Below are positions 1 through 39,119 of a DNA stretch of 39,119 nucleotides, in pieces. How positions within the stretch are numbered: the first letter of the stretch is position 1; each line of letters begins with the position of its first letter. A program made the translations under genes and the position numbers. The notes under the pieces were generated by a model. The model was not told the DNA's origin, searched no databases, and saw only the letters and a program-made list of their open reading frames with translations. This DNA is from a virus: the IMG/VR virus record IMGVR_UViG_3300047478_000354, positions 1-39,119 of that record. One strand, written 5' to 3'.

Positions 1-416
1 GTGTATATAAGCGTGGTGTCAAGTAAATAAAACCTTTTACACCCTCCCCCTTCCTCGGGGCGTCGCCCATCGGAGCAAGTCGAGTTTTATAAATTTATAA
101 TTTTAAATTGATAGTAATTATATATATAATTTACCATGCTCACACCATGCTGTGGGGCTATGCCCACGAGTGGGTGACAGGGTGATTTGATATGCCCTCA
201 CATTGCATGTGGGGATACCATCTGACATTGATTGTAGGGGCATGCCCTCACAATATGTTTTGGGGTTATCTATTTTGTTGTAAATTCTTTTGTTTGTCAT
301 GATATTTAATTTAGCAATAAATCACATTTTTTGTTAATTTCGCTATCATTAAATACTGTTTTCTGATAGAATAGAGAGTATAAACAATAACACTCTAAGA
401 GAGGGGAACATAAAAA
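1..416. other. Non-coding leader/control region
   Basis: No convincing gene lies here; the short minus-strand frames are low-complexity and lack ribosome sites. The region holds a GC-rich patch near 40-80 in an otherwise AT-rich background, a run of only A/T around 88-115, the repeat array at 130-270 and the leader of the first plus-strand gene. If the molecule is circular it continues from 38886-39119 and separates parA (leftward) from the first rightward gene, a usual place for a plasmid origin and promoters. Confidence 0.6.
130..270. repeat. Iteron-like array, ~25-bp period
   Basis: The core ATGCCCTCACA occurs exactly at 192-202 and 242-252, with degenerate relatives starting near 136, 160 and 217, giving spacings of about 24, 32, 25 and 25 bp. 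Each core is followed about 10 bp later by a TGTGGGG-like block (151-157, 208-214, 234-240, 259-265), so units are imperfect palindromes. A CCCAC/GTGGG hairpin sits at 163-174. Phased repeats beside a partition operon resemble plasmid iterons. No Rep gene adjoins them, so the role is inferred. Confidence 0.45.
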
Positions 417-719
417 ATGAAGACTACAAACAAGCAAGCTAGCACCTTTGTTAACGCAAAACAGAAGTTTGAAGCAAGCAATCTGAACGGTATTCATAAA
501 GGCACGCTATACATAGTTTATTCTTATGGCTGGTATCCGCTTTTTGTATATAGCAGGGAAGACAATATTTGGCTAGAGAATTCAGATAAATACAGCCCTT
601 CTACTTCAAGACAACAAAGCCAATCGCGTCCAGATTGCGAAACGGTGAAAGTAACTCATGAAGGACTAAGGAATTTAATCGCCGTATACGGTAGAGGCGA
701 AATAAGAAACATCGCTTAA
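417..719 (+). CDS. Small conserved phage/plasmid protein, unknown function
   Basis: A 100-residue protein, first gene of the rightward block, with an AGGGG ribosome site about 10 bases before the ATG. It has a recognisable 'YIVYSYGWYPLFVY' core followed by 'ENSDKYSPSTSRQQSQSRP'. I recall similar cores in short uncharacterised phage and plasmid proteins, but no function is known to me. It has no membrane segment or signal peptide. The first copy of the covarying hairpin follows immediately downstream. Confidence 0.7.
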   Translation: MKTTNKQASTFVNAKQKFEASNLNGIHKGTLYIVYSYGWYPLFVYSREDNIWLENSDKYSPSTSRQQSQSRPDCETVKVTHEGLRNLIAVYGRGEIRNIA

Positions 720-722
720 AAC

Positions 723-771
723 TTCCCCTTGCGCCTTATAAGTAAGGCGCAATGATGAATTTTTAAACTAA
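723..771 (+). repeat. Covarying hairpin repeat, copy 1
   Basis: TTCCCCTT is followed by an 8-bp stem (731-738 with 743-750, GCGCCTTA/TAAGGCGC, loop TAAG) and then the invariant tail AATGATGAATTTTTAAACTA. The tail contains the mini-frame ATG ATG AAT TTT TAA. The same element follows the next two genes. Confidence 0.85.
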
Positions 772-793
772 CCGTAATAAATAGGTAAAAAAA

Positions 794-991
794 ATGAATA
801 AATTTCTAGAGTCAAATATGTTTTATCATAAATCTTTAAAAGATTCAAAAGGTAATCCATTAAAAGCTAAAAGAAACGGTCAAAATAAGCTATGGAAAAC
901 AAGACCAAATGATTTCCAAATACCTGTAAAGAGGGGGTTATATGATTTCGGATATATCAACCAAGATAACTGCCTAGAATGGACGGTTTGA
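794..991 (+). CDS. Small basic protein, unknown function
   Basis: A 65-residue lysine- and asparagine-rich protein with no recognised domain. The start follows the first hairpin repeat and a TAGG-type ribosome site. It ends in 'DNCLEWTV', just before the second hairpin repeat. Flanking by the two repeats and a good ribosome site support it being translated. Its compact basic composition would suit a nucleic-acid or protein-binding role, but nothing specific supports that. Confidence 0.6.
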   Translation: MNKFLESNMFYHKSLKDSKGNPLKAKRNGQNKLWKTRPNDFQIPVKRGLYDFGYINQDNCLEWTV

Positions 992-994
992 GTA

Positions 995-1043
995 TTCCCC
1001 TTGCGCCTTATGAATAGGGCGCAATGATGAATTTTTAAACTAA
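995..1043 (+). repeat. Covarying hairpin repeat, copy 2
   Basis: Same architecture as 723-771. The stem 1003-1010/1015-1022 is GCGCCTTA/TAGGGCGC, so one A-U pair of copy 1 becomes a G-U pair. The loop is TGAA and the 20-base tail is identical. Confidence 0.85.
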
Positions 1044-1067
1044 AGATAATTAGAAAAGGAAATTAAA

Positions 1068-1556
1068 ATGTATAAAAAACTAAGTGAATTTAAAATAGAT
1101 AGTTCTATCGCTAGAACACTTGCCGAACAAGCGTGGGGACGTGGGGGCACTCATTCTTATAAGACAACAAGGAAAGGGATTTACTATTTTTCTTGCAGCG
1201 GTCACGGCGGTTACGTAGTTGATAAAAAATTATTAGATTCTGGTGAATTACATTTCATTAATAAGTTTGTAAATTCTCAAAAAATAAGAATATTAGGCGA
1301 ATATAATAAAGGGGAAAAATACGTTTTAGATTATGTAGGACCAGATTCTCAAAAAACAAAATGGAGAGCAAACCCAATAACAAGGGATTATTTCCAAGAG
1401 GAATATGAGTTTTATTTATTCGAGGAAGATTGCGCTTGGTCGATTCTAGAGAAGTTCACTGGAATACGTTCAGAAGGATTTAAGGCAACGGCAGAAGAGC
1501 GCAAGCAAATGATAGATCAAACATTTATGAATTGGTACGGCAGGAAACAAGCTTAA
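1068..1556 (+). CDS. Conserved hypothetical protein, 162 aa
   Basis: An AAGGA ribosome site precedes the ATG. The protein contains 'GIYYFSCSGHGGYVVD' near residues 38-53 and an acidic/aromatic stretch ending 'EEDCAWSILEKFTGIRS' near 120-136. That pattern reminds me of uncharacterised phage and plasmid proteins. It has no membrane segment and no catalytic motif I can name. It lies between hairpin copies 2 and 3, in the early-type rightward block that ends with SSB-like and RuvC-like genes. Confidence 0.7.
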   Translation: MYKKLSEFKIDSSIARTLAEQAWGRGGTHSYKTTRKGIYYFSCSGHGGYVVDKKLLDSGELHFINKFVNSQKIRILGEYNKGEKYVLDYVGPDSQKTKWRANPITRDYFQEEYEFYLFEEDCAWSILEKFTGIRSEGFKATAEERKQMIDQTFMNWYGRKQA

Positions 1557-1559
1557 ATA

Positions 1560-1608
1560 TTCCCCTTGCACCTTAGAAATAGGGTGCAATGATGAATTTT
1601 TAAACTAA
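1560..1608 (+). repeat. Covarying hairpin repeat, copy 3
   Basis: The stem 1568-1575/1580-1587 is GCACCTTA/TAGGGTGC: relative to copies 1 and 2 the third pair changes from G-C to A-T on both sides at once. The loop is GAAA and the tail is identical to the other copies. Confidence 0.85.
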
Positions 1609-1620
1609 AAAGGTTTAGAC

Positions 1621-1821
1621 ATGGATAAAATGCAAGAAAATAGAGAATCACTTAATCAACTAATACATACACAAAATAATTTAATAAACTCTTACTTAGA
1701 GGTAAGAGGGGAAGCAATTAAATTGGGTATAGAAATTTCTGGATTGGATGAAAAGCTTGAAAAGCTAAAAGAAGATCTAAAAGGATTCGAAACAATAAAG
1801 AGAATGATAAAGGATTTATGA
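1621..1821 (+). CDS. Small coiled-coil protein
   Basis: A 66-residue, strongly charged protein with heptad-like leucines ('ISGLDEKLEKLKEDLKGFE') that predicts a coiled coil. It begins right after the third hairpin repeat and overlaps the next start by ATGA, so the two are probably translationally coupled. No named family is recognised. Confidence 0.6.
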   Translation: MDKMQENRESLNQLIHTQNNLINSYLEVRGEAIKLGIEISGLDEKLEKLKEDLKGFETIKRMIKDL

Positions 1822-2150
1822 ATATAAAAGACTTGAACGGACTAGCAATAAAGAAGGCTTTAAGGGCTCAATCAGCAAGCTACAGATACCACAATAAGAA
1901 TAAATCAGGGGGCAATTTCGGTATCAATATAAGGGGATTAAAAGGAGCTGATTTTGAGATTTCAGGAGATTACGATACAGAAGGAAATGTAAGGCAGTTG
2001 CGTTTTGGATACCTATATCAGCATGGTATTTCAATCCCTGAAATGAGCTTTGATGATCTTATGCTATTCATAACAAAGGCAGTTCTAAAGATAGAAAACA
2101 AAGGCACTGCAATAACTTTTGCAGTGAAAGACTTAGAGGTAATGCCGTGA
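1818..2150 (+). CDS. Hypothetical protein, 110 aa
   Basis: The start overlaps the previous stop (ATGA). The sequence alternates basic helix-like and beta-like segments ('FGINIRGLKGADFEISGDYD' near 34-53) and has no motif I recognise. Position and tight coupling support a real gene in the early-type operon. Function cannot be assigned. Confidence 0.6.
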   Translation: MNIKDLNGLAIKKALRAQSASYRYHNKNKSGGNFGINIRGLKGADFEISGDYDTEGNVRQLRFGYLYQHGISIPEMSFDDLMLFITKAVLKIENKGTAITFAVKDLEVMP

Positions 2151-2350
2151 GGGAAATGAGCAAGTCAACGCAAATTAAGTGGCGAATTTTGGACATGCAA
2201 ATAGAGTTGAAAGACCCTACAATTGAAAAAAGACTCCAAGAACACTACGAGAAGCTTGTAGTAATTTATGGAGAACTTGAGGAAATTTATTCAAAAGAAG
2301 AGGAGTTAAAAGATGAATATCAAAGAAAGCAAAGTGCAAGAAGCCTATAG
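2147..2350 (+). CDS. Small helical protein, probable GTG start
   Basis: A 67-residue, glutamate/lysine-rich, probably all-helical protein. I chose the GTG at 2147 because it overlaps the previous stop (GTGA) and has AGAGGT upstream; the ATG at 2156 has its GAGGG only two bases away. It overlaps the next gene by 38 bases. No function recognised. Confidence 0.5.
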   Translation: MREMSKSTQIKWRILDMQIELKDPTIEKRLQEHYEKLVVIYGELEEIYSKEEELKDEYQRKQSARSL

Positions 2351-2585
2351 AAGAATTGTAAAAATTCTTTTAGATCTAGAAGTTGATCTATACGTATGCG
2401 ACGACGACAAAAACACATTTAAAAGGGTTATGGAGATAGGAATAAACGGCCCTTCAATACAGCTTTCAACAAATGATTATGCTGAGGAACTATGGTGCGA
2501 TAATGAAGAAAAGAGTGGGACAACAGAAGGAAAAGAGGTTTCTGTTGCCCCTGGACAAATATCCGCTAATCTGAGGAGAAAATAG
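2313..2585 (+). CDS. Hypothetical protein, 90 aa
   Basis: A strong GAGGAG ribosome site precedes the ATG, which lies inside the previous gene. The first ~60 residues look globular ('RRIVKILLDLEVDLYVCDDD'). The tail is polar and probably disordered. No family is recognised; support comes from the ribosome site and the gapless operon. Confidence 0.55.
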   Translation: MNIKESKVQEAYRRIVKILLDLEVDLYVCDDDKNTFKRVMEIGINGPSIQLSTNDYAEELWCDNEEKSGTTEGKEVSVAPGQISANLRRK

Positions 2586-2588
2586 GAT

Positions 2589-2921
2589 ATGCTAGAAGAT
2601 ATAAATCATTTTACTGGAACAGACAAGTATTATAAACACTTTTTGGGAATTCTTTTCACTGATGGAATAAAATACGTTGCTGATGAGGCAGGGGCGTATT
2701 GGCTCATTGACGCAATAGCAAGCTATCAGCCTAGACTTAGGCAAGAGGAATTTCAATCTTGGACGCTTAAAAAGAATGAAAATGACTCATGGACATTGAG
2801 TGCTACAGATGGAAACGATAGGGAATTAGTAAGACAAGAAATTGAATTCAGCGATTTCCCTAGGGATAAAATGAATTTTTTCCTTTGCAATAAAACTCTT
2901 ATGCTACCTTCTGAATACTAG
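2589..2921 (+). CDS. DUF6876-like protein
   Basis: A 110-residue protein whose N-terminus ('HFTGTDKYYKH', 'FTDGIKYVADEAGAYWLID', 'IASYQ') matches my recollection of the DUF6876 family found on phages and plasmids. The family has no established function. It lies three bases after the previous stop with a GGAGAA-type ribosome site. Family assignment is from memory and is moderate. Confidence 0.65.
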   Translation: MLEDINHFTGTDKYYKHFLGILFTDGIKYVADEAGAYWLIDAIASYQPRLRQEEFQSWTLKKNENDSWTLSATDGNDRELVRQEIEFSDFPRDKMNFFLCNKTLMLPSEY

Positions 2922-2925
2922 AAAA

Positions 2926-3039
2926 ATGAACTATCTGGAATTCCCAGAAGGTTGCAAATTCAGGAAGGGGAAAACCCCCTTCACTGAATTAAAAAACAGA
3001 ATATCTTTGAAATTAAATTCAGCAAAAACTATTATTTAG
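2926..3039 (+). CDS. Possible 37-aa peptide over a hairpin
   Basis: An ATG frame fills most of the gap between two genes and encodes a basic 37-residue peptide ('MNYLEFPEGCKFRKGKTPFT...'). It has no clear ribosome site, and its DNA contains the stem-loop at 2959-2988. It may be a real peptide, a leader, or a chance frame over a structured spacer. Confidence 0.3.
   Translation: MNYLEFPEGCKFRKGKTPFTELKNRISLKLNSAKTII
2959..2988 (+). other. 12-bp stem-loop in a spacer
   Basis: TTCAG plus GAAGGGG (2959-2970) pairs with CCCCTTC (2976-2982) and CTGAA (2984-2988), with a five-base loop and one bulged A. A smaller TCTGG/CCAGA hairpin precedes it at 2934-2948. No T-run follows on either strand, so it is not a standard intrinsic terminator; it may be a processing or stability element. 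Confidence 0.55.
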
Positions 3040-3060
3040 TGATAAATCAGAGGGCTAATT

Positions 3061-3315
3061 ATGGCAGAGTTAAAAGGAATTGACGCACACGGCAACGACT
3101 GGAAATTAAGTATATGCGTTACCAATCCCAGATATACAAATAGATATGAGCTGGTATTTAGTTTTAATGGCGTAGACTTCCCTATACGAAAATATAGCAC
3201 GTATCAAGGGGCGTTAGAGACTTGGAGCTTTCTAAAAAAGCTATGCAAGTACGGAACAAATATTGAGGACATCAAAAGATTTCCTATAAACACAAAGGAC
3301 TCACCAAATGGATAA
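3061..3315 (+). CDS. Hypothetical protein, 84 aa
   Basis: A GAGGG ribosome site precedes the ATG. The small beta-rich sequence ('WKLSICVTNPRYTNRYELVF') has no motif I recognise. It overlaps the next gene by eight bases. It continues the early-type operon after the structured spacer. Confidence 0.6.
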   Translation: MAELKGIDAHGNDWKLSICVTNPRYTNRYELVFSFNGVDFPIRKYSTYQGALETWSFLKKLCKYGTNIEDIKRFPINTKDSPNG

Positions 3316-3562
3316 GATTATTATCAATGTTGACCAGGAAGACCGCCTATTCATGGAAAAAGAATGCGAAAAAACTAAGCACACATTCCATTCATTTTTT
3401 AAGATGCTTCTAGATCTTTATAAGAAGCCTGTAGAGACAAAAGAATTACCAAAGCAAGTCAACACACCAATCGCGCAAGACGAACCGTTAAAGACCCCTA
3501 AAAAGCAAGATCAGAGAAAAGTAAATGGCAAAGAAAATAGCAGTAAAGGCAGCGACCAATAA
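3308..3562 (+). CDS. Possible ribbon-helix-helix protein
   Basis: An 84-residue protein whose first 40 residues read as a beta strand ('KIIINVD') followed by two helices, the order of a MetJ/Arc/CopG fold. A proline/lysine-rich disordered tail follows. The fold call is weak and rests on pattern alone. It overlaps the SSB-like gene by 38 bases. A DNA-binding or regulatory role would fit but is not shown. Confidence 0.45.
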   Translation: MDKIIINVDQEDRLFMEKECEKTKHTFHSFFKMLLDLYKKPVETKELPKQVNTPIAQDEPLKTPKKQDQRKVNGKENSSKGSDQ

Positions 3563-4148
3563 CAAGCCTGCGCCAAATAAAGTCGTCACGGTTAAAAGCG
3601 ATATAGTATCGCCTGCCTTGACCGTCCAAAAGACTCATATAGCTACTCCCTTTATCTACCCAGGCACGGAAATTCCCAGATATGGCGTAGTGGTAGAGAT
3701 AGACCCTTTAAAGAAAGAGCATAAAAAGTTTTTAAAATCTTTGGAAGATCTCGCCACCGAGCATGCCGTAGATACTATTGGACATACTGATAACGATATG
3801 ATTTTTATCAAATTTCAGACAAAAGAAGTTCTAAAGGTATTCGTAGAGGAACCTGATTTAAAACCCCCTTCTGAAATCCAATTGGATTCTGAAATACCAT
3901 ACTCTAGTCAAGTCATTATCCATTTTGATTTGAACGTTTATTATAACGTCAAGGAGCGGAAAAAAGGGTTTAACTTTTGCCCGACTAAAGTAATCCTGAA
4001 ATTAGATAAAAAAACTAAAAAGCTGGTAGAGGTTACTAATGTCAAAGCTGTTAAAAATAGTAGGATTGGACCCAGGGTTAAGGCAAACGGGGGTGGCGTG
4101 CCTAAATTGGGACAGCGAAAGCAACGAAATTTGGATAAATCATTGTAA
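3525..4148 (+). CDS. Probable phage single-stranded DNA-binding protein
   Basis: A 207-residue protein. A basic, alanine/lysine-rich N-terminus leads into a globular region. It ends in 'HFDLNVYYNVKERKKGFNF' near residue 135-155 followed by a beta strand, the arrangement I associate with T7 gp2.5/Enc34-type phage SSBs with an OB fold. Its place just before a RuvC-like nuclease supports a role in DNA replication or recombination. The last ~37 residues are basic, unlike the acidic tails of classic SSBs, and overlap the nuclease gene by 110 bases in another frame. Function is inferred. Confidence 0.45.
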   Translation: MAKKIAVKAATNNKPAPNKVVTVKSDIVSPALTVQKTHIATPFIYPGTEIPRYGVVVEIDPLKKEHKKFLKSLEDLATEHAVDTIGHTDNDMIFIKFQTKEVLKVFVEEPDLKPPSEIQLDSEIPYSSQVIIHFDLNVYYNVKERKKGFNFCPTKVILKLDKKTKKLVEVTNVKAVKNSRIGPRVKANGGGVPKLGQRKQRNLDKSL

Positions 4149-4584
4149 TGTTTTACGCACGCCTGAAAAATTCAAAGGCGTAGATGCAATTTATTATATG
4201 ATTAATCTTGTTAAAGAATTTTCTTTGAAAGAAGAGATAAGAGAAGCCGACAGAGTTGTAGTAGAATTTCCTGCTGCTTACTATAACCCTAAGTTTTCGG
4301 CTGGCACAATGAGTCCATTAAGTGGAGTAGCTGGGGCTGCTTATGCTTTTTTGAACAATTGTGACGAAGACCCTTCCTTCAATCGCGCTGAGTTTGTTTA
4401 CCCTGCCGTATGGAATAGAAGAAAGAATAAAACCAATACTCGCGCTCTCGTAGAGTCTTTGGTTGGAGATAATACAAATTGGGAATTTGACCAAGTGATA
4501 AAAAATCCCAAAATGTATGAGCATGTCATCGACGCTGTAGGTATGGCCTATTACGTATTTGAGAGGGATTTCCTTAACTCGTAG
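4039..4584 (+). CDS. RuvC-like Holliday-junction resolvase/nuclease
   Basis: A 181-residue RNase H-fold nuclease. Visible acidic residues are D11 in 'VGLDPG', E76 in 'VVVEFP', and D165 in 'HVIDAVGMA' with H162 three residues before. This is the RuvC order of a first-strand Asp, a mid-protein Glu and a C-terminal H/D-x-x-D. Phages use such enzymes to cut branched DNA before packaging. A GAGG ribosome site precedes the ATG, which lies inside the SSB-like gene. The 3' end overlaps the opposing fibre-like gene by 11 bases. Confidence 0.75.
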   Translation: MSKLLKIVGLDPGLRQTGVACLNWDSESNEIWINHCNVLRTPEKFKGVDAIYYMINLVKEFSLKEEIREADRVVVEFPAAYYNPKFSAGTMSPLSGVAGAAYAFLNNCDEDPSFNRAEFVYPAVWNRRKNKTNTRALVESLVGDNTNWEFDQVIKNPKMYEHVIDAVGMAYYVFERDFLNS

Positions 4585-5122
4585 GCTGTGCAATTGCGTT
4601 ATAAACGATTACCCAGTTATAAGTCTTAGCCGTTTCACCTGTTACTGTAAGGCTTACTGCCTCGTTAATGGTATCAGCAATTAAGTCAAAAGTAGGTAGT
4701 CCAGTGCTATCGCGGTTAACGTTTACCAGGGGAACAAAAACCTGCAATACGCTACCCCCTGTGGGACGGTGAAACGTTCCTAAGAAGTCGCCTCCGACTG
4801 ATTCTGTAGCGTCATCACGTAAACCAACAAATCGACCGCTTATAGTCACTGCGCTGGACTCATTTACTGGTATGCTGGCAGCAACTACAGGGGTTGCCCC
4901 TACGGTTATCGCTGTTGTTTCCTGTAGGATCTGCTGGCTGAGCTTTTCAGGGGTAATAGCTCCATCCTGAATGCCATTAGTCCCTATAGGAACGCCATTA
5001 TCAGGGGCTCCGCTATGATCGTGAGAATCTATATTATTTAAACCTGCTGAAAACGCCTCGGAGTAGGCTTCTTCACCATCGGAAGGCTTAAAAATTGACA
5101 TATTTGGCGTTCTAGTTCCCAT
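4574..5122 (-). CDS. Fibre-like virion protein, last late gene
   Basis: A 182-residue protein with the phage fibre/collar signature 'IDSHDHSGAPDNGVPI' followed by 'IQDGAITPEKL', then a beta-rich C-terminal domain rich in T, V and S. In other phages this signature marks short tail or head fibres and appendages. A TAGGTAGGA ribosome site precedes the ATG. It is the last gene of the leftward late operon, three bases after the 685-residue gene, and its stop lies within the opposing nuclease gene. Confidence 0.65.
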   Translation of the reverse strand: MGTRTPNMSIFKPSDGEEAYSEAFSAGLNNIDSHDHSGAPDNGVPIGTNGIQDGAITPEKLSQQILQETTAITVGATPVVAASIPVNESSAVTISGRFVGLRDDATESVGGDFLGTFHRPTGGSVLQVFVPLVNVNRDSTGLPTFDLIADTINEAVSLTVTGETAKTYNWVIVYNAIAQPTS

Positions 5123-5125
5123 ATC

Positions 5126-7183
5126 CTACCTATATTTTTCTAACATTTGCTCTAATGAAATACCGCGATTTATTCTCGCCTGCAACACAGCCTTATCCCC
5201 TAGAGGCAACTGTGGATCGTTCTCAATTTCTGCTACAGCGTCCCTTCTCTCTTGCGGATCTAAAAGAATACCATTCTTATAGGAAGGTTTTTCAGATATT
5301 GCAGCTATAACACCTTCAACGCCACCCCTTAGAGCTAAATTTCTGTTGAATTGTCCCAAAGCATCTGGCCTTGTAGCACCTCTTAGCATAGATGTAAGGG
5401 CAGCGACACCACCTGCACCTGCTGCTGTATTTCCTAATCCTACGGCCTGGGTAGCTAAAAATCCACCAAGACCTCCCTTCATGGAAGTAGCTTTCTTTCC
5501 TATGTCTTTGTAAAAATTAGGATTCTCGAAAGATTGCGCCATTTTTCCTACTTGAGGAGGGGGAGGCAATGGCGTTGGGGTAGGGCGTGCATTTGAAGGG
5601 GGAATGCTTCTGGAAATGTAGGGGTTTTTGACTCCAACGGCATTTGACATTTTGGAGGCCAATCTTTCGGCTGCATCGTTCACATTAAGCATAAAATCGC
5701 CTGTAGCAGGCACGGATTTATTAGCTGCGGAAATAGCCGAGTCCTTAATATTTTTTACATAATCAATAGCCTTGTTATAGGCTTTTTGCGTGTCCGATTG
5801 AGCTTGAGAGAGTGCAATGCCAGGGTAATTTTTTTGTAGTCCCTTTTGGAATTTAGTAAGGGAATTTCCCAGCTCATTGACCAATCCCTTATAGACTGGG
5901 GAATTGTAAACCACCTGAGCAAGTAGCTGATTGAGATGACCTTTTTCATAGGCTTGAGCAAAATCTTCTGGGGACATCTTATTTACGACATCCTCAACGC
6001 TCTTGAATAACTTCCCTTTAAAACCTTGGAATGCCTGTTTATTTACTCCTTCCTGCGCCAATTTATCAATCATCGGAATGTCATTCACCATCGCATCAAT
6101 AGTTCTCGACATCTCTTTTTGATATTGCTTGAAGATTTTTGGAGTTACCTTTTCTTTTGCAACGGCCTGACCTACTCTTAAAGGCAGATTTTCAACTATA
6201 TGTTCTCTAAATCTAGTCAGGAAAGGTCTTTCTACATCGGAAGCGGTCTTTAATCGGGATTCAATGACACGGTAGATCTTCTTTATGTCACCCTCTTTGA
6301 CTACTTCTGGAAGACCTTTCTCAACTGTTTCAAAGAATTTAATTAATCCATTTGCCTCAGAAGAGCCTGCAATCGGAGAGACATTGATTTCCGCATTAAT
6401 GAAGCCTGGAACGTTTAAAGCGTTTTTCCCCACACCGACTTTGGGTAAGTTCGAATCTAGACCCGTCAGCTTTTTCTCCATTGTTTGCGTGAAGGCTGTT
6501 TGAGCCTTCTCATTTGCCTCCCCGATTCGGCTGACCTGCTCAGGATGTTGTCTCAAGGCAGATCTTTCACCAGCGACCTTTTGTAACTTTCCTACTCCAT
6601 AACCTATGCCTGCACCGATACCAGCGTTCTTTGCTGCTCCCATAGGATCTTCATAGATAGGCTTTTCCCCTGCAATCGACCCAATAGCTGCCCCTGCCAA
6701 AACTGGCCTTCCTTTCAATCCTTTTGGAAGTGGAGTAGCCAAGTCAGCTCCGAAAGAAGTTAATCCACCAGCAAGAGCGGAATAAGGGTTTTCCTGCTCT
6801 AGTTCATGCAATCCCTCTCTAGCCCCTCTATTCCTGGCTTCAAGATTTTCATACATTCTAGAGAGAAATCCCATGTCCTCTTGGCCTTCTCTAGTGGAGA
6901 CTGCTCGGCCTGCTGCAAAAGCTGGATTAACCACATAGTCGTTAATTGCCTTTGGGATCATCGTTTGCCCGAAATTTCTAAGGAACGTATAGGCTTCTGG
7001 GCTCGTAGCCTTAGCTAAATCTTTTTCTGCCTGCTTAGCCCCTGTTCTTAACTCTCTCGCGCCTTTCGATTCAAATAATGAATAGGCAGCATCATCACTG
7101 AGGGGCTCCGCACGTCCATCTTTTAAATGAATGGTCTTAGTCTTCTTATCAATGTAATCGACTTCTGGCTGTATTATAGGCAT
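5126..7183 (-). CDS. Internal virion/ejection-like protein, 685 aa
   Basis: A large protein with a polar N-terminus and a Gly/Ala-rich hydrophobic stretch around residues 160-200 ('AGAAIGSIAG', 'AGIGAGIGYGVGK'). Long helical regions follow, then a proline-rich linker ('PTPTPLPPPPQ') and a second Gly/Ala-rich segment near 570-600. That layout resembles podovirus internal proteins ejected with the DNA that form a channel across the envelope. It follows the adaptor, nozzle and other internal genes, matching P22 gene order. No catalytic motif, including lytic transglycosylase, is visible to me. Confidence 0.6.
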   Translation of the reverse strand: MPIIQPEVDYIDKKTKTIHLKDGRAEPLSDDAAYSLFESKGARELRTGAKQAEKDLAKATSPEAYTFLRNFGQTMIPKAINDYVVNPAFAAGRAVSTREGQEDMGFLSRMYENLEARNRGAREGLHELEQENPYSALAGGLTSFGADLATPLPKGLKGRPVLAGAAIGSIAGEKPIYEDPMGAAKNAGIGAGIGYGVGKLQKVAGERSALRQHPEQVSRIGEANEKAQTAFTQTMEKKLTGLDSNLPKVGVGKNALNVPGFINAEINVSPIAGSSEANGLIKFFETVEKGLPEVVKEGDIKKIYRVIESRLKTASDVERPFLTRFREHIVENLPLRVGQAVAKEKVTPKIFKQYQKEMSRTIDAMVNDIPMIDKLAQEGVNKQAFQGFKGKLFKSVEDVVNKMSPEDFAQAYEKGHLNQLLAQVVYNSPVYKGLVNELGNSLTKFQKGLQKNYPGIALSQAQSDTQKAYNKAIDYVKNIKDSAISAANKSVPATGDFMLNVNDAAERLASKMSNAVGVKNPYISRSIPPSNARPTPTPLPPPPQVGKMAQSFENPNFYKDIGKKATSMKGGLGGFLATQAVGLGNTAAGAGGVAALTSMLRGATRPDALGQFNRNLALRGGVEGVIAAISEKPSYKNGILLDPQERRDAVAEIENDPQLPLGDKAVLQARINRGISLEQMLEKYR

Positions 7184-9141
7184 TATCTTACCTTATTTTT
7201 ATACGCATCTGGATTTTGCATAATGTCTTTATTCACGGAGTTAACCGAGCGTAGAATTTGACGCTCTTGCACTGGGAAAGCTTCCTGAATAGGATCTCGG
7301 ATAAATCCGTATCCGACCAATTCCTCTTGGATTTTCCTGTTCATGATGTTTCTTAGGTTTCTGGCGTTCTCTGCCCAGCCTTCCGTACCAGCGGAGAGGA
7401 ATTGAGTTGCGGAGGTAGGATCGAACATAATTCCAGACCAGTGCTTCATGACGTTCTCTGTCAAACGAGAGCCTTTAAGAACGGCAGTGTTATAGTTGTT
7501 TTGGAGAGCTTTGACTGACTGTTGGAGAGCATCGAGAGCGTTAACTTTCTTAACTTTTCCATCCCTTCCGACAATATCAAGCTCAACTTTCTTACCTGAG
7601 ACACCTGGAACTTTTGCCATCATCGAAAGCACATCTCCCAGGGTAGAATTAGCCAATTTATCTGGGGAATTATTCTCTAAGAACTTGTAATCGCTTCTTA
7701 AAATATTCCATACGCCTGGATCTTGATCTTGAATAGCTAAAATAATTTCTTCAACGTCATTCAGTGCTTTATTAAAGTTCCCTACGTCCCCGATTAATTC
7801 TTCTGCGTCTTTAGTTCTCTCTTTAACTTTCTTCAAGTCTTCATTATCGGAGATCTTACCGCTATTCATCCAAAGCATTTTATTTTCATCACCCATTCCA
7901 ATACCCAGATCATCGCCAAACTCTCTCACTTTTTTACTCTTGAGATAAGTTTTTACCTCCTTATCTGGGATTTTGGATAAAATATCCTGCTTAAGTTTAA
8001 CTCCATCCTCCGTAAGTTTGACTTTATCCTTCGTAATCGTTTCTAATTCTTCCCTAGCTTTTTTACGAGTGTCCTCTTGAGACTTTTGGTGTGCTCCAAC
8101 CGCTTGAAGTGCGCCACCTGCCGACAACGCAAATGCTGCGCCTCCATACATTAATCCCATGATGGCAGGAACCGCAACAGCTAGCGCAATACCAATTTTA
8201 TCGAAGTCGGTAAGTGCCCCTGTTTCCATCTTTGACACTAGAGCCTTCTCTCTTGCGCTCAGTTGATCCTTTTGCTTAGTCAATGCGTCTTCCCATTCCT
8301 TTGCATATTGAACGAGCTCGGGGGGCATTTGACCAATTCCATTCAGCCTGGCTAGCTCATCCATGATATAAGGATTTTGCTCGGCCATATCGATAGCTCC
8401 CGATACTGGCTGACCACCTTCCTGAGCTGAGGCTGTAATTTCTTCTTCTGTCAAATCCTGTCTTTCTGGGGGCTCACCCGAAGCCATTCTTTGAACGAAT
8501 TCATCTTGGCTGGCTGGAATGCTTTGAACTCTATCATCCAATCCCCCTTCTGGCTGATTAACGCCTGGGGTATACGGTCTTAGAAAATCCAAAGAAGTAT
8601 TATCCCCTTGCTGGGGCTCTACGCCTGGCGTATATGGTCTAAAGTAATCTTTGAATGATTTAGATTTTTGCTCTTGAGGCTCTTGGCCTGCAAGATTGCC
8701 GATATTGGCGTAATCTTCATTGCCAACTTCTTCACCCCCCATTGCCTGGATTGCATCCTCTTGAGGGAGATCCGCATTGGCAAAACCACCCAAAGCTTCA
8801 ATATCCTGGGGATTATACTCGTCATCTTGCTCAGGGGATCGGGCACTACCAATCGTTTGCAATCCCTTAGTAAAATAATCGCCTAGAGAAGAGAGCAATC
8901 CCGATTCTTCATCGGGAGCTTCCTGTTTTAAAGGAATTTGTCTGGCATCTTGAACAGGAACAGGGGGGACATCTTTATTGACCCCATTAAATGCAGGAAG
9001 GCCACCATCAATTTCATCAATGGCTTCAATCCCATCATCCTCTATACCGACCCCTTTTAGAAAGCCTGGATCTGCAATATTGATTAAGTCTTGCGACTGA
9101 CCAAAGTCAAACAGATCGTTTTTCACTCTTCTTTTAGCCAT
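7183..9141 (-). CDS. Internal virion/ejection-like protein, 652 aa
   Basis: The first ~250 residues are acidic, proline- and glutamine-rich and probably disordered. They include a repeated 'RPYTPGV' segment spaced 20 residues apart. A hydrophobic, possibly membrane-spanning stretch lies near residues 315-345 ('IGIALAVAVPAIMGLMYGG'), followed by a long helical half. A single internal hydrophobic segment plus coiled coil fits an injected membrane-crossing protein. Its stop overlaps the next start (TAATG). Identity beyond that is inferred from position. Confidence 0.6.
   Translation of the reverse strand: MAKRRVKNDLFDFGQSQDLINIADPGFLKGVGIEDDGIEAIDEIDGGLPAFNGVNKDVPPVPVQDARQIPLKQEAPDEESGLLSSLGDYFTKGLQTIGSARSPEQDDEYNPQDIEALGGFANADLPQEDAIQAMGGEEVGNEDYANIGNLAGQEPQEQKSKSFKDYFRPYTPGVEPQQGDNTSLDFLRPYTPGVNQPEGGLDDRVQSIPASQDEFVQRMASGEPPERQDLTEEEITASAQEGGQPVSGAIDMAEQNPYIMDELARLNGIGQMPPELVQYAKEWEDALTKQKDQLSAREKALVSKMETGALTDFDKIGIALAVAVPAIMGLMYGGAAFALSAGGALQAVGAHQKSQEDTRKKAREELETITKDKVKLTEDGVKLKQDILSKIPDKEVKTYLKSKKVREFGDDLGIGMGDENKMLWMNSGKISDNEDLKKVKERTKDAEELIGDVGNFNKALNDVEEIILAIQDQDPGVWNILRSDYKFLENNSPDKLANSTLGDVLSMMAKVPGVSGKKVELDIVGRDGKVKKVNALDALQQSVKALQNNYNTAVLKGSRLTENVMKHWSGIMFDPTSATQFLSAGTEGWAENARNLRNIMNRKIQEELVGYGFIRDPIQEAFPVQERQILRSVNSVNKDIMQNPDAYKNKVR
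8561..8640. repeat. 60-bp-period repeat inside the 652-aa gene
   Basis: Two 20-base blocks, 8561-8580 and 8621-8640, match at 18 of 20 positions exactly 60 bases apart and encode the repeated RPYTPGV peptide in frame. This is a protein-level repeat in a disordered region. Confidence 0.6.
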
Positions 9142-9149
9142 ATATTTTC

Positions 9150-9749
9150 CTAAACTTGAGCATAATTTTTATTATAAAGGGCTGCTAAAGCATTCTGTCT
9201 TCTCTTTTCTCTTTGCGCTTCAATGTAATCTCTAGCTTCACCCTCAGCACCTAACTGTTGAGCTTGTTTCCCTTCTGTCAAAGATAGGGCAGCAGCCAAC
9301 TTTTGCATGGCAATATCAATATCTTTCTCGCCTATGTCTCTCTCAAACTGTCTTCTGGTATCCAAAGCTTTATTTTGCAGCTCCATTTGCTGCGCCTGGG
9401 CCGAGCCCCCTCTAACTCCCCTTCTGCCTGCCGAAGAGGCAAGTTGACGTGAATAATTCTGCACATCTTTATTGATTTGATTGGAGGCCGTCTCTTGGAG
9501 CTGGCTTCTTTGGAAAGGGGTAAGACCCTGAACATTCTGGCTTACATCTTGGATAGACTGTTGCATATGCCCTGGACGACTTTTCTCTAAACTGTCAAGC
9601 CCTGGCTTAGCTGCCTGGGATGCCTGTTCCTGTAAAGCCCTGTAGTCGGCTGCTTCATTCTGGGGATTTCCCTGTGCCTGGGCGTTAGTAAATTCCCTTT
9701 GGCCCTGCATTTGTTTTATTCTTTTTTTCGCTCTCTTGTAGCTGGACAT
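9150..9749 (-). CDS. Internal virion-like coiled-coil protein, 199 aa
   Basis: A glutamine- and alanine-rich, almost entirely helical protein with a basic start ('MSSYKRAKKRIKQ'). It has a short glycine/arginine linker near residue 107-115 ('AGRRGVRGGSA'). It sits between the nozzle-associated gene and the two large internal proteins. That is where P22-like phages encode a small ejection protein, so this is my reading of it. There is no membrane segment. Confidence 0.55.
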   Translation of the reverse strand: MSSYKRAKKRIKQMQGQREFTNAQAQGNPQNEAADYRALQEQASQAAKPGLDSLEKSRPGHMQQSIQDVSQNVQGLTPFQRSQLQETASNQINKDVQNYSRQLASSAGRRGVRGGSAQAQQMELQNKALDTRRQFERDIGEKDIDIAMQKLAAALSLTEGKQAQQLGAEGEARDYIEAQREKRRQNALAALYNKNYAQV

Positions 9750-9758
9750 CCTATACCT

Positions 9759-10094
9759 CTATCTAAAAAATATTACTGTTATGACTACATCTACAGCACC
9801 ATTATTGAACAATCGTAAAGTCTGTAGATCCCAGACCCCATCGGTAACTAATCCGTTCCCAGTCTGCCGTGTGATGATTCTAGATTGGGGTATGGAGCCA
9901 AGCTGATTGGTTATTAAAACTTCCTCGCCTGCTGGAATTGTCAAATCTTTAGTTGTGAATGTATCGAAATTATCTTTGAAATCCAATTTTAAAAGACCAG
10001 TGAATAAACTTTTCATCCATGAATAAAGATCTACAGATAAAAATTTAACTATTCCTGTGGCCGAGGGCAGTTTTGGAGGATTAGTAAAAATCAT
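9759..10094 (-). CDS. Small virion-associated protein, 111 aa
   Basis: A beta-rich protein whose start overlaps the stop of the 937-residue nozzle gene (ATGA). The C-terminal half ('EEVLITNQLGSIPQSRIITR' near 57-76) resembles small uncharacterised phage proteins with a beta-sandwich pattern. Coupling to the nozzle gene suggests a tail or tail-plug partner, but I cannot name the family. Confidence 0.5.
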   Translation of the reverse strand: MIFTNPPKLPSATGIVKFLSVDLYSWMKSLFTGLLKLDFKDNFDTFTTKDLTIPAGEEVLITNQLGSIPQSRIITRQTGNGLVTDGVWDLQTLRLFNNGAVDVVITVIFFR

Positions 10095-12904
10095 CGAACT
10101 ATTACCCTTCTGAAATCTGGGCTCATATCAAACTGGAACCCTTGTAGTTTGAATGTGCTATTCAGTTTGTTTAATTGCAGGGACATCTTCATAGCCTTAG
10201 CTACAGTGCCTTTATTAAGGTTAACTGTGATAAATGTATCCTGATAACCGCTCCACGGTGTCCAGCTCCAGGGAGGGATGCTCCATTTTGTAGAGTTAAC
10301 CTTCTGCATGAGATCGGCAGAAGTGCTCACTCTATCCTCAATCCAATCTGCAAAAGACCTAAAGCATAGTTTTGGACGGTTTAATTGGTATAGCGTTGAT
10401 ATGTCATCGAATAGTAAAACAGCGTGAACGAATTTCTTTCTAACTCTAGGTTGACCGCCATCTTCCCATGAAGAAATCCATGTCACGCGAATTGGTGAAA
10501 CATGATCTACCTGATCTATGAGCCTGTATTTTCTATGCTGCTTACAGAGGTTTACGGAAAGACCGCCACCGCTTTTTAATCTTCTTTCTTGAAAAAAGAG
10601 GTTATTATCCAGCACATAGAAACCGCCAGCAGCATTAATTCGAGTCCAAATAAACCAATTCTTACCCTGATAATCGTACATAAGGATTTGACTATTGTCA
10701 TTAGCACCTTTCGCTCCTGTGGTTTTTTCACATGGTAAAAATAAGATGTATTGATTGTCTTGAGTATAGTTTACGGCCACTGCTCTTCTAAACTGATACT
10801 GCTTATTTACATCCACATTAGGCTCTCTAAATACCCTGTCAATCGGCCTAGAGATAGGAACAGGGTTGCCGAATTCATCGGTTGGGTAAAGAGTCTTTTC
10901 GGCCAGGGCATAAACTCCGCTGGTATCGCAAAAATACAATAAGCCTGCAACAGACTTGATCGTATGATGGGAAACGCATCCTATGTTTGACCCTGGGGAA
11001 ATACCCTCAACGGTAAATTGATCGGTTGCAAGCTCTCCGCTGATCGCATAAAGAGATTTATTCTTAGTGATGATTAGGGTAGATCCTGAGATCCCTGCCC
11101 CTGTTACGTCATCATCCACCGAAGGTAGAATAAAAGAATTCGTAGCAAGTGGAACGTATTCGGGGAAGCCAGGCTCGCTATACCAAACGAAATCATTGTT
11201 AGTGAGGTCTTCTGTATAAACAATCTGAGCATTGTATGTTAAAACTACTCCTACTTGGGGAGGGGGATTGGGAGCCCTGGCAGGGGTTACATAATCCCTG
11301 AGCAAGCTGGCATCCGCGATATTATCCAACCACGTACTAGTTGTGGCATAAGAATTATTTGGAACTGTTCGGACAAGACCAGGAATTGTCAAGCCTGCCT
11401 GCGTTCTCCAAATATTGATCTTTAGATTATTCGAGATAGGGGCATCATTATTAATTGAGGCTGGGGCTCCATCGAAAGTGATCGAGTTGAATGTGACCAG
11501 TAGTATTTTTCTCGTCTGTTCTACACCCGAAGCATCAATAAAGTAAGCTGCGTCCCCTGGCTGCATTGTATGATTGGGATCGACAATAAAAGTATTTACG
11601 CCTGCCTGCCCTCCATCCGCTACTGCGCCATTAGTATTCCAGCCTGACCCTTGGAGCAAGTTAGTCACTGTGACATTGACCATCGAGTCGGGAGTTATGG
11701 CGATTGAGAAGGGAGCCGATAGAACACCCTCTACGATTCTGCCTGTATTATCCAATTGCTCATAGGTGATGTAGTACAGATGTGTGCCTGTATTGACATT
11801 TCCTGGAGCTCCTTGAACGGCCGAAGGGGCTGCCCCTAATGGCATCCCTGCTTTATAGATCGTCTGTCCGTCATATTTCATGATCGGATCGAAACCTGTG
11901 GCAATGTAAAGCTCTTCCTCGTAGGGAGCGAATGTAGCAATCCTGAATTTTGGAGAGTTGATTTGAGCGGCCAAACCAGCAAACGTGCTAGGTAGAGTTC
12001 TATTGGCCGACACCCAATATGACCAAGTGAGGACTACCGATTTTGTGCTCGGAATATTTGTTTCTTCCTGGATCTCAATGAAAGCCCCTGGCTGAGCAGT
12101 TGATCCAGTAGTAACGACCGAAGCCCCTGGGATGGCTGCAATCTGCGGAACTAAAGAGGAGATTAGAAAAGGGGACGAGTCATCATACCCTTTACCCATA
12201 CATTGCGAAAATTCCTCTTGCAATGTGGAATTGTAGGTTGCTGTCACGCTTCCAGTAATGCCCGAAAACGTCACGGAATAAGCCCCAGTCGCGTAGTTTA
12301 TCGAATTCATGCCAACACCTGTATTCCCAAAGAAACCGCCGTCTGCGGTGTCCCTGATCGTCAGAGTGCCGTCTGTCATCTTAATACTACCAGGCGTTAG
12401 GGGAAATCCCGCTAAAACACCTGCATAGGTCGCGGAGCCTGTGCCTATAACAGAAGAATAGCTCGTAAGCTTCTTCATTCTGAAATCTATGCAATCATTG
12501 ATTAAAGCTTCTTCATTCACAATGGAGAGGGGATCAAAACCACACTCTCTTATGTCCGAAGTATTGGCAGGATCTACAAAAATCTCATAGGTAAGGTACT
12601 CATCGGCAGTTGACCCAGTGAAGCTAATCGTCATTGTGCCTGTCTCTTTGATATAGAGATTTCCGTCCAAGTCAATTGTGACTTCTTTCGTTATGTTCTC
12701 ATCAAAGTCTTCATAGACACCATTACCAAGCCCTCCCTTATTGGCAGCCACTACTTGATAGCCTCTGCGAGGAGAGAATGAGTTATCGGGCTGCCTGTAC
12801 ATATTCACAAGGATCTCGGCCACATAGGCAGGACGAGTGTACTTGGAATCCGTTGAGAAGCCTCTTAAAGCTGCGTAGTCTTTTGTTAAGACATGCTTTG
12901 TCAT
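10091..12904 (-). CDS. Tail nozzle / tubular-type protein, 937 aa
   Basis: A long, beta-rich protein starting with 'AEILVNMYRQPDNSFSPRRG', a typical opening of podovirus nozzle proteins (T7 gp12 / P22 gp10-like). Further on it has 'LIITKNKSLYAISG', 'IGCVSHHTIKSVAGLLYFCD' and 'GVYAL', repeats I recognise from the beta-propeller part of those proteins. At 937 residues it is longer than P22 gp10 (~470) and T7 gp12 (~800), with an inserted region around 130-290. It would close the lower tail tube. Its start overlaps the adaptor gene's stop (TAATG). Confidence 0.65.
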   Translation of the reverse strand: MTKHVLTKDYAALRGFSTDSKYTRPAYVAEILVNMYRQPDNSFSPRRGYQVVAANKGGLGNGVYEDFDENITKEVTIDLDGNLYIKETGTMTISFTGSTADEYLTYEIFVDPANTSDIRECGFDPLSIVNEEALINDCIDFRMKKLTSYSSVIGTGSATYAGVLAGFPLTPGSIKMTDGTLTIRDTADGGFFGNTGVGMNSINYATGAYSVTFSGITGSVTATYNSTLQEEFSQCMGKGYDDSSPFLISSLVPQIAAIPGASVVTTGSTAQPGAFIEIQEETNIPSTKSVVLTWSYWVSANRTLPSTFAGLAAQINSPKFRIATFAPYEEELYIATGFDPIMKYDGQTIYKAGMPLGAAPSAVQGAPGNVNTGTHLYYITYEQLDNTGRIVEGVLSAPFSIAITPDSMVNVTVTNLLQGSGWNTNGAVADGGQAGVNTFIVDPNHTMQPGDAAYFIDASGVEQTRKILLVTFNSITFDGAPASINNDAPISNNLKINIWRTQAGLTIPGLVRTVPNNSYATTSTWLDNIADASLLRDYVTPARAPNPPPQVGVVLTYNAQIVYTEDLTNNDFVWYSEPGFPEYVPLATNSFILPSVDDDVTGAGISGSTLIITKNKSLYAISGELATDQFTVEGISPGSNIGCVSHHTIKSVAGLLYFCDTSGVYALAEKTLYPTDEFGNPVPISRPIDRVFREPNVDVNKQYQFRRAVAVNYTQDNQYILFLPCEKTTGAKGANDNSQILMYDYQGKNWFIWTRINAAGGFYVLDNNLFFQERRLKSGGGLSVNLCKQHRKYRLIDQVDHVSPIRVTWISSWEDGGQPRVRKKFVHAVLLFDDISTLYQLNRPKLCFRSFADWIEDRVSTSADLMQKVNSTKWSIPPWSWTPWSGYQDTFITVNLNKGTVAKAMKMSLQLNKLNSTFKLQGFQFDMSPDFRRVIVR

Positions 12905-13911
12905 TAGTAAATCCCTCTTCTACCGAATGGATAAGAGGATCGTCTAAAGTTGTCTACCCATCTAACGGGATAAACACTAGGACGATACCTTCTAAAGGCG
13001 TTTATCAACATATCCAGGATCTGCTTCTCTTCCAGCATCGCCTCTTGAGTCTCACTGGTATTGGATTGCAATCTCAGCATCCTCTTGATTGTATACTCGA
13101 TAAAGTAGTCTTCACATTGAATATCTAGCTCAGAATGAGTTGAGGCGTATTTTCCTCTCACCACATAGACAGGATCTCCAGCAGCGATTAGGGCATCTAA
13201 AGCCGTTAATTCTGTCGGAGGCATTATATAATTAGGATCGGCTGTTAAAACCTGTGTGACTACGTTATACCCATTCAAAGGAATACCGTTGACGACTGGA
13301 TCACCAAACCTATCTACCAAACAGCAGAAGTCAACTTTATCAAGTTGAGAATCTGCATATTCACGCATTTGAGCATCTTTCTGGCTAGTCGCTGTAAAGT
13401 CTAAAAGAAATGTATAGGGAAGAACTGTTCGAGAAGCAACTAACCCCCTACGTATATCTACAGTGCGCATCCTCCTCTGATAGTTAATAATCAAAGAAGC
13501 TGGCTTAGTAATATTTGGAGTGGGAGAGATAAGTATCTCACCATCACGAATGCAATACATGTCAGGGATATTTATTGGATAATCAAACCTATCTTGAATC
13601 ATTCCCTGTTTAAGGGTAACGAATTGATAGGCCGTATTTCCCCATAAGAACCTCACATCCATGATCCGAATCGCCATGAATACGTCGTATGGTATATCGT
13701 AAGCCTGCTGACCTGCGAATACATCGGTTATGTACTCTCGGATATAAGCAGGGTTATCGACTTGCGTAATGGCATGATACACATTATTCTGGGAGCGATT
13801 TATAAGATCCACCATCACATTATTATCCCAGCCTTCTGTGAGAGAATACTGCTCGGTATAGGACAAGCCCCTTATCTCATCAATCAACTCCTCGGTGCTT
13901 CTCGTGCTCAT
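12904..13911 (-). CDS. Head-to-tail adaptor-like protein, 335 aa
   Basis: The helical N-terminus ('STEELIDEIRGLSYTEQYSL') is followed by a mixed alpha/beta body with 'AYDIPYDVFMAIRIMDVRFL'. That resembles the 'YDLP..V..I..V' pattern of podovirus tail adaptors. It lies directly before the nozzle gene, as P22 gp4 precedes gp10 and T7 gp11 precedes gp12. It would bridge portal and nozzle. The C-terminus is arginine-rich. The assignment rests on gene order plus pattern. Confidence 0.6.
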   Translation of the reverse strand: MSTRSTEELIDEIRGLSYTEQYSLTEGWDNNVMVDLINRSQNNVYHAITQVDNPAYIREYITDVFAGQQAYDIPYDVFMAIRIMDVRFLWGNTAYQFVTLKQGMIQDRFDYPINIPDMYCIRDGEILISPTPNITKPASLIINYQRRMRTVDIRRGLVASRTVLPYTFLLDFTATSQKDAQMREYADSQLDKVDFCCLVDRFGDPVVNGIPLNGYNVVTQVLTADPNYIMPPTELTALDALIAAGDPVYVVRGKYASTHSELDIQCEDYFIEYTIKRMLRLQSNTSETQEAMLEEKQILDMLINAFRRYRPSVYPVRWVDNFRRSSYPFGRRGIY

Positions 13912-14164
13912 CTGACCTCTGACAATTCAATTTTTTCTTCAATCTTCTGGCCCTGTGGTATTCGACAATTTTTTGTTTATTATTGTCTGCATACTTTTTC
14001 TTTGATAATGCCACCTTTTCGGGATTTTTTCTTTTATAAACTCTCTGTTTCCATAAAAAACATTCTTTGCATCTTGAATGGACACCATTTGACTTTTTAT
14101 AAAAGTTATTTAAATCCTGTAATCGGCAGCAATGCCTACATCTTTTTTGCTTTACCTTTTCCAA
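13880..14164 (-). CDS. Zinc-binding HNH-associated-type small protein
   Basis: A 94-residue, very basic protein. It has two CxxC pairs ('CRHCCRL' and 'CKEC' at about 9-12 and 34-37) followed by repeated 'YKRKNPEKV..SKKKYADNN' segments. This is the N-terminal zinc finger and helical repeat region I know from endonuclease VII/HNH-like phage proteins, but no HNH catalytic core follows. It may be a truncated homing-type nuclease or a DNA-binding protein. The start appears to be TTG, and it overlaps both neighbours by about 30 bases. Confidence 0.5.
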   Translation of the reverse strand: MEKVKQKRCRHCCRLQDLNNFYKKSNGVHSRCKECFLWKQRVYKRKNPEKVALSKKKYADNNKQKIVEYHRARRLKKKLNCQRSDEHEKHRGVD

Positions 14165-14588
14165 TCTTCTTACTAATCGTCATCATTGCTAAATTTTTTC
14201 TATGCTCTTTTGTAGGACGATTATCCTTTTCTGGATCGTCTTTATCATCTTCCATGTCGTCAATGCCATCATTAGACCATTGCTCATCACCCATCATTTC
14301 GGGCTCTTCTTTGTCTTGAGGTCTGCGTCTTGGAGTATTGTTCCTTGATTTTTTCTGACCAAATGCGCTCATAGGATCCCCAAATCCATCTGTGCCATCT
14401 GTGCTATCATTCTCTTCTCGATCTTCATAGAAGTCTTTACCACCCTCAGAATCATCATCATAATCTGGATAATCGTTCTCGGATTCTTCATCAGCCATTT
14501 CGCTTTCATCTTGATTGAAATGCTTTGAAAGCATCTTCAACAGTTTTTTATGTTGCGAATGCTCTTTTTTTACTTTTAAGTCTTTCAT
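14136..14588 (-). CDS. Acidic, disordered virion-module protein, 150 aa
   Basis: A strongly acidic central region (runs of D, E, S, G at residues 28-120) flanked by lysine-rich ends ('KISKKIGKGKAKK' near the end). It looks largely disordered. Its position among virion genes suggests a structural or assembly accessory. I recognise no family. Confidence 0.5.
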   Translation of the reverse strand: MKDLKVKKEHSQHKKLLKMLSKHFNQDESEMADEESENDYPDYDDDSEGGKDFYEDREENDSTDGTDGFGDPMSAFGQKKSRNNTPRRRPQDKEEPEMMGDEQWSNDGIDDMEDDKDDPEKDNRPTKEHRKNLAMMTISKKIGKGKAKKM

Positions 14589-14599
14589 AAGTTCTTTCC

Positions 14600-14884
14600 T
14601 TATTTTGATAAAGCTGCACGCACATTAGCTGCCACATCCATGAGAGCCTTCATGCGATGCGCACGACCCTCTCTTTGTCCGCTTCTTTGATCTTTAGAAG
14701 CGTCGTAGGCATTGGATAATGCCTGACTGAGCAAGTCAGCCTTTGTCTTTCTTTTCTGCTCTTTTGCACCGATCTTGGCTACCTTCTTTTGAGCCTTGGC
14801 ATTCTCCCTAGCTGCTAAGTAATTGCCTGTAGCTTCTAAGGCTTTTCCACCTGCATCGAACCATCCACCGCCTGGAACTGACAT
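14600..14884 (-). CDS. Small internal virion-like helical protein, 94 aa
   Basis: Begins with a glycine-rich segment ('MSVPGGGWFDAGGKALEATG') and continues as an alanine/lysine-rich helix. This is a layout I associate with small internal virion proteins of podoviruses. A GAGAGAAAT-type ribosome site precedes it, and a ~100-base non-coding gap upstream may hold a promoter. Function is inferred from composition and location only. Confidence 0.5.
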   Translation of the reverse strand: MSVPGGGWFDAGGKALEATGNYLAARENAKAQKKVAKIGAKEQKRKTKADLLSQALSNAYDASKDQRSGQREGRAHRMKALMDVAANVRAALSK

Positions 14885-14987
14885 ATATTTCTCTCGTTAT
14901 GTGAAATAATTATTGTTATTAAACTCCATAAAAAAATAAATATACATACATAAATTCTTGCGTGTATCTTTATTTCTTCTGGGAACA

Positions 14988-15173
14988 CTATTTTTCCTTG
15001 GAGCCTGGCGTTAAATCTACATCAACACCTGTTTCAACTTTTACTATTGCCTCAGCAACTTCCTCAATCAAATTATCTTCTGGAAGCCCCATTTTTTTCT
15101 CGATCAGAGAACATCCTGGGAGCAACAAGACTGAACCGAAAACGATCCAATACCACAACTCTAAAAACTTCAT
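14988..15173 (-). CDS. Small predicted lipoprotein
   Basis: A 61-residue protein with a hydrophobic N-terminal segment and the lipobox L-P-G-C ending at C21, then a charged, probably exposed tail ('EEVAEAIVKVETGVDV'). It should be lipidated at the membrane. Phage lipoproteins of this size act as outer-membrane spanins (Rz1-type) or block superinfection. It is not proline-rich as Rz1 is, and no inner spanin overlaps it. The start overlaps the previous stop (ATGA). Confidence 0.6.
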   Translation of the reverse strand: MKFLELWYWIVFGSVLLLPGCSLIEKKMGLPEDNLIEEVAEAIVKVETGVDVDLTPGSKEK

Positions 15174-15460
15174 AAATCCACCTCGTCACAAGGAAATTTT
15201 GGGCTTTTAATACTGTTAAATATTTTTTCTCTTTCTTTGTCGCTTGTGGCGTTGGAATACTCTAGAACTAATCCATCGATCTTTTCTTCCAAGTCTCCTG
15301 CGCAAGTAGTCATTTCATCCAAAAGATACGTATCGTTCTTCAATAGAGCTAGAAGCACATCCTTCACTGTGTAGTAATGGAAAAAGTCGAAGATGACGTT
15401 GAGGAATTTCTCAAACTCTTCGTCCGTGCATATGTATTTCTCATTTTTTGATTTTTTCAT
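15170..15460 (-). CDS. Hypothetical protein, 96 aa
   Basis: An acidic, mainly helical protein ('EEFEKFLNVIFDFFHYYTV') with no recognised motif. Its start overlaps the upstream stop by ATGA and its stop overlaps the lipoprotein start. It is therefore translationally coupled on both sides within the late operon. Function unknown. Confidence 0.55.
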   Translation of the reverse strand: MKKSKNEKYICTDEEFEKFLNVIFDFFHYYTVKDVLLALLKNDTYLLDEMTTCAGDLEEKIDGLVLEYSNATSDKEREKIFNSIKSPKFPCDEVDL

Positions 15461-16485
15461 GCGATCGTTGCCATGTAGAAGATTTTGCCATATATTCTTC
15501 TCTGGCCGATGATAAAGACCGAGTTGAGTATATTTGTAAGAATATTATCATCAAACCGCCAGCTACCGCCAGCCACCGAGCTATCATACGCTGCGAAACC
15601 ATTGCTAAGATCTGCACCATTATTTGAAATTAATCCTGTAGATCCATTCGCTATAAATAGACCTCCAGAAGCTATTGACTCGAAAGGAATGAGTGGGGTA
15701 GCCATAGCAGTAACGACTGCCCCTGCGCCTGCTGTTCCTCCGTCTCCATCCATCATGTAGCTTGCCATTACCCTTCCCTGCCGAGTCATATTGTATTCCC
15801 AGCTATTGGTAGTGAAGGTCGGGGCTGTGCCACCGTTTGCTTTCAGGAATGTTCCTGTAGCAGCTCCAAATGTCCCTACGAGCAAGTTAAATGTAGTACC
15901 TTCATTGAATAGGCCAAACCCATCGGAATTGGCTAATGCCTGTACAGCCCAATCATTGGAGGCGTTCATTCTCATTCTAAAGCTGCCTAATGGAATGCAG
16001 GGGTTTTGGTCATAATCACCTAGAGTGACCGTATCGAAAATGAACATGCTGCCCTGGGTATTAGCCGTTGCTGTTCCTGGGCATCCGAGATTTGCTGTGA
16101 TAGGGGATGAAGTTCTATGAGGGACGCGAGAGATTGCAAACTTCAATATCGTCTCTGCATCATTCAATATGCCGTAAAGGTAAAAGGGAATATCCGAATT
16201 ATACGCAACGGAAGTGGTTAGGCCGAATAAGTTCCCGATTATTGTCGAAGCCCCTGTGCTATCGATAAAAGATTGATTAGCTAAGATAGTCATCGGCAAT
16301 AATTTTCCAGGAACCGTTTTGCTAGGAATAGTTACATATCCTGGATTTGCATTACCCAAAGCTACGCCATTTGCCCCTAAAACCGACAGTGTGCTCGCGC
16401 TATATGAGATACCCAATCTATGAGCCCCAGCAAGTGAGATGCTGGCGTTCACGTTTCCATTAACTGTTCCTGCGGAGGTTGCCAT
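15457..16485 (-). CDS. Beta-rich putative virion surface protein, 342 aa
   Basis: A glycine-, alanine-, threonine-rich beta-type sequence from end to end, without membrane segments or catalytic motifs. An AAGGGA ribosome site precedes the ATG. A 'GTFLKANGGTAPTFTTNSWE' segment near residue 210-230 recalls spacer motifs of fibre proteins. It follows two genes with fibre repeats, so it may be another fibre or receptor-binding subunit. The family is not recognised. Confidence 0.5.
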   Translation of the reverse strand: MATSAGTVNGNVNASISLAGAHRLGISYSASTLSVLGANGVALGNANPGYVTIPSKTVPGKLLPMTILANQSFIDSTGASTIIGNLFGLTTSVAYNSDIPFYLYGILNDAETILKFAISRVPHRTSSPITANLGCPGTATANTQGSMFIFDTVTLGDYDQNPCIPLGSFRMRMNASNDWAVQALANSDGFGLFNEGTTFNLLVGTFGAATGTFLKANGGTAPTFTTNSWEYNMTRQGRVMASYMMDGDGGTAGAGAVVTAMATPLIPFESIASGGLFIANGSTGLISNNGADLSNGFAAYDSSVAGGSWRFDDNILTNILNSVFIIGQRRIYGKIFYMATIA

Positions 16486-16554
16486 AGATTTCCCTTAATT
16501 TTGATGATGAATTTCTTTTTACCTTATGTTATATTCCCTTTAACATGAGGTTAT

Positions 16555-16734
16555 ATGAAATATTTACTAACACTATGTTTTATTCCATGTCTTCTATTTG
16601 GACAAGACCTTCCCGTAATACTCTCAAAATATGAAGCGATCGTTTACACGACAGATCAGGGAATATTTTTACAATACCTGGATTGCGTTTGGAAAATAGA
16701 TTCAATGCATCCATATGGTAAATATCCCGATTAA
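16555..16734 (+). CDS. Lone plus-strand gene for a 59-aa predicted secreted peptide
   Basis: An ATG frame on the strand opposite to the surrounding late operon. The N-terminus 'MKYLLTLCFIPCLLFGQ' is a convincing signal peptide with cleavage likely after residue 16-17. The ~42-residue mature part holds one cysteine and several aromatics. GAGG lies six bases before the ATG, and the spacer has a TATATT -10-like box at 16530-16535. It overlaps the opposing fibre gene's stop by four bases. A self-standing secreted peptide inside a late operon fits a moron gene (lysogenic conversion or exclusion); function unknown. Confidence 0.6.
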   Translation: MKYLLTLCFIPCLLFGQDLPVILSKYEAIVYTTDQGIFLQYLDCVWKIDSMHPYGKYPD

Positions 16735-17813
16735 CCTACACGCGTTGCTGAAATACGACCATATGCTGTACATGCACCAGCAGTCACAGAGGCCACCCCT
16801 ACCATATAAACTGTGGTAGTGCTAGCTAGTGTAATTCGATAAGAAGGGATAACTTGGGTCACAGGATATACGTTAGCTGCTGGAGGATTTCCTGTTGCAG
16901 CATTATCTCCAGCAGTTCCTGGTGTTGCACTTGTTGTTGAGATAGAAACCCCTACAAAAGATCCTGTATAAGTAGCATTAGGATTAAATATACAAACGCA
17001 GCTCGCATCCCATATCCCTGCGGTCAAACTTATAGACGTGATATTTGTCTGTGTGAGATTTGTAAGATTTACTGCTGATCCTGCTGCTACTGTAGCTCTA
17101 ATTTGCTCCCCAATAAAACCTGCTGGCGGTGCGGTATTTGTGTTATTACCTTTCATTTGAACGCCAGTGGTCAACACTTGAAAATTGGTCGTGTCAATGG
17201 AAGGGACTCCCGATGTACTCGTTGTAAGCACACCACTATTGGCAGTTGCTAAAGCTGCCATAACGTTTGCAGAAGCTGCATATAGTAATGTATTGATCGC
17301 ATTCGTATTAGGATAAGTGCTTGTGGTAGCCGACCAATTCGTCCCATCTGCCCGAAGGATCGCCCCTGTCGCAGTCGCTACTTGAGAATGTCCTAGCCCA
17401 CCAAATGCCGTGCCAACAGCCGTACCTTGCCAAGTTCCCGTTGTTATTGTACCCAAAGTGGTTATGGATGTCTGGCCCACATAGGCTGCATCAATATCTA
17501 TCTGCGGAGTTGTCCCCCCAGTAGATGTAATCCTATTAGCAGTGCCAGTAACGCTAGTAACAGTAGACCCAGCATTGCTTATTAAACTCCATCCTGTGTT
17601 TCCTGTTCCAGTAGATTTGACATACAAATCACCTGTCGATGGATTGTGGCACATCGAAGAGGGATTTGCAGAAACGTTTCCGTTTGGACTTCCTGTGAAG
17701 TTGACAAACGAAATGTCATTAGCCGTTGCTTGCATATCAGAAATGTCAGTGGAAGCCGAAGGCTCCAATCTAAATCCGTTGCCAAAGACTGTATTATTTC
17801 CTATACCAGCCAT
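16731..17813 (-). CDS. Tail-fibre-like protein, 360 aa
   Basis: The central region carries fibre repeats seen in many phages: 'GTVTSVTGTANRITSTGG', 'IDIDAAYVGQTSITTLGT', 'ITTGTWQGT'. The C-terminal ~140 residues ('NITSISLTAGIWD', 'FVGVSISTTSATPG') match my recollection of a common beta-sandwich fibre tip. The protein is probably a trimeric receptor-binding fibre. It shares its repeat module with the preceding gene but has a different tip. Confidence 0.65.
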   Translation of the reverse strand: MAGIGNNTVFGNGFRLEPSASTDISDMQATANDISFVNFTGSPNGNVSANPSSMCHNPSTGDLYVKSTGTGNTGWSLISNAGSTVTSVTGTANRITSTGGTTPQIDIDAAYVGQTSITTLGTITTGTWQGTAVGTAFGGLGHSQVATATGAILRADGTNWSATTSTYPNTNAINTLLYAASANVMAALATANSGVLTTSTSGVPSIDTTNFQVLTTGVQMKGNNTNTAPPAGFIGEQIRATVAAGSAVNLTNLTQTNITSISLTAGIWDASCVCIFNPNATYTGSFVGVSISTTSATPGTAGDNAATGNPPAANVYPVTQVIPSYRITLASTTTVYMVGVASVTAGACTAYGRISATRVG

Positions 17814-17822
17814 ATAATCACC

Positions 17823-18509
17823 TTAAGTTACGGCAGCCTCAGCCGACCAATTTATTGTCAAAGCAGCGACTCCGAGAACTTGCAAAATCGCATTATTTGC
17901 AGATGCAATGAAATACGCATCTGCCGTGGATAAAGAAGCATCTTCATTGAATACGTCTTGGTCGCCAACTAATGTTGCTGTCGCACCATCGGTAGTAAAT
18001 GTAGCATAGACGTTATAGCCTGCACCTGCTGGACCTGTTGCCTCATAAGCCTTAACTCTGGCTTCAAATTGGAAAGTTCCTGCCACCCCTCCTAATGGGA
18101 AAGTGATGACATTTGAAGTGACCGCTCCGACTGTAGTTCCTGTGCCAGTCAATGGGGCATCTTGGAATGAAGGGGCAACGCCTGGCCCATTGGATGTCAG
18201 AACTTGTCCGAGAGTTCCTTCCCCAGCATTTTGGAATGGCCCTGTGGCAGTAGTTCCACCCAATAAAACTCCAAATGCCGTTGTAGTCGCAACTCCAGTG
18301 CCACCATGAGCCACATCAATAACAGTACCATTCCAAGTACCTGTCGTGATAGTGCCTAGAGTAGTTATTGAAGTCTGTCCGACATACGTTGATGCTATAT
18401 CTATTTGAGGAGTTGTTCCCCCAGTAGATGTGATACGATTTGCGGTTCCCGTGACCGACGTAACCGTTCCACCTGCATCTAGCTCAGGTATAATGGTTAT
18501 ACTGCTCAT
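17823..18509 (-). CDS. Tail-fibre-like protein, 228 aa
   Basis: A short N-terminus leads straight into the repeat 'GTVTSVTGTANRITSTGG ... YVGQTSITTLGTITTGTW', then 'GGTG', 'LGQVLTSNG' and a C-terminal beta domain ('FPLGGVAGTFQFEARVKAYE', 'GYNVYATFTTDGATATLVG'). I associate that tip with phage and giant-virus fibre heads. It lies directly upstream of its partial paralogue, nine bases apart. It probably forms part of an adhesion structure. Confidence 0.65.
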   Translation of the reverse strand: MSSITIIPELDAGGTVTSVTGTANRITSTGGTTPQIDIASTYVGQTSITTLGTITTGTWNGTVIDVAHGGTGVATTTAFGVLLGGTTATGPFQNAGEGTLGQVLTSNGPGVAPSFQDAPLTGTGTTVGAVTSNVITFPLGGVAGTFQFEARVKAYEATGPAGAGYNVYATFTTDGATATLVGDQDVFNEDASLSTADAYFIASANNAILQVLGVAALTINWSAEAAVT

Positions 18510-18516
18510 AAATTCC

Positions 18517-18834
18517 TCATACGTATTCTATTTCGATCCAAAAACTTTCTTCTGTAGGCACGGTGTCATATTTAACATAAAATTGAGTGCCAGCCTTGCA
18601 ATACATATCATCGGTTTTGTCGTCTAAGATTCTACCCGATTTTCTAGGCTGTTTTCTGGTATTCATCGCTGGATCTACAGTAAAATAAATACTAGTATCT
18701 GTATTATTGAATACGGTTACTCTGAATGCATCATGAGTTAATGGAGCACCTAGGGCAACATAACCTGCGGTTATGCTGCCAAAGGCGACCTCTCTGATTG
18801 CTTCGTTTTTTACACTATTGCCCGAATTACTCAT
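18517..18834 (-). CDS. Small head/fibre-associated virion protein, 105 aa
   Basis: A beta-rich protein with 'FGSITAGYVALGAPLTHDAF' and 'NNTDTSIYFTVDPAM', a pattern I have seen in small phage proteins located between coat and fibre genes. It may link or decorate the head or anchor fibres. Evidence is position plus pattern; the family is not named. Confidence 0.5.
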   Translation of the reverse strand: MSNSGNSVKNEAIREVAFGSITAGYVALGAPLTHDAFRVTVFNNTDTSIYFTVDPAMNTRKQPRKSGRILDDKTDDMYCKAGTQFYVKYDTVPTEESFWIEIEYV

Positions 18835-18849
18835 TGAGATCGCCTCCGA

Positions 18850-19227
18850 TTAAAGTACAAAGCTTGTGGTTAAGAATGACGTAACGCCAACTTGCCAATC
18901 AATATCATTGAGAGGGGTTGTTTCATCATCCCTTGTAACTCCAGTGATTGTCATCCCTGTAGTAATCGAACCGCTATGAGTAAACGCAAGCGTATAGGCT
19001 GCGTTTGCTGTCAAAGCGGTTAGGGTTACATAAGGGTCTTCTAGTAACGACCGATTGAATACAAGGGTCTGGACGTTTGTAGTTTTGGCTATTGTACAAA
19101 ACGCCTGACCCCTTCCATCCAATCCAGCCGATCCCTGTGTTGCGCCTACAGCCGAACCATCAATGCGGAAAACATCCACCTTGGGACTTGGCTGGGCGTA
19201 AAATACTGGGTATCCTGTATCAGACAT
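18850..19227 (-). CDS. Possible capsid decoration protein, 125 aa
   Basis: It lies directly after the coat gene and is beta-rich with few charged clusters. It includes 'LTALTANAAYTLAFTHSG' near residue 70-90. Size, composition and location suit a capsid decoration or stabilisation protein, but no specific family is recognised. Confidence 0.45.
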   Translation of the reverse strand: MSDTGYPVFYAQPSPKVDVFRIDGSAVGATQGSAGLDGRGQAFCTIAKTTNVQTLVFNRSLLEDPYVTLTALTANAAYTLAFTHSGSITTGMTITGVTRDDETTPLNDIDWQVGVTSFLTTSFVL

Positions 19228-19237
19228 ATGATCCCCC

Positions 19238-20482
19238 TTATGATGTTGCTAAGTTCTTTATGCAACCAACAAATGTTGGAGGAATATAGAAGTTTCCATA
19301 AGTCGCGTAGAACATTGCAAAGCTGTCCAAGGGTGTGCCTGAGACGTGCAATGGAAAAAAGATACTATCACCATTCTCAATAAAACCACCGCAATCTTCC
19401 CCTCCAGCACCAGTGTCAGGGCGTAATTCAAGTGATACCTTGTTTCTGGTTATAGCGTAGATGCGATTTTCCTCTACGTAAGGGCTCCAGTGGATTCTGA
19501 CTGTTCTACCATTTAGTTTAACGGCAGCAATCTGGCTTCCTGCTTCAATGTCAGGTGCAACTGCTGGCTCAACGTAGATGATAGATTTCGCATCTTCACC
19601 GTCTTCAAACAATCGTAATTGTGTGTGAGAGAAGATGTAGTCGGAAGGTAATACGCCACGTGTTTGGAAGCGCATCTCTTGGTCTAATCGACGGAATAGC
19701 TTGATTGATGGAGCAGAGCCTTGAGCGTCGATGTTTTTAGCAGCCCAACGGTAGCCAACAGGCACACCATATAGAGAGCCAACAGTCGTATCGCACACAC
19801 CTTTCAAACCAAACATTTCATTGTCTTTAGACTTCTGTTTGTACAAGCGATCATTTGCCAAAGGCACGTCTGCGCCAGTTTGACGAACGATACGGATGAT
19901 ATGAAGATCCAAGTCAATGTCTGTAATCAGGAACAGAGATGTACCTGACGCTACGTTGAGCAAGTCATTCATAATCCAGTTAGCTTCAATCCAGCTAGCT
20001 GTTGTGATCGTAACGGAATAGTCGCCTGGGCTATTTGTCGTTACGGACTGAATGATACCCAAAGTGCCTGTACCATCTCCAAAGAATTGACGTGCAACTT
20101 GCTCGTTAAAAGATTGTTTTAAGATCTCCATCGAAAGTTTTGTCGCATCTTCGAAAGCACCTAAGTTATGACCTGCACGTCTTGCAGCCTTCATTGACTG
20201 GTTATCAATGACAGAAGTGCTATAAACGCTCTTGGCGAATAGCACTGGCTGAATGATGTAAGCGGTCGAGCTAGATGGCAATGCGCCAGAAGATTGACCA
20301 CCGCCGTAGTCTACCAACTGAGCCATTTGAAGCTTGCTACCTACGAACTTTTGATTCTTTTGGATGTAACCGATTAACTGGCGGTTATCCCATCCTGCTG
20401 CATCTGTCTCAAAGCCCCCATACGCGATTTGGTATAGGTTGGACAGATCTGTTAAGCTAATCTGCTGTACTACAGAGCTCAT
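19238..20482 (-). CDS. Major capsid (coat) protein, HK97-fold type
   Basis: A 414-residue protein directly after the scaffold gene, the invariant position of the coat gene. An N-arm is followed by a long helix region ('AGHNLGAFEDATKLSMEILK') and an alpha/beta body ending in 'GTPLDSFAMFYATYGNFYI'. Length is close to the P22 coat (430). Sequence similarity to a named coat family cannot be checked here, so the call rests on gene order, length and composition. It assembles the head on the scaffold and portal. Confidence 0.7.
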   Translation of the reverse strand: MSSVVQQISLTDLSNLYQIAYGGFETDAAGWDNRQLIGYIQKNQKFVGSKLQMAQLVDYGGGQSSGALPSSSTAYIIQPVLFAKSVYSTSVIDNQSMKAARRAGHNLGAFEDATKLSMEILKQSFNEQVARQFFGDGTGTLGIIQSVTTNSPGDYSVTITTASWIEANWIMNDLLNVASGTSLFLITDIDLDLHIIRIVRQTGADVPLANDRLYKQKSKDNEMFGLKGVCDTTVGSLYGVPVGYRWAAKNIDAQGSAPSIKLFRRLDQEMRFQTRGVLPSDYIFSHTQLRLFEDGEDAKSIIYVEPAVAPDIEAGSQIAAVKLNGRTVRIHWSPYVEENRIYAITRNKVSLELRPDTGAGGEDCGGFIENGDSIFFPLHVSGTPLDSFAMFYATYGNFYIPPTFVGCIKNLATS

Positions 20483-20488
20483 TTAATC

Positions 20489-21586
20489 CTACCTTTTTTT
20501 ATGTTGTTCTTTCCTCTCTTGAATTTGTGCTTTTAGGGCTTCAAACGGCGATAGTCTGCTTAGATCCTTTTCAGGGGATTTGTAATTGACCGCTGCCGAT
20601 TTATGTCTCTTAGAAAGCACACGCGCTGCGTCCGTACGCTGCACGTTATTGACTACACCCTTAGCCAAGTCGAGCAAGTCACGCTCGTCAAAGTCAGGGT
20701 TTTGTCGGAGGACTTTAGACAACTCAAACACCAGGGGGTCACGAGGAGTCGCCTTGGGGTTGAATTTTTTCAGGGCGTTGTAAGACGCTTGCTGCAATTC
20801 AACTTCTTCTGCCAAGTCTCCAATCCTTGTGAAGAGATCTTCTTCGTCCTTCACTGTGCCTTTCAAAATAGGATTTGTTAGAATCTGGTTTCCATATTCA
20901 AAAATCTTATCCTCAGAAAGACCAGTGTCGTTCATTAGCTCCATCGAGAGCCTTTGAACTTTGGCTTCATTCATCACCTTTGAGGTTACTTCTCTTTCTT
21001 CTTCGAGCTGTTGCTTGAGTTCAAAAGCTTCACGCTCGGAAGGAGCCATTTTAGCCATCCCTTGCGCTTGCTTGCCTAACCCTTGCAAGAACTGTTTGAA
21101 GTCGAGATCGGGATTAACCTTTTGGACGATTGCAAACATCTGTTTCAATGCGCCTAAAGGGTTGTCCACAGCTTTTTTCCCTGCACTAATGAAGGGATCG
21201 AGCATCTGTTTTTTTTGCTCGGATAATTGTCGCATTCTATTTCTAACGGCAATACCCCCAGCAGCAGCATCACGCATTTGCTTGAGGGACATCTTTATAG
21301 GCTTGCCATCCGCTTTAAATTCCAATATCGCATCTGAGTCTAGATCGAACGTTTCTTCGCCTTTCTGGAAGCGGAAGAGGTTTTTGGGGAGACTATCATC
21401 GGCTCCTTCTTCTCCTTCTGTTCCTTCACCCATCTGTTCGCTATTTCGGGGTGTTGGCTGAAAAGGAACCTCTTTTGTTTTTCGCTCTTGAAGGGCATTG
21501 TTTTTCTTTGCCTCGATTTGTTCTTTTAAAGCTGAAAATGAGTCTGCATTCTCTAAGTCTGGATTCTCTAATACTGTTGCGTGCAT
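20489..21586 (-). CDS. Scaffolding protein
   Basis: A 365-residue, highly charged and mostly helical protein with a disordered acidic N-terminal third and a basic C-terminus ('LKAQIQERKEQHKKR'). The basic helical end is the coat-binding feature of scaffolds. It lies between portal and coat genes, as in P22 and most podoviruses. There is a short beta-like 'NLFRFQKGEETFDLDSDAIL' near 70-90. There is no protease motif. Confidence 0.7.
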   Translation of the reverse strand: MHATVLENPDLENADSFSALKEQIEAKKNNALQERKTKEVPFQPTPRNSEQMGEGTEGEEGADDSLPKNLFRFQKGEETFDLDSDAILEFKADGKPIKMSLKQMRDAAAGGIAVRNRMRQLSEQKKQMLDPFISAGKKAVDNPLGALKQMFAIVQKVNPDLDFKQFLQGLGKQAQGMAKMAPSEREAFELKQQLEEEREVTSKVMNEAKVQRLSMELMNDTGLSEDKIFEYGNQILTNPILKGTVKDEEDLFTRIGDLAEEVELQQASYNALKKFNPKATPRDPLVFELSKVLRQNPDFDERDLLDLAKGVVNNVQRTDAARVLSKRHKSAAVNYKSPEKDLSRLSPFEALKAQIQERKEQHKKR

Positions 21587-21605
21587 GCCAAGTCTCCTTA
21601 TGGGT

Positions 21606-23777
21606 CTAAATTGGCGTTAATGTGTCATCTTGCGGAGCCTGAGCTGCTTGCTCTTCCGCTATATCAAAAGGCGGTAATTCCTGTTCTTCCGCTGGGGCTG
21701 AAAGGTTATTGTCGGGAACACCGCCAAACTCTGGTTGTCCCATTCCCCCTGGAGGCTGCGCTTGCATAGGCTCATTTAAGGGGGTTGGGTAATAGAACAT
21801 CGGGAATTGTCTTAAGCTCATCATTCTTTGTTGGAATGCTGGGCTCTCCCTTGCCTGCTCATACATCAATTTTTCTGTAGCGGTCATATGACGCTCAAAT
21901 AAGTCTTTCACTTCCTGCGGAGATGTTTTAAACTCCATCGTCTGCATCGGAATTCTGTGAGTGTCCCAGTGAGTAATCAAATCTTCATATCTTTCTGGAT
22001 CTCGAATCTCCTCTTGATTGAGCATGTCCTCGTTCTCGCTCTCGGCTGAGTTAACTGCTGCCGTGATCGAATTCGTGAACTTCTCGCTCTGGGACAATCC
22101 GAGCATATCGACAAAAACCTCATCTTGGATGATCTGAGGGAATTCCCTCTTTAGAGTCATCATGAGCTGAGTTCTAGCTGCCTTGGAATTCGCAAGATTT
22201 CCTGTAGTGGAAAGCTTTACGTCATAGACCTTTTGAAGATTCTCAGGATTGAAATACTTCAAATTTACTTTATTGTTTCTGCCTACGATCTTAATCAGCC
22301 TGCTGACTTCTTCATCGTAGTGATCTCTTGCTATGGAGATAATGTTTCTTAAGACATGCTCCATCGATTTGATGTGATTTTTTATCGACGGTGCAGCCAG
22401 TTGAACGCGCTGATCTTCGAAATGTTGCAGAGCAATAAAAGAATCAAGCTGAGCATTTGGGGTATCTCCGCGAGTCATGGGGGTAGTCATCCCCATCTCT
22501 AATAGGTTTTTCTTTAAGTCATCGCGGAATTTGAAGATCGAAGAAGTATTGGTTATTGGAGTCTCAATCTTAGGAACGTGGTTGCCTCTCCATTCCATGA
22601 CCGTGATACCGTTTGGCATCCTTTGAGCATCGACACCGCTTGTCTCATGCACAAAGATCTTGGGGCTCTCGGCCTCCAAGTTATTGTAGATCTGATTTGT
22701 AAGGCGGTTAATGCCGCTTGTGATTGGTCTTGTATTTCTCGCCAGCATCGGAGCGCATCGCGTTCCGATTCCCATGTCCATTTCACTAAATCTTACAAAG
22801 GGAAGTTTTCTGTTTTCTATTAAACTCGGATTGTCTATTAAACTTTTGTTTACTAGGACAACGTCCTCTGTACACATCACATAACGACCCTCTGGCATGA
22901 ATGGGTGAGAGCGATGATAAAATTTATAGACCAAAGTGTGATTCTGAGTCGTCTTGTCAAAACCGCTGACGGCATCGTAACGAACTTTATCGCTTGCGGA
23001 TTTAAATTTCTTATTGTACTTGCGCTCCAAATACTCTGTCTCAATCCAGTCTACGTAGTAGCCCCAATTGCAATCCTCGTAGCGGAATTTAGGATCGAGC
23101 ATTACATGATATGGCATTGGGTTTGCGAGAACTACATCCCCTTGTCTAAGGTATTTTCTAATTTTTATAAGCTGGCCTTTTTCATCGTAGACCTCGCGTC
23201 CCTGCTCATCTACAACGAATACATCCTCTTTAGCATAGACCTTAGCCTCTTCGAGCAAGTCACCAGCCTCTTCATCCCATTCTGGGACTACAAATGCCTC
23301 GCCAAATATGTTTTTCTGTATCTCCCATTTTATCCGCTGAATATCGATGTCCATATCGTAGGAATAACTGTCGAGCCACATCTTTACAAATTTGGCTGCG
23401 ATTTTATCTTTATAGTCATCATTGTTCGGCAATACCTGGGCGGTCAATTCGTTGGATACGACCAAGCTGACTGAATCCATCACTAAGCGATAAAACTCGT
23501 TGATGAAAATCTCGTCAGGTTGATCGTCGATGACACCCTGTTGGAGATAAACAGCCACCATAGGGCTAAAGAAGTTCGGGTTTACCCCCAAACTGAGGAA
23601 TATACGTAGATTGTTTTTTTGTTCTCTGAAAACTGGCTGATAATACATTTGGAGATAGGTATCGGTATCTCTAAACCAGTTAAGAACGTCATTGTCGTTC
23701 TCGACATTGACTGTGTAGAAAGGTTTTACGAAGGGAAGATTCTTTTGAGCGTAGAATCTTTGTGCGTCTTCTCTCAT
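21606..23777 (-). CDS. Portal protein, P22-like
   Basis: A 723-residue protein, close in length to the P22 portal (725). Its opening includes 'FRDTDTYLQMYYQPVFREQK', then 'KWEIQKNIFGEAFVVPEWDE' and the portal-typical region 'MLARNTRPITSGINRLTNQI' near 340-360. The C-terminal ~100 residues are glutamine-, proline- and acid-rich. Twelve copies would form the DNA entry vertex and the terminase dock. The gene overlaps the upstream membrane-protein gene by four bases. Confidence 0.8.
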   Translation of the reverse strand: MREDAQRFYAQKNLPFVKPFYTVNVENDNDVLNWFRDTDTYLQMYYQPVFREQKNNLRIFLSLGVNPNFFSPMVAVYLQQGVIDDQPDEIFINEFYRLVMDSVSLVVSNELTAQVLPNNDDYKDKIAAKFVKMWLDSYSYDMDIDIQRIKWEIQKNIFGEAFVVPEWDEEAGDLLEEAKVYAKEDVFVVDEQGREVYDEKGQLIKIRKYLRQGDVVLANPMPYHVMLDPKFRYEDCNWGYYVDWIETEYLERKYNKKFKSASDKVRYDAVSGFDKTTQNHTLVYKFYHRSHPFMPEGRYVMCTEDVVLVNKSLIDNPSLIENRKLPFVRFSEMDMGIGTRCAPMLARNTRPITSGINRLTNQIYNNLEAESPKIFVHETSGVDAQRMPNGITVMEWRGNHVPKIETPITNTSSIFKFRDDLKKNLLEMGMTTPMTRGDTPNAQLDSFIALQHFEDQRVQLAAPSIKNHIKSMEHVLRNIISIARDHYDEEVSRLIKIVGRNNKVNLKYFNPENLQKVYDVKLSTTGNLANSKAARTQLMMTLKREFPQIIQDEVFVDMLGLSQSEKFTNSITAAVNSAESENEDMLNQEEIRDPERYEDLITHWDTHRIPMQTMEFKTSPQEVKDLFERHMTATEKLMYEQARESPAFQQRMMSLRQFPMFYYPTPLNEPMQAQPPGGMGQPEFGGVPDNNLSAPAEEQELPPFDIAEEQAAQAPQDDTLTPI

Positions 23778-24247
23778 TTCTCGTCCTCTTTACCGCCAAA
23801 GGCTATTTTCATAGTCTTCAAACGATTCTCTTTAATCTTTTTAAGAGTCTCTTGGACAAGGGAGTCTTTTTCTTTGAGCTCATTGATGTATTTGTCAAAA
23901 TCCTCTTGAGAAAGCTGTCTATCCAAAATGCAGAGAGTGTTATCGCAAATAATTTTTGAACAACTGCGAAGTTCAACTATTACCTTTTCAGTGTTTATAG
24001 AATTATCTTGTCGAAGCTGTCCAGAAATCTGTGTGAACAAAGTTATTAAAGACTTTTCTTGATCTTCAAGCCATTGTGAGAGGCTATTAAATCCATGAAG
24101 TGATTCTTTTGAAGTGGATAATAAATTCATCCTGGCCATCATTGACAACTGATCCTCTCGGATCTTTTTTAGTTCTAGATATACATTGTAGATATAATAT
24201 GAGCCAGTTAAGGCAATAATCAAAATGCTTGCTTCAAATATATTCAT
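23774..24247 (-). CDS. N-terminally membrane-anchored coiled-coil protein
   Basis: I start at the ATG at 24247 (AGGTG upstream) rather than an upstream TTG. The 157-residue protein has a transmembrane helix at about 4-22 and a long charged coiled coil after it. As first gene of the late operon it could be an inner-membrane spanin-like protein or an assembly factor. The anchor-plus-coil layout resembles Rz, but no outer partner adjoins it. Alternatively it takes part in terminase or portal assembly. Confidence 0.55.
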   Translation of the reverse strand: MNIFEASILIIALTGSYYIYNVYLELKKIREDQLSMMARMNLLSTSKESLHGFNSLSQWLEDQEKSLITLFTQISGQLRQDNSINTEKVIVELRSCSKIICDNTLCILDRQLSQEDFDKYINELKEKDSLVQETLKKIKENRLKTMKIAFGGKEDEK

Positions 24248-24262
24248 ACACCTGCTATGTGT

Positions 24263-24291
24263 TACATACAATTTTTAGTTGATATAAACAA
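24263..24291 (-). promoter_or_regulatory. Candidate late-operon promoter
   Basis: Reading leftward, TTGTTT (24291-24286) and TATGTA (24268-24263) are 17 bases apart, with the AGG ribosome site and ATG of the first late gene just beyond. It overlaps a rightward candidate: TTGATA at 24279-24284 and TTATAC/TATACA at 24303-24309, 18-19 bases apart, in front of terL. Confidence 0.45.
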
Positions 24292-24320
24292 CAAAATTCA
24301 TTTTATACAAGGCTTTTTTA

Positions 24321-25802
24321 GTGGGATTTTACAAGCAGACAACCAGAGCAATTCCAGAAAAACCAAAATATTATGCGAAGAAGACTAGTGTCGCTAAAGA
24401 ACGCATAGAGAAAAACGAAGAGCTTGAGCAAAGTTTTCTTCAAGACTGGGAAAGTTTAAGGGTAAGACACTCAGGGCAACAGGAACTTTTGGATGCCTTC
24501 TTCATAGATGGCAAAAAATACGTATTCGCAAGATTTGGCCGTAAGGGAGCCAAAACCGCCACAAACATAGACATTGCCTGGCGGTACAGTTACGAGAATC
24601 CCCGATCAACTACCTACATTTGCCTCCCGACAATCGTTCAAGCCATCGAGATCTACTGGGACGAAAAACGCCTTCAATGGTGCGACATTCAAGATCCTTG
24701 GATGTGCGAAAAATACCTAGAGAACGTAGATAATAATAAGCACATCATTACCTTCAAAAACGGTAGCACCATCAAGCTAATCGGGACATGGAGCGAATCG
24801 CGTGGCCGTGGTACGCAGCCGAACCTACTTATTGCGGACGAATTAAAAGACTGCTCTGGGGAATATTTAGATGCGATGGAGCCTAACCTTGCAGCCAAGC
24901 CTGACGCTCGCTGCATAATGACAGGAACTCCACCTAAAAAAAGAAGTCACTTCCACGAATGGGAAGATCGAATTAAGGCAAACCCCGAAGGGTTTCACCG
25001 CCATTATTCCAGCTACATCAACACGGCATTACCGCATTTGGCTGGCTGGCTGGACAGAAAGAAAGAAGAGCTTATTGCAGCAGGTAAGGAAGATGTCTGG
25101 CTACGAGAATACATGGCCGAAGACTCCTTCCGCTCAGACGAGAGAGTCCTACCTGATATTAAATTCCAAGACTTGGATGCCTTATTGCACTTGGTTAGGA
25201 CTTCCGATGCCTCGGCATTTCATCCTATCGTCGGAGTGATTGTAACTGAGGAAAAAATCTGCATAACCTACTCGGCCTTATTGTATAGTAAGTACACAGG
25301 AACAAAAATCTTTACCTTTGAATCGAATTTAGTTTCTAGAATATGGGATCTTGGGTATCATGCGCTAAACGCGCAAATACAATCTAAAATTGAATTCTAC
25401 GCAAAGATCTTCTCTAAGTCATGGAGGAAGGTTGTTTTCGATGAAACCAACTCTCTTTCTCATGTACTTCCAGGATTTTTCGATGCAAGAAAGGATTTAA
25501 ATTGGAAAGTGCGTGGCATACCATTACTCCGCGAGATGATAATCTCGGATACCATCCAATTTGCTTCCCCTTCATCAGAAATAGGTGTTGAGGCTCAAAA
25601 TCTTTTAAAAGAGGATGATATTCATGATTTTCCGAACGTTTGCTGTATGGCTATGCTGGCCAATGAGTTTTATCAACCACAGACGCTATCTAGGGTTGAA
25701 AAGGAAATATGGGATAAATACAAGCCGTTACGAGATGCTGGAATTCCGACCCCAGTACGAAGAAAAAAAGCTAAGACGTTATTCCAAAAGAACTGGAATT
25801 AG
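24321..25802 (+). CDS. terL: Terminase large subunit
   Basis: A 493-residue packaging motor. The ATPase domain has a variant Walker A at 73-81 (GRKGAKTAT rather than GxxxxGKS/T), a Walker B at 169-174 ('LLIADE', E174 catalytic) and a 'TGTP' coupling motif at 201-204. In the C-terminal nuclease half, acidic positions are visible in 'VVFDETNS' and 'DIHDFPN'. The usual first Asp ('GxDxG') is replaced by 'VGVIVTEE'. The GTG start has only AAGG upstream. It lies on the opposite strand to the portal, and no small terminase gene is recognised. Confidence 0.8.
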   Translation: MGFYKQTTRAIPEKPKYYAKKTSVAKERIEKNEELEQSFLQDWESLRVRHSGQQELLDAFFIDGKKYVFARFGRKGAKTATNIDIAWRYSYENPRSTTYICLPTIVQAIEIYWDEKRLQWCDIQDPWMCEKYLENVDNNKHIITFKNGSTIKLIGTWSESRGRGTQPNLLIADELKDCSGEYLDAMEPNLAAKPDARCIMTGTPPKKRSHFHEWEDRIKANPEGFHRHYSSYINTALPHLAGWLDRKKEELIAAGKEDVWLREYMAEDSFRSDERVLPDIKFQDLDALLHLVRTSDASAFHPIVGVIVTEEKICITYSALLYSKYTGTKIFTFESNLVSRIWDLGYHALNAQIQSKIEFYAKIFSKSWRKVVFDETNSLSHVLPGFFDARKDLNWKVRGIPLLREMIISDTIQFASPSSEIGVEAQNLLKEDDIHDFPNVCCMAMLANEFYQPQTLSRVEKEIWDKYKPLRDAGIPTPVRRKKAKTLFQKNWN

Positions 25803-25902
25803 TAATGAATATTAACAAAGTGCCATTAATGAACAAAACCCCGACCGTAGTCGAGGCTTTGAAATGGTACATACTTGCGAACTACCAGGTAAACAAGTAT
25901 CG

Positions 25903-25998
25903 GACAAAAAGCGTAACAATCACAGCCAAGATGATGCATCCTGGGGCGTTTGCATCATCATACCAGTTGTCTGTGTTTTTTGTCATACGCTTTTTGTC
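25903..25998. other. Nested 96-nt stem-loop before the initiator genes
   Basis: A perfect 13-bp outer stem (25903-25915 with 25986-25998, GACAAAAAGCGTA/TACGCTTTTTGTC) is followed inward by ACAA/TTGT (25916-25919/25980-25983), CACAG/CTGTG (25921-25925/25971-25975) and a perfect 9-bp GATGATGCA/TGCATCATC (25930-25938/25951-25959) with a 12-base loop. It fills the spacer between terL and the winged-helix genes. It could be a structured RNA, a leader or attenuator, or a cruciform at an origin. Confidence 0.75.
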
Positions 25999-26011
25999 TG
26001 ATTATTGTTTC

Positions 26012-26033
26012 CTGATATTGCAAGTAATATGCA
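26012..26033 (+). promoter_or_regulatory. Leader hairpin next to the initiator's ribosome site
   Basis: CTG-ATATT pairs with AATAT-(G)-CAG around a six-base loop, ending at the AGGA that serves the ATG at 26043. If it forms in the mRNA it would partly cover the ribosome site and could restrain initiator synthesis. Confidence 0.4.
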
Positions 26034-26042
26034 GGAAATTTT

Positions 26043-26369
26043 ATGAAGAACAGAAGATCTCGTCGTGAGTATCCTTTAGAGATACCAAATATCATTTTTG
26101 ACTTAAAATTAAATCCATACGATTTTTTTGTTTATGTTAATCTTTGCAAGTTGGCAGGCGAAGATTACGAATATTGCCTATCACTGACCAAGCTATCAGT
26201 TTTATTCGGAATTGGTAAAACAAGGCTTAGAGAAGCAGTTAAGGCTTTAGAGAAAGGATCTAACGAATTAAATTTAAGATTAATACAAATAATCAGAAAT
26301 AAAACAGATGATGGTGGGAATGCTATGATGGCATTTAAAATCCTTGATTTGCCAGAAGGAGGATTCTAA
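26043..26369 (+). CDS. Short winged-helix protein, paralogue of the next gene
   Basis: A 108-residue protein consisting of little more than a winged helix-turn-helix. It has 'EIPNIIFDLKLNPYDFFVY', then 'LSLTKLSVLFGIGKTRLREA' (the HTH) and 'LEKGSNELNLRLIQII' (wing). It aligns end to end with the N-terminal domain of the following gene, including IPN, 'G.G.T.LRE', 'LE.G.N.LNL.LI.I' and 'DG'. It may compete for the same DNA sites and regulate replication or its own operon. It lacks the linker and C-terminal domain of its paralogue. Confidence 0.65.
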   Translation: MKNRRSRREYPLEIPNIIFDLKLNPYDFFVYVNLCKLAGEDYEYCLSLTKLSVLFGIGKTRLREAVKALEKGSNELNLRLIQIIRNKTDDGGNAMMAFKILDLPEGGF

Positions 26370-26370
26370 A

Positions 26371-27324
26371 ATGTCATCCGATCAAATAGCAAATCAAAAT
26401 GTTTGTATTCAGGAAGAAGAGTTACCCGATCATCATTTCCGCACAGAGATACCAAACTGTGTTATCAAATCAAATCTTGGATATGCCGCTCTTGGAGTAT
26501 ACACCCATTTGAAATGTATTGCTGGCGATAGCTCATCATGCTGGAAGTCAATGTCAACATTATCCGAAGAGCTTGGAATGGGTTTGACTAAGCTAAGAGA
26601 AATTTTAAAAGATTTAGAAAATGGCACTAATTCATTAAATCTAAAGTTAATAAAAATATTTCCAACTAAAAAACAAGATGGGTCTCCAGGAACAAATATA
26701 ATTAAAATTATTAATGTTTGGGGATTTAATGGTATATTTAATAAAGATAAAAATATAAATAAAGATGATTCGCAATCCGAACCAGTACCTTCGCTAATAG
26801 AGGGTACGACCCTCGCTATTAGAGGGTACGACCCTCGCCATTCGAGTACAAAGAAGAACCCTATTAATAATAACCCTATTAATAAGAACCCAACCACCAC
26901 CACCAAACCTCCTACCTCCAAAGTTGAGCCATCGAATCCATTGCTCGATGGTGGTGGTGGTGGTGGTTTTGAAAATTCTTTTGGAGATTTGTTTTATAAA
27001 AACACGGCTGGCGAATCGTGCAAGATTTCGCAATCGGATATTTACAAGCATTTCATCAAAACTCCGTTCGAAACCGCCATCATCCATGAGGCCATCGAGC
27101 AAGCTCGAAAGTCTACCGACCTGATCGGAAGCATAACCAAATACCTTGAGGCAATTTGTCTTCGACTGTCCAATCAAAAAAATGTCAAAGCTGAGAAGAA
27201 ATCGGAGCCTGCAAAGAAGCCTGAATGTCACATACCGAACACGAGTCATGTTCCAAAAATGACTCTAGGCGAATGGGCTTTAAAAAATGATTTAACTTTA
27301 GCAAAGGACTTAGGACTCGTATGA
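26371..27324 (+). CDS. Replication initiator, lambda O-like winged-helix protein
   Basis: I start at the ATG at 26371 (AAGGAGG upstream); a TTG at 26344 is less likely. The 317-residue protein has an N-terminal winged helix (about 20-120), a low-complexity linker (about 135-195, with NPINN repeats, TTTT and GGGGGG) and a C-terminal helical domain. Two consecutive 22-bp DNA repeats and two 15-bp AT-rich repeats lie in the linker. This matches lambda O, whose gene contains the origin. The next gene is a DnaC-like loader, strengthening the reading. It would bind the repeats and recruit the loader and host helicase. Confidence 0.65.
   Translation: MSSDQIANQNVCIQEEELPDHHFRTEIPNCVIKSNLGYAALGVYTHLKCIAGDSSSCWKSMSTLSEELGMGLTKLREILKDLENGTNSLNLKLIKIFPTKKQDGSPGTNIIKIINVWGFNGIFNKDKNINKDDSQSEPVPSLIEGTTLAIRGYDPRHSSTKKNPINNNPINKNPTTTTKPPTSKVEPSNPLLDGGGGGGFENSFGDLFYKNTAGESCKISQSDIYKHFIKTPFETAIIHEAIEQARKSTDLIGSITKYLEAICLRLSNQKNVKAEKKSEPAKKPECHIPNTSHVPKMTLGEWALKNDLTLAKDLGLV
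26791..26891. repeat. Origin-like iterons inside the initiator gene
   Basis: Two adjacent 22-bp direct repeats (26791-26812, 26813-26834) differ at one base, and a decayed third begins at 26835. Each repeat contains most of the dyad GAGGGT-ACG-ACCCTC, completed by the next base or two. Two 15-bp AT-rich repeats follow (26857-26871, 26872-26886), then AACCC. Since 22 is not a multiple of 3, the first two copies encode different peptides, so conservation of the repeat acts on DNA. Confidence 0.65.
26894..26970. repeat. Inverted CCA/TGG tract beside the iterons
   Basis: CCACCACCACCA (26894-26905) can pair with TGGTGGTGGTGG (from 26949), and between them CCATCGA (26929-26935) pairs with TCGATGG (26945-26951) around a nine-base loop. 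The tract encodes TTTT and GGGGGG in the linker. It may be simple-sequence expansion, or an origin structure next to the repeats. Confidence 0.5.
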
Positions 27325-27860
27325 TTGTAAATAGCAAATTTCCTCCAAGAAGTGAACTTAACTCTGCTCATTTGAGCAAGTTAAGGATAAAAAATGAAGA
27401 AATGATTAGGCTTTCAAAATGGAATTCAAACCCCAAAGATTTTCTTTTATTCCTAGGAAGCCCTGGATGCGGAAAAACTTACTTTTGCGCTGCGCTAATC
27501 AACTATCGCATAGAGAAAAACCTGCCCTACGTCTTTCTTTTCGAGAGAGATTTTTTGGCAGGATTGCGGAATGTTATCGCATCGGGTAAAGACTACAACT
27601 ACGATCTTGAAGTGCTTGGCGAAGTGCCGTTTTTAATCTTGGATGACATGGGATCGTCCCAGATGACCGATTGGCAAAAAGAGGCTCTTTTCGTTCTGGT
27701 TGATAATCGAATTATGTCGCGTTTACCTACGGTAATAACATCAAATTATTACTTGAAAGATATTCGGAGCAAGTTCGAGCCACGCTTCCATTCTCGATTG
27801 GCTGGGGCTAGAAATACGATCATTGAGCTGAACGATGATGATTTAAGGCAGGTGTTTTGA
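27321..27860 (+). CDS. DnaC-like AAA+ helicase loader
   Basis: A 179-residue ATPase with Walker A GSPGCGKT (46-53), Walker B 'LILDDMG' (D108, D109), sensor-1-like 'TSN' (140-142) and arginines in 'RFHSRL' (155, 159) that suit an arginine finger. Size and motifs match the ATPase core of DnaC/DnaI-type loaders, without a long helicase-binding N-terminus. The start overlaps the initiator's stop (ATGA). It should load the host replicative helicase at the origin. Confidence 0.75.
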   Translation: MIVNSKFPPRSELNSAHLSKLRIKNEEMIRLSKWNSNPKDFLLFLGSPGCGKTYFCAALINYRIEKNLPYVFLFERDFLAGLRNVIASGKDYNYDLEVLGEVPFLILDDMGSSQMTDWQKEALFVLVDNRIMSRLPTVITSNYYLKDIRSKFEPRFHSRLAGARNTIIELNDDDLRQVF

Positions 27861-28219
27861 TGTCCGATCGAATCAAAGTAACTTACATGAATTTACCCGA
27901 AAATCCCGATAAAGTTCTTGCGACCTTTGGTATGTGCATCATTAGCATGGATTTCTACCTACCTAAAGTGAAGCTGGTTAAACGAAAAGATGGGGGGCTC
28001 TACCTAGCCCCTCCTTCTGAAAAATATGTCAATCAGAGGTCTGGAAAAGAGGAATTCAGTAATTTCTGGTGGTTTGGCCCTAAAACGGCCGATTTTTTCC
28101 AGATTGAGGGGTTTAAGGCCATAAGAACTTATTGCAAAGGAAAAGGGTTGCCCGATCCGACCAATGGTCAATCCCCTGCCTTAAAAAAACAGGACTCCGC
28201 TTCTGTTTTTGATTCGTAA
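27860..28219 (+). CDS. SpoVG-like protein
   Basis: I take the ATG at 27860, overlapping the previous stop (TGATG). In the 119-residue protein, 'ISMDFYLPKVKLVKRKDGGLYLAPPSEKYV' is reduced here to its key parts: 'DFYLPKVKLV' and 'GGLYLAPPSEKY'. These resemble the SpoVG core of a basic strand followed by 'G.f.a.Ps.k', and 'FWWFGP' follows. SpoVG-family proteins bind nucleic acids. Placement after the loader suggests a replication or regulatory role. The family call is from pattern and moderate. Confidence 0.5.
   Translation: MSDRIKVTYMNLPENPDKVLATFGMCIISMDFYLPKVKLVKRKDGGLYLAPPSEKYVNQRSGKEEFSNFWWFGPKTADFFQIEGFKAIRTYCKGKGLPDPTNGQSPALKKQDSASVFDS
28185..28210 (+). terminator. Weak intrinsic terminator
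   Basis: AAAAACAG (28185-28192) pairs with CTGTTTTT (28203-28210) around a ten-base loop, the T-run lying within and after the stem. It sits at the 3' end of the SpoVG-like gene and just before a new promoter, so it may separate two transcription units. Confidence 0.4.
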
Positions 28220-28266
28220 TACGAAAGTTATTGACAAACCCACAATCGATTATTTATTGTATTACG
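28215..28266 (+). promoter_or_regulatory. Promoter flanked by 8-bp inverted repeats
   Basis: TTGACA (28231-28236) and TATTGT (28255-28260) are 18 bases apart. CGTAATAC (28215-28222) lies upstream and its perfect inverse GTATTACG (28259-28266) covers the start-site region; their centres are 44 bp apart. AAAGGAG and the ATG of a ribbon-helix-helix gene follow, so autoregulation is likely. GTAATACG also appears in front of parA (38897-38904). Confidence 0.6.
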
Positions 28267-28284
28267 TAAATACAAAGGAGCTTT

Positions 28285-28494
28285 ATGGTAAAGAAAAAGA
28301 TACCCGAACACGAGGTAGTCACCTTTCGATGCCCGAAAGATCTTGCTGCTAACCTGAAACAAATTGCAATTTCTACGATTCGTCAAACAGGTGAGATGTA
28401 TACGCTTAGCGACTTGATTAGGGACACGCTTGTTAGCGTGTTCCCTCCACCAAAACAATTAAAGTTTTCGGACAAGGTTGAAAAGAAAAAATGA
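28285..28494 (+). CDS. Ribbon-helix-helix regulator, CopG/Arc type
   Basis: A 69-residue protein with a strand 'EVVTFRCP', a first helix 'KDLAANLKQIAISTIRQTG' and a second helix 'TLSDLIRDTLVSVF', the ribbon-helix-helix order, plus a basic tail. It has AAAGGAG upstream and follows a promoter flanked by inverted repeats, which it may bind as a dimer. It heads the small-gene array and overlaps the next start (ATGA). Confidence 0.65.
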   Translation: MVKKKIPEHEVVTFRCPKDLAANLKQIAISTIRQTGEMYTLSDLIRDTLVSVFPPPKQLKFSDKVEKKK

Positions 28495-28613
28495 ACGGAA
28501 TATTGGCTGAATATATAATACATTTTTTTATTTCGGTATGTGCTTTTTTAACCGCAGCGCATATTAATACAGCATTTAAATGTTGGATAAGTAATAGAAA
28601 GGACAAAAAATGA
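28491..28613 (+). CDS. 40-aa single-span membrane protein
   Basis: A short frame joined to both neighbours by ATGA overlaps. It encodes 'MNGILAEYIIHFFISVCAFL' then a short tail ending 'SNRKDKK'. One transmembrane helix with a positive C-terminus is predicted. The coupling on both sides is the main support. Function unknown; a small membrane effector or holin-like role is possible. Confidence 0.5.
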   Translation: MNGILAEYIIHFFISVCAFLTAAHINTAFKCWISNRKDKK

Positions 28614-28792
28614 GCATGCAAGAATATAATTTTACAGAGAAAGGGCTGTTGCTTTTTTGTGCCTCTTTTCTTTGCTTTGGATTTTATTATGAGATTAATT
28701 TTTTTGTGAATGTTCCAGGTGGCATGTTGATGGGTATGTCCATGTGTAATTTTATGTTTGCCAGATTGGAATATTTAGAAAAAAAGAAGTAA
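28610..28792 (+). CDS. 60-aa membrane protein
   Basis: A hydrophobic protein with two likely membrane segments, about 11-29 ('KGLLLFCASFLCFGFYYEI') and about 33-50 (methionine- and glycine-rich). It starts by ATGA overlap with the preceding membrane peptide. Two adjacent tiny membrane proteins suggest a paired role such as holin/antiholin or exclusion, but no family is recognised. Confidence 0.5.
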   Translation: MSMQEYNFTEKGLLLFCASFLCFGFYYEINFFVNVPGGMLMGMSMCNFMFARLEYLEKKK

Positions 28793-28797
28793 GTCAA

Positions 28798-28962
28798 ATG
28801 AGTGAGCTACCAACAGAAGTTATTTACGAGAGGTTAAATATGTATCTTGATACTTGTACTCTTGAAGATTTATTCGATACAAAAGAAGAATTCGATGAAT
28901 TTATGGAGCATTGTAAAGACCCTAATTTCGAAAATATTCCGTTTCCCTGGGAGAAGAAATGA
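28798..28962 (+). CDS. 54-aa acidic protein
   Basis: An ATG frame starting five bases after the previous stop and overlapping the next start (ATGA). The sequence is acidic and aromatic ('TLEDLFDTKEEFDEFMEHCK', ending 'IPFPWEKK'). No motif is recognised. Support is continuity of the operon and absence of a better frame. Confidence 0.5.
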   Translation: MSELPTEVIYERLNMYLDTCTLEDLFDTKEEFDEFMEHCKDPNFENIPFPWEKK

Positions 28963-29027
28963 AGTTTGAATATAAAATTGAAAAAAAATGTGATGGATGT
29001 GATGAAGAGAGATTTATACCGCACGTG

Positions 29028-30120
29028 ATTCAAAAATTGGCTTGAAAGAAATTTGGCTCTTATTTAATGTGTCGTCCATGACACTAGACGACGAAGAAAG
29101 AGCAAGGCTCACAATACAGCACAAACAAGAACGTGATGGACGAATACGGGATCGAATTAAAGCGGTCTTGCTTCACGATAAGGGATGGTCGCTTCGGCAA
29201 ATTGCAGAAGTTTTATTAATCTCTGACGAGGCTGTTCGCAATCACATTCAAGATTACGACTCTGCTAAAAAATTACGCCCAGAAAGTGGCGGTTCTCAAT
29301 CAAAGTTATCAAATCTGCAATCGCAACAACTCGAAGCCCATCTACTGCAGTACACCTACTTATACATCAAAAATATTGTCACTTACGTTGAAATAACTTT
29401 TGGCATTAAGTACACAGTTCATGGCTTAAGAGGTTGGCTTAAAAGACACTTGTTTTCTTATAAAAAACCTGCAGTTGTTCCTGGAAAAGCTGATGAACAG
29501 CAACAAAAAAAATGGATAGCTGAGTACGAAGAACTCCGAGCAAAACTTCCTCCAAATGAAACAATTTGCTTTATCGATGGTGTGCATCCTACTCACAATG
29601 TTCAACCAGCATATGGTTGGATTAAAAAGGGAATTAGGAAAGAAATTCCTGCCAACAGTGGTCGTTCCAGGTTAAATTTATCAGGAGCAGTGGATTTGAT
29701 TTCTTACAAGGTAATTATCCAGGCAGATCAGACTTTAAATGCCAATTCAACTATTGCTTTTTTTCAAAAAATTGAAAAAGCCTACCCAGACAAGAATAAA
29801 ATTCACGTATTTTGCGATAACGCTAGATATTACAAAAATAAAGACGTTCATAATTACCTCGAGACTTCAAAAGTCAAACTCCACTTTTTGCCTCCTTATA
29901 GCCCTAATTTGAATCCTATCGAGCGACTTTGGAAGTGGATGAAGGAAAGCATTATCTACAATGCGTATTACCCTGGGTTTGATGAGTTTAAATCGGCTGT
30001 TTTTGGTTTTTTTGCTCTCATATCATCTCTGGGAGCTGAATCAGAACTAGGAAAAAGCTTCAGAAGTCGCGTCAGGGATAAATTCAGGCCAATTGGAGCT
30101 CCAGCTGCCAACTTTTGAAT
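29028..30120 (+). mobile_element. IS630-family insertion sequence
   Basis: A 1,093-bp element with 14-bp terminal inverted repeats ATTCAAAA(A/G)TTGGC at 29028-29041 and 30107-30120 (13 of 14 match), enclosing an intact transposase. IS630 elements normally duplicate a TA; the flanks here (GTG and TTA) show no clear TA pair, so the exact ends could be off by a few bases or one flank has changed. Confidence 0.8.
29078..30118 (+). CDS. IS630 transposase, apparently intact
   Basis: I start at the ATG at 29078; an in-frame TTG at 29042 adds 12 residues. The 346-residue protein has an N-terminal helix-turn-helix ('SLRQIAEVLLISDEAVRNHI', about 38-57), a second HTH-like region, and the DDE catalytic triad at D167 ('FIDGVH'), D247 ('FCDNARYY') and E282 ('NPIERLWKW'). 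Length is normal for the family. The lack of frameshift suggests recent insertion or continuing activity. Confidence 0.9.
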   Translation: MTLDDEERARLTIQHKQERDGRIRDRIKAVLLHDKGWSLRQIAEVLLISDEAVRNHIQDYDSAKKLRPESGGSQSKLSNLQSQQLEAHLLQYTYLYIKNIVTYVEITFGIKYTVHGLRGWLKRHLFSYKKPAVVPGKADEQQQKKWIAEYEELRAKLPPNETICFIDGVHPTHNVQPAYGWIKKGIRKEIPANSGRSRLNLSGAVDLISYKVIIQADQTLNANSTIAFFQKIEKAYPDKNKIHVFCDNARYYKNKDVHNYLETSKVKLHFLPPYSPNLNPIERLWKWMKESIIYNAYYPGFDEFKSAVFGFFALISSLGAESELGKSFRSRVRDKFRPIGAPAANF

Positions 30121-30353
30121 TTACTTCGGTATACAAGAGAAATGCATGGTTTAGATCCAAAAAGACCTAAATTAATAAATTTTATATGTAAACGATGCGA
30201 CAATTCATATAAAACAATATCAAAAATATTGAAATACAATAATAAGTTTCTACCTGAAACTCATAGTATATTTGGATTTCCATTAGAAGAAGCTAAAAAC
30301 ATTTCTTCAATAGAAATAACAACTTACATGCCAAAAACAAATGGACAGAAAAA

Positions 30354-30623
30354 ATGAGTTACCTAGATGAACAGAAAAAAATGGATTTCTCCCATATACC
30401 CGATTCATTTTTTAAAAGTGCGTCCCTTACAAAAGAAGAGTTCGTTGTAGTTCGTGACCTATTTACTAAGATGGCAATCGTCGTTAGAGACACAACTACT
30501 CTGGAGACATTGCCATTAGCACTCATTGCAACAAATAAGCTTTGCGAATCAATAGCGACCTCTTTGGCTGATGTTATAAAAATGATTAATGAAGAGCAGG
30601 AACGTAGAGGGGAAAATGAATAA
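30354..30623 (+). CDS. Helical accessory protein, 89 aa
   Basis: Starts by ATGA overlap with the split gene. It is mostly helical ('FVVVRDLFTKMAIVVRDTTT', 'LALIATNKLCESIATSLADV'), with a faint resemblance to the 91- and 86-residue helical proteins further on. No named domain. It is part of a ~4-kb run of small coupled genes. Confidence 0.55.
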   Translation: MSYLDEQKKMDFSHIPDSFFKSASLTKEEFVVVRDLFTKMAIVVRDTTTLETLPLALIATNKLCESIATSLADVIKMINEEQERRGENE

Positions 30624-30921
30624 AGCAGGAACATATGACGAATTTACATGCACCGCATGCGATGCAACATCCAATCTTATTAGACCATCCAAGTCAGGGG
30701 GATTTTACCCGACATTTTGTAAATCCTGTATCCAAAAGGCAGTACCTATGCAAACGTACACATTTGAGTTATCTAGAAAAATTTATACTACGTGCGAAAT
30801 CAGAGCCGATAACGAGCAAAAAGCTGTGGACTTGTTAAGAGAGCGAGTTGAAAACGATGATGTTAACGAATTGGGATCAACATCAAGTGTCTGGGAAATC
30901 GACGGAATGACAATATCATGA
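30616..30921 (+). CDS. Zinc-ribbon protein, 101 aa
   Basis: I use the ATG at 30616 (GAGGGG upstream), not the in-frame codon at 30589. 'CTAC' near residue 12-15 and 'CKSC' near 37-40 form a four-cysteine zinc ribbon. The rest is alpha/beta ('YTFELSRKIYTTCEIRADNE', 'AVDLLRERVEN'). That second part resembles small antirestriction-like or adaptor domains only loosely. Role unknown. Confidence 0.6.
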   Translation: MNKAGTYDEFTCTACDATSNLIRPSKSGGFYPTFCKSCIQKAVPMQTYTFELSRKIYTTCEIRADNEQKAVDLLRERVENDDVNELGSTSSVWEIDGMTIS

Positions 30922-31220
30922 GATTAAAACATATTAGCCTTCATAAGCCAAAAGACATTCCTGACCATGTTTTAGAAGAAATCAAGGATGTAGCGATTGA
31001 GATGGGGAAGTTAATACATCCAATTCTTCATACAAAGCATCCTAACCTATGCCTGGCTGCTTTTGCTTGGCTTCATGCAGTGACAATCAGGGAGCTTGTT
31101 TCTGACGATCCTGAGCAAGTAAGAAAGTGCGCGGTGCTAGAATGTAAAGCACTTTTGTCTAACATTGAGTTTCTTTTGTCTGTCGATAGCGAAATGAAAG
31201 GGGGAAAGCATGATGACTAG
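30918..31220 (+). CDS. Helical accessory protein, 100 aa
   Basis: An all-helical protein with ATGA overlap at its start. It includes 'HPNLCLAAFAWLHAVTIREL' in the middle, at a position comparable to the 'TALTMFICDY' helix of the later paralogues. Any relationship is tentative. No catalytic motif. Confidence 0.55.
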   Translation: MRLKHISLHKPKDIPDHVLEEIKDVAIEMGKLIHPILHTKHPNLCLAAFAWLHAVTIRELVSDDPEQVRKCAVLECKALLSNIEFLLSVDSEMKGGKHDD

Positions 31221-31428
31221 AGAAGAGCACTTGAAAAGATGCAAGGAACTAGCTTTAGAATACCTAGAAGATGGTGATGTTAGAAACGCAGTTACCTCGA
31301 TGCTTTCAGATATGAGTAAGCATCCTGAGACTAGAAACTTTGCGCCAGTCTTAATGCAATTAGGAATGATGTATGCAGCCCAAATGGATGTTACAGGGGC
31401 AGAAAGGTGGATAAATGGATTTAATTAA
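31210..31428 (+). CDS. Small TPR-like helical protein, 72 aa
   Basis: Overlaps the previous gene by 11 bases, with GGGGGAAAG upstream. 'RCKELALEYLEDGDVRNAVT' and 'LMQLGMMYAAQMDVTGAERW' look like paired helices with a TPR-like spacing of small and large residues. Too short for a full repeat domain; probably a protein-binding helper. Confidence 0.5.
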   Translation: MMTREEHLKRCKELALEYLEDGDVRNAVTSMLSDMSKHPETRNFAPVLMQLGMMYAAQMDVTGAERWINGFN

Positions 31429-31438
31429 AGGAGTGGGT

Positions 31439-31705
31439 ATGGAATTAAATGTTTTGCTTTGGATACTTGGAGGAGGATTTACAGGCACTTGGGGGCTTTG
31501 TATTTTCTTCATGAATAGAACGGACAATTCTATTTCACAAATACGTACAGAAGTTCAGGAAATGAAAAAAGAAATCAAATCTGAGATTTCAGAAATCAGG
31601 GTAGAAATATTGGAAATTAGAAAAGAAGTCAGTGAGCTTTATCATTGCGTAAAAGACCATCACGGAAGACTTTGTGTTTTAGAGGATCGTGGGAGCAGAC
31701 CATGA
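31439..31705 (+). CDS. Membrane-anchored coiled-coil protein, 88 aa
   Basis: The ATG at 31439 follows a perfect AAAGGAG; an earlier ATG at 31415 lacks one. A transmembrane helix lies at about 5-25 ('VLLWILGGGFTGTWGLCIFF'). It is followed by a long coiled coil with repeated 'EI...EI..E' heptads. The layout is like inner spanins, small phage membrane adaptors or Bdr-like proteins. No partner is obvious. Confidence 0.6.
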   Translation: MELNVLLWILGGGFTGTWGLCIFFMNRTDNSISQIRTEVQEMKKEIKSEISEIRVEILEIRKEVSELYHCVKDHHGRLCVLEDRGSRP

Positions 31706-31977
31706 AGCCAAAATTAACTAAAGAAAGAACTAATGAGTTGCTAGACATATCTACTGAGCTTAGGAATGACTACTGCAAACAGCTAATGGCATTTATGAGC
31801 AGAGATGATTTAGAAGCTGTAGAGCAGTTCGTAATAAGCTCTACGGCATTAACAATGTTTATTTGTGATTATCATAAGCTATTGAATCTATTCGGAAGCG
31901 ATATTTCTTTAGGGGATTTTTTAGATAAAATGAAGAGTCAATGCCTGATGACCATTAAAGAAGGCAAGGAAGAATAA
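31702..31977 (+). CDS. Helical accessory protein, paralogue of 32182 gene
   Basis: The ATG at 31702 has GGGAG upstream and overlaps the previous stop (ATGA). The 91-residue protein aligns along most of its length with the 32182 gene: 'ELRNDY...L', a central 'FI.D+' helix, and the end 'LGDFLDKMKSQCLMTIKE' versus 'LKDLLNRLKDGCLSLYE'. Paralogues separated by one gene suggest local duplication. Function unknown. Confidence 0.6.
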   Translation: MKPKLTKERTNELLDISTELRNDYCKQLMAFMSRDDLEAVEQFVISSTALTMFICDYHKLLNLFGSDISLGDFLDKMKSQCLMTIKEGKEE

Positions 31978-32192
31978 TGAAGCCAATCAATGATTATAAT
32001 GATGAGACGGTAATGAAAATGTTGTGCGAATCATTCTCTGAACAATTGAAAAAAGTTTCTGTTCATCATGGTATGAGCGCAATGATTCACATGATTACCT
32101 ATAACTTTCCAGGATCAAGAGAAGAGCTAGTACAAATAATTAGAAAGTCTTGGGATAGAAGCCACTATAAGGAAACAAATAATGAAGAATAA
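31977..32192 (+). CDS. Small helical protein, 71 aa
   Basis: Starts by TAATG overlap. A helical sequence with 'CESFSEQLKKVSVHHGMSAM' near 17-36 and a basic C-terminal half. It may be a shortened relative of the two flanking paralogues, but identity is too low for me to assert it. Confidence 0.5.
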   Translation: MKPINDYNDETVMKMLCESFSEQLKKVSVHHGMSAMIHMITYNFPGSREELVQIIRKSWDRSHYKETNNEE

Positions 32193-32442
32193 GTCAACGG
32201 ATGAAGAATCAGATATGGTTATAGAAGCTGCCGAAAAAATAAGAGTCTCATTTTTAGAATCTATGGGAAGAGTGCTACGCGATAAAAAATTAGATGTACC
32301 ACAGGGATTAACTGCTACCTATACCGCTATAGCATTTATTATAAAAGATTTTAATATAATTGCACATCATGCTGGTGACAAAGAAACCTTAAAAGACCTT
32401 CTCAATCGTCTAAAAGACGGATGTTTATCTCTATATGAATAA
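32182..32442 (+). CDS. Helical accessory protein, paralogue of 31702 gene
   Basis: An 86-residue helical protein overlapping the previous gene by 11 bases. It matches the 31702 gene in the order of helices and in 'AFIIKDF' versus 'MFICDYH' and the final 'L.KDGCL' versus 'MKSQCL'. No membrane or catalytic features. Confidence 0.6.
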   Translation: MKNKSTDEESDMVIEAAEKIRVSFLESMGRVLRDKKLDVPQGLTATYTAIAFIIKDFNIIAHHAGDKETLKDLLNRLKDGCLSLYE

Positions 32443-32656
32443 CGAAGAAATCATAAAACAAGCCCTCATAGAGTTGGAGGATATTAAATATCTGATTGCG
32501 GAAGATCCTTTCTATCGTCATTACCAGAAGGAAATAAACGGCCGAATCGTCAAGAAAAGCGTTGCTAAGATTGATAGAAGAACTGGAATACCTAAATATT
32601 TAATGCAGCAAAGAATACACTTTAATCCACAAAAGAATCCGCTTACGGAGGAATAA
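32435..32656 (+). CDS. Hypothetical protein, 73 aa
   Basis: Overlaps the previous gene by eight bases and the next start by TAATG. The N-terminal half is acidic and helical, the C-terminal half basic ('GRIVKKSVAKIDRRTGIPKY'). No domain recognised; a nucleic-acid-binding tail is possible. Confidence 0.5.
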   Translation: MNNEEIIKQALIELEDIKYLIAEDPFYRHYQKEINGRIVKKSVAKIDRRTGIPKYLMQQRIHFNPQKNPLTEE

Positions 32657-33267
32657 TGGGAACTTATACAGAATTACTTTTGAAATGCAGAATCGTCGAT
32701 GGAATTCCAGAAGATGTAAACTCGATATTGGAATTCCTCTTTGGTAGCCGAAGGGTAACTATACCCAATCCCCTTCCCGATCATCCTTTTTTCAGGTTGC
32801 AAAATTGGGATGCTATAGGAAGGTCTGCCAGCTATTATCACGTTCCCTGCACTTCAAATTATTATAAGGCTCCTTATCTATTCAGCAGGTCAGATTTAAA
32901 GAATTATCAGAACGAAATACAGGCTTTTTTGGATTGGATTATGCCTTATTTAAATGAGCCTGATGGATCTTGCATAGGTTGGATTTGTTGCGAAAGACTT
33001 CCACCTTTCCTTATAGCCAAGAAATCAAAAAATGAATGGAATGAATTTACTTCTATGGTAAGTACACTCAATCAATTTAAAACCGATATACAGGATTTCC
33101 CGATGGATGATTGGCTTGTTGTTACCTCTAAGACAGGTAAAGATGCAGAGGGATTTCCTTTTGGAGAAGTTCTTTGCAGAGATCGTCATGATTTAAAGAA
33201 TGCAATTGAGAGAACTGCCGATCCCGTTATTACCCCTCATAAAGAAAGGATTACTCATGGCTTCTGA
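32656..33267 (+). CDS. Hypothetical protein, 203 aa
   Basis: The largest protein of the small-gene array, with GGAGG before the ATG. It has an alpha/beta composition with many aromatics ('SYYHVPCTSNYYKAPYLFSR') and a 'DGSCIGWICCERLPPFLIAK' region near 108-127. I recognise no family and see no membrane segment. It may be a host-interaction protein. Confidence 0.6.
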   Translation: MGTYTELLLKCRIVDGIPEDVNSILEFLFGSRRVTIPNPLPDHPFFRLQNWDAIGRSASYYHVPCTSNYYKAPYLFSRSDLKNYQNEIQAFLDWIMPYLNEPDGSCIGWICCERLPPFLIAKKSKNEWNEFTSMVSTLNQFKTDIQDFPMDDWLVVTSKTGKDAEGFPFGEVLCRDRHDLKNAIERTADPVITPHKERITHGF

Positions 33268-33646
33268 GCTAACAAGTGAAGACCTAAATCAAATCATAGG
33301 ATTTCTTCAAGAGTATTATCCCTATGAGCTCATGAAAAAGCTTGAAATAATGCAACAAGAGGCTTTCAAAAGAGAATCTCAAGCTCGTTTGGATATACTT
33401 ATGAGCATGAAAAATAGTCCTGATGAAATTATACCACCTGTTATGGATTGGGTCACATGTAAGAAATGTTGGAGGATACATATTTCATCAAGACCTTGTT
33501 TACCAAAAGAATTGCAGGATGAGGCTATGTGCTTCCCCTGTTTTTGGTTTCATGATTATCCTTATTTATTTCATGCCTGCTTAAATACCCCTGGAGCACT
33601 TCAATGTGCTGAAACAGAAATCCTCAAAAGAAATTTATTGTTATAG
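33257..33646 (+). CDS. Cysteine/histidine-rich protein, 129 aa
   Basis: The ATG at 33257, with AAGGA upstream, is preferred over an in-frame codon at 33200 inside the previous gene. The N-terminal half is helical. The C-terminal half has 'CKKCWRIH', 'CLP', 'CFPCFWFHD' and 'HACL', enough ligands for one or two zinc sites. Function unknown. Confidence 0.6.
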   Translation: MASELTSEDLNQIIGFLQEYYPYELMKKLEIMQQEAFKRESQARLDILMSMKNSPDEIIPPVMDWVTCKKCWRIHISSRPCLPKELQDEAMCFPCFWFHDYPYLFHACLNTPGALQCAETEILKRNLLL

Positions 33647-33660
33647 GAAATGGGTTAAAC

Positions 33661-34044
33661 ATGGTGTCAATACAAAGCTATTACGAAGGAAAACTTATGG
33701 GAAATAGAGCTGAATGCCCTGTGTGCAAGGCTTGGACATCGGGTGTCTATGCCTCTATTAATTATGATATGAAGCCATGTCCTCATTGTGAGTGCCCTTA
33801 TGAGGTTTTGGTGAAATGGAATACTTTCAGGGAAGAAATTGAAGAACATAAAGAGAAAAAGACAAACAAGGATCTTATTAAAAAAATCCATGAAGTCGAA
33901 ATACAAAATGCGGTGCTAGAGTCAAAATTACGTAGACTTGAACAAATTCTTATATACAATCGGGACGTGTTAAAACCCTTTAACGATGCGATTAAAATCC
34001 TAAATAATGAGGTAGTAAATGAGCGTTCCGACGACGACGAGTGA
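33661..34044 (+). CDS. Zinc-ribbon plus coiled-coil protein, 127 aa
   Basis: 'CPVC' and 'CPHC' (near 19-22 and 41-44) form a zinc ribbon, followed by a charged coiled coil ('EIEEHKEKKTNKDLIKKIHE' onward) and an acidic end. Starts at 33661 or, with a better AAGGA site, at 33697. It overlaps the last gene of the array by 26 bases. It resembles small transcription- or nuclease-associated phage proteins in layout only. Confidence 0.6.
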   Translation: MVSIQSYYEGKLMGNRAECPVCKAWTSGVYASINYDMKPCPHCECPYEVLVKWNTFREEIEEHKEKKTNKDLIKKIHEVEIQNAVLESKLRRLEQILIYNRDVLKPFNDAIKILNNEVVNERSDDDE

Positions 34045-34261
34045 TACAGGAAAGAAACAAGTCTCTATAAAATTCCTGTTTAAGAATGAAGTAGAGCACA
34101 CTTATGTTATCGAAGTAGAAAATGGTAACTTAAAAACTCTTCAAGACTTTATAATACAGGCCGCTAAAAATGAATGGATGCTTATTCCAGATAAAGATAA
34201 GGCTGGCCGCTTCTGTCTTGTAAAAACAGATGAAGTGGTTTGCATGCAGACTACATTATAA
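34019..34261 (+). CDS. Hypothetical protein, 80 aa, last rightward gene
   Basis: GAGGT precedes the ATG. A compact alpha/beta sequence ('SIKFLFKNEVEHTYVIEVEN', then a helix and two strands). No recognised family. It is followed by the shared terminator. Confidence 0.55.
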   Translation: MSVPTTTSDTGKKQVSIKFLFKNEVEHTYVIEVENGNLKTLQDFIIQAAKNEWMLIPDKDKAGRFCLVKTDEVVCMQTTL

Positions 34262-34274
34262 TATAAATAAAAAA

Positions 34275-34294
34275 GGGGAGAGCAAGCTCTCCCC
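34275..34294. terminator. Bidirectional terminator between convergent operons
   Basis: GGGGAGAGC/GCTCTCCCC is a 9-bp perfect stem with an AA loop. On the minus strand it is followed by TTTTTTATTTAT, a strong U-run; on the plus strand only by TCTTAC. It mainly ends leftward transcripts and probably also stops the rightward operon. Confidence 0.85.
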
Positions 34295-34299
34295 TCTTA

Positions 34300-35058
34300 C
34301 TATGATTGATAACCGCATTCCCAGATCATCAACGGCACTGCGCCTGCAATATCCGTGTCTTGCAAGAAATAGAAGAACGGCATTACATTCAGAGCTGTTG
34401 TGAAGGTGTACGCAGCAGTCACGATTGGGGCTGACCCATCAATTTGATAGGTAACAACGCCTGTCTCATCCACATAAACAATCAATTCATGTGTCTCGGT
34501 ATCTAGCCAATTATTGGTAGTGTCTGTACTTACAGTCGCAGCACTTGCCTTAATTGTTTCAATGGTGATGTTTCCTGCAATAACGTTTAATACCGCCATG
34601 TCAGCATAGTCATCAATGTTAGCCTGGTTGGCAGCTACGGATCTAAATCCAATAGCGCAATCATCCGTTCCAGATACGTCAGCAATTGAGAATCTAGCTC
34701 TCAAAAAGAAAGCAGCGTCAGTGCCGATGATAAATGAAGGGATTTGGCTCGCTAAGATACCATGATTTAATTCCAAACCGTCATTAGCAGTTTGATCCAT
34801 AGACCCCATATTAAGGCCAGAAGCCGTAATAACAGGGGCAGTAATAGTTTGTGTTCCGAGAATAGAATATTCAAAAGCAGTCGTAGGCAAAATTAACGCA
34901 TTGTTATTGCCTGCTGCACCGCCAGCAGCACCACCACCAATTAACGCGGTGACAGGGTTTTGCTGAAAATTCTCGTAGATGTACTTTTCATCCCAGTATC
35001 TTCGGTTGATTGCATCCGAAAATTGGTATTGCTTAATGTTAGAGGCTGTGATTACCAT
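34300..35058 (-). CDS. Lectin/LamG-like putative virion accessory protein
   Basis: A 252-residue beta-rich protein. An N-terminal ~60 residues with a Gly/Ala stretch ('GGGAAGGAAGNNN') precede a single domain of alternating strands ('FIIGTDAAFFLRARFSIADV', 'THELIVYVDETGVVTYQIDG'). That domain resembles concanavalin-like/LamG sandwiches found in capsid decoration or adhesion proteins. It lies with a 64-residue gene away from the main late operon. AGGAGAC precedes the ATG. Confidence 0.5.
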   Translation of the reverse strand: MVITASNIKQYQFSDAINRRYWDEKYIYENFQQNPVTALIGGGAAGGAAGNNNALILPTTAFEYSILGTQTITAPVITASGLNMGSMDQTANDGLELNHGILASQIPSFIIGTDAAFFLRARFSIADVSGTDDCAIGFRSVAANQANIDDYADMAVLNVIAGNITIETIKASAATVSTDTTNNWLDTETHELIVYVDETGVVTYQIDGSAPIVTAAYTFTTALNVMPFFYFLQDTDIAGAVPLMIWECGYQS

Positions 35059-35069
35059 AAATGTCTCCT

Positions 35070-35087
35070 AAAAGGCTTTTTAAAGCC
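35070..35087 (-). promoter_or_regulatory. Small hairpin next to a ribosome site
   Basis: On the minus strand GGCTTT-AA-AAAGCC (35087-35074) is followed by TTTT and directly by the AGGAG of the 252-residue gene. It may be a weak attenuating terminator or cover the ribosome site. Confidence 0.4.
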
Positions 35088-35100
35088 CCCAGGAAGAATA

Positions 35101-35295
35101 TTAGTAAGTCTCTCCACCGTATGGAACTCGACGACCCTCTTTAGCTACGGGGGACATCATGTTTGATCCATACTTCTTTTTACCTGGTTGTGAAACCACG
35201 TTCTCTTCTTTTCTATCGCCTGCACCTGATGGGTTGCACATTTTAGGTTCCATTTTACCGACCTTTCCTGCCCCATTCTTTTTGTAAGAATTCAT
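35101..35295 (-). CDS. Small basic Gly/Lys-rich protein, 64 aa
   Basis: A very basic, glycine-rich and probably disordered protein ('NSYKKNGAGKVGKMEPKMCN'), with a strong AAAGGAGGG ribosome site. It precedes the lectin-like gene in what looks like a two-gene unit with its own AT-rich leader. Composition suits a DNA-associated internal virion protein; function not established. Confidence 0.5.
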   Translation of the reverse strand: MNSYKKNGAGKVGKMEPKMCNPSGAGDRKEENVVSQPGKKKYGSNMMSPVAKEGRRVPYGGETY

Positions 35296-35361
35296 ATAGT
35301 ACCCTCCTTTGGGTTACTTTGAAAAACTACACAATTTTGTATTTAATAAAAATATTTTTTC

Positions 35362-35637
35362 TCATTCCGTAGGCTTTTCATCGGTTTTTTTGGTAGCACT
35401 GATGGAGAGAGAGCATTGATAGGTGACATTTGGAGTAACGATAATCGATGTATGGCTTTTTCTATTACAGATCATTTTTAAGAAAGTATCAACATCGGCT
35501 TTTTGAATGATGCCAATTGTTTGAGTCAATAACCCAACCAGCATATTCATTTGGAATTCACAGAATTTATCCTTCTGCTCTTGTGTCAATTCGGGAGTGG
35601 GAATTCTTAAATGTTCTTTTAAATCATTTGTGTTCAT
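35362..35637 (-). CDS. Hypothetical protein, 91 aa
   Basis: I use the ATG at 35637, inside the end of the upstream gene. The N-terminal two thirds are helical; 'SIIVTPNVTYQCSLSISATK' near 62-81 is beta-like. It is the last gene of the parA operon proper. No family recognised. Confidence 0.5.
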   Translation of the reverse strand: MNTNDLKEHLRIPTPELTQEQKDKFCEFQMNMLVGLLTQTIGIIQKADVDTFLKMICNRKSHTSIIVTPNVTYQCSLSISATKKTDEKPTE

Positions 35638-35959
35638 CTTCAAACCAGTCTTGGAGCCCATCACGGCTCATTATATAGTTTTCTACTTCCACAAGATCCC
35701 CAAAGAAAGCTACGGCCTCTTCTACATATAATGGAGATCCCATTTCACACACCCATTTAGCTTCAAATTCTTGCCTTGATGGTAATGATGACATATAAGC
35801 TGTCTGACGCTTAGTTTTTTCATTGAATGCTAGAGCTATCCCTACATTTCCACGTGTGATATAATCTTTAAGAATTATTGACTCACAATATTGTATGAAG
35901 ATACTTTCTTTATTGGCATTCATCCAATTACTTAGCTCTAAAGCTTGCCTTACATTCAT
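35624..35959 (-). CDS. Hypothetical protein, 111 aa
   Basis: The ATG at 35959 overlaps the upstream stop (ATGA), which I prefer to an in-frame codon at 36007. The N-terminus 'MNVRQALELS' parallels 'MNMKQAISLS' of the preceding gene, hinting at a shared N-terminal segment. The rest is alpha/beta with an acidic end. Function unknown. Confidence 0.5.
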   Translation of the reverse strand: MNVRQALELSNWMNANKESIFIQYCESIILKDYITRGNVGIALAFNEKTKRQTAYMSSLPSRQEFEAKWVCEMGSPLYVEEAVAFFGDLVEVENYIMSRDGLQDWFEDEHK

Positions 35960-36285
35960 TCGTAAAATACCTCTACATATGCCTTTGATTTTTTTTGTTC
36001 CTGACAAAGCCCTTCATCTCCATTAAAAATAACTTTATGACAACTACCGAATTTGGCATTAGCCTCTAATGGGGGTTGCAATTGGTTTATGACTTGAGGT
36101 TTACTTTCCTCACATATTTGATTGTATCTAAAATGATCTACATGAGCCCTTAGAATATCCCATGCATAATTGAAGTCTTTAGATCCTATATCGGAAGCAA
36201 CCAACATTTCTAGAGATTCTTCGAATATCGTTTGAGCCTGTTTAGAAAATCTTTGGCTTAGACTTATTGCCTGTTTCATGTTCAT
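35956..36285 (-). CDS. Hypothetical protein, 109 aa
   Basis: A helical N-terminal half ('MNMKQAISLSQRFSKQAQTI') and a less structured second half with two cysteines. It shares its first ten residues' pattern with the following gene. The start directly follows the upstream stop. No family recognised. Confidence 0.5.
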   Translation of the reverse strand: MNMKQAISLSQRFSKQAQTIFEESLEMLVASDIGSKDFNYAWDILRAHVDHFRYNQICEESKPQVINQLQPPLEANAKFGSCHKVIFNGDEGLCQEQKKSKAYVEVFYE

Positions 36286-36534
36286 TTAAACTTCCTTATA
36301 ATATGCGGTGATCGTTTTATTTTTCATGTCTACGCGATGCTCCCCTAAATATCGAAATTCTAAATATTCGTTCTGAATTTCTTCTACTAAATCCCCTCTT
36401 AATTTAAGAGAAAACTTTTTAGACTCTGGCTCCCGATAAACTCTTGGGAATTCATCATTACAAGGACATTCTACTTTTTTTACGAAACCATCCTTATTCG
36501 ATAGAAGCAATAGGACTTGGAATTGACATTTCAT
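36286..36534 (-). CDS. Hypothetical protein, 82 aa
   Basis: A beta-rich small protein ('KCQFQVLLLLSNKDGFVKKV') with a CPC motif near 24-26 and 'YLGEHRVDMKNKTITAYY' at the end. It overlaps the upstream gene by 41 bases. Not recognised. Confidence 0.5.
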   Translation of the reverse strand: MKCQFQVLLLLSNKDGFVKKVECPCNDEFPRVYREPESKKFSLKLRGDLVEEIQNEYLEFRYLGEHRVDMKNKTITAYYKEV

Positions 36535-36811
36535 GCTTTTCTATGACCGTTGGTGAATAGTATTTAATCGATTGAAGATAAACTAGGCATTGCACTGTTG
36601 AGTTTTCAAATACATCAATATCTGGCTCCCCTCTCATATACACAACAATTTTACTATCAAATAGTTTTTCTACCTTCTCCATTGCTATATAACGGATGTT
36701 ATTAGCAGGGATGATCGCATTAGGAAATACTACCAGCTTACCAGCTTGCTGGCATACCAGTAGTATGTCATTTAATTTTGAATGGATAGATTTTAGATCA
36801 TGTTCATTCAT
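36494..36811 (-). CDS. Hypothetical protein carrying a parS-like DNA repeat
   Basis: A 105-residue alpha/beta protein overlapping its upstream neighbour by ATGA. The codons for 'LLVCQQAGKLVVF' (near 17-29) contain the CTGGTA/TACCAG cluster at 36731-36761 that matches the sequence in front of parA. The protein itself is not recognised. Confidence 0.5.
   Translation of the reverse strand: MNEHDLKSIHSKLNDILLVCQQAGKLVVFPNAIIPANNIRYIAMEKVEKLFDSKIVVYMRGEPDIDVFENSTVQCLVYLQSIKYYSPTVIEKHEMSIPSPIASIE
36731..36761. repeat. Second CTGGTA/TACCAG cluster, inside a gene
   Basis: Contains TACCAG at 36731, 36740 (as TACCAG across 36739-36744) and 36755-36760, and shares the exact 14-mer GCTGGCATACCAGT (36748-36761) with 38922-38935 upstream of parA. 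It is a candidate second binding site for the partition protein. Confidence 0.55.
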
Positions 36812-37137
36812 GCGTTTATTGGCTCTATTTTGTCTACTGGAAGAGGCTCAAATTTTGGAGGGTTTTTCTCTAACTCTACTTGCTCTTTCAAGCTCTCAGT
36901 AAAAGCATACTCGATAGCCTGATCTCTTTCTTCAAACCATTTAATATGCGCAATACTAGTCTTGGTATATCGAAATACGCTATAGCCAATATTGCAATTT
37001 ACGGCCTGAAAAAGAATGAGATCTTCATCTTCACTCTCTTGTTTGGGAGGACGGTTGTTAACCAGCTCAATTACCTTTCCAGCTTTGGTTCTATAAAATC
37101 TTTGGTAGCAGATGTGTTGTCTTGCGTTATTTTCCAT
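36808..37137 (-). CDS. Hypothetical protein, 109 aa
   Basis: AGGATC precedes the ATG. The N-terminus is basic ('RQHICYQRFYRTKAGKVIEL'), then a beta segment with 'FQAVNCNIGYSVFRYTKTSI', and a helical acidic end. No recognised family. It is fifth in the operon led by parA. Confidence 0.5.
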   Translation of the reverse strand: MENNARQHICYQRFYRTKAGKVIELVNNRPPKQESEDEDLILFQAVNCNIGYSVFRYTKTSIAHIKWFEERDQAIEYAFTESLKEQVELEKNPPKFEPLPVDKIEPINA

Positions 37138-37150
37138 TGGGAGATCCTTT

Positions 37151-37507
37151 CTATGTTGTTTTTTCTGGGGTTGGAGAATTGCTGGTAGGCTGGCTTACTG
37201 GTACATCTTCCATTCTCAGGAATGACTGTAATACAATTCTCTTACCATCTAATTCAAATAATGTATTATTGCATGAGATCTGCATGCCACAGACTAAAAA
37301 ATTCAAGGTGGCTTCCGCTCCATAAAATGCGTATTCCGACTTTTGATTTTCTAGGCTCTCCATTATTAATTTCATAAGGGAAGACTTATTCATTGAGATC
37401 ACACTCTTGATAGTGTGCTTCAAATTCTCGCGCATCGTCTCATTTACTTTATCTAAGATGGCTTGATCGTTACTTGGTATCGATGTCTCTTGATTCTCTT
37501 GTGTCAT
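37151..37507 (-). CDS. Hypothetical protein, 118 aa
   Basis: GGAGA precedes the ATG, which lies within the end of the upstream gene. A helical N-terminal half, then 'ATLNFLVCGMQISCNNTLFE' and a disordered proline/serine end. Not recognised; might act with the neighbouring 118-residue protein. Confidence 0.5.
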   Translation of the reverse strand: MTQENQETSIPSNDQAILDKVNETMRENLKHTIKSVISMNKSSLMKLIMESLENQKSEYAFYGAEATLNFLVCGMQISCNNTLFELDGKRIVLQSFLRMEDVPVSQPTSNSPTPEKTT

Positions 37508-37826
37508 CGGTAATGTCTCCTAAAAATTGCAAGATTTTATCATTGTAATCTTTTGTATCACGAATTTGTGTAAGCATCAATAAAAAATGTTTAACATCTT
37601 TTACGATTTGCTGAGGGCTTGTCTTTTTTGATGGGAACATAGACTCCATCATATTGATCTTCCATAAAACCGCATGTGACCAGTTTATCAATGAGCACTT
37701 AACATTCTCTTCCACGACCTCATTCATTTGCTTATGAAAATCTGACGTAAATTTATTAATGACATCGCTTTCATCTTGTGCAATTTGAGAGAGCCTGCCG
37801 AAATCTGGAAGAGTGTTATTATTCAT
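37470..37826 (-). CDS. Helical hypothetical protein, 118 aa
   Basis: A strong AAAGGAG site precedes the ATG, one base after the stop of the ribbon-helix-helix gene. Almost wholly helical ('SDVINKFTSDFHKQMNEVVE' near 20-39). Third in the parA operon, so it may serve plasmid maintenance, but the sequence gives no direct clue. Confidence 0.5.
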   Translation of the reverse strand: MNNNTLPDFGRLSQIAQDESDVINKFTSDFHKQMNEVVEENVKCSLINWSHAVLWKINMMESMFPSKKTSPQQIVKDVKHFLLMLTQIRDTKDYNDKILQFLGDITDDTRESRDIDTK

Positions 37827-37827
37827 T

Positions 37828-38097
37828 TCAAACTCCTTTGAATTTTTTGAACATGAGGTCGATAGCTTGGCATATTAGCTGAGATTTATCAATCTTTTCT
37901 GACATTATCAATTTTGAAGTGTATATCTCATTTATCATCGATTCGCATTCCTCAGATATATAGAAGGTCATTTTTTTCTTCTTACTCTTTTTATATACGA
38001 TCAACTTTGCTGGGTTAGGGTATCTTTGACCATCTAGCTGCTTAGATTCGGATAATCCCCTCTTTATCTTAGTCTCTAAATCTGATAGGCTCTTCAT
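37828..38097 (-). CDS. Ribbon-helix-helix partition partner of ParA
   Basis: An 89-residue protein with a basic, flexible N-terminal half ('KSKKKK' near 37-42) and a C-terminal ribbon-helix-helix ('KMTFYISEECESMINEIYTS', then 'IDKSQLICQAIDLMFKKF'). This is the layout of ParG-type centromere-binding proteins: a mobile basic tail that stimulates ParA and a dimeric DNA-binding fold. It overlaps parA's stop by ATGA. The CTGGTA repeats before parA are its probable binding site. Confidence 0.65.
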   Translation of the reverse strand: MKSLSDLETKIKRGLSESKQLDGQRYPNPAKLIVYKKSKKKKMTFYISEECESMINEIYTSKLIMSEKIDKSQLICQAIDLMFKKFKGV

Positions 38098-38885
38098 TTA
38101 AACCTCTCTGATTTTAAACGATCGATTATCTCTGTTGCTAATGTAAAATATCCAATCGCGCCTGTGCAGGTTACGTCATATTCAAATATTGGCTTATGAT
38201 GGGCTTGCGCTTCGTTTAGCTTAATGTTTACTGGGATAGCAACATCAAAGATCAAATCCCCTAATGCACTTTGCACCTTCTCCTTTATCATTCTAGAAAG
38301 AGTAGTCCTCGTGTCATGGAAGGTGAAAAGAACTCCCAATATTTTAGTCTCATGGTTAATGACCGAAGAAATCTCCCTATTAACAAAGTTCAATGTCTCT
38401 ATAAAATTTGACACTCCCTCTAATGCAAAATATCCTAGCTGTAATGGCATCACTATAAAATCAGAAGCCACAAAAGCATTTATTGAAAGCGTTCCAAACG
38501 TAGGAGGGCAATCTATTAAAATAAAATCATATGACAAAGGGAATTCTTGGATCTTTTTTCTGAGCTTAAACTCTTTTGCTCCCGACATAGACATCTTCAT
38601 TTCTGCTAATGCTAAAGAATTTCCTGCTGGAATTATGTCAAAGCTATCACGTTTTTGAATTACTTGATGGATTGTGGTTTTCTCGGATGTTAGTAATTCA
38701 CACATTGAAGGTGTTTTATTATCCAAAGAATTCTCTGCCCCTACACCTATGCTACAAGACCCTTGAGGATCTATGTCGACAAGTAAAATCTTAAAGCCCA
38801 TCCTAGATAGTGCTGAGGCCATGTTTATTGCCGTTGTGGTCTTACCCACACCGCCTTTTTGATTTGCAAATGCTATAGTTTTCAT
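38094..38885 (-). CDS. parA: ParA/Soj partition ATPase
   Basis: A 263-residue ATPase with deviant Walker A KGGVGKTT (10-17, signature lysine K10), 'LLVDIDPQG' (A' motif, D38 and D40) and Walker B 'FILIDCPP'. It lacks an N-terminal HTH, so it is a small ParA of the type paired with ParG-like partners. It moves plasmid copies over the nucleoid. It leads a long minus-strand operon, with repeats directly upstream that may be both operator and centromere. Confidence 0.9.
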   Translation of the reverse strand: MKTIAFANQKGGVGKTTTAINMASALSRMGFKILLVDIDPQGSCSIGVGAENSLDNKTPSMCELLTSEKTTIHQVIQKRDSFDIIPAGNSLALAEMKMSMSGAKEFKLRKKIQEFPLSYDFILIDCPPTFGTLSINAFVASDFIVMPLQLGYFALEGVSNFIETLNFVNREISSVINHETKILGVLFTFHDTRTTLSRMIKEKVQSALGDLIFDVAIPVNIKLNEAQAHHKPIFEYDVTCTGAIGYFTLATEIIDRLKSERFK

Positions 38886-38904
38886 TTTAACCTTTTGTAA
38901 TACG

Positions 38905-38945
38905 TACTGGCATGCTGGTAAGCTGGCATACCAGTGTGCTGGTAG
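38905..38945. promoter_or_regulatory. Candidate parS/operator upstream of parA
   Basis: A cluster of TACTGG, GCTGGTA, GCTGGCATACCAG and GCTGGTA units within 41 bases, about 20 bases before the parA start, mixing direct and inverted CTGGTA half-sites. Such clusters are how ribbon-helix-helix partition proteins recognise their centromere and repress parA. GTAATACG at 38897-38904 lies between it and the gene. Confidence 0.6.
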
Positions 38946-39055
38946 GTTTTGATAAAAGTCAAGATAATTACGATTTGTACAATTAAAATAAACTATGCGG
39001 TTGACTTAAATGGGGGAAAGTGATTAACATTACGACATTAATCAATTATTTAGTA

Positions 39056-39084
39056 TTGACACACAGCACGAAAACCGTTAACAT
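39056..39084 (+). promoter_or_regulatory. Candidate rightward sigma70 promoter
   Basis: TTGACA and TAACAT with a 17-base spacer, facing the end of the window. On a circular molecule it would transcribe the leader at 1-416 toward the first rightward gene. Confidence 0.5.
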
Positions 39085-39119
39085 AAATATTTATATAATA
39101 TAATATCCCCCCTTAAGGG

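Follow-up and report, generated by a model that had tools for sequence, protein, structure and literature searches.

A probable replication origin within the initiator gene of a putative phage-plasmid

Introduction

Origins that lie inside the gene of their own initiator have long been known. In phage lambda, whose origin is in gene O, two iterons together with the AT-rich region are enough for unwinding (PMC7466680). The oriL of phage SPP1 is found within gene 38 (PMC6316719). In the plasmid pSK41, four Rep boxes are located within rep, in the part that encodes the linker of the protein, and this linker can be deleted in frame given a functional ori (PMC5703833).

Here we describe a site of this kind in a viral contig of 39,119 bases, the whole of which is referred to below as the window. 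We propose, with a probability of roughly 0.8, that a theta-type origin of this phage lies within its own initiator gene, in the part that codes for the linker. A first-pass annotation had suggested a probable origin inside the initiator gene, and this suggestion gains support from the rank of the repeats, their position in the linker, codon shuffles, an adjoining AT-rich tract, the gene context, equivalent sites in other initiators and the replacement of the cassette in related contigs. The type of origin is familiar; what appears to be new, within the collections searched, is the iteron, together with the initiator and the phage group.

Results

Gene context and the initiator protein

The genes relevant to the analysis are as follows.

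24321-25802, terminase gene
26043-26369, + strand, P0003, small winged-helix gene, paralogue of the winged-helix domain of P0001
26371-27324, + strand, P0001, initiator gene (winged-helix N-domain, linker, helical C-domain), with its ATG at 26371 after GGAGG
27321-27860, + strand, P0002, DnaC-like helicase loader
27857-28219, conserved small gene after the loader
29042-30118, IS630-type transposase in the early region
38094-38885, ParA gene, conserved in three related phage contigs (the window, L033 and L034)

Searches of P0001 against PHROGs returned a DnaD-like loader (4.5e-10) and a replication initiation protein (1.4e-07), with no match to the O-like initiator PHROGs. Its HTH_36 match (E 0.00076, 19.7 bits) fell below the gathering cut-off of 25, and the RepA_N Pfam family was not matched at E 0.1. 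As the full-length model obtained from the single sequence was poor (pLDDT 38), only the model of the N-domain was used, which was built from a 12-sequence alignment and gave a winged helix with a pLDDT of 75. Foldseek placed 4pql, 4pt7 ('Structure of initiator') and 5kbj ('Structure of Rep-DNA complex') in the top ten for this model, with weak E values of about 0.01, and VIA-align gave Z scores of 10.1 for 4pql and 10.0 for 4pt7, with which other winged helices tie. All three structures are presumably staphylococcal RepA N-domains. Judging from the N-domain model, the sequence and the low-confidence full-length model, the linker would extend from about residue 139 to residue 212 in the 326-residue reading.

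The loader gene comes next after the initiator gene, and its product P0002 matched the PHROG DnaC-like loader (4.4e-24) and, above the cut-off, IstB_IS21 of Pfam (42 bits). These matches and the N-domain model agree with the first-pass description of repeats in the linker of a winged-helix protein gene followed by a DnaC-like loader. Searches of viral contigs, phages and plasmids yielded no close homologue of P0001 other than one weak partial phage match (E 4e-3), and no initiator homologue bearing the same repeats. Single-protein scans found no P0002 homologue in viral or genome contigs, and no homologue of the terminase was found in genome contigs.

The small upstream protein P0003 matched P0001 with an E value of 4.6e-14 and 37% identity over the matched stretch, and HTH_36 with an E value of 0.00024, under the gathering score. 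This free-standing winged-helix paralogue may be a regulator of the origin or of the operon, or a competitor at the origin. A small initiator-like gene also precedes the O-like gene of Lactobacillus phage Ld25A (L042:1126-1467).

Host and lifestyle

The record combines terminase, portal and head protein genes with a ParA gene (PHROG 5.6e-56), and has no terminal repeat. The presence of virion genes alongside a plasmid partition gene suggests that the phage is probably a phage-plasmid. The nearest relatives of its ParA are plasmid ParAs of Parachlamydiales, namely of Criblamydia (41%) and Protochlamydia (40%), and the transposase is 68% identical to a copy on a Protochlamydia naegleriophila plasmid. 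These two genes allow one to guess, but no more than that, at a phage-plasmid of environmental Chlamydiota, and the three related contigs may together form a group of such phage-plasmids.

An out-of-frame array of 22-bp iterons

The elements of the proposed origin, in order of position, are listed below.

26691-26770, AT-rich tract, candidate unwinding element, the record's most AT-rich 80 nt (86%)
26787-26805, iteron 1, ACCTTC-GCTAATA-GAGGGT, one mismatch against the dyad
26800-26814 and 26822-26836, alternative dyads GAGGGT-ACG-ACCCTC, as parsed in the first-pass annotation
26809-26827, iteron 2, ACCCTC-GCTATTA-GAGGGT, dyad perfect
26831-26849, iteron 3, decayed, ACCCTC-GCCATTC-GAGtac
26851-26891, pair of 15-bp AT-rich repeats with part of a third copy (AACCCTATTAATAA type), in frame
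26892-26968, inverted CCA/TGG repeat with its arms at 26892-26905 and 26955-26968, 14/14 complementary

The repeat array spans 26787-26846, about 420 bp inside the P0001 gene, in the part that codes for the interdomain linker, and reads ACCTTC-GCTAATA-GAGGGT-acg-ACCCTC-GCTATTA-GAGGGT-acg-ACCCTC-GCCATTC-GAGtac. Two 22-bp repeats and a decayed third copy had been annotated, and this is what was found: ACCTTCGCTAATAGAGGGTACG (26787-26808) and ACCCTCGCTATTAGAGGGTACG (26809-26830) are 91% identical, and the third copy, ACCCTCGCCATTCGAG(TACAAA) from 26831, is missing its right half. When tandem repeats with periods of 8-60 were scored ungapped, at +1 per match and -1.5 per mismatch, the array reached 28.0 and was the top-ranked tandem-type repeat of the entire 39-kb record. 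None of 500 synonymous-codon shuffles (300 + 200) in which the protein was kept attained this score (maximum 21.5), and codon shuffles of the initiator gene (n=300) gave a maximum of 13.5. With 0-1 mismatch allowed, GAGGGTNNNACCCTC occurred only at the two array places in the 39-kb record. An exact 15-mer scan of viral contigs returned 26 isolated, unrelated matches, with neither an array nor an initiator homologue there, and these look like chance given the size of the collection.

The half-sites annotated at first pass are present and are identical in both parses of the dyad; the unit itself is better read as ACCCTC-N7-GAGGGT, three times with the third decayed and with ACG spacers, than as GAGGGT-ACG-ACCCTC. 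The homologous part of the array begins exactly at ACC and finishes at GAG, limits which the former unit matches, whereas with the latter a half-site is left over at either end.

The copies start at codon offsets 2, 0 and 1, and so fall in three reading frames and each encode a different peptide, in keeping with the earlier statement that the 22-bp period breaks the frame and that the first two copies differ in their peptides. The stronger claim, of a need to keep the copies as DNA, is plausible, although in this single sequence they could also stem from a recent duplication, out of frame, in a linker that tolerates it. A neutral, functionless tandem duplication in a disordered linker would fit with first copies that differ at only two positions, with just two copies being intact, with the low complexity of the linker and with no relative having been found with the same repeats. 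The perfect or near-perfect dyad in each unit speaks against it, as do the surveys described below, and we regard neutral duplication as unlikely.

A hairpin in the initiator mRNA, acting at the level of RNA, might also be invoked, given that the + strand, folded as DNA, is more stable than its shuffles (z -3.5). However, the dyads account for this folding, no terminator-type T run follows the site and no Rfam match was obtained, which makes an RNA element exceedingly improbable.

Flanking elements

The AT-rich tract, which the first-pass annotation lacks, finishes 16 nt before the array. It codes for N/K/I-rich protein and may be mere composition. The two 15-bp AT-rich repeats and the inverted CCA/TGG tract that had been annotated are both present. 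The former (26851-26865 and 26866-26880, 87% identity) make up the second-ranked tandem-type repeat of the record; since they are in frame, they may be kept as protein. The CCA/TGG inverted repeat gave a stable single-strand fold on either strand, with z about -5. The GC-skew profile proposed at first pass as a check proved uninformative: cumulative skew turns near 25 kb yet tracks gene direction, and third-position skew is mixed with no switch at the array, for which reasons skew was discarded as evidence.

Exchange of the replication cassette in related contigs

A terminase search identified two related contigs, L033 (78%) and L034 (56%), both of which carry ParA near the same end (73% and 51%, respectively) and keep a homologue of the small gene at 27857-28219 after the replication cassette (63% for L033). 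The cassette between the terminase and this small gene differs, with another initiator in L033 and an O-like initiator in L034, and a P0002-like loader is absent from both. The linker-coding part of the L034 initiator gene holds three out-of-frame 23-bp repeats, whose dyad is TTTGyGGA-aaa-TCCACAAA; they occupy the same place as the array of the window, and these are the top repeat of the L034 contig. The L033 initiator has a weak mid-gene 14-bp repeat, which was non-significant (reached by 38/200 shuffles). The window dyad GAGGGTNNNACCCTC was absent, at up to two mismatches, from the whole of both contigs. Since the relatives retain terminase and ParA but have other initiators and lack the dyad of the window, the putative origin site travels with the initiator, and not with terminase or ParA.

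This distribution bears on the idea that the array is a phage packaging (pac) site or a partition centromere for the ParA system. The large terminase gene is nearby and the phage has ParA, as either function would have it; that both genes are conserved in L033 and L034 where the dyad is missing, and that the site follows the initiator cassette, counts against a packaging or partition site, which we consider very improbable.

Similar repeats, of the 23-bp GCGGAAAA type, were also observed in two further initiators, the O-like one of E. coli phage SaltyDalty and that of Pseudomonas phage CF63a. A linker iteron of this type is common to the initiators of three different phages (L034:10254-10321, L044:1750-1871 and L045:1730-1871), and may be an iteron code that this family of initiators conserves. 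In the L034 initiator gene, a second repeat, AGAGAACAGAGAA, comes after the iterons (L034:10325-10382).

Repeats in the initiator genes of other phages

In a set of 19 phage initiators, with lambda O as the positive control, the strongest internal repeat of all 19 was located at 38-57% of gene length, whereas the best repeats of 17 control genes (loader, helicase, lambda P and terminase genes) were scattered and mostly unremarkable. The strongest repeat of EJ-1 dnaD coincides with the putative rep_origin annotated in its record. Because these 19 initiators had been chosen through loader or initiator matches, a wider set was added, made up of 80 viral loci in which a relative of the P0002 loader is encoded, and 68 directly upstream genes from it were usable. 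Thirty of these (30/68) beat all 60 synonymous shuffles, 28 of the 30 with the repeat mid-gene, although this is a rough rate only, as some upstream genes are non-initiators and short in-frame periods (12, 15 and 18) may in part reflect low-complexity protein. By comparison, only 1/79 loaders and 2/74 downstream genes were repeat-positive (Fisher p 2e-11 and 1e-9 against 30/68). With the upstream genes collapsed at 50% identity, 27/56 clusters were repeat-positive. The density of mid-gene dyads was 6.6/kb for the genes upstream of loaders, compared with 2.5-2.6/kb for the loaders themselves and the genes downstream. It is this concentration of repeats and dyads in initiators, and not in control genes, that weighs further against neutral duplication.

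The clearest cases in the survey (L053, L094 and L103) were HTH_36 initiators whose 22-23-bp arrays are out of frame. The closest loader (39%) was that of L050, where the initiator linker region (L050:180-275) carries the dyads GGGACA-aaaa-TGTCCC and GGACATTAATGTCC, with an AT tract, TATATATATAATAATA, after them; this is another probable origin.

The same survey is relevant to the possibility that the dyads form an operator, bound by P0001 or its paralogue P0003 to regulate their own operon, with replication starting elsewhere. Dyads are typical of dimeric winged-helix regulators, and a free winged-helix paralogue is encoded directly upstream. Nevertheless, the site is 420 bp into the gene, away from the promoter, P0001 matches replication initiators, and unrelated initiators have sites in the same linker, including the experimentally shown origins of lambda, SPP1 and pSK41. 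An operator thus seems improbable.

Discussion

The anatomy of the sequence, its non-randomness, its family context and the exchange of cassettes are matters of direct observation. Iteron binding, melting and helicase loading by P0001 and P0002 may be envisaged by analogy with lambda, SPP1 and pSK41. The winged-helix N-domain of P0001 would bind the ACCCTC-N7-GAGGGT iterons, all of them on the same side of the helix, their 22-bp spacing being close to two helical turns. The nucleoprotein complex would then melt the adjoining AT-rich DNA, at 26691-26770 and/or at the 15-bp repeats (26851-26891), and the C-domain, together with the DnaC-like loader from the next gene, would bring the host DnaB helicase. 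The linker peptide would tolerate whatever the iterons encode; the origin would therefore stay physically joined to its initiator, and both would move as a cassette.

For an uncultured phage group, these findings provide a precise candidate origin, and for an initiator that lacks close relatives they provide a distinct iteron. To judge from the survey, many phage origins could be found by sequence alone, through mid-gene repeats in the gene before a helicase loader. The findings also suggest why initiator and origin remain matched when replication modules are exchanged. We put forward tentatively, with slightly more doubt than belief, the broader proposal that out-of-frame linker iterons are a general mark of loader-linked winged-helix initiators, with cassettes swapped wholesale, each with its own iteron code, and that the site described here would be such an origin for tailed phage-plasmids of environmental Chlamydiota.

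Comparison with known systems

The pSK41-type RepA_N plasmids resemble the window in having a winged-helix N-domain, a linker encoded by origin DNA and a helical C-domain (PMC5703833). The predicted N-domain of P0001 may resemble 4pql, 4pt7 and 5kbj in particular, although other winged helices tie in Z. The window differs from these plasmids in that it has no RepA_N sequence match, is a phage genome, has a loader gene following the initiator and carries another repeat. SPP1 gp38/oriL and the DnaD-like initiators of gram-positive phages such as EJ-1 (dnaD) share with it origin repeats inside the initiator gene and a loader gene next to it, and SPP1 has an AT-rich unwinding region as well (PMC6316719). 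Their repeats are different, and the window is a presumed phage-plasmid, possibly of Chlamydiota.

The lambda origin in gene O likewise has mid-gene iterons, with an AT-rich stretch and an inverted repeat next to them and the loader gene following, and its iteron ATCCCTCAAAACGAGGGA contains a dyad of the CCCTC...GAGGG type. As no CCCTC/GAGGG dyads were found in the surveyed initiators, this likeness is not taken as kinship. In contrast to lambda, the window has an even 22-bp spacing, a 7-bp dyad gap and two to three copies instead of four; the families that P0001 matches are DnaD-like and HTH_36-type, with no O-like PHROG among them, and the loader, unlike lambda P, is DnaC/IstB-like. The parallel drawn at first pass, to the lambda origin with different repeats and a different initiator, is nonetheless apt, in that the CCCTC/GAGGG half-site and the order of iterons, AT-rich stretch and inverted repeat are shared.
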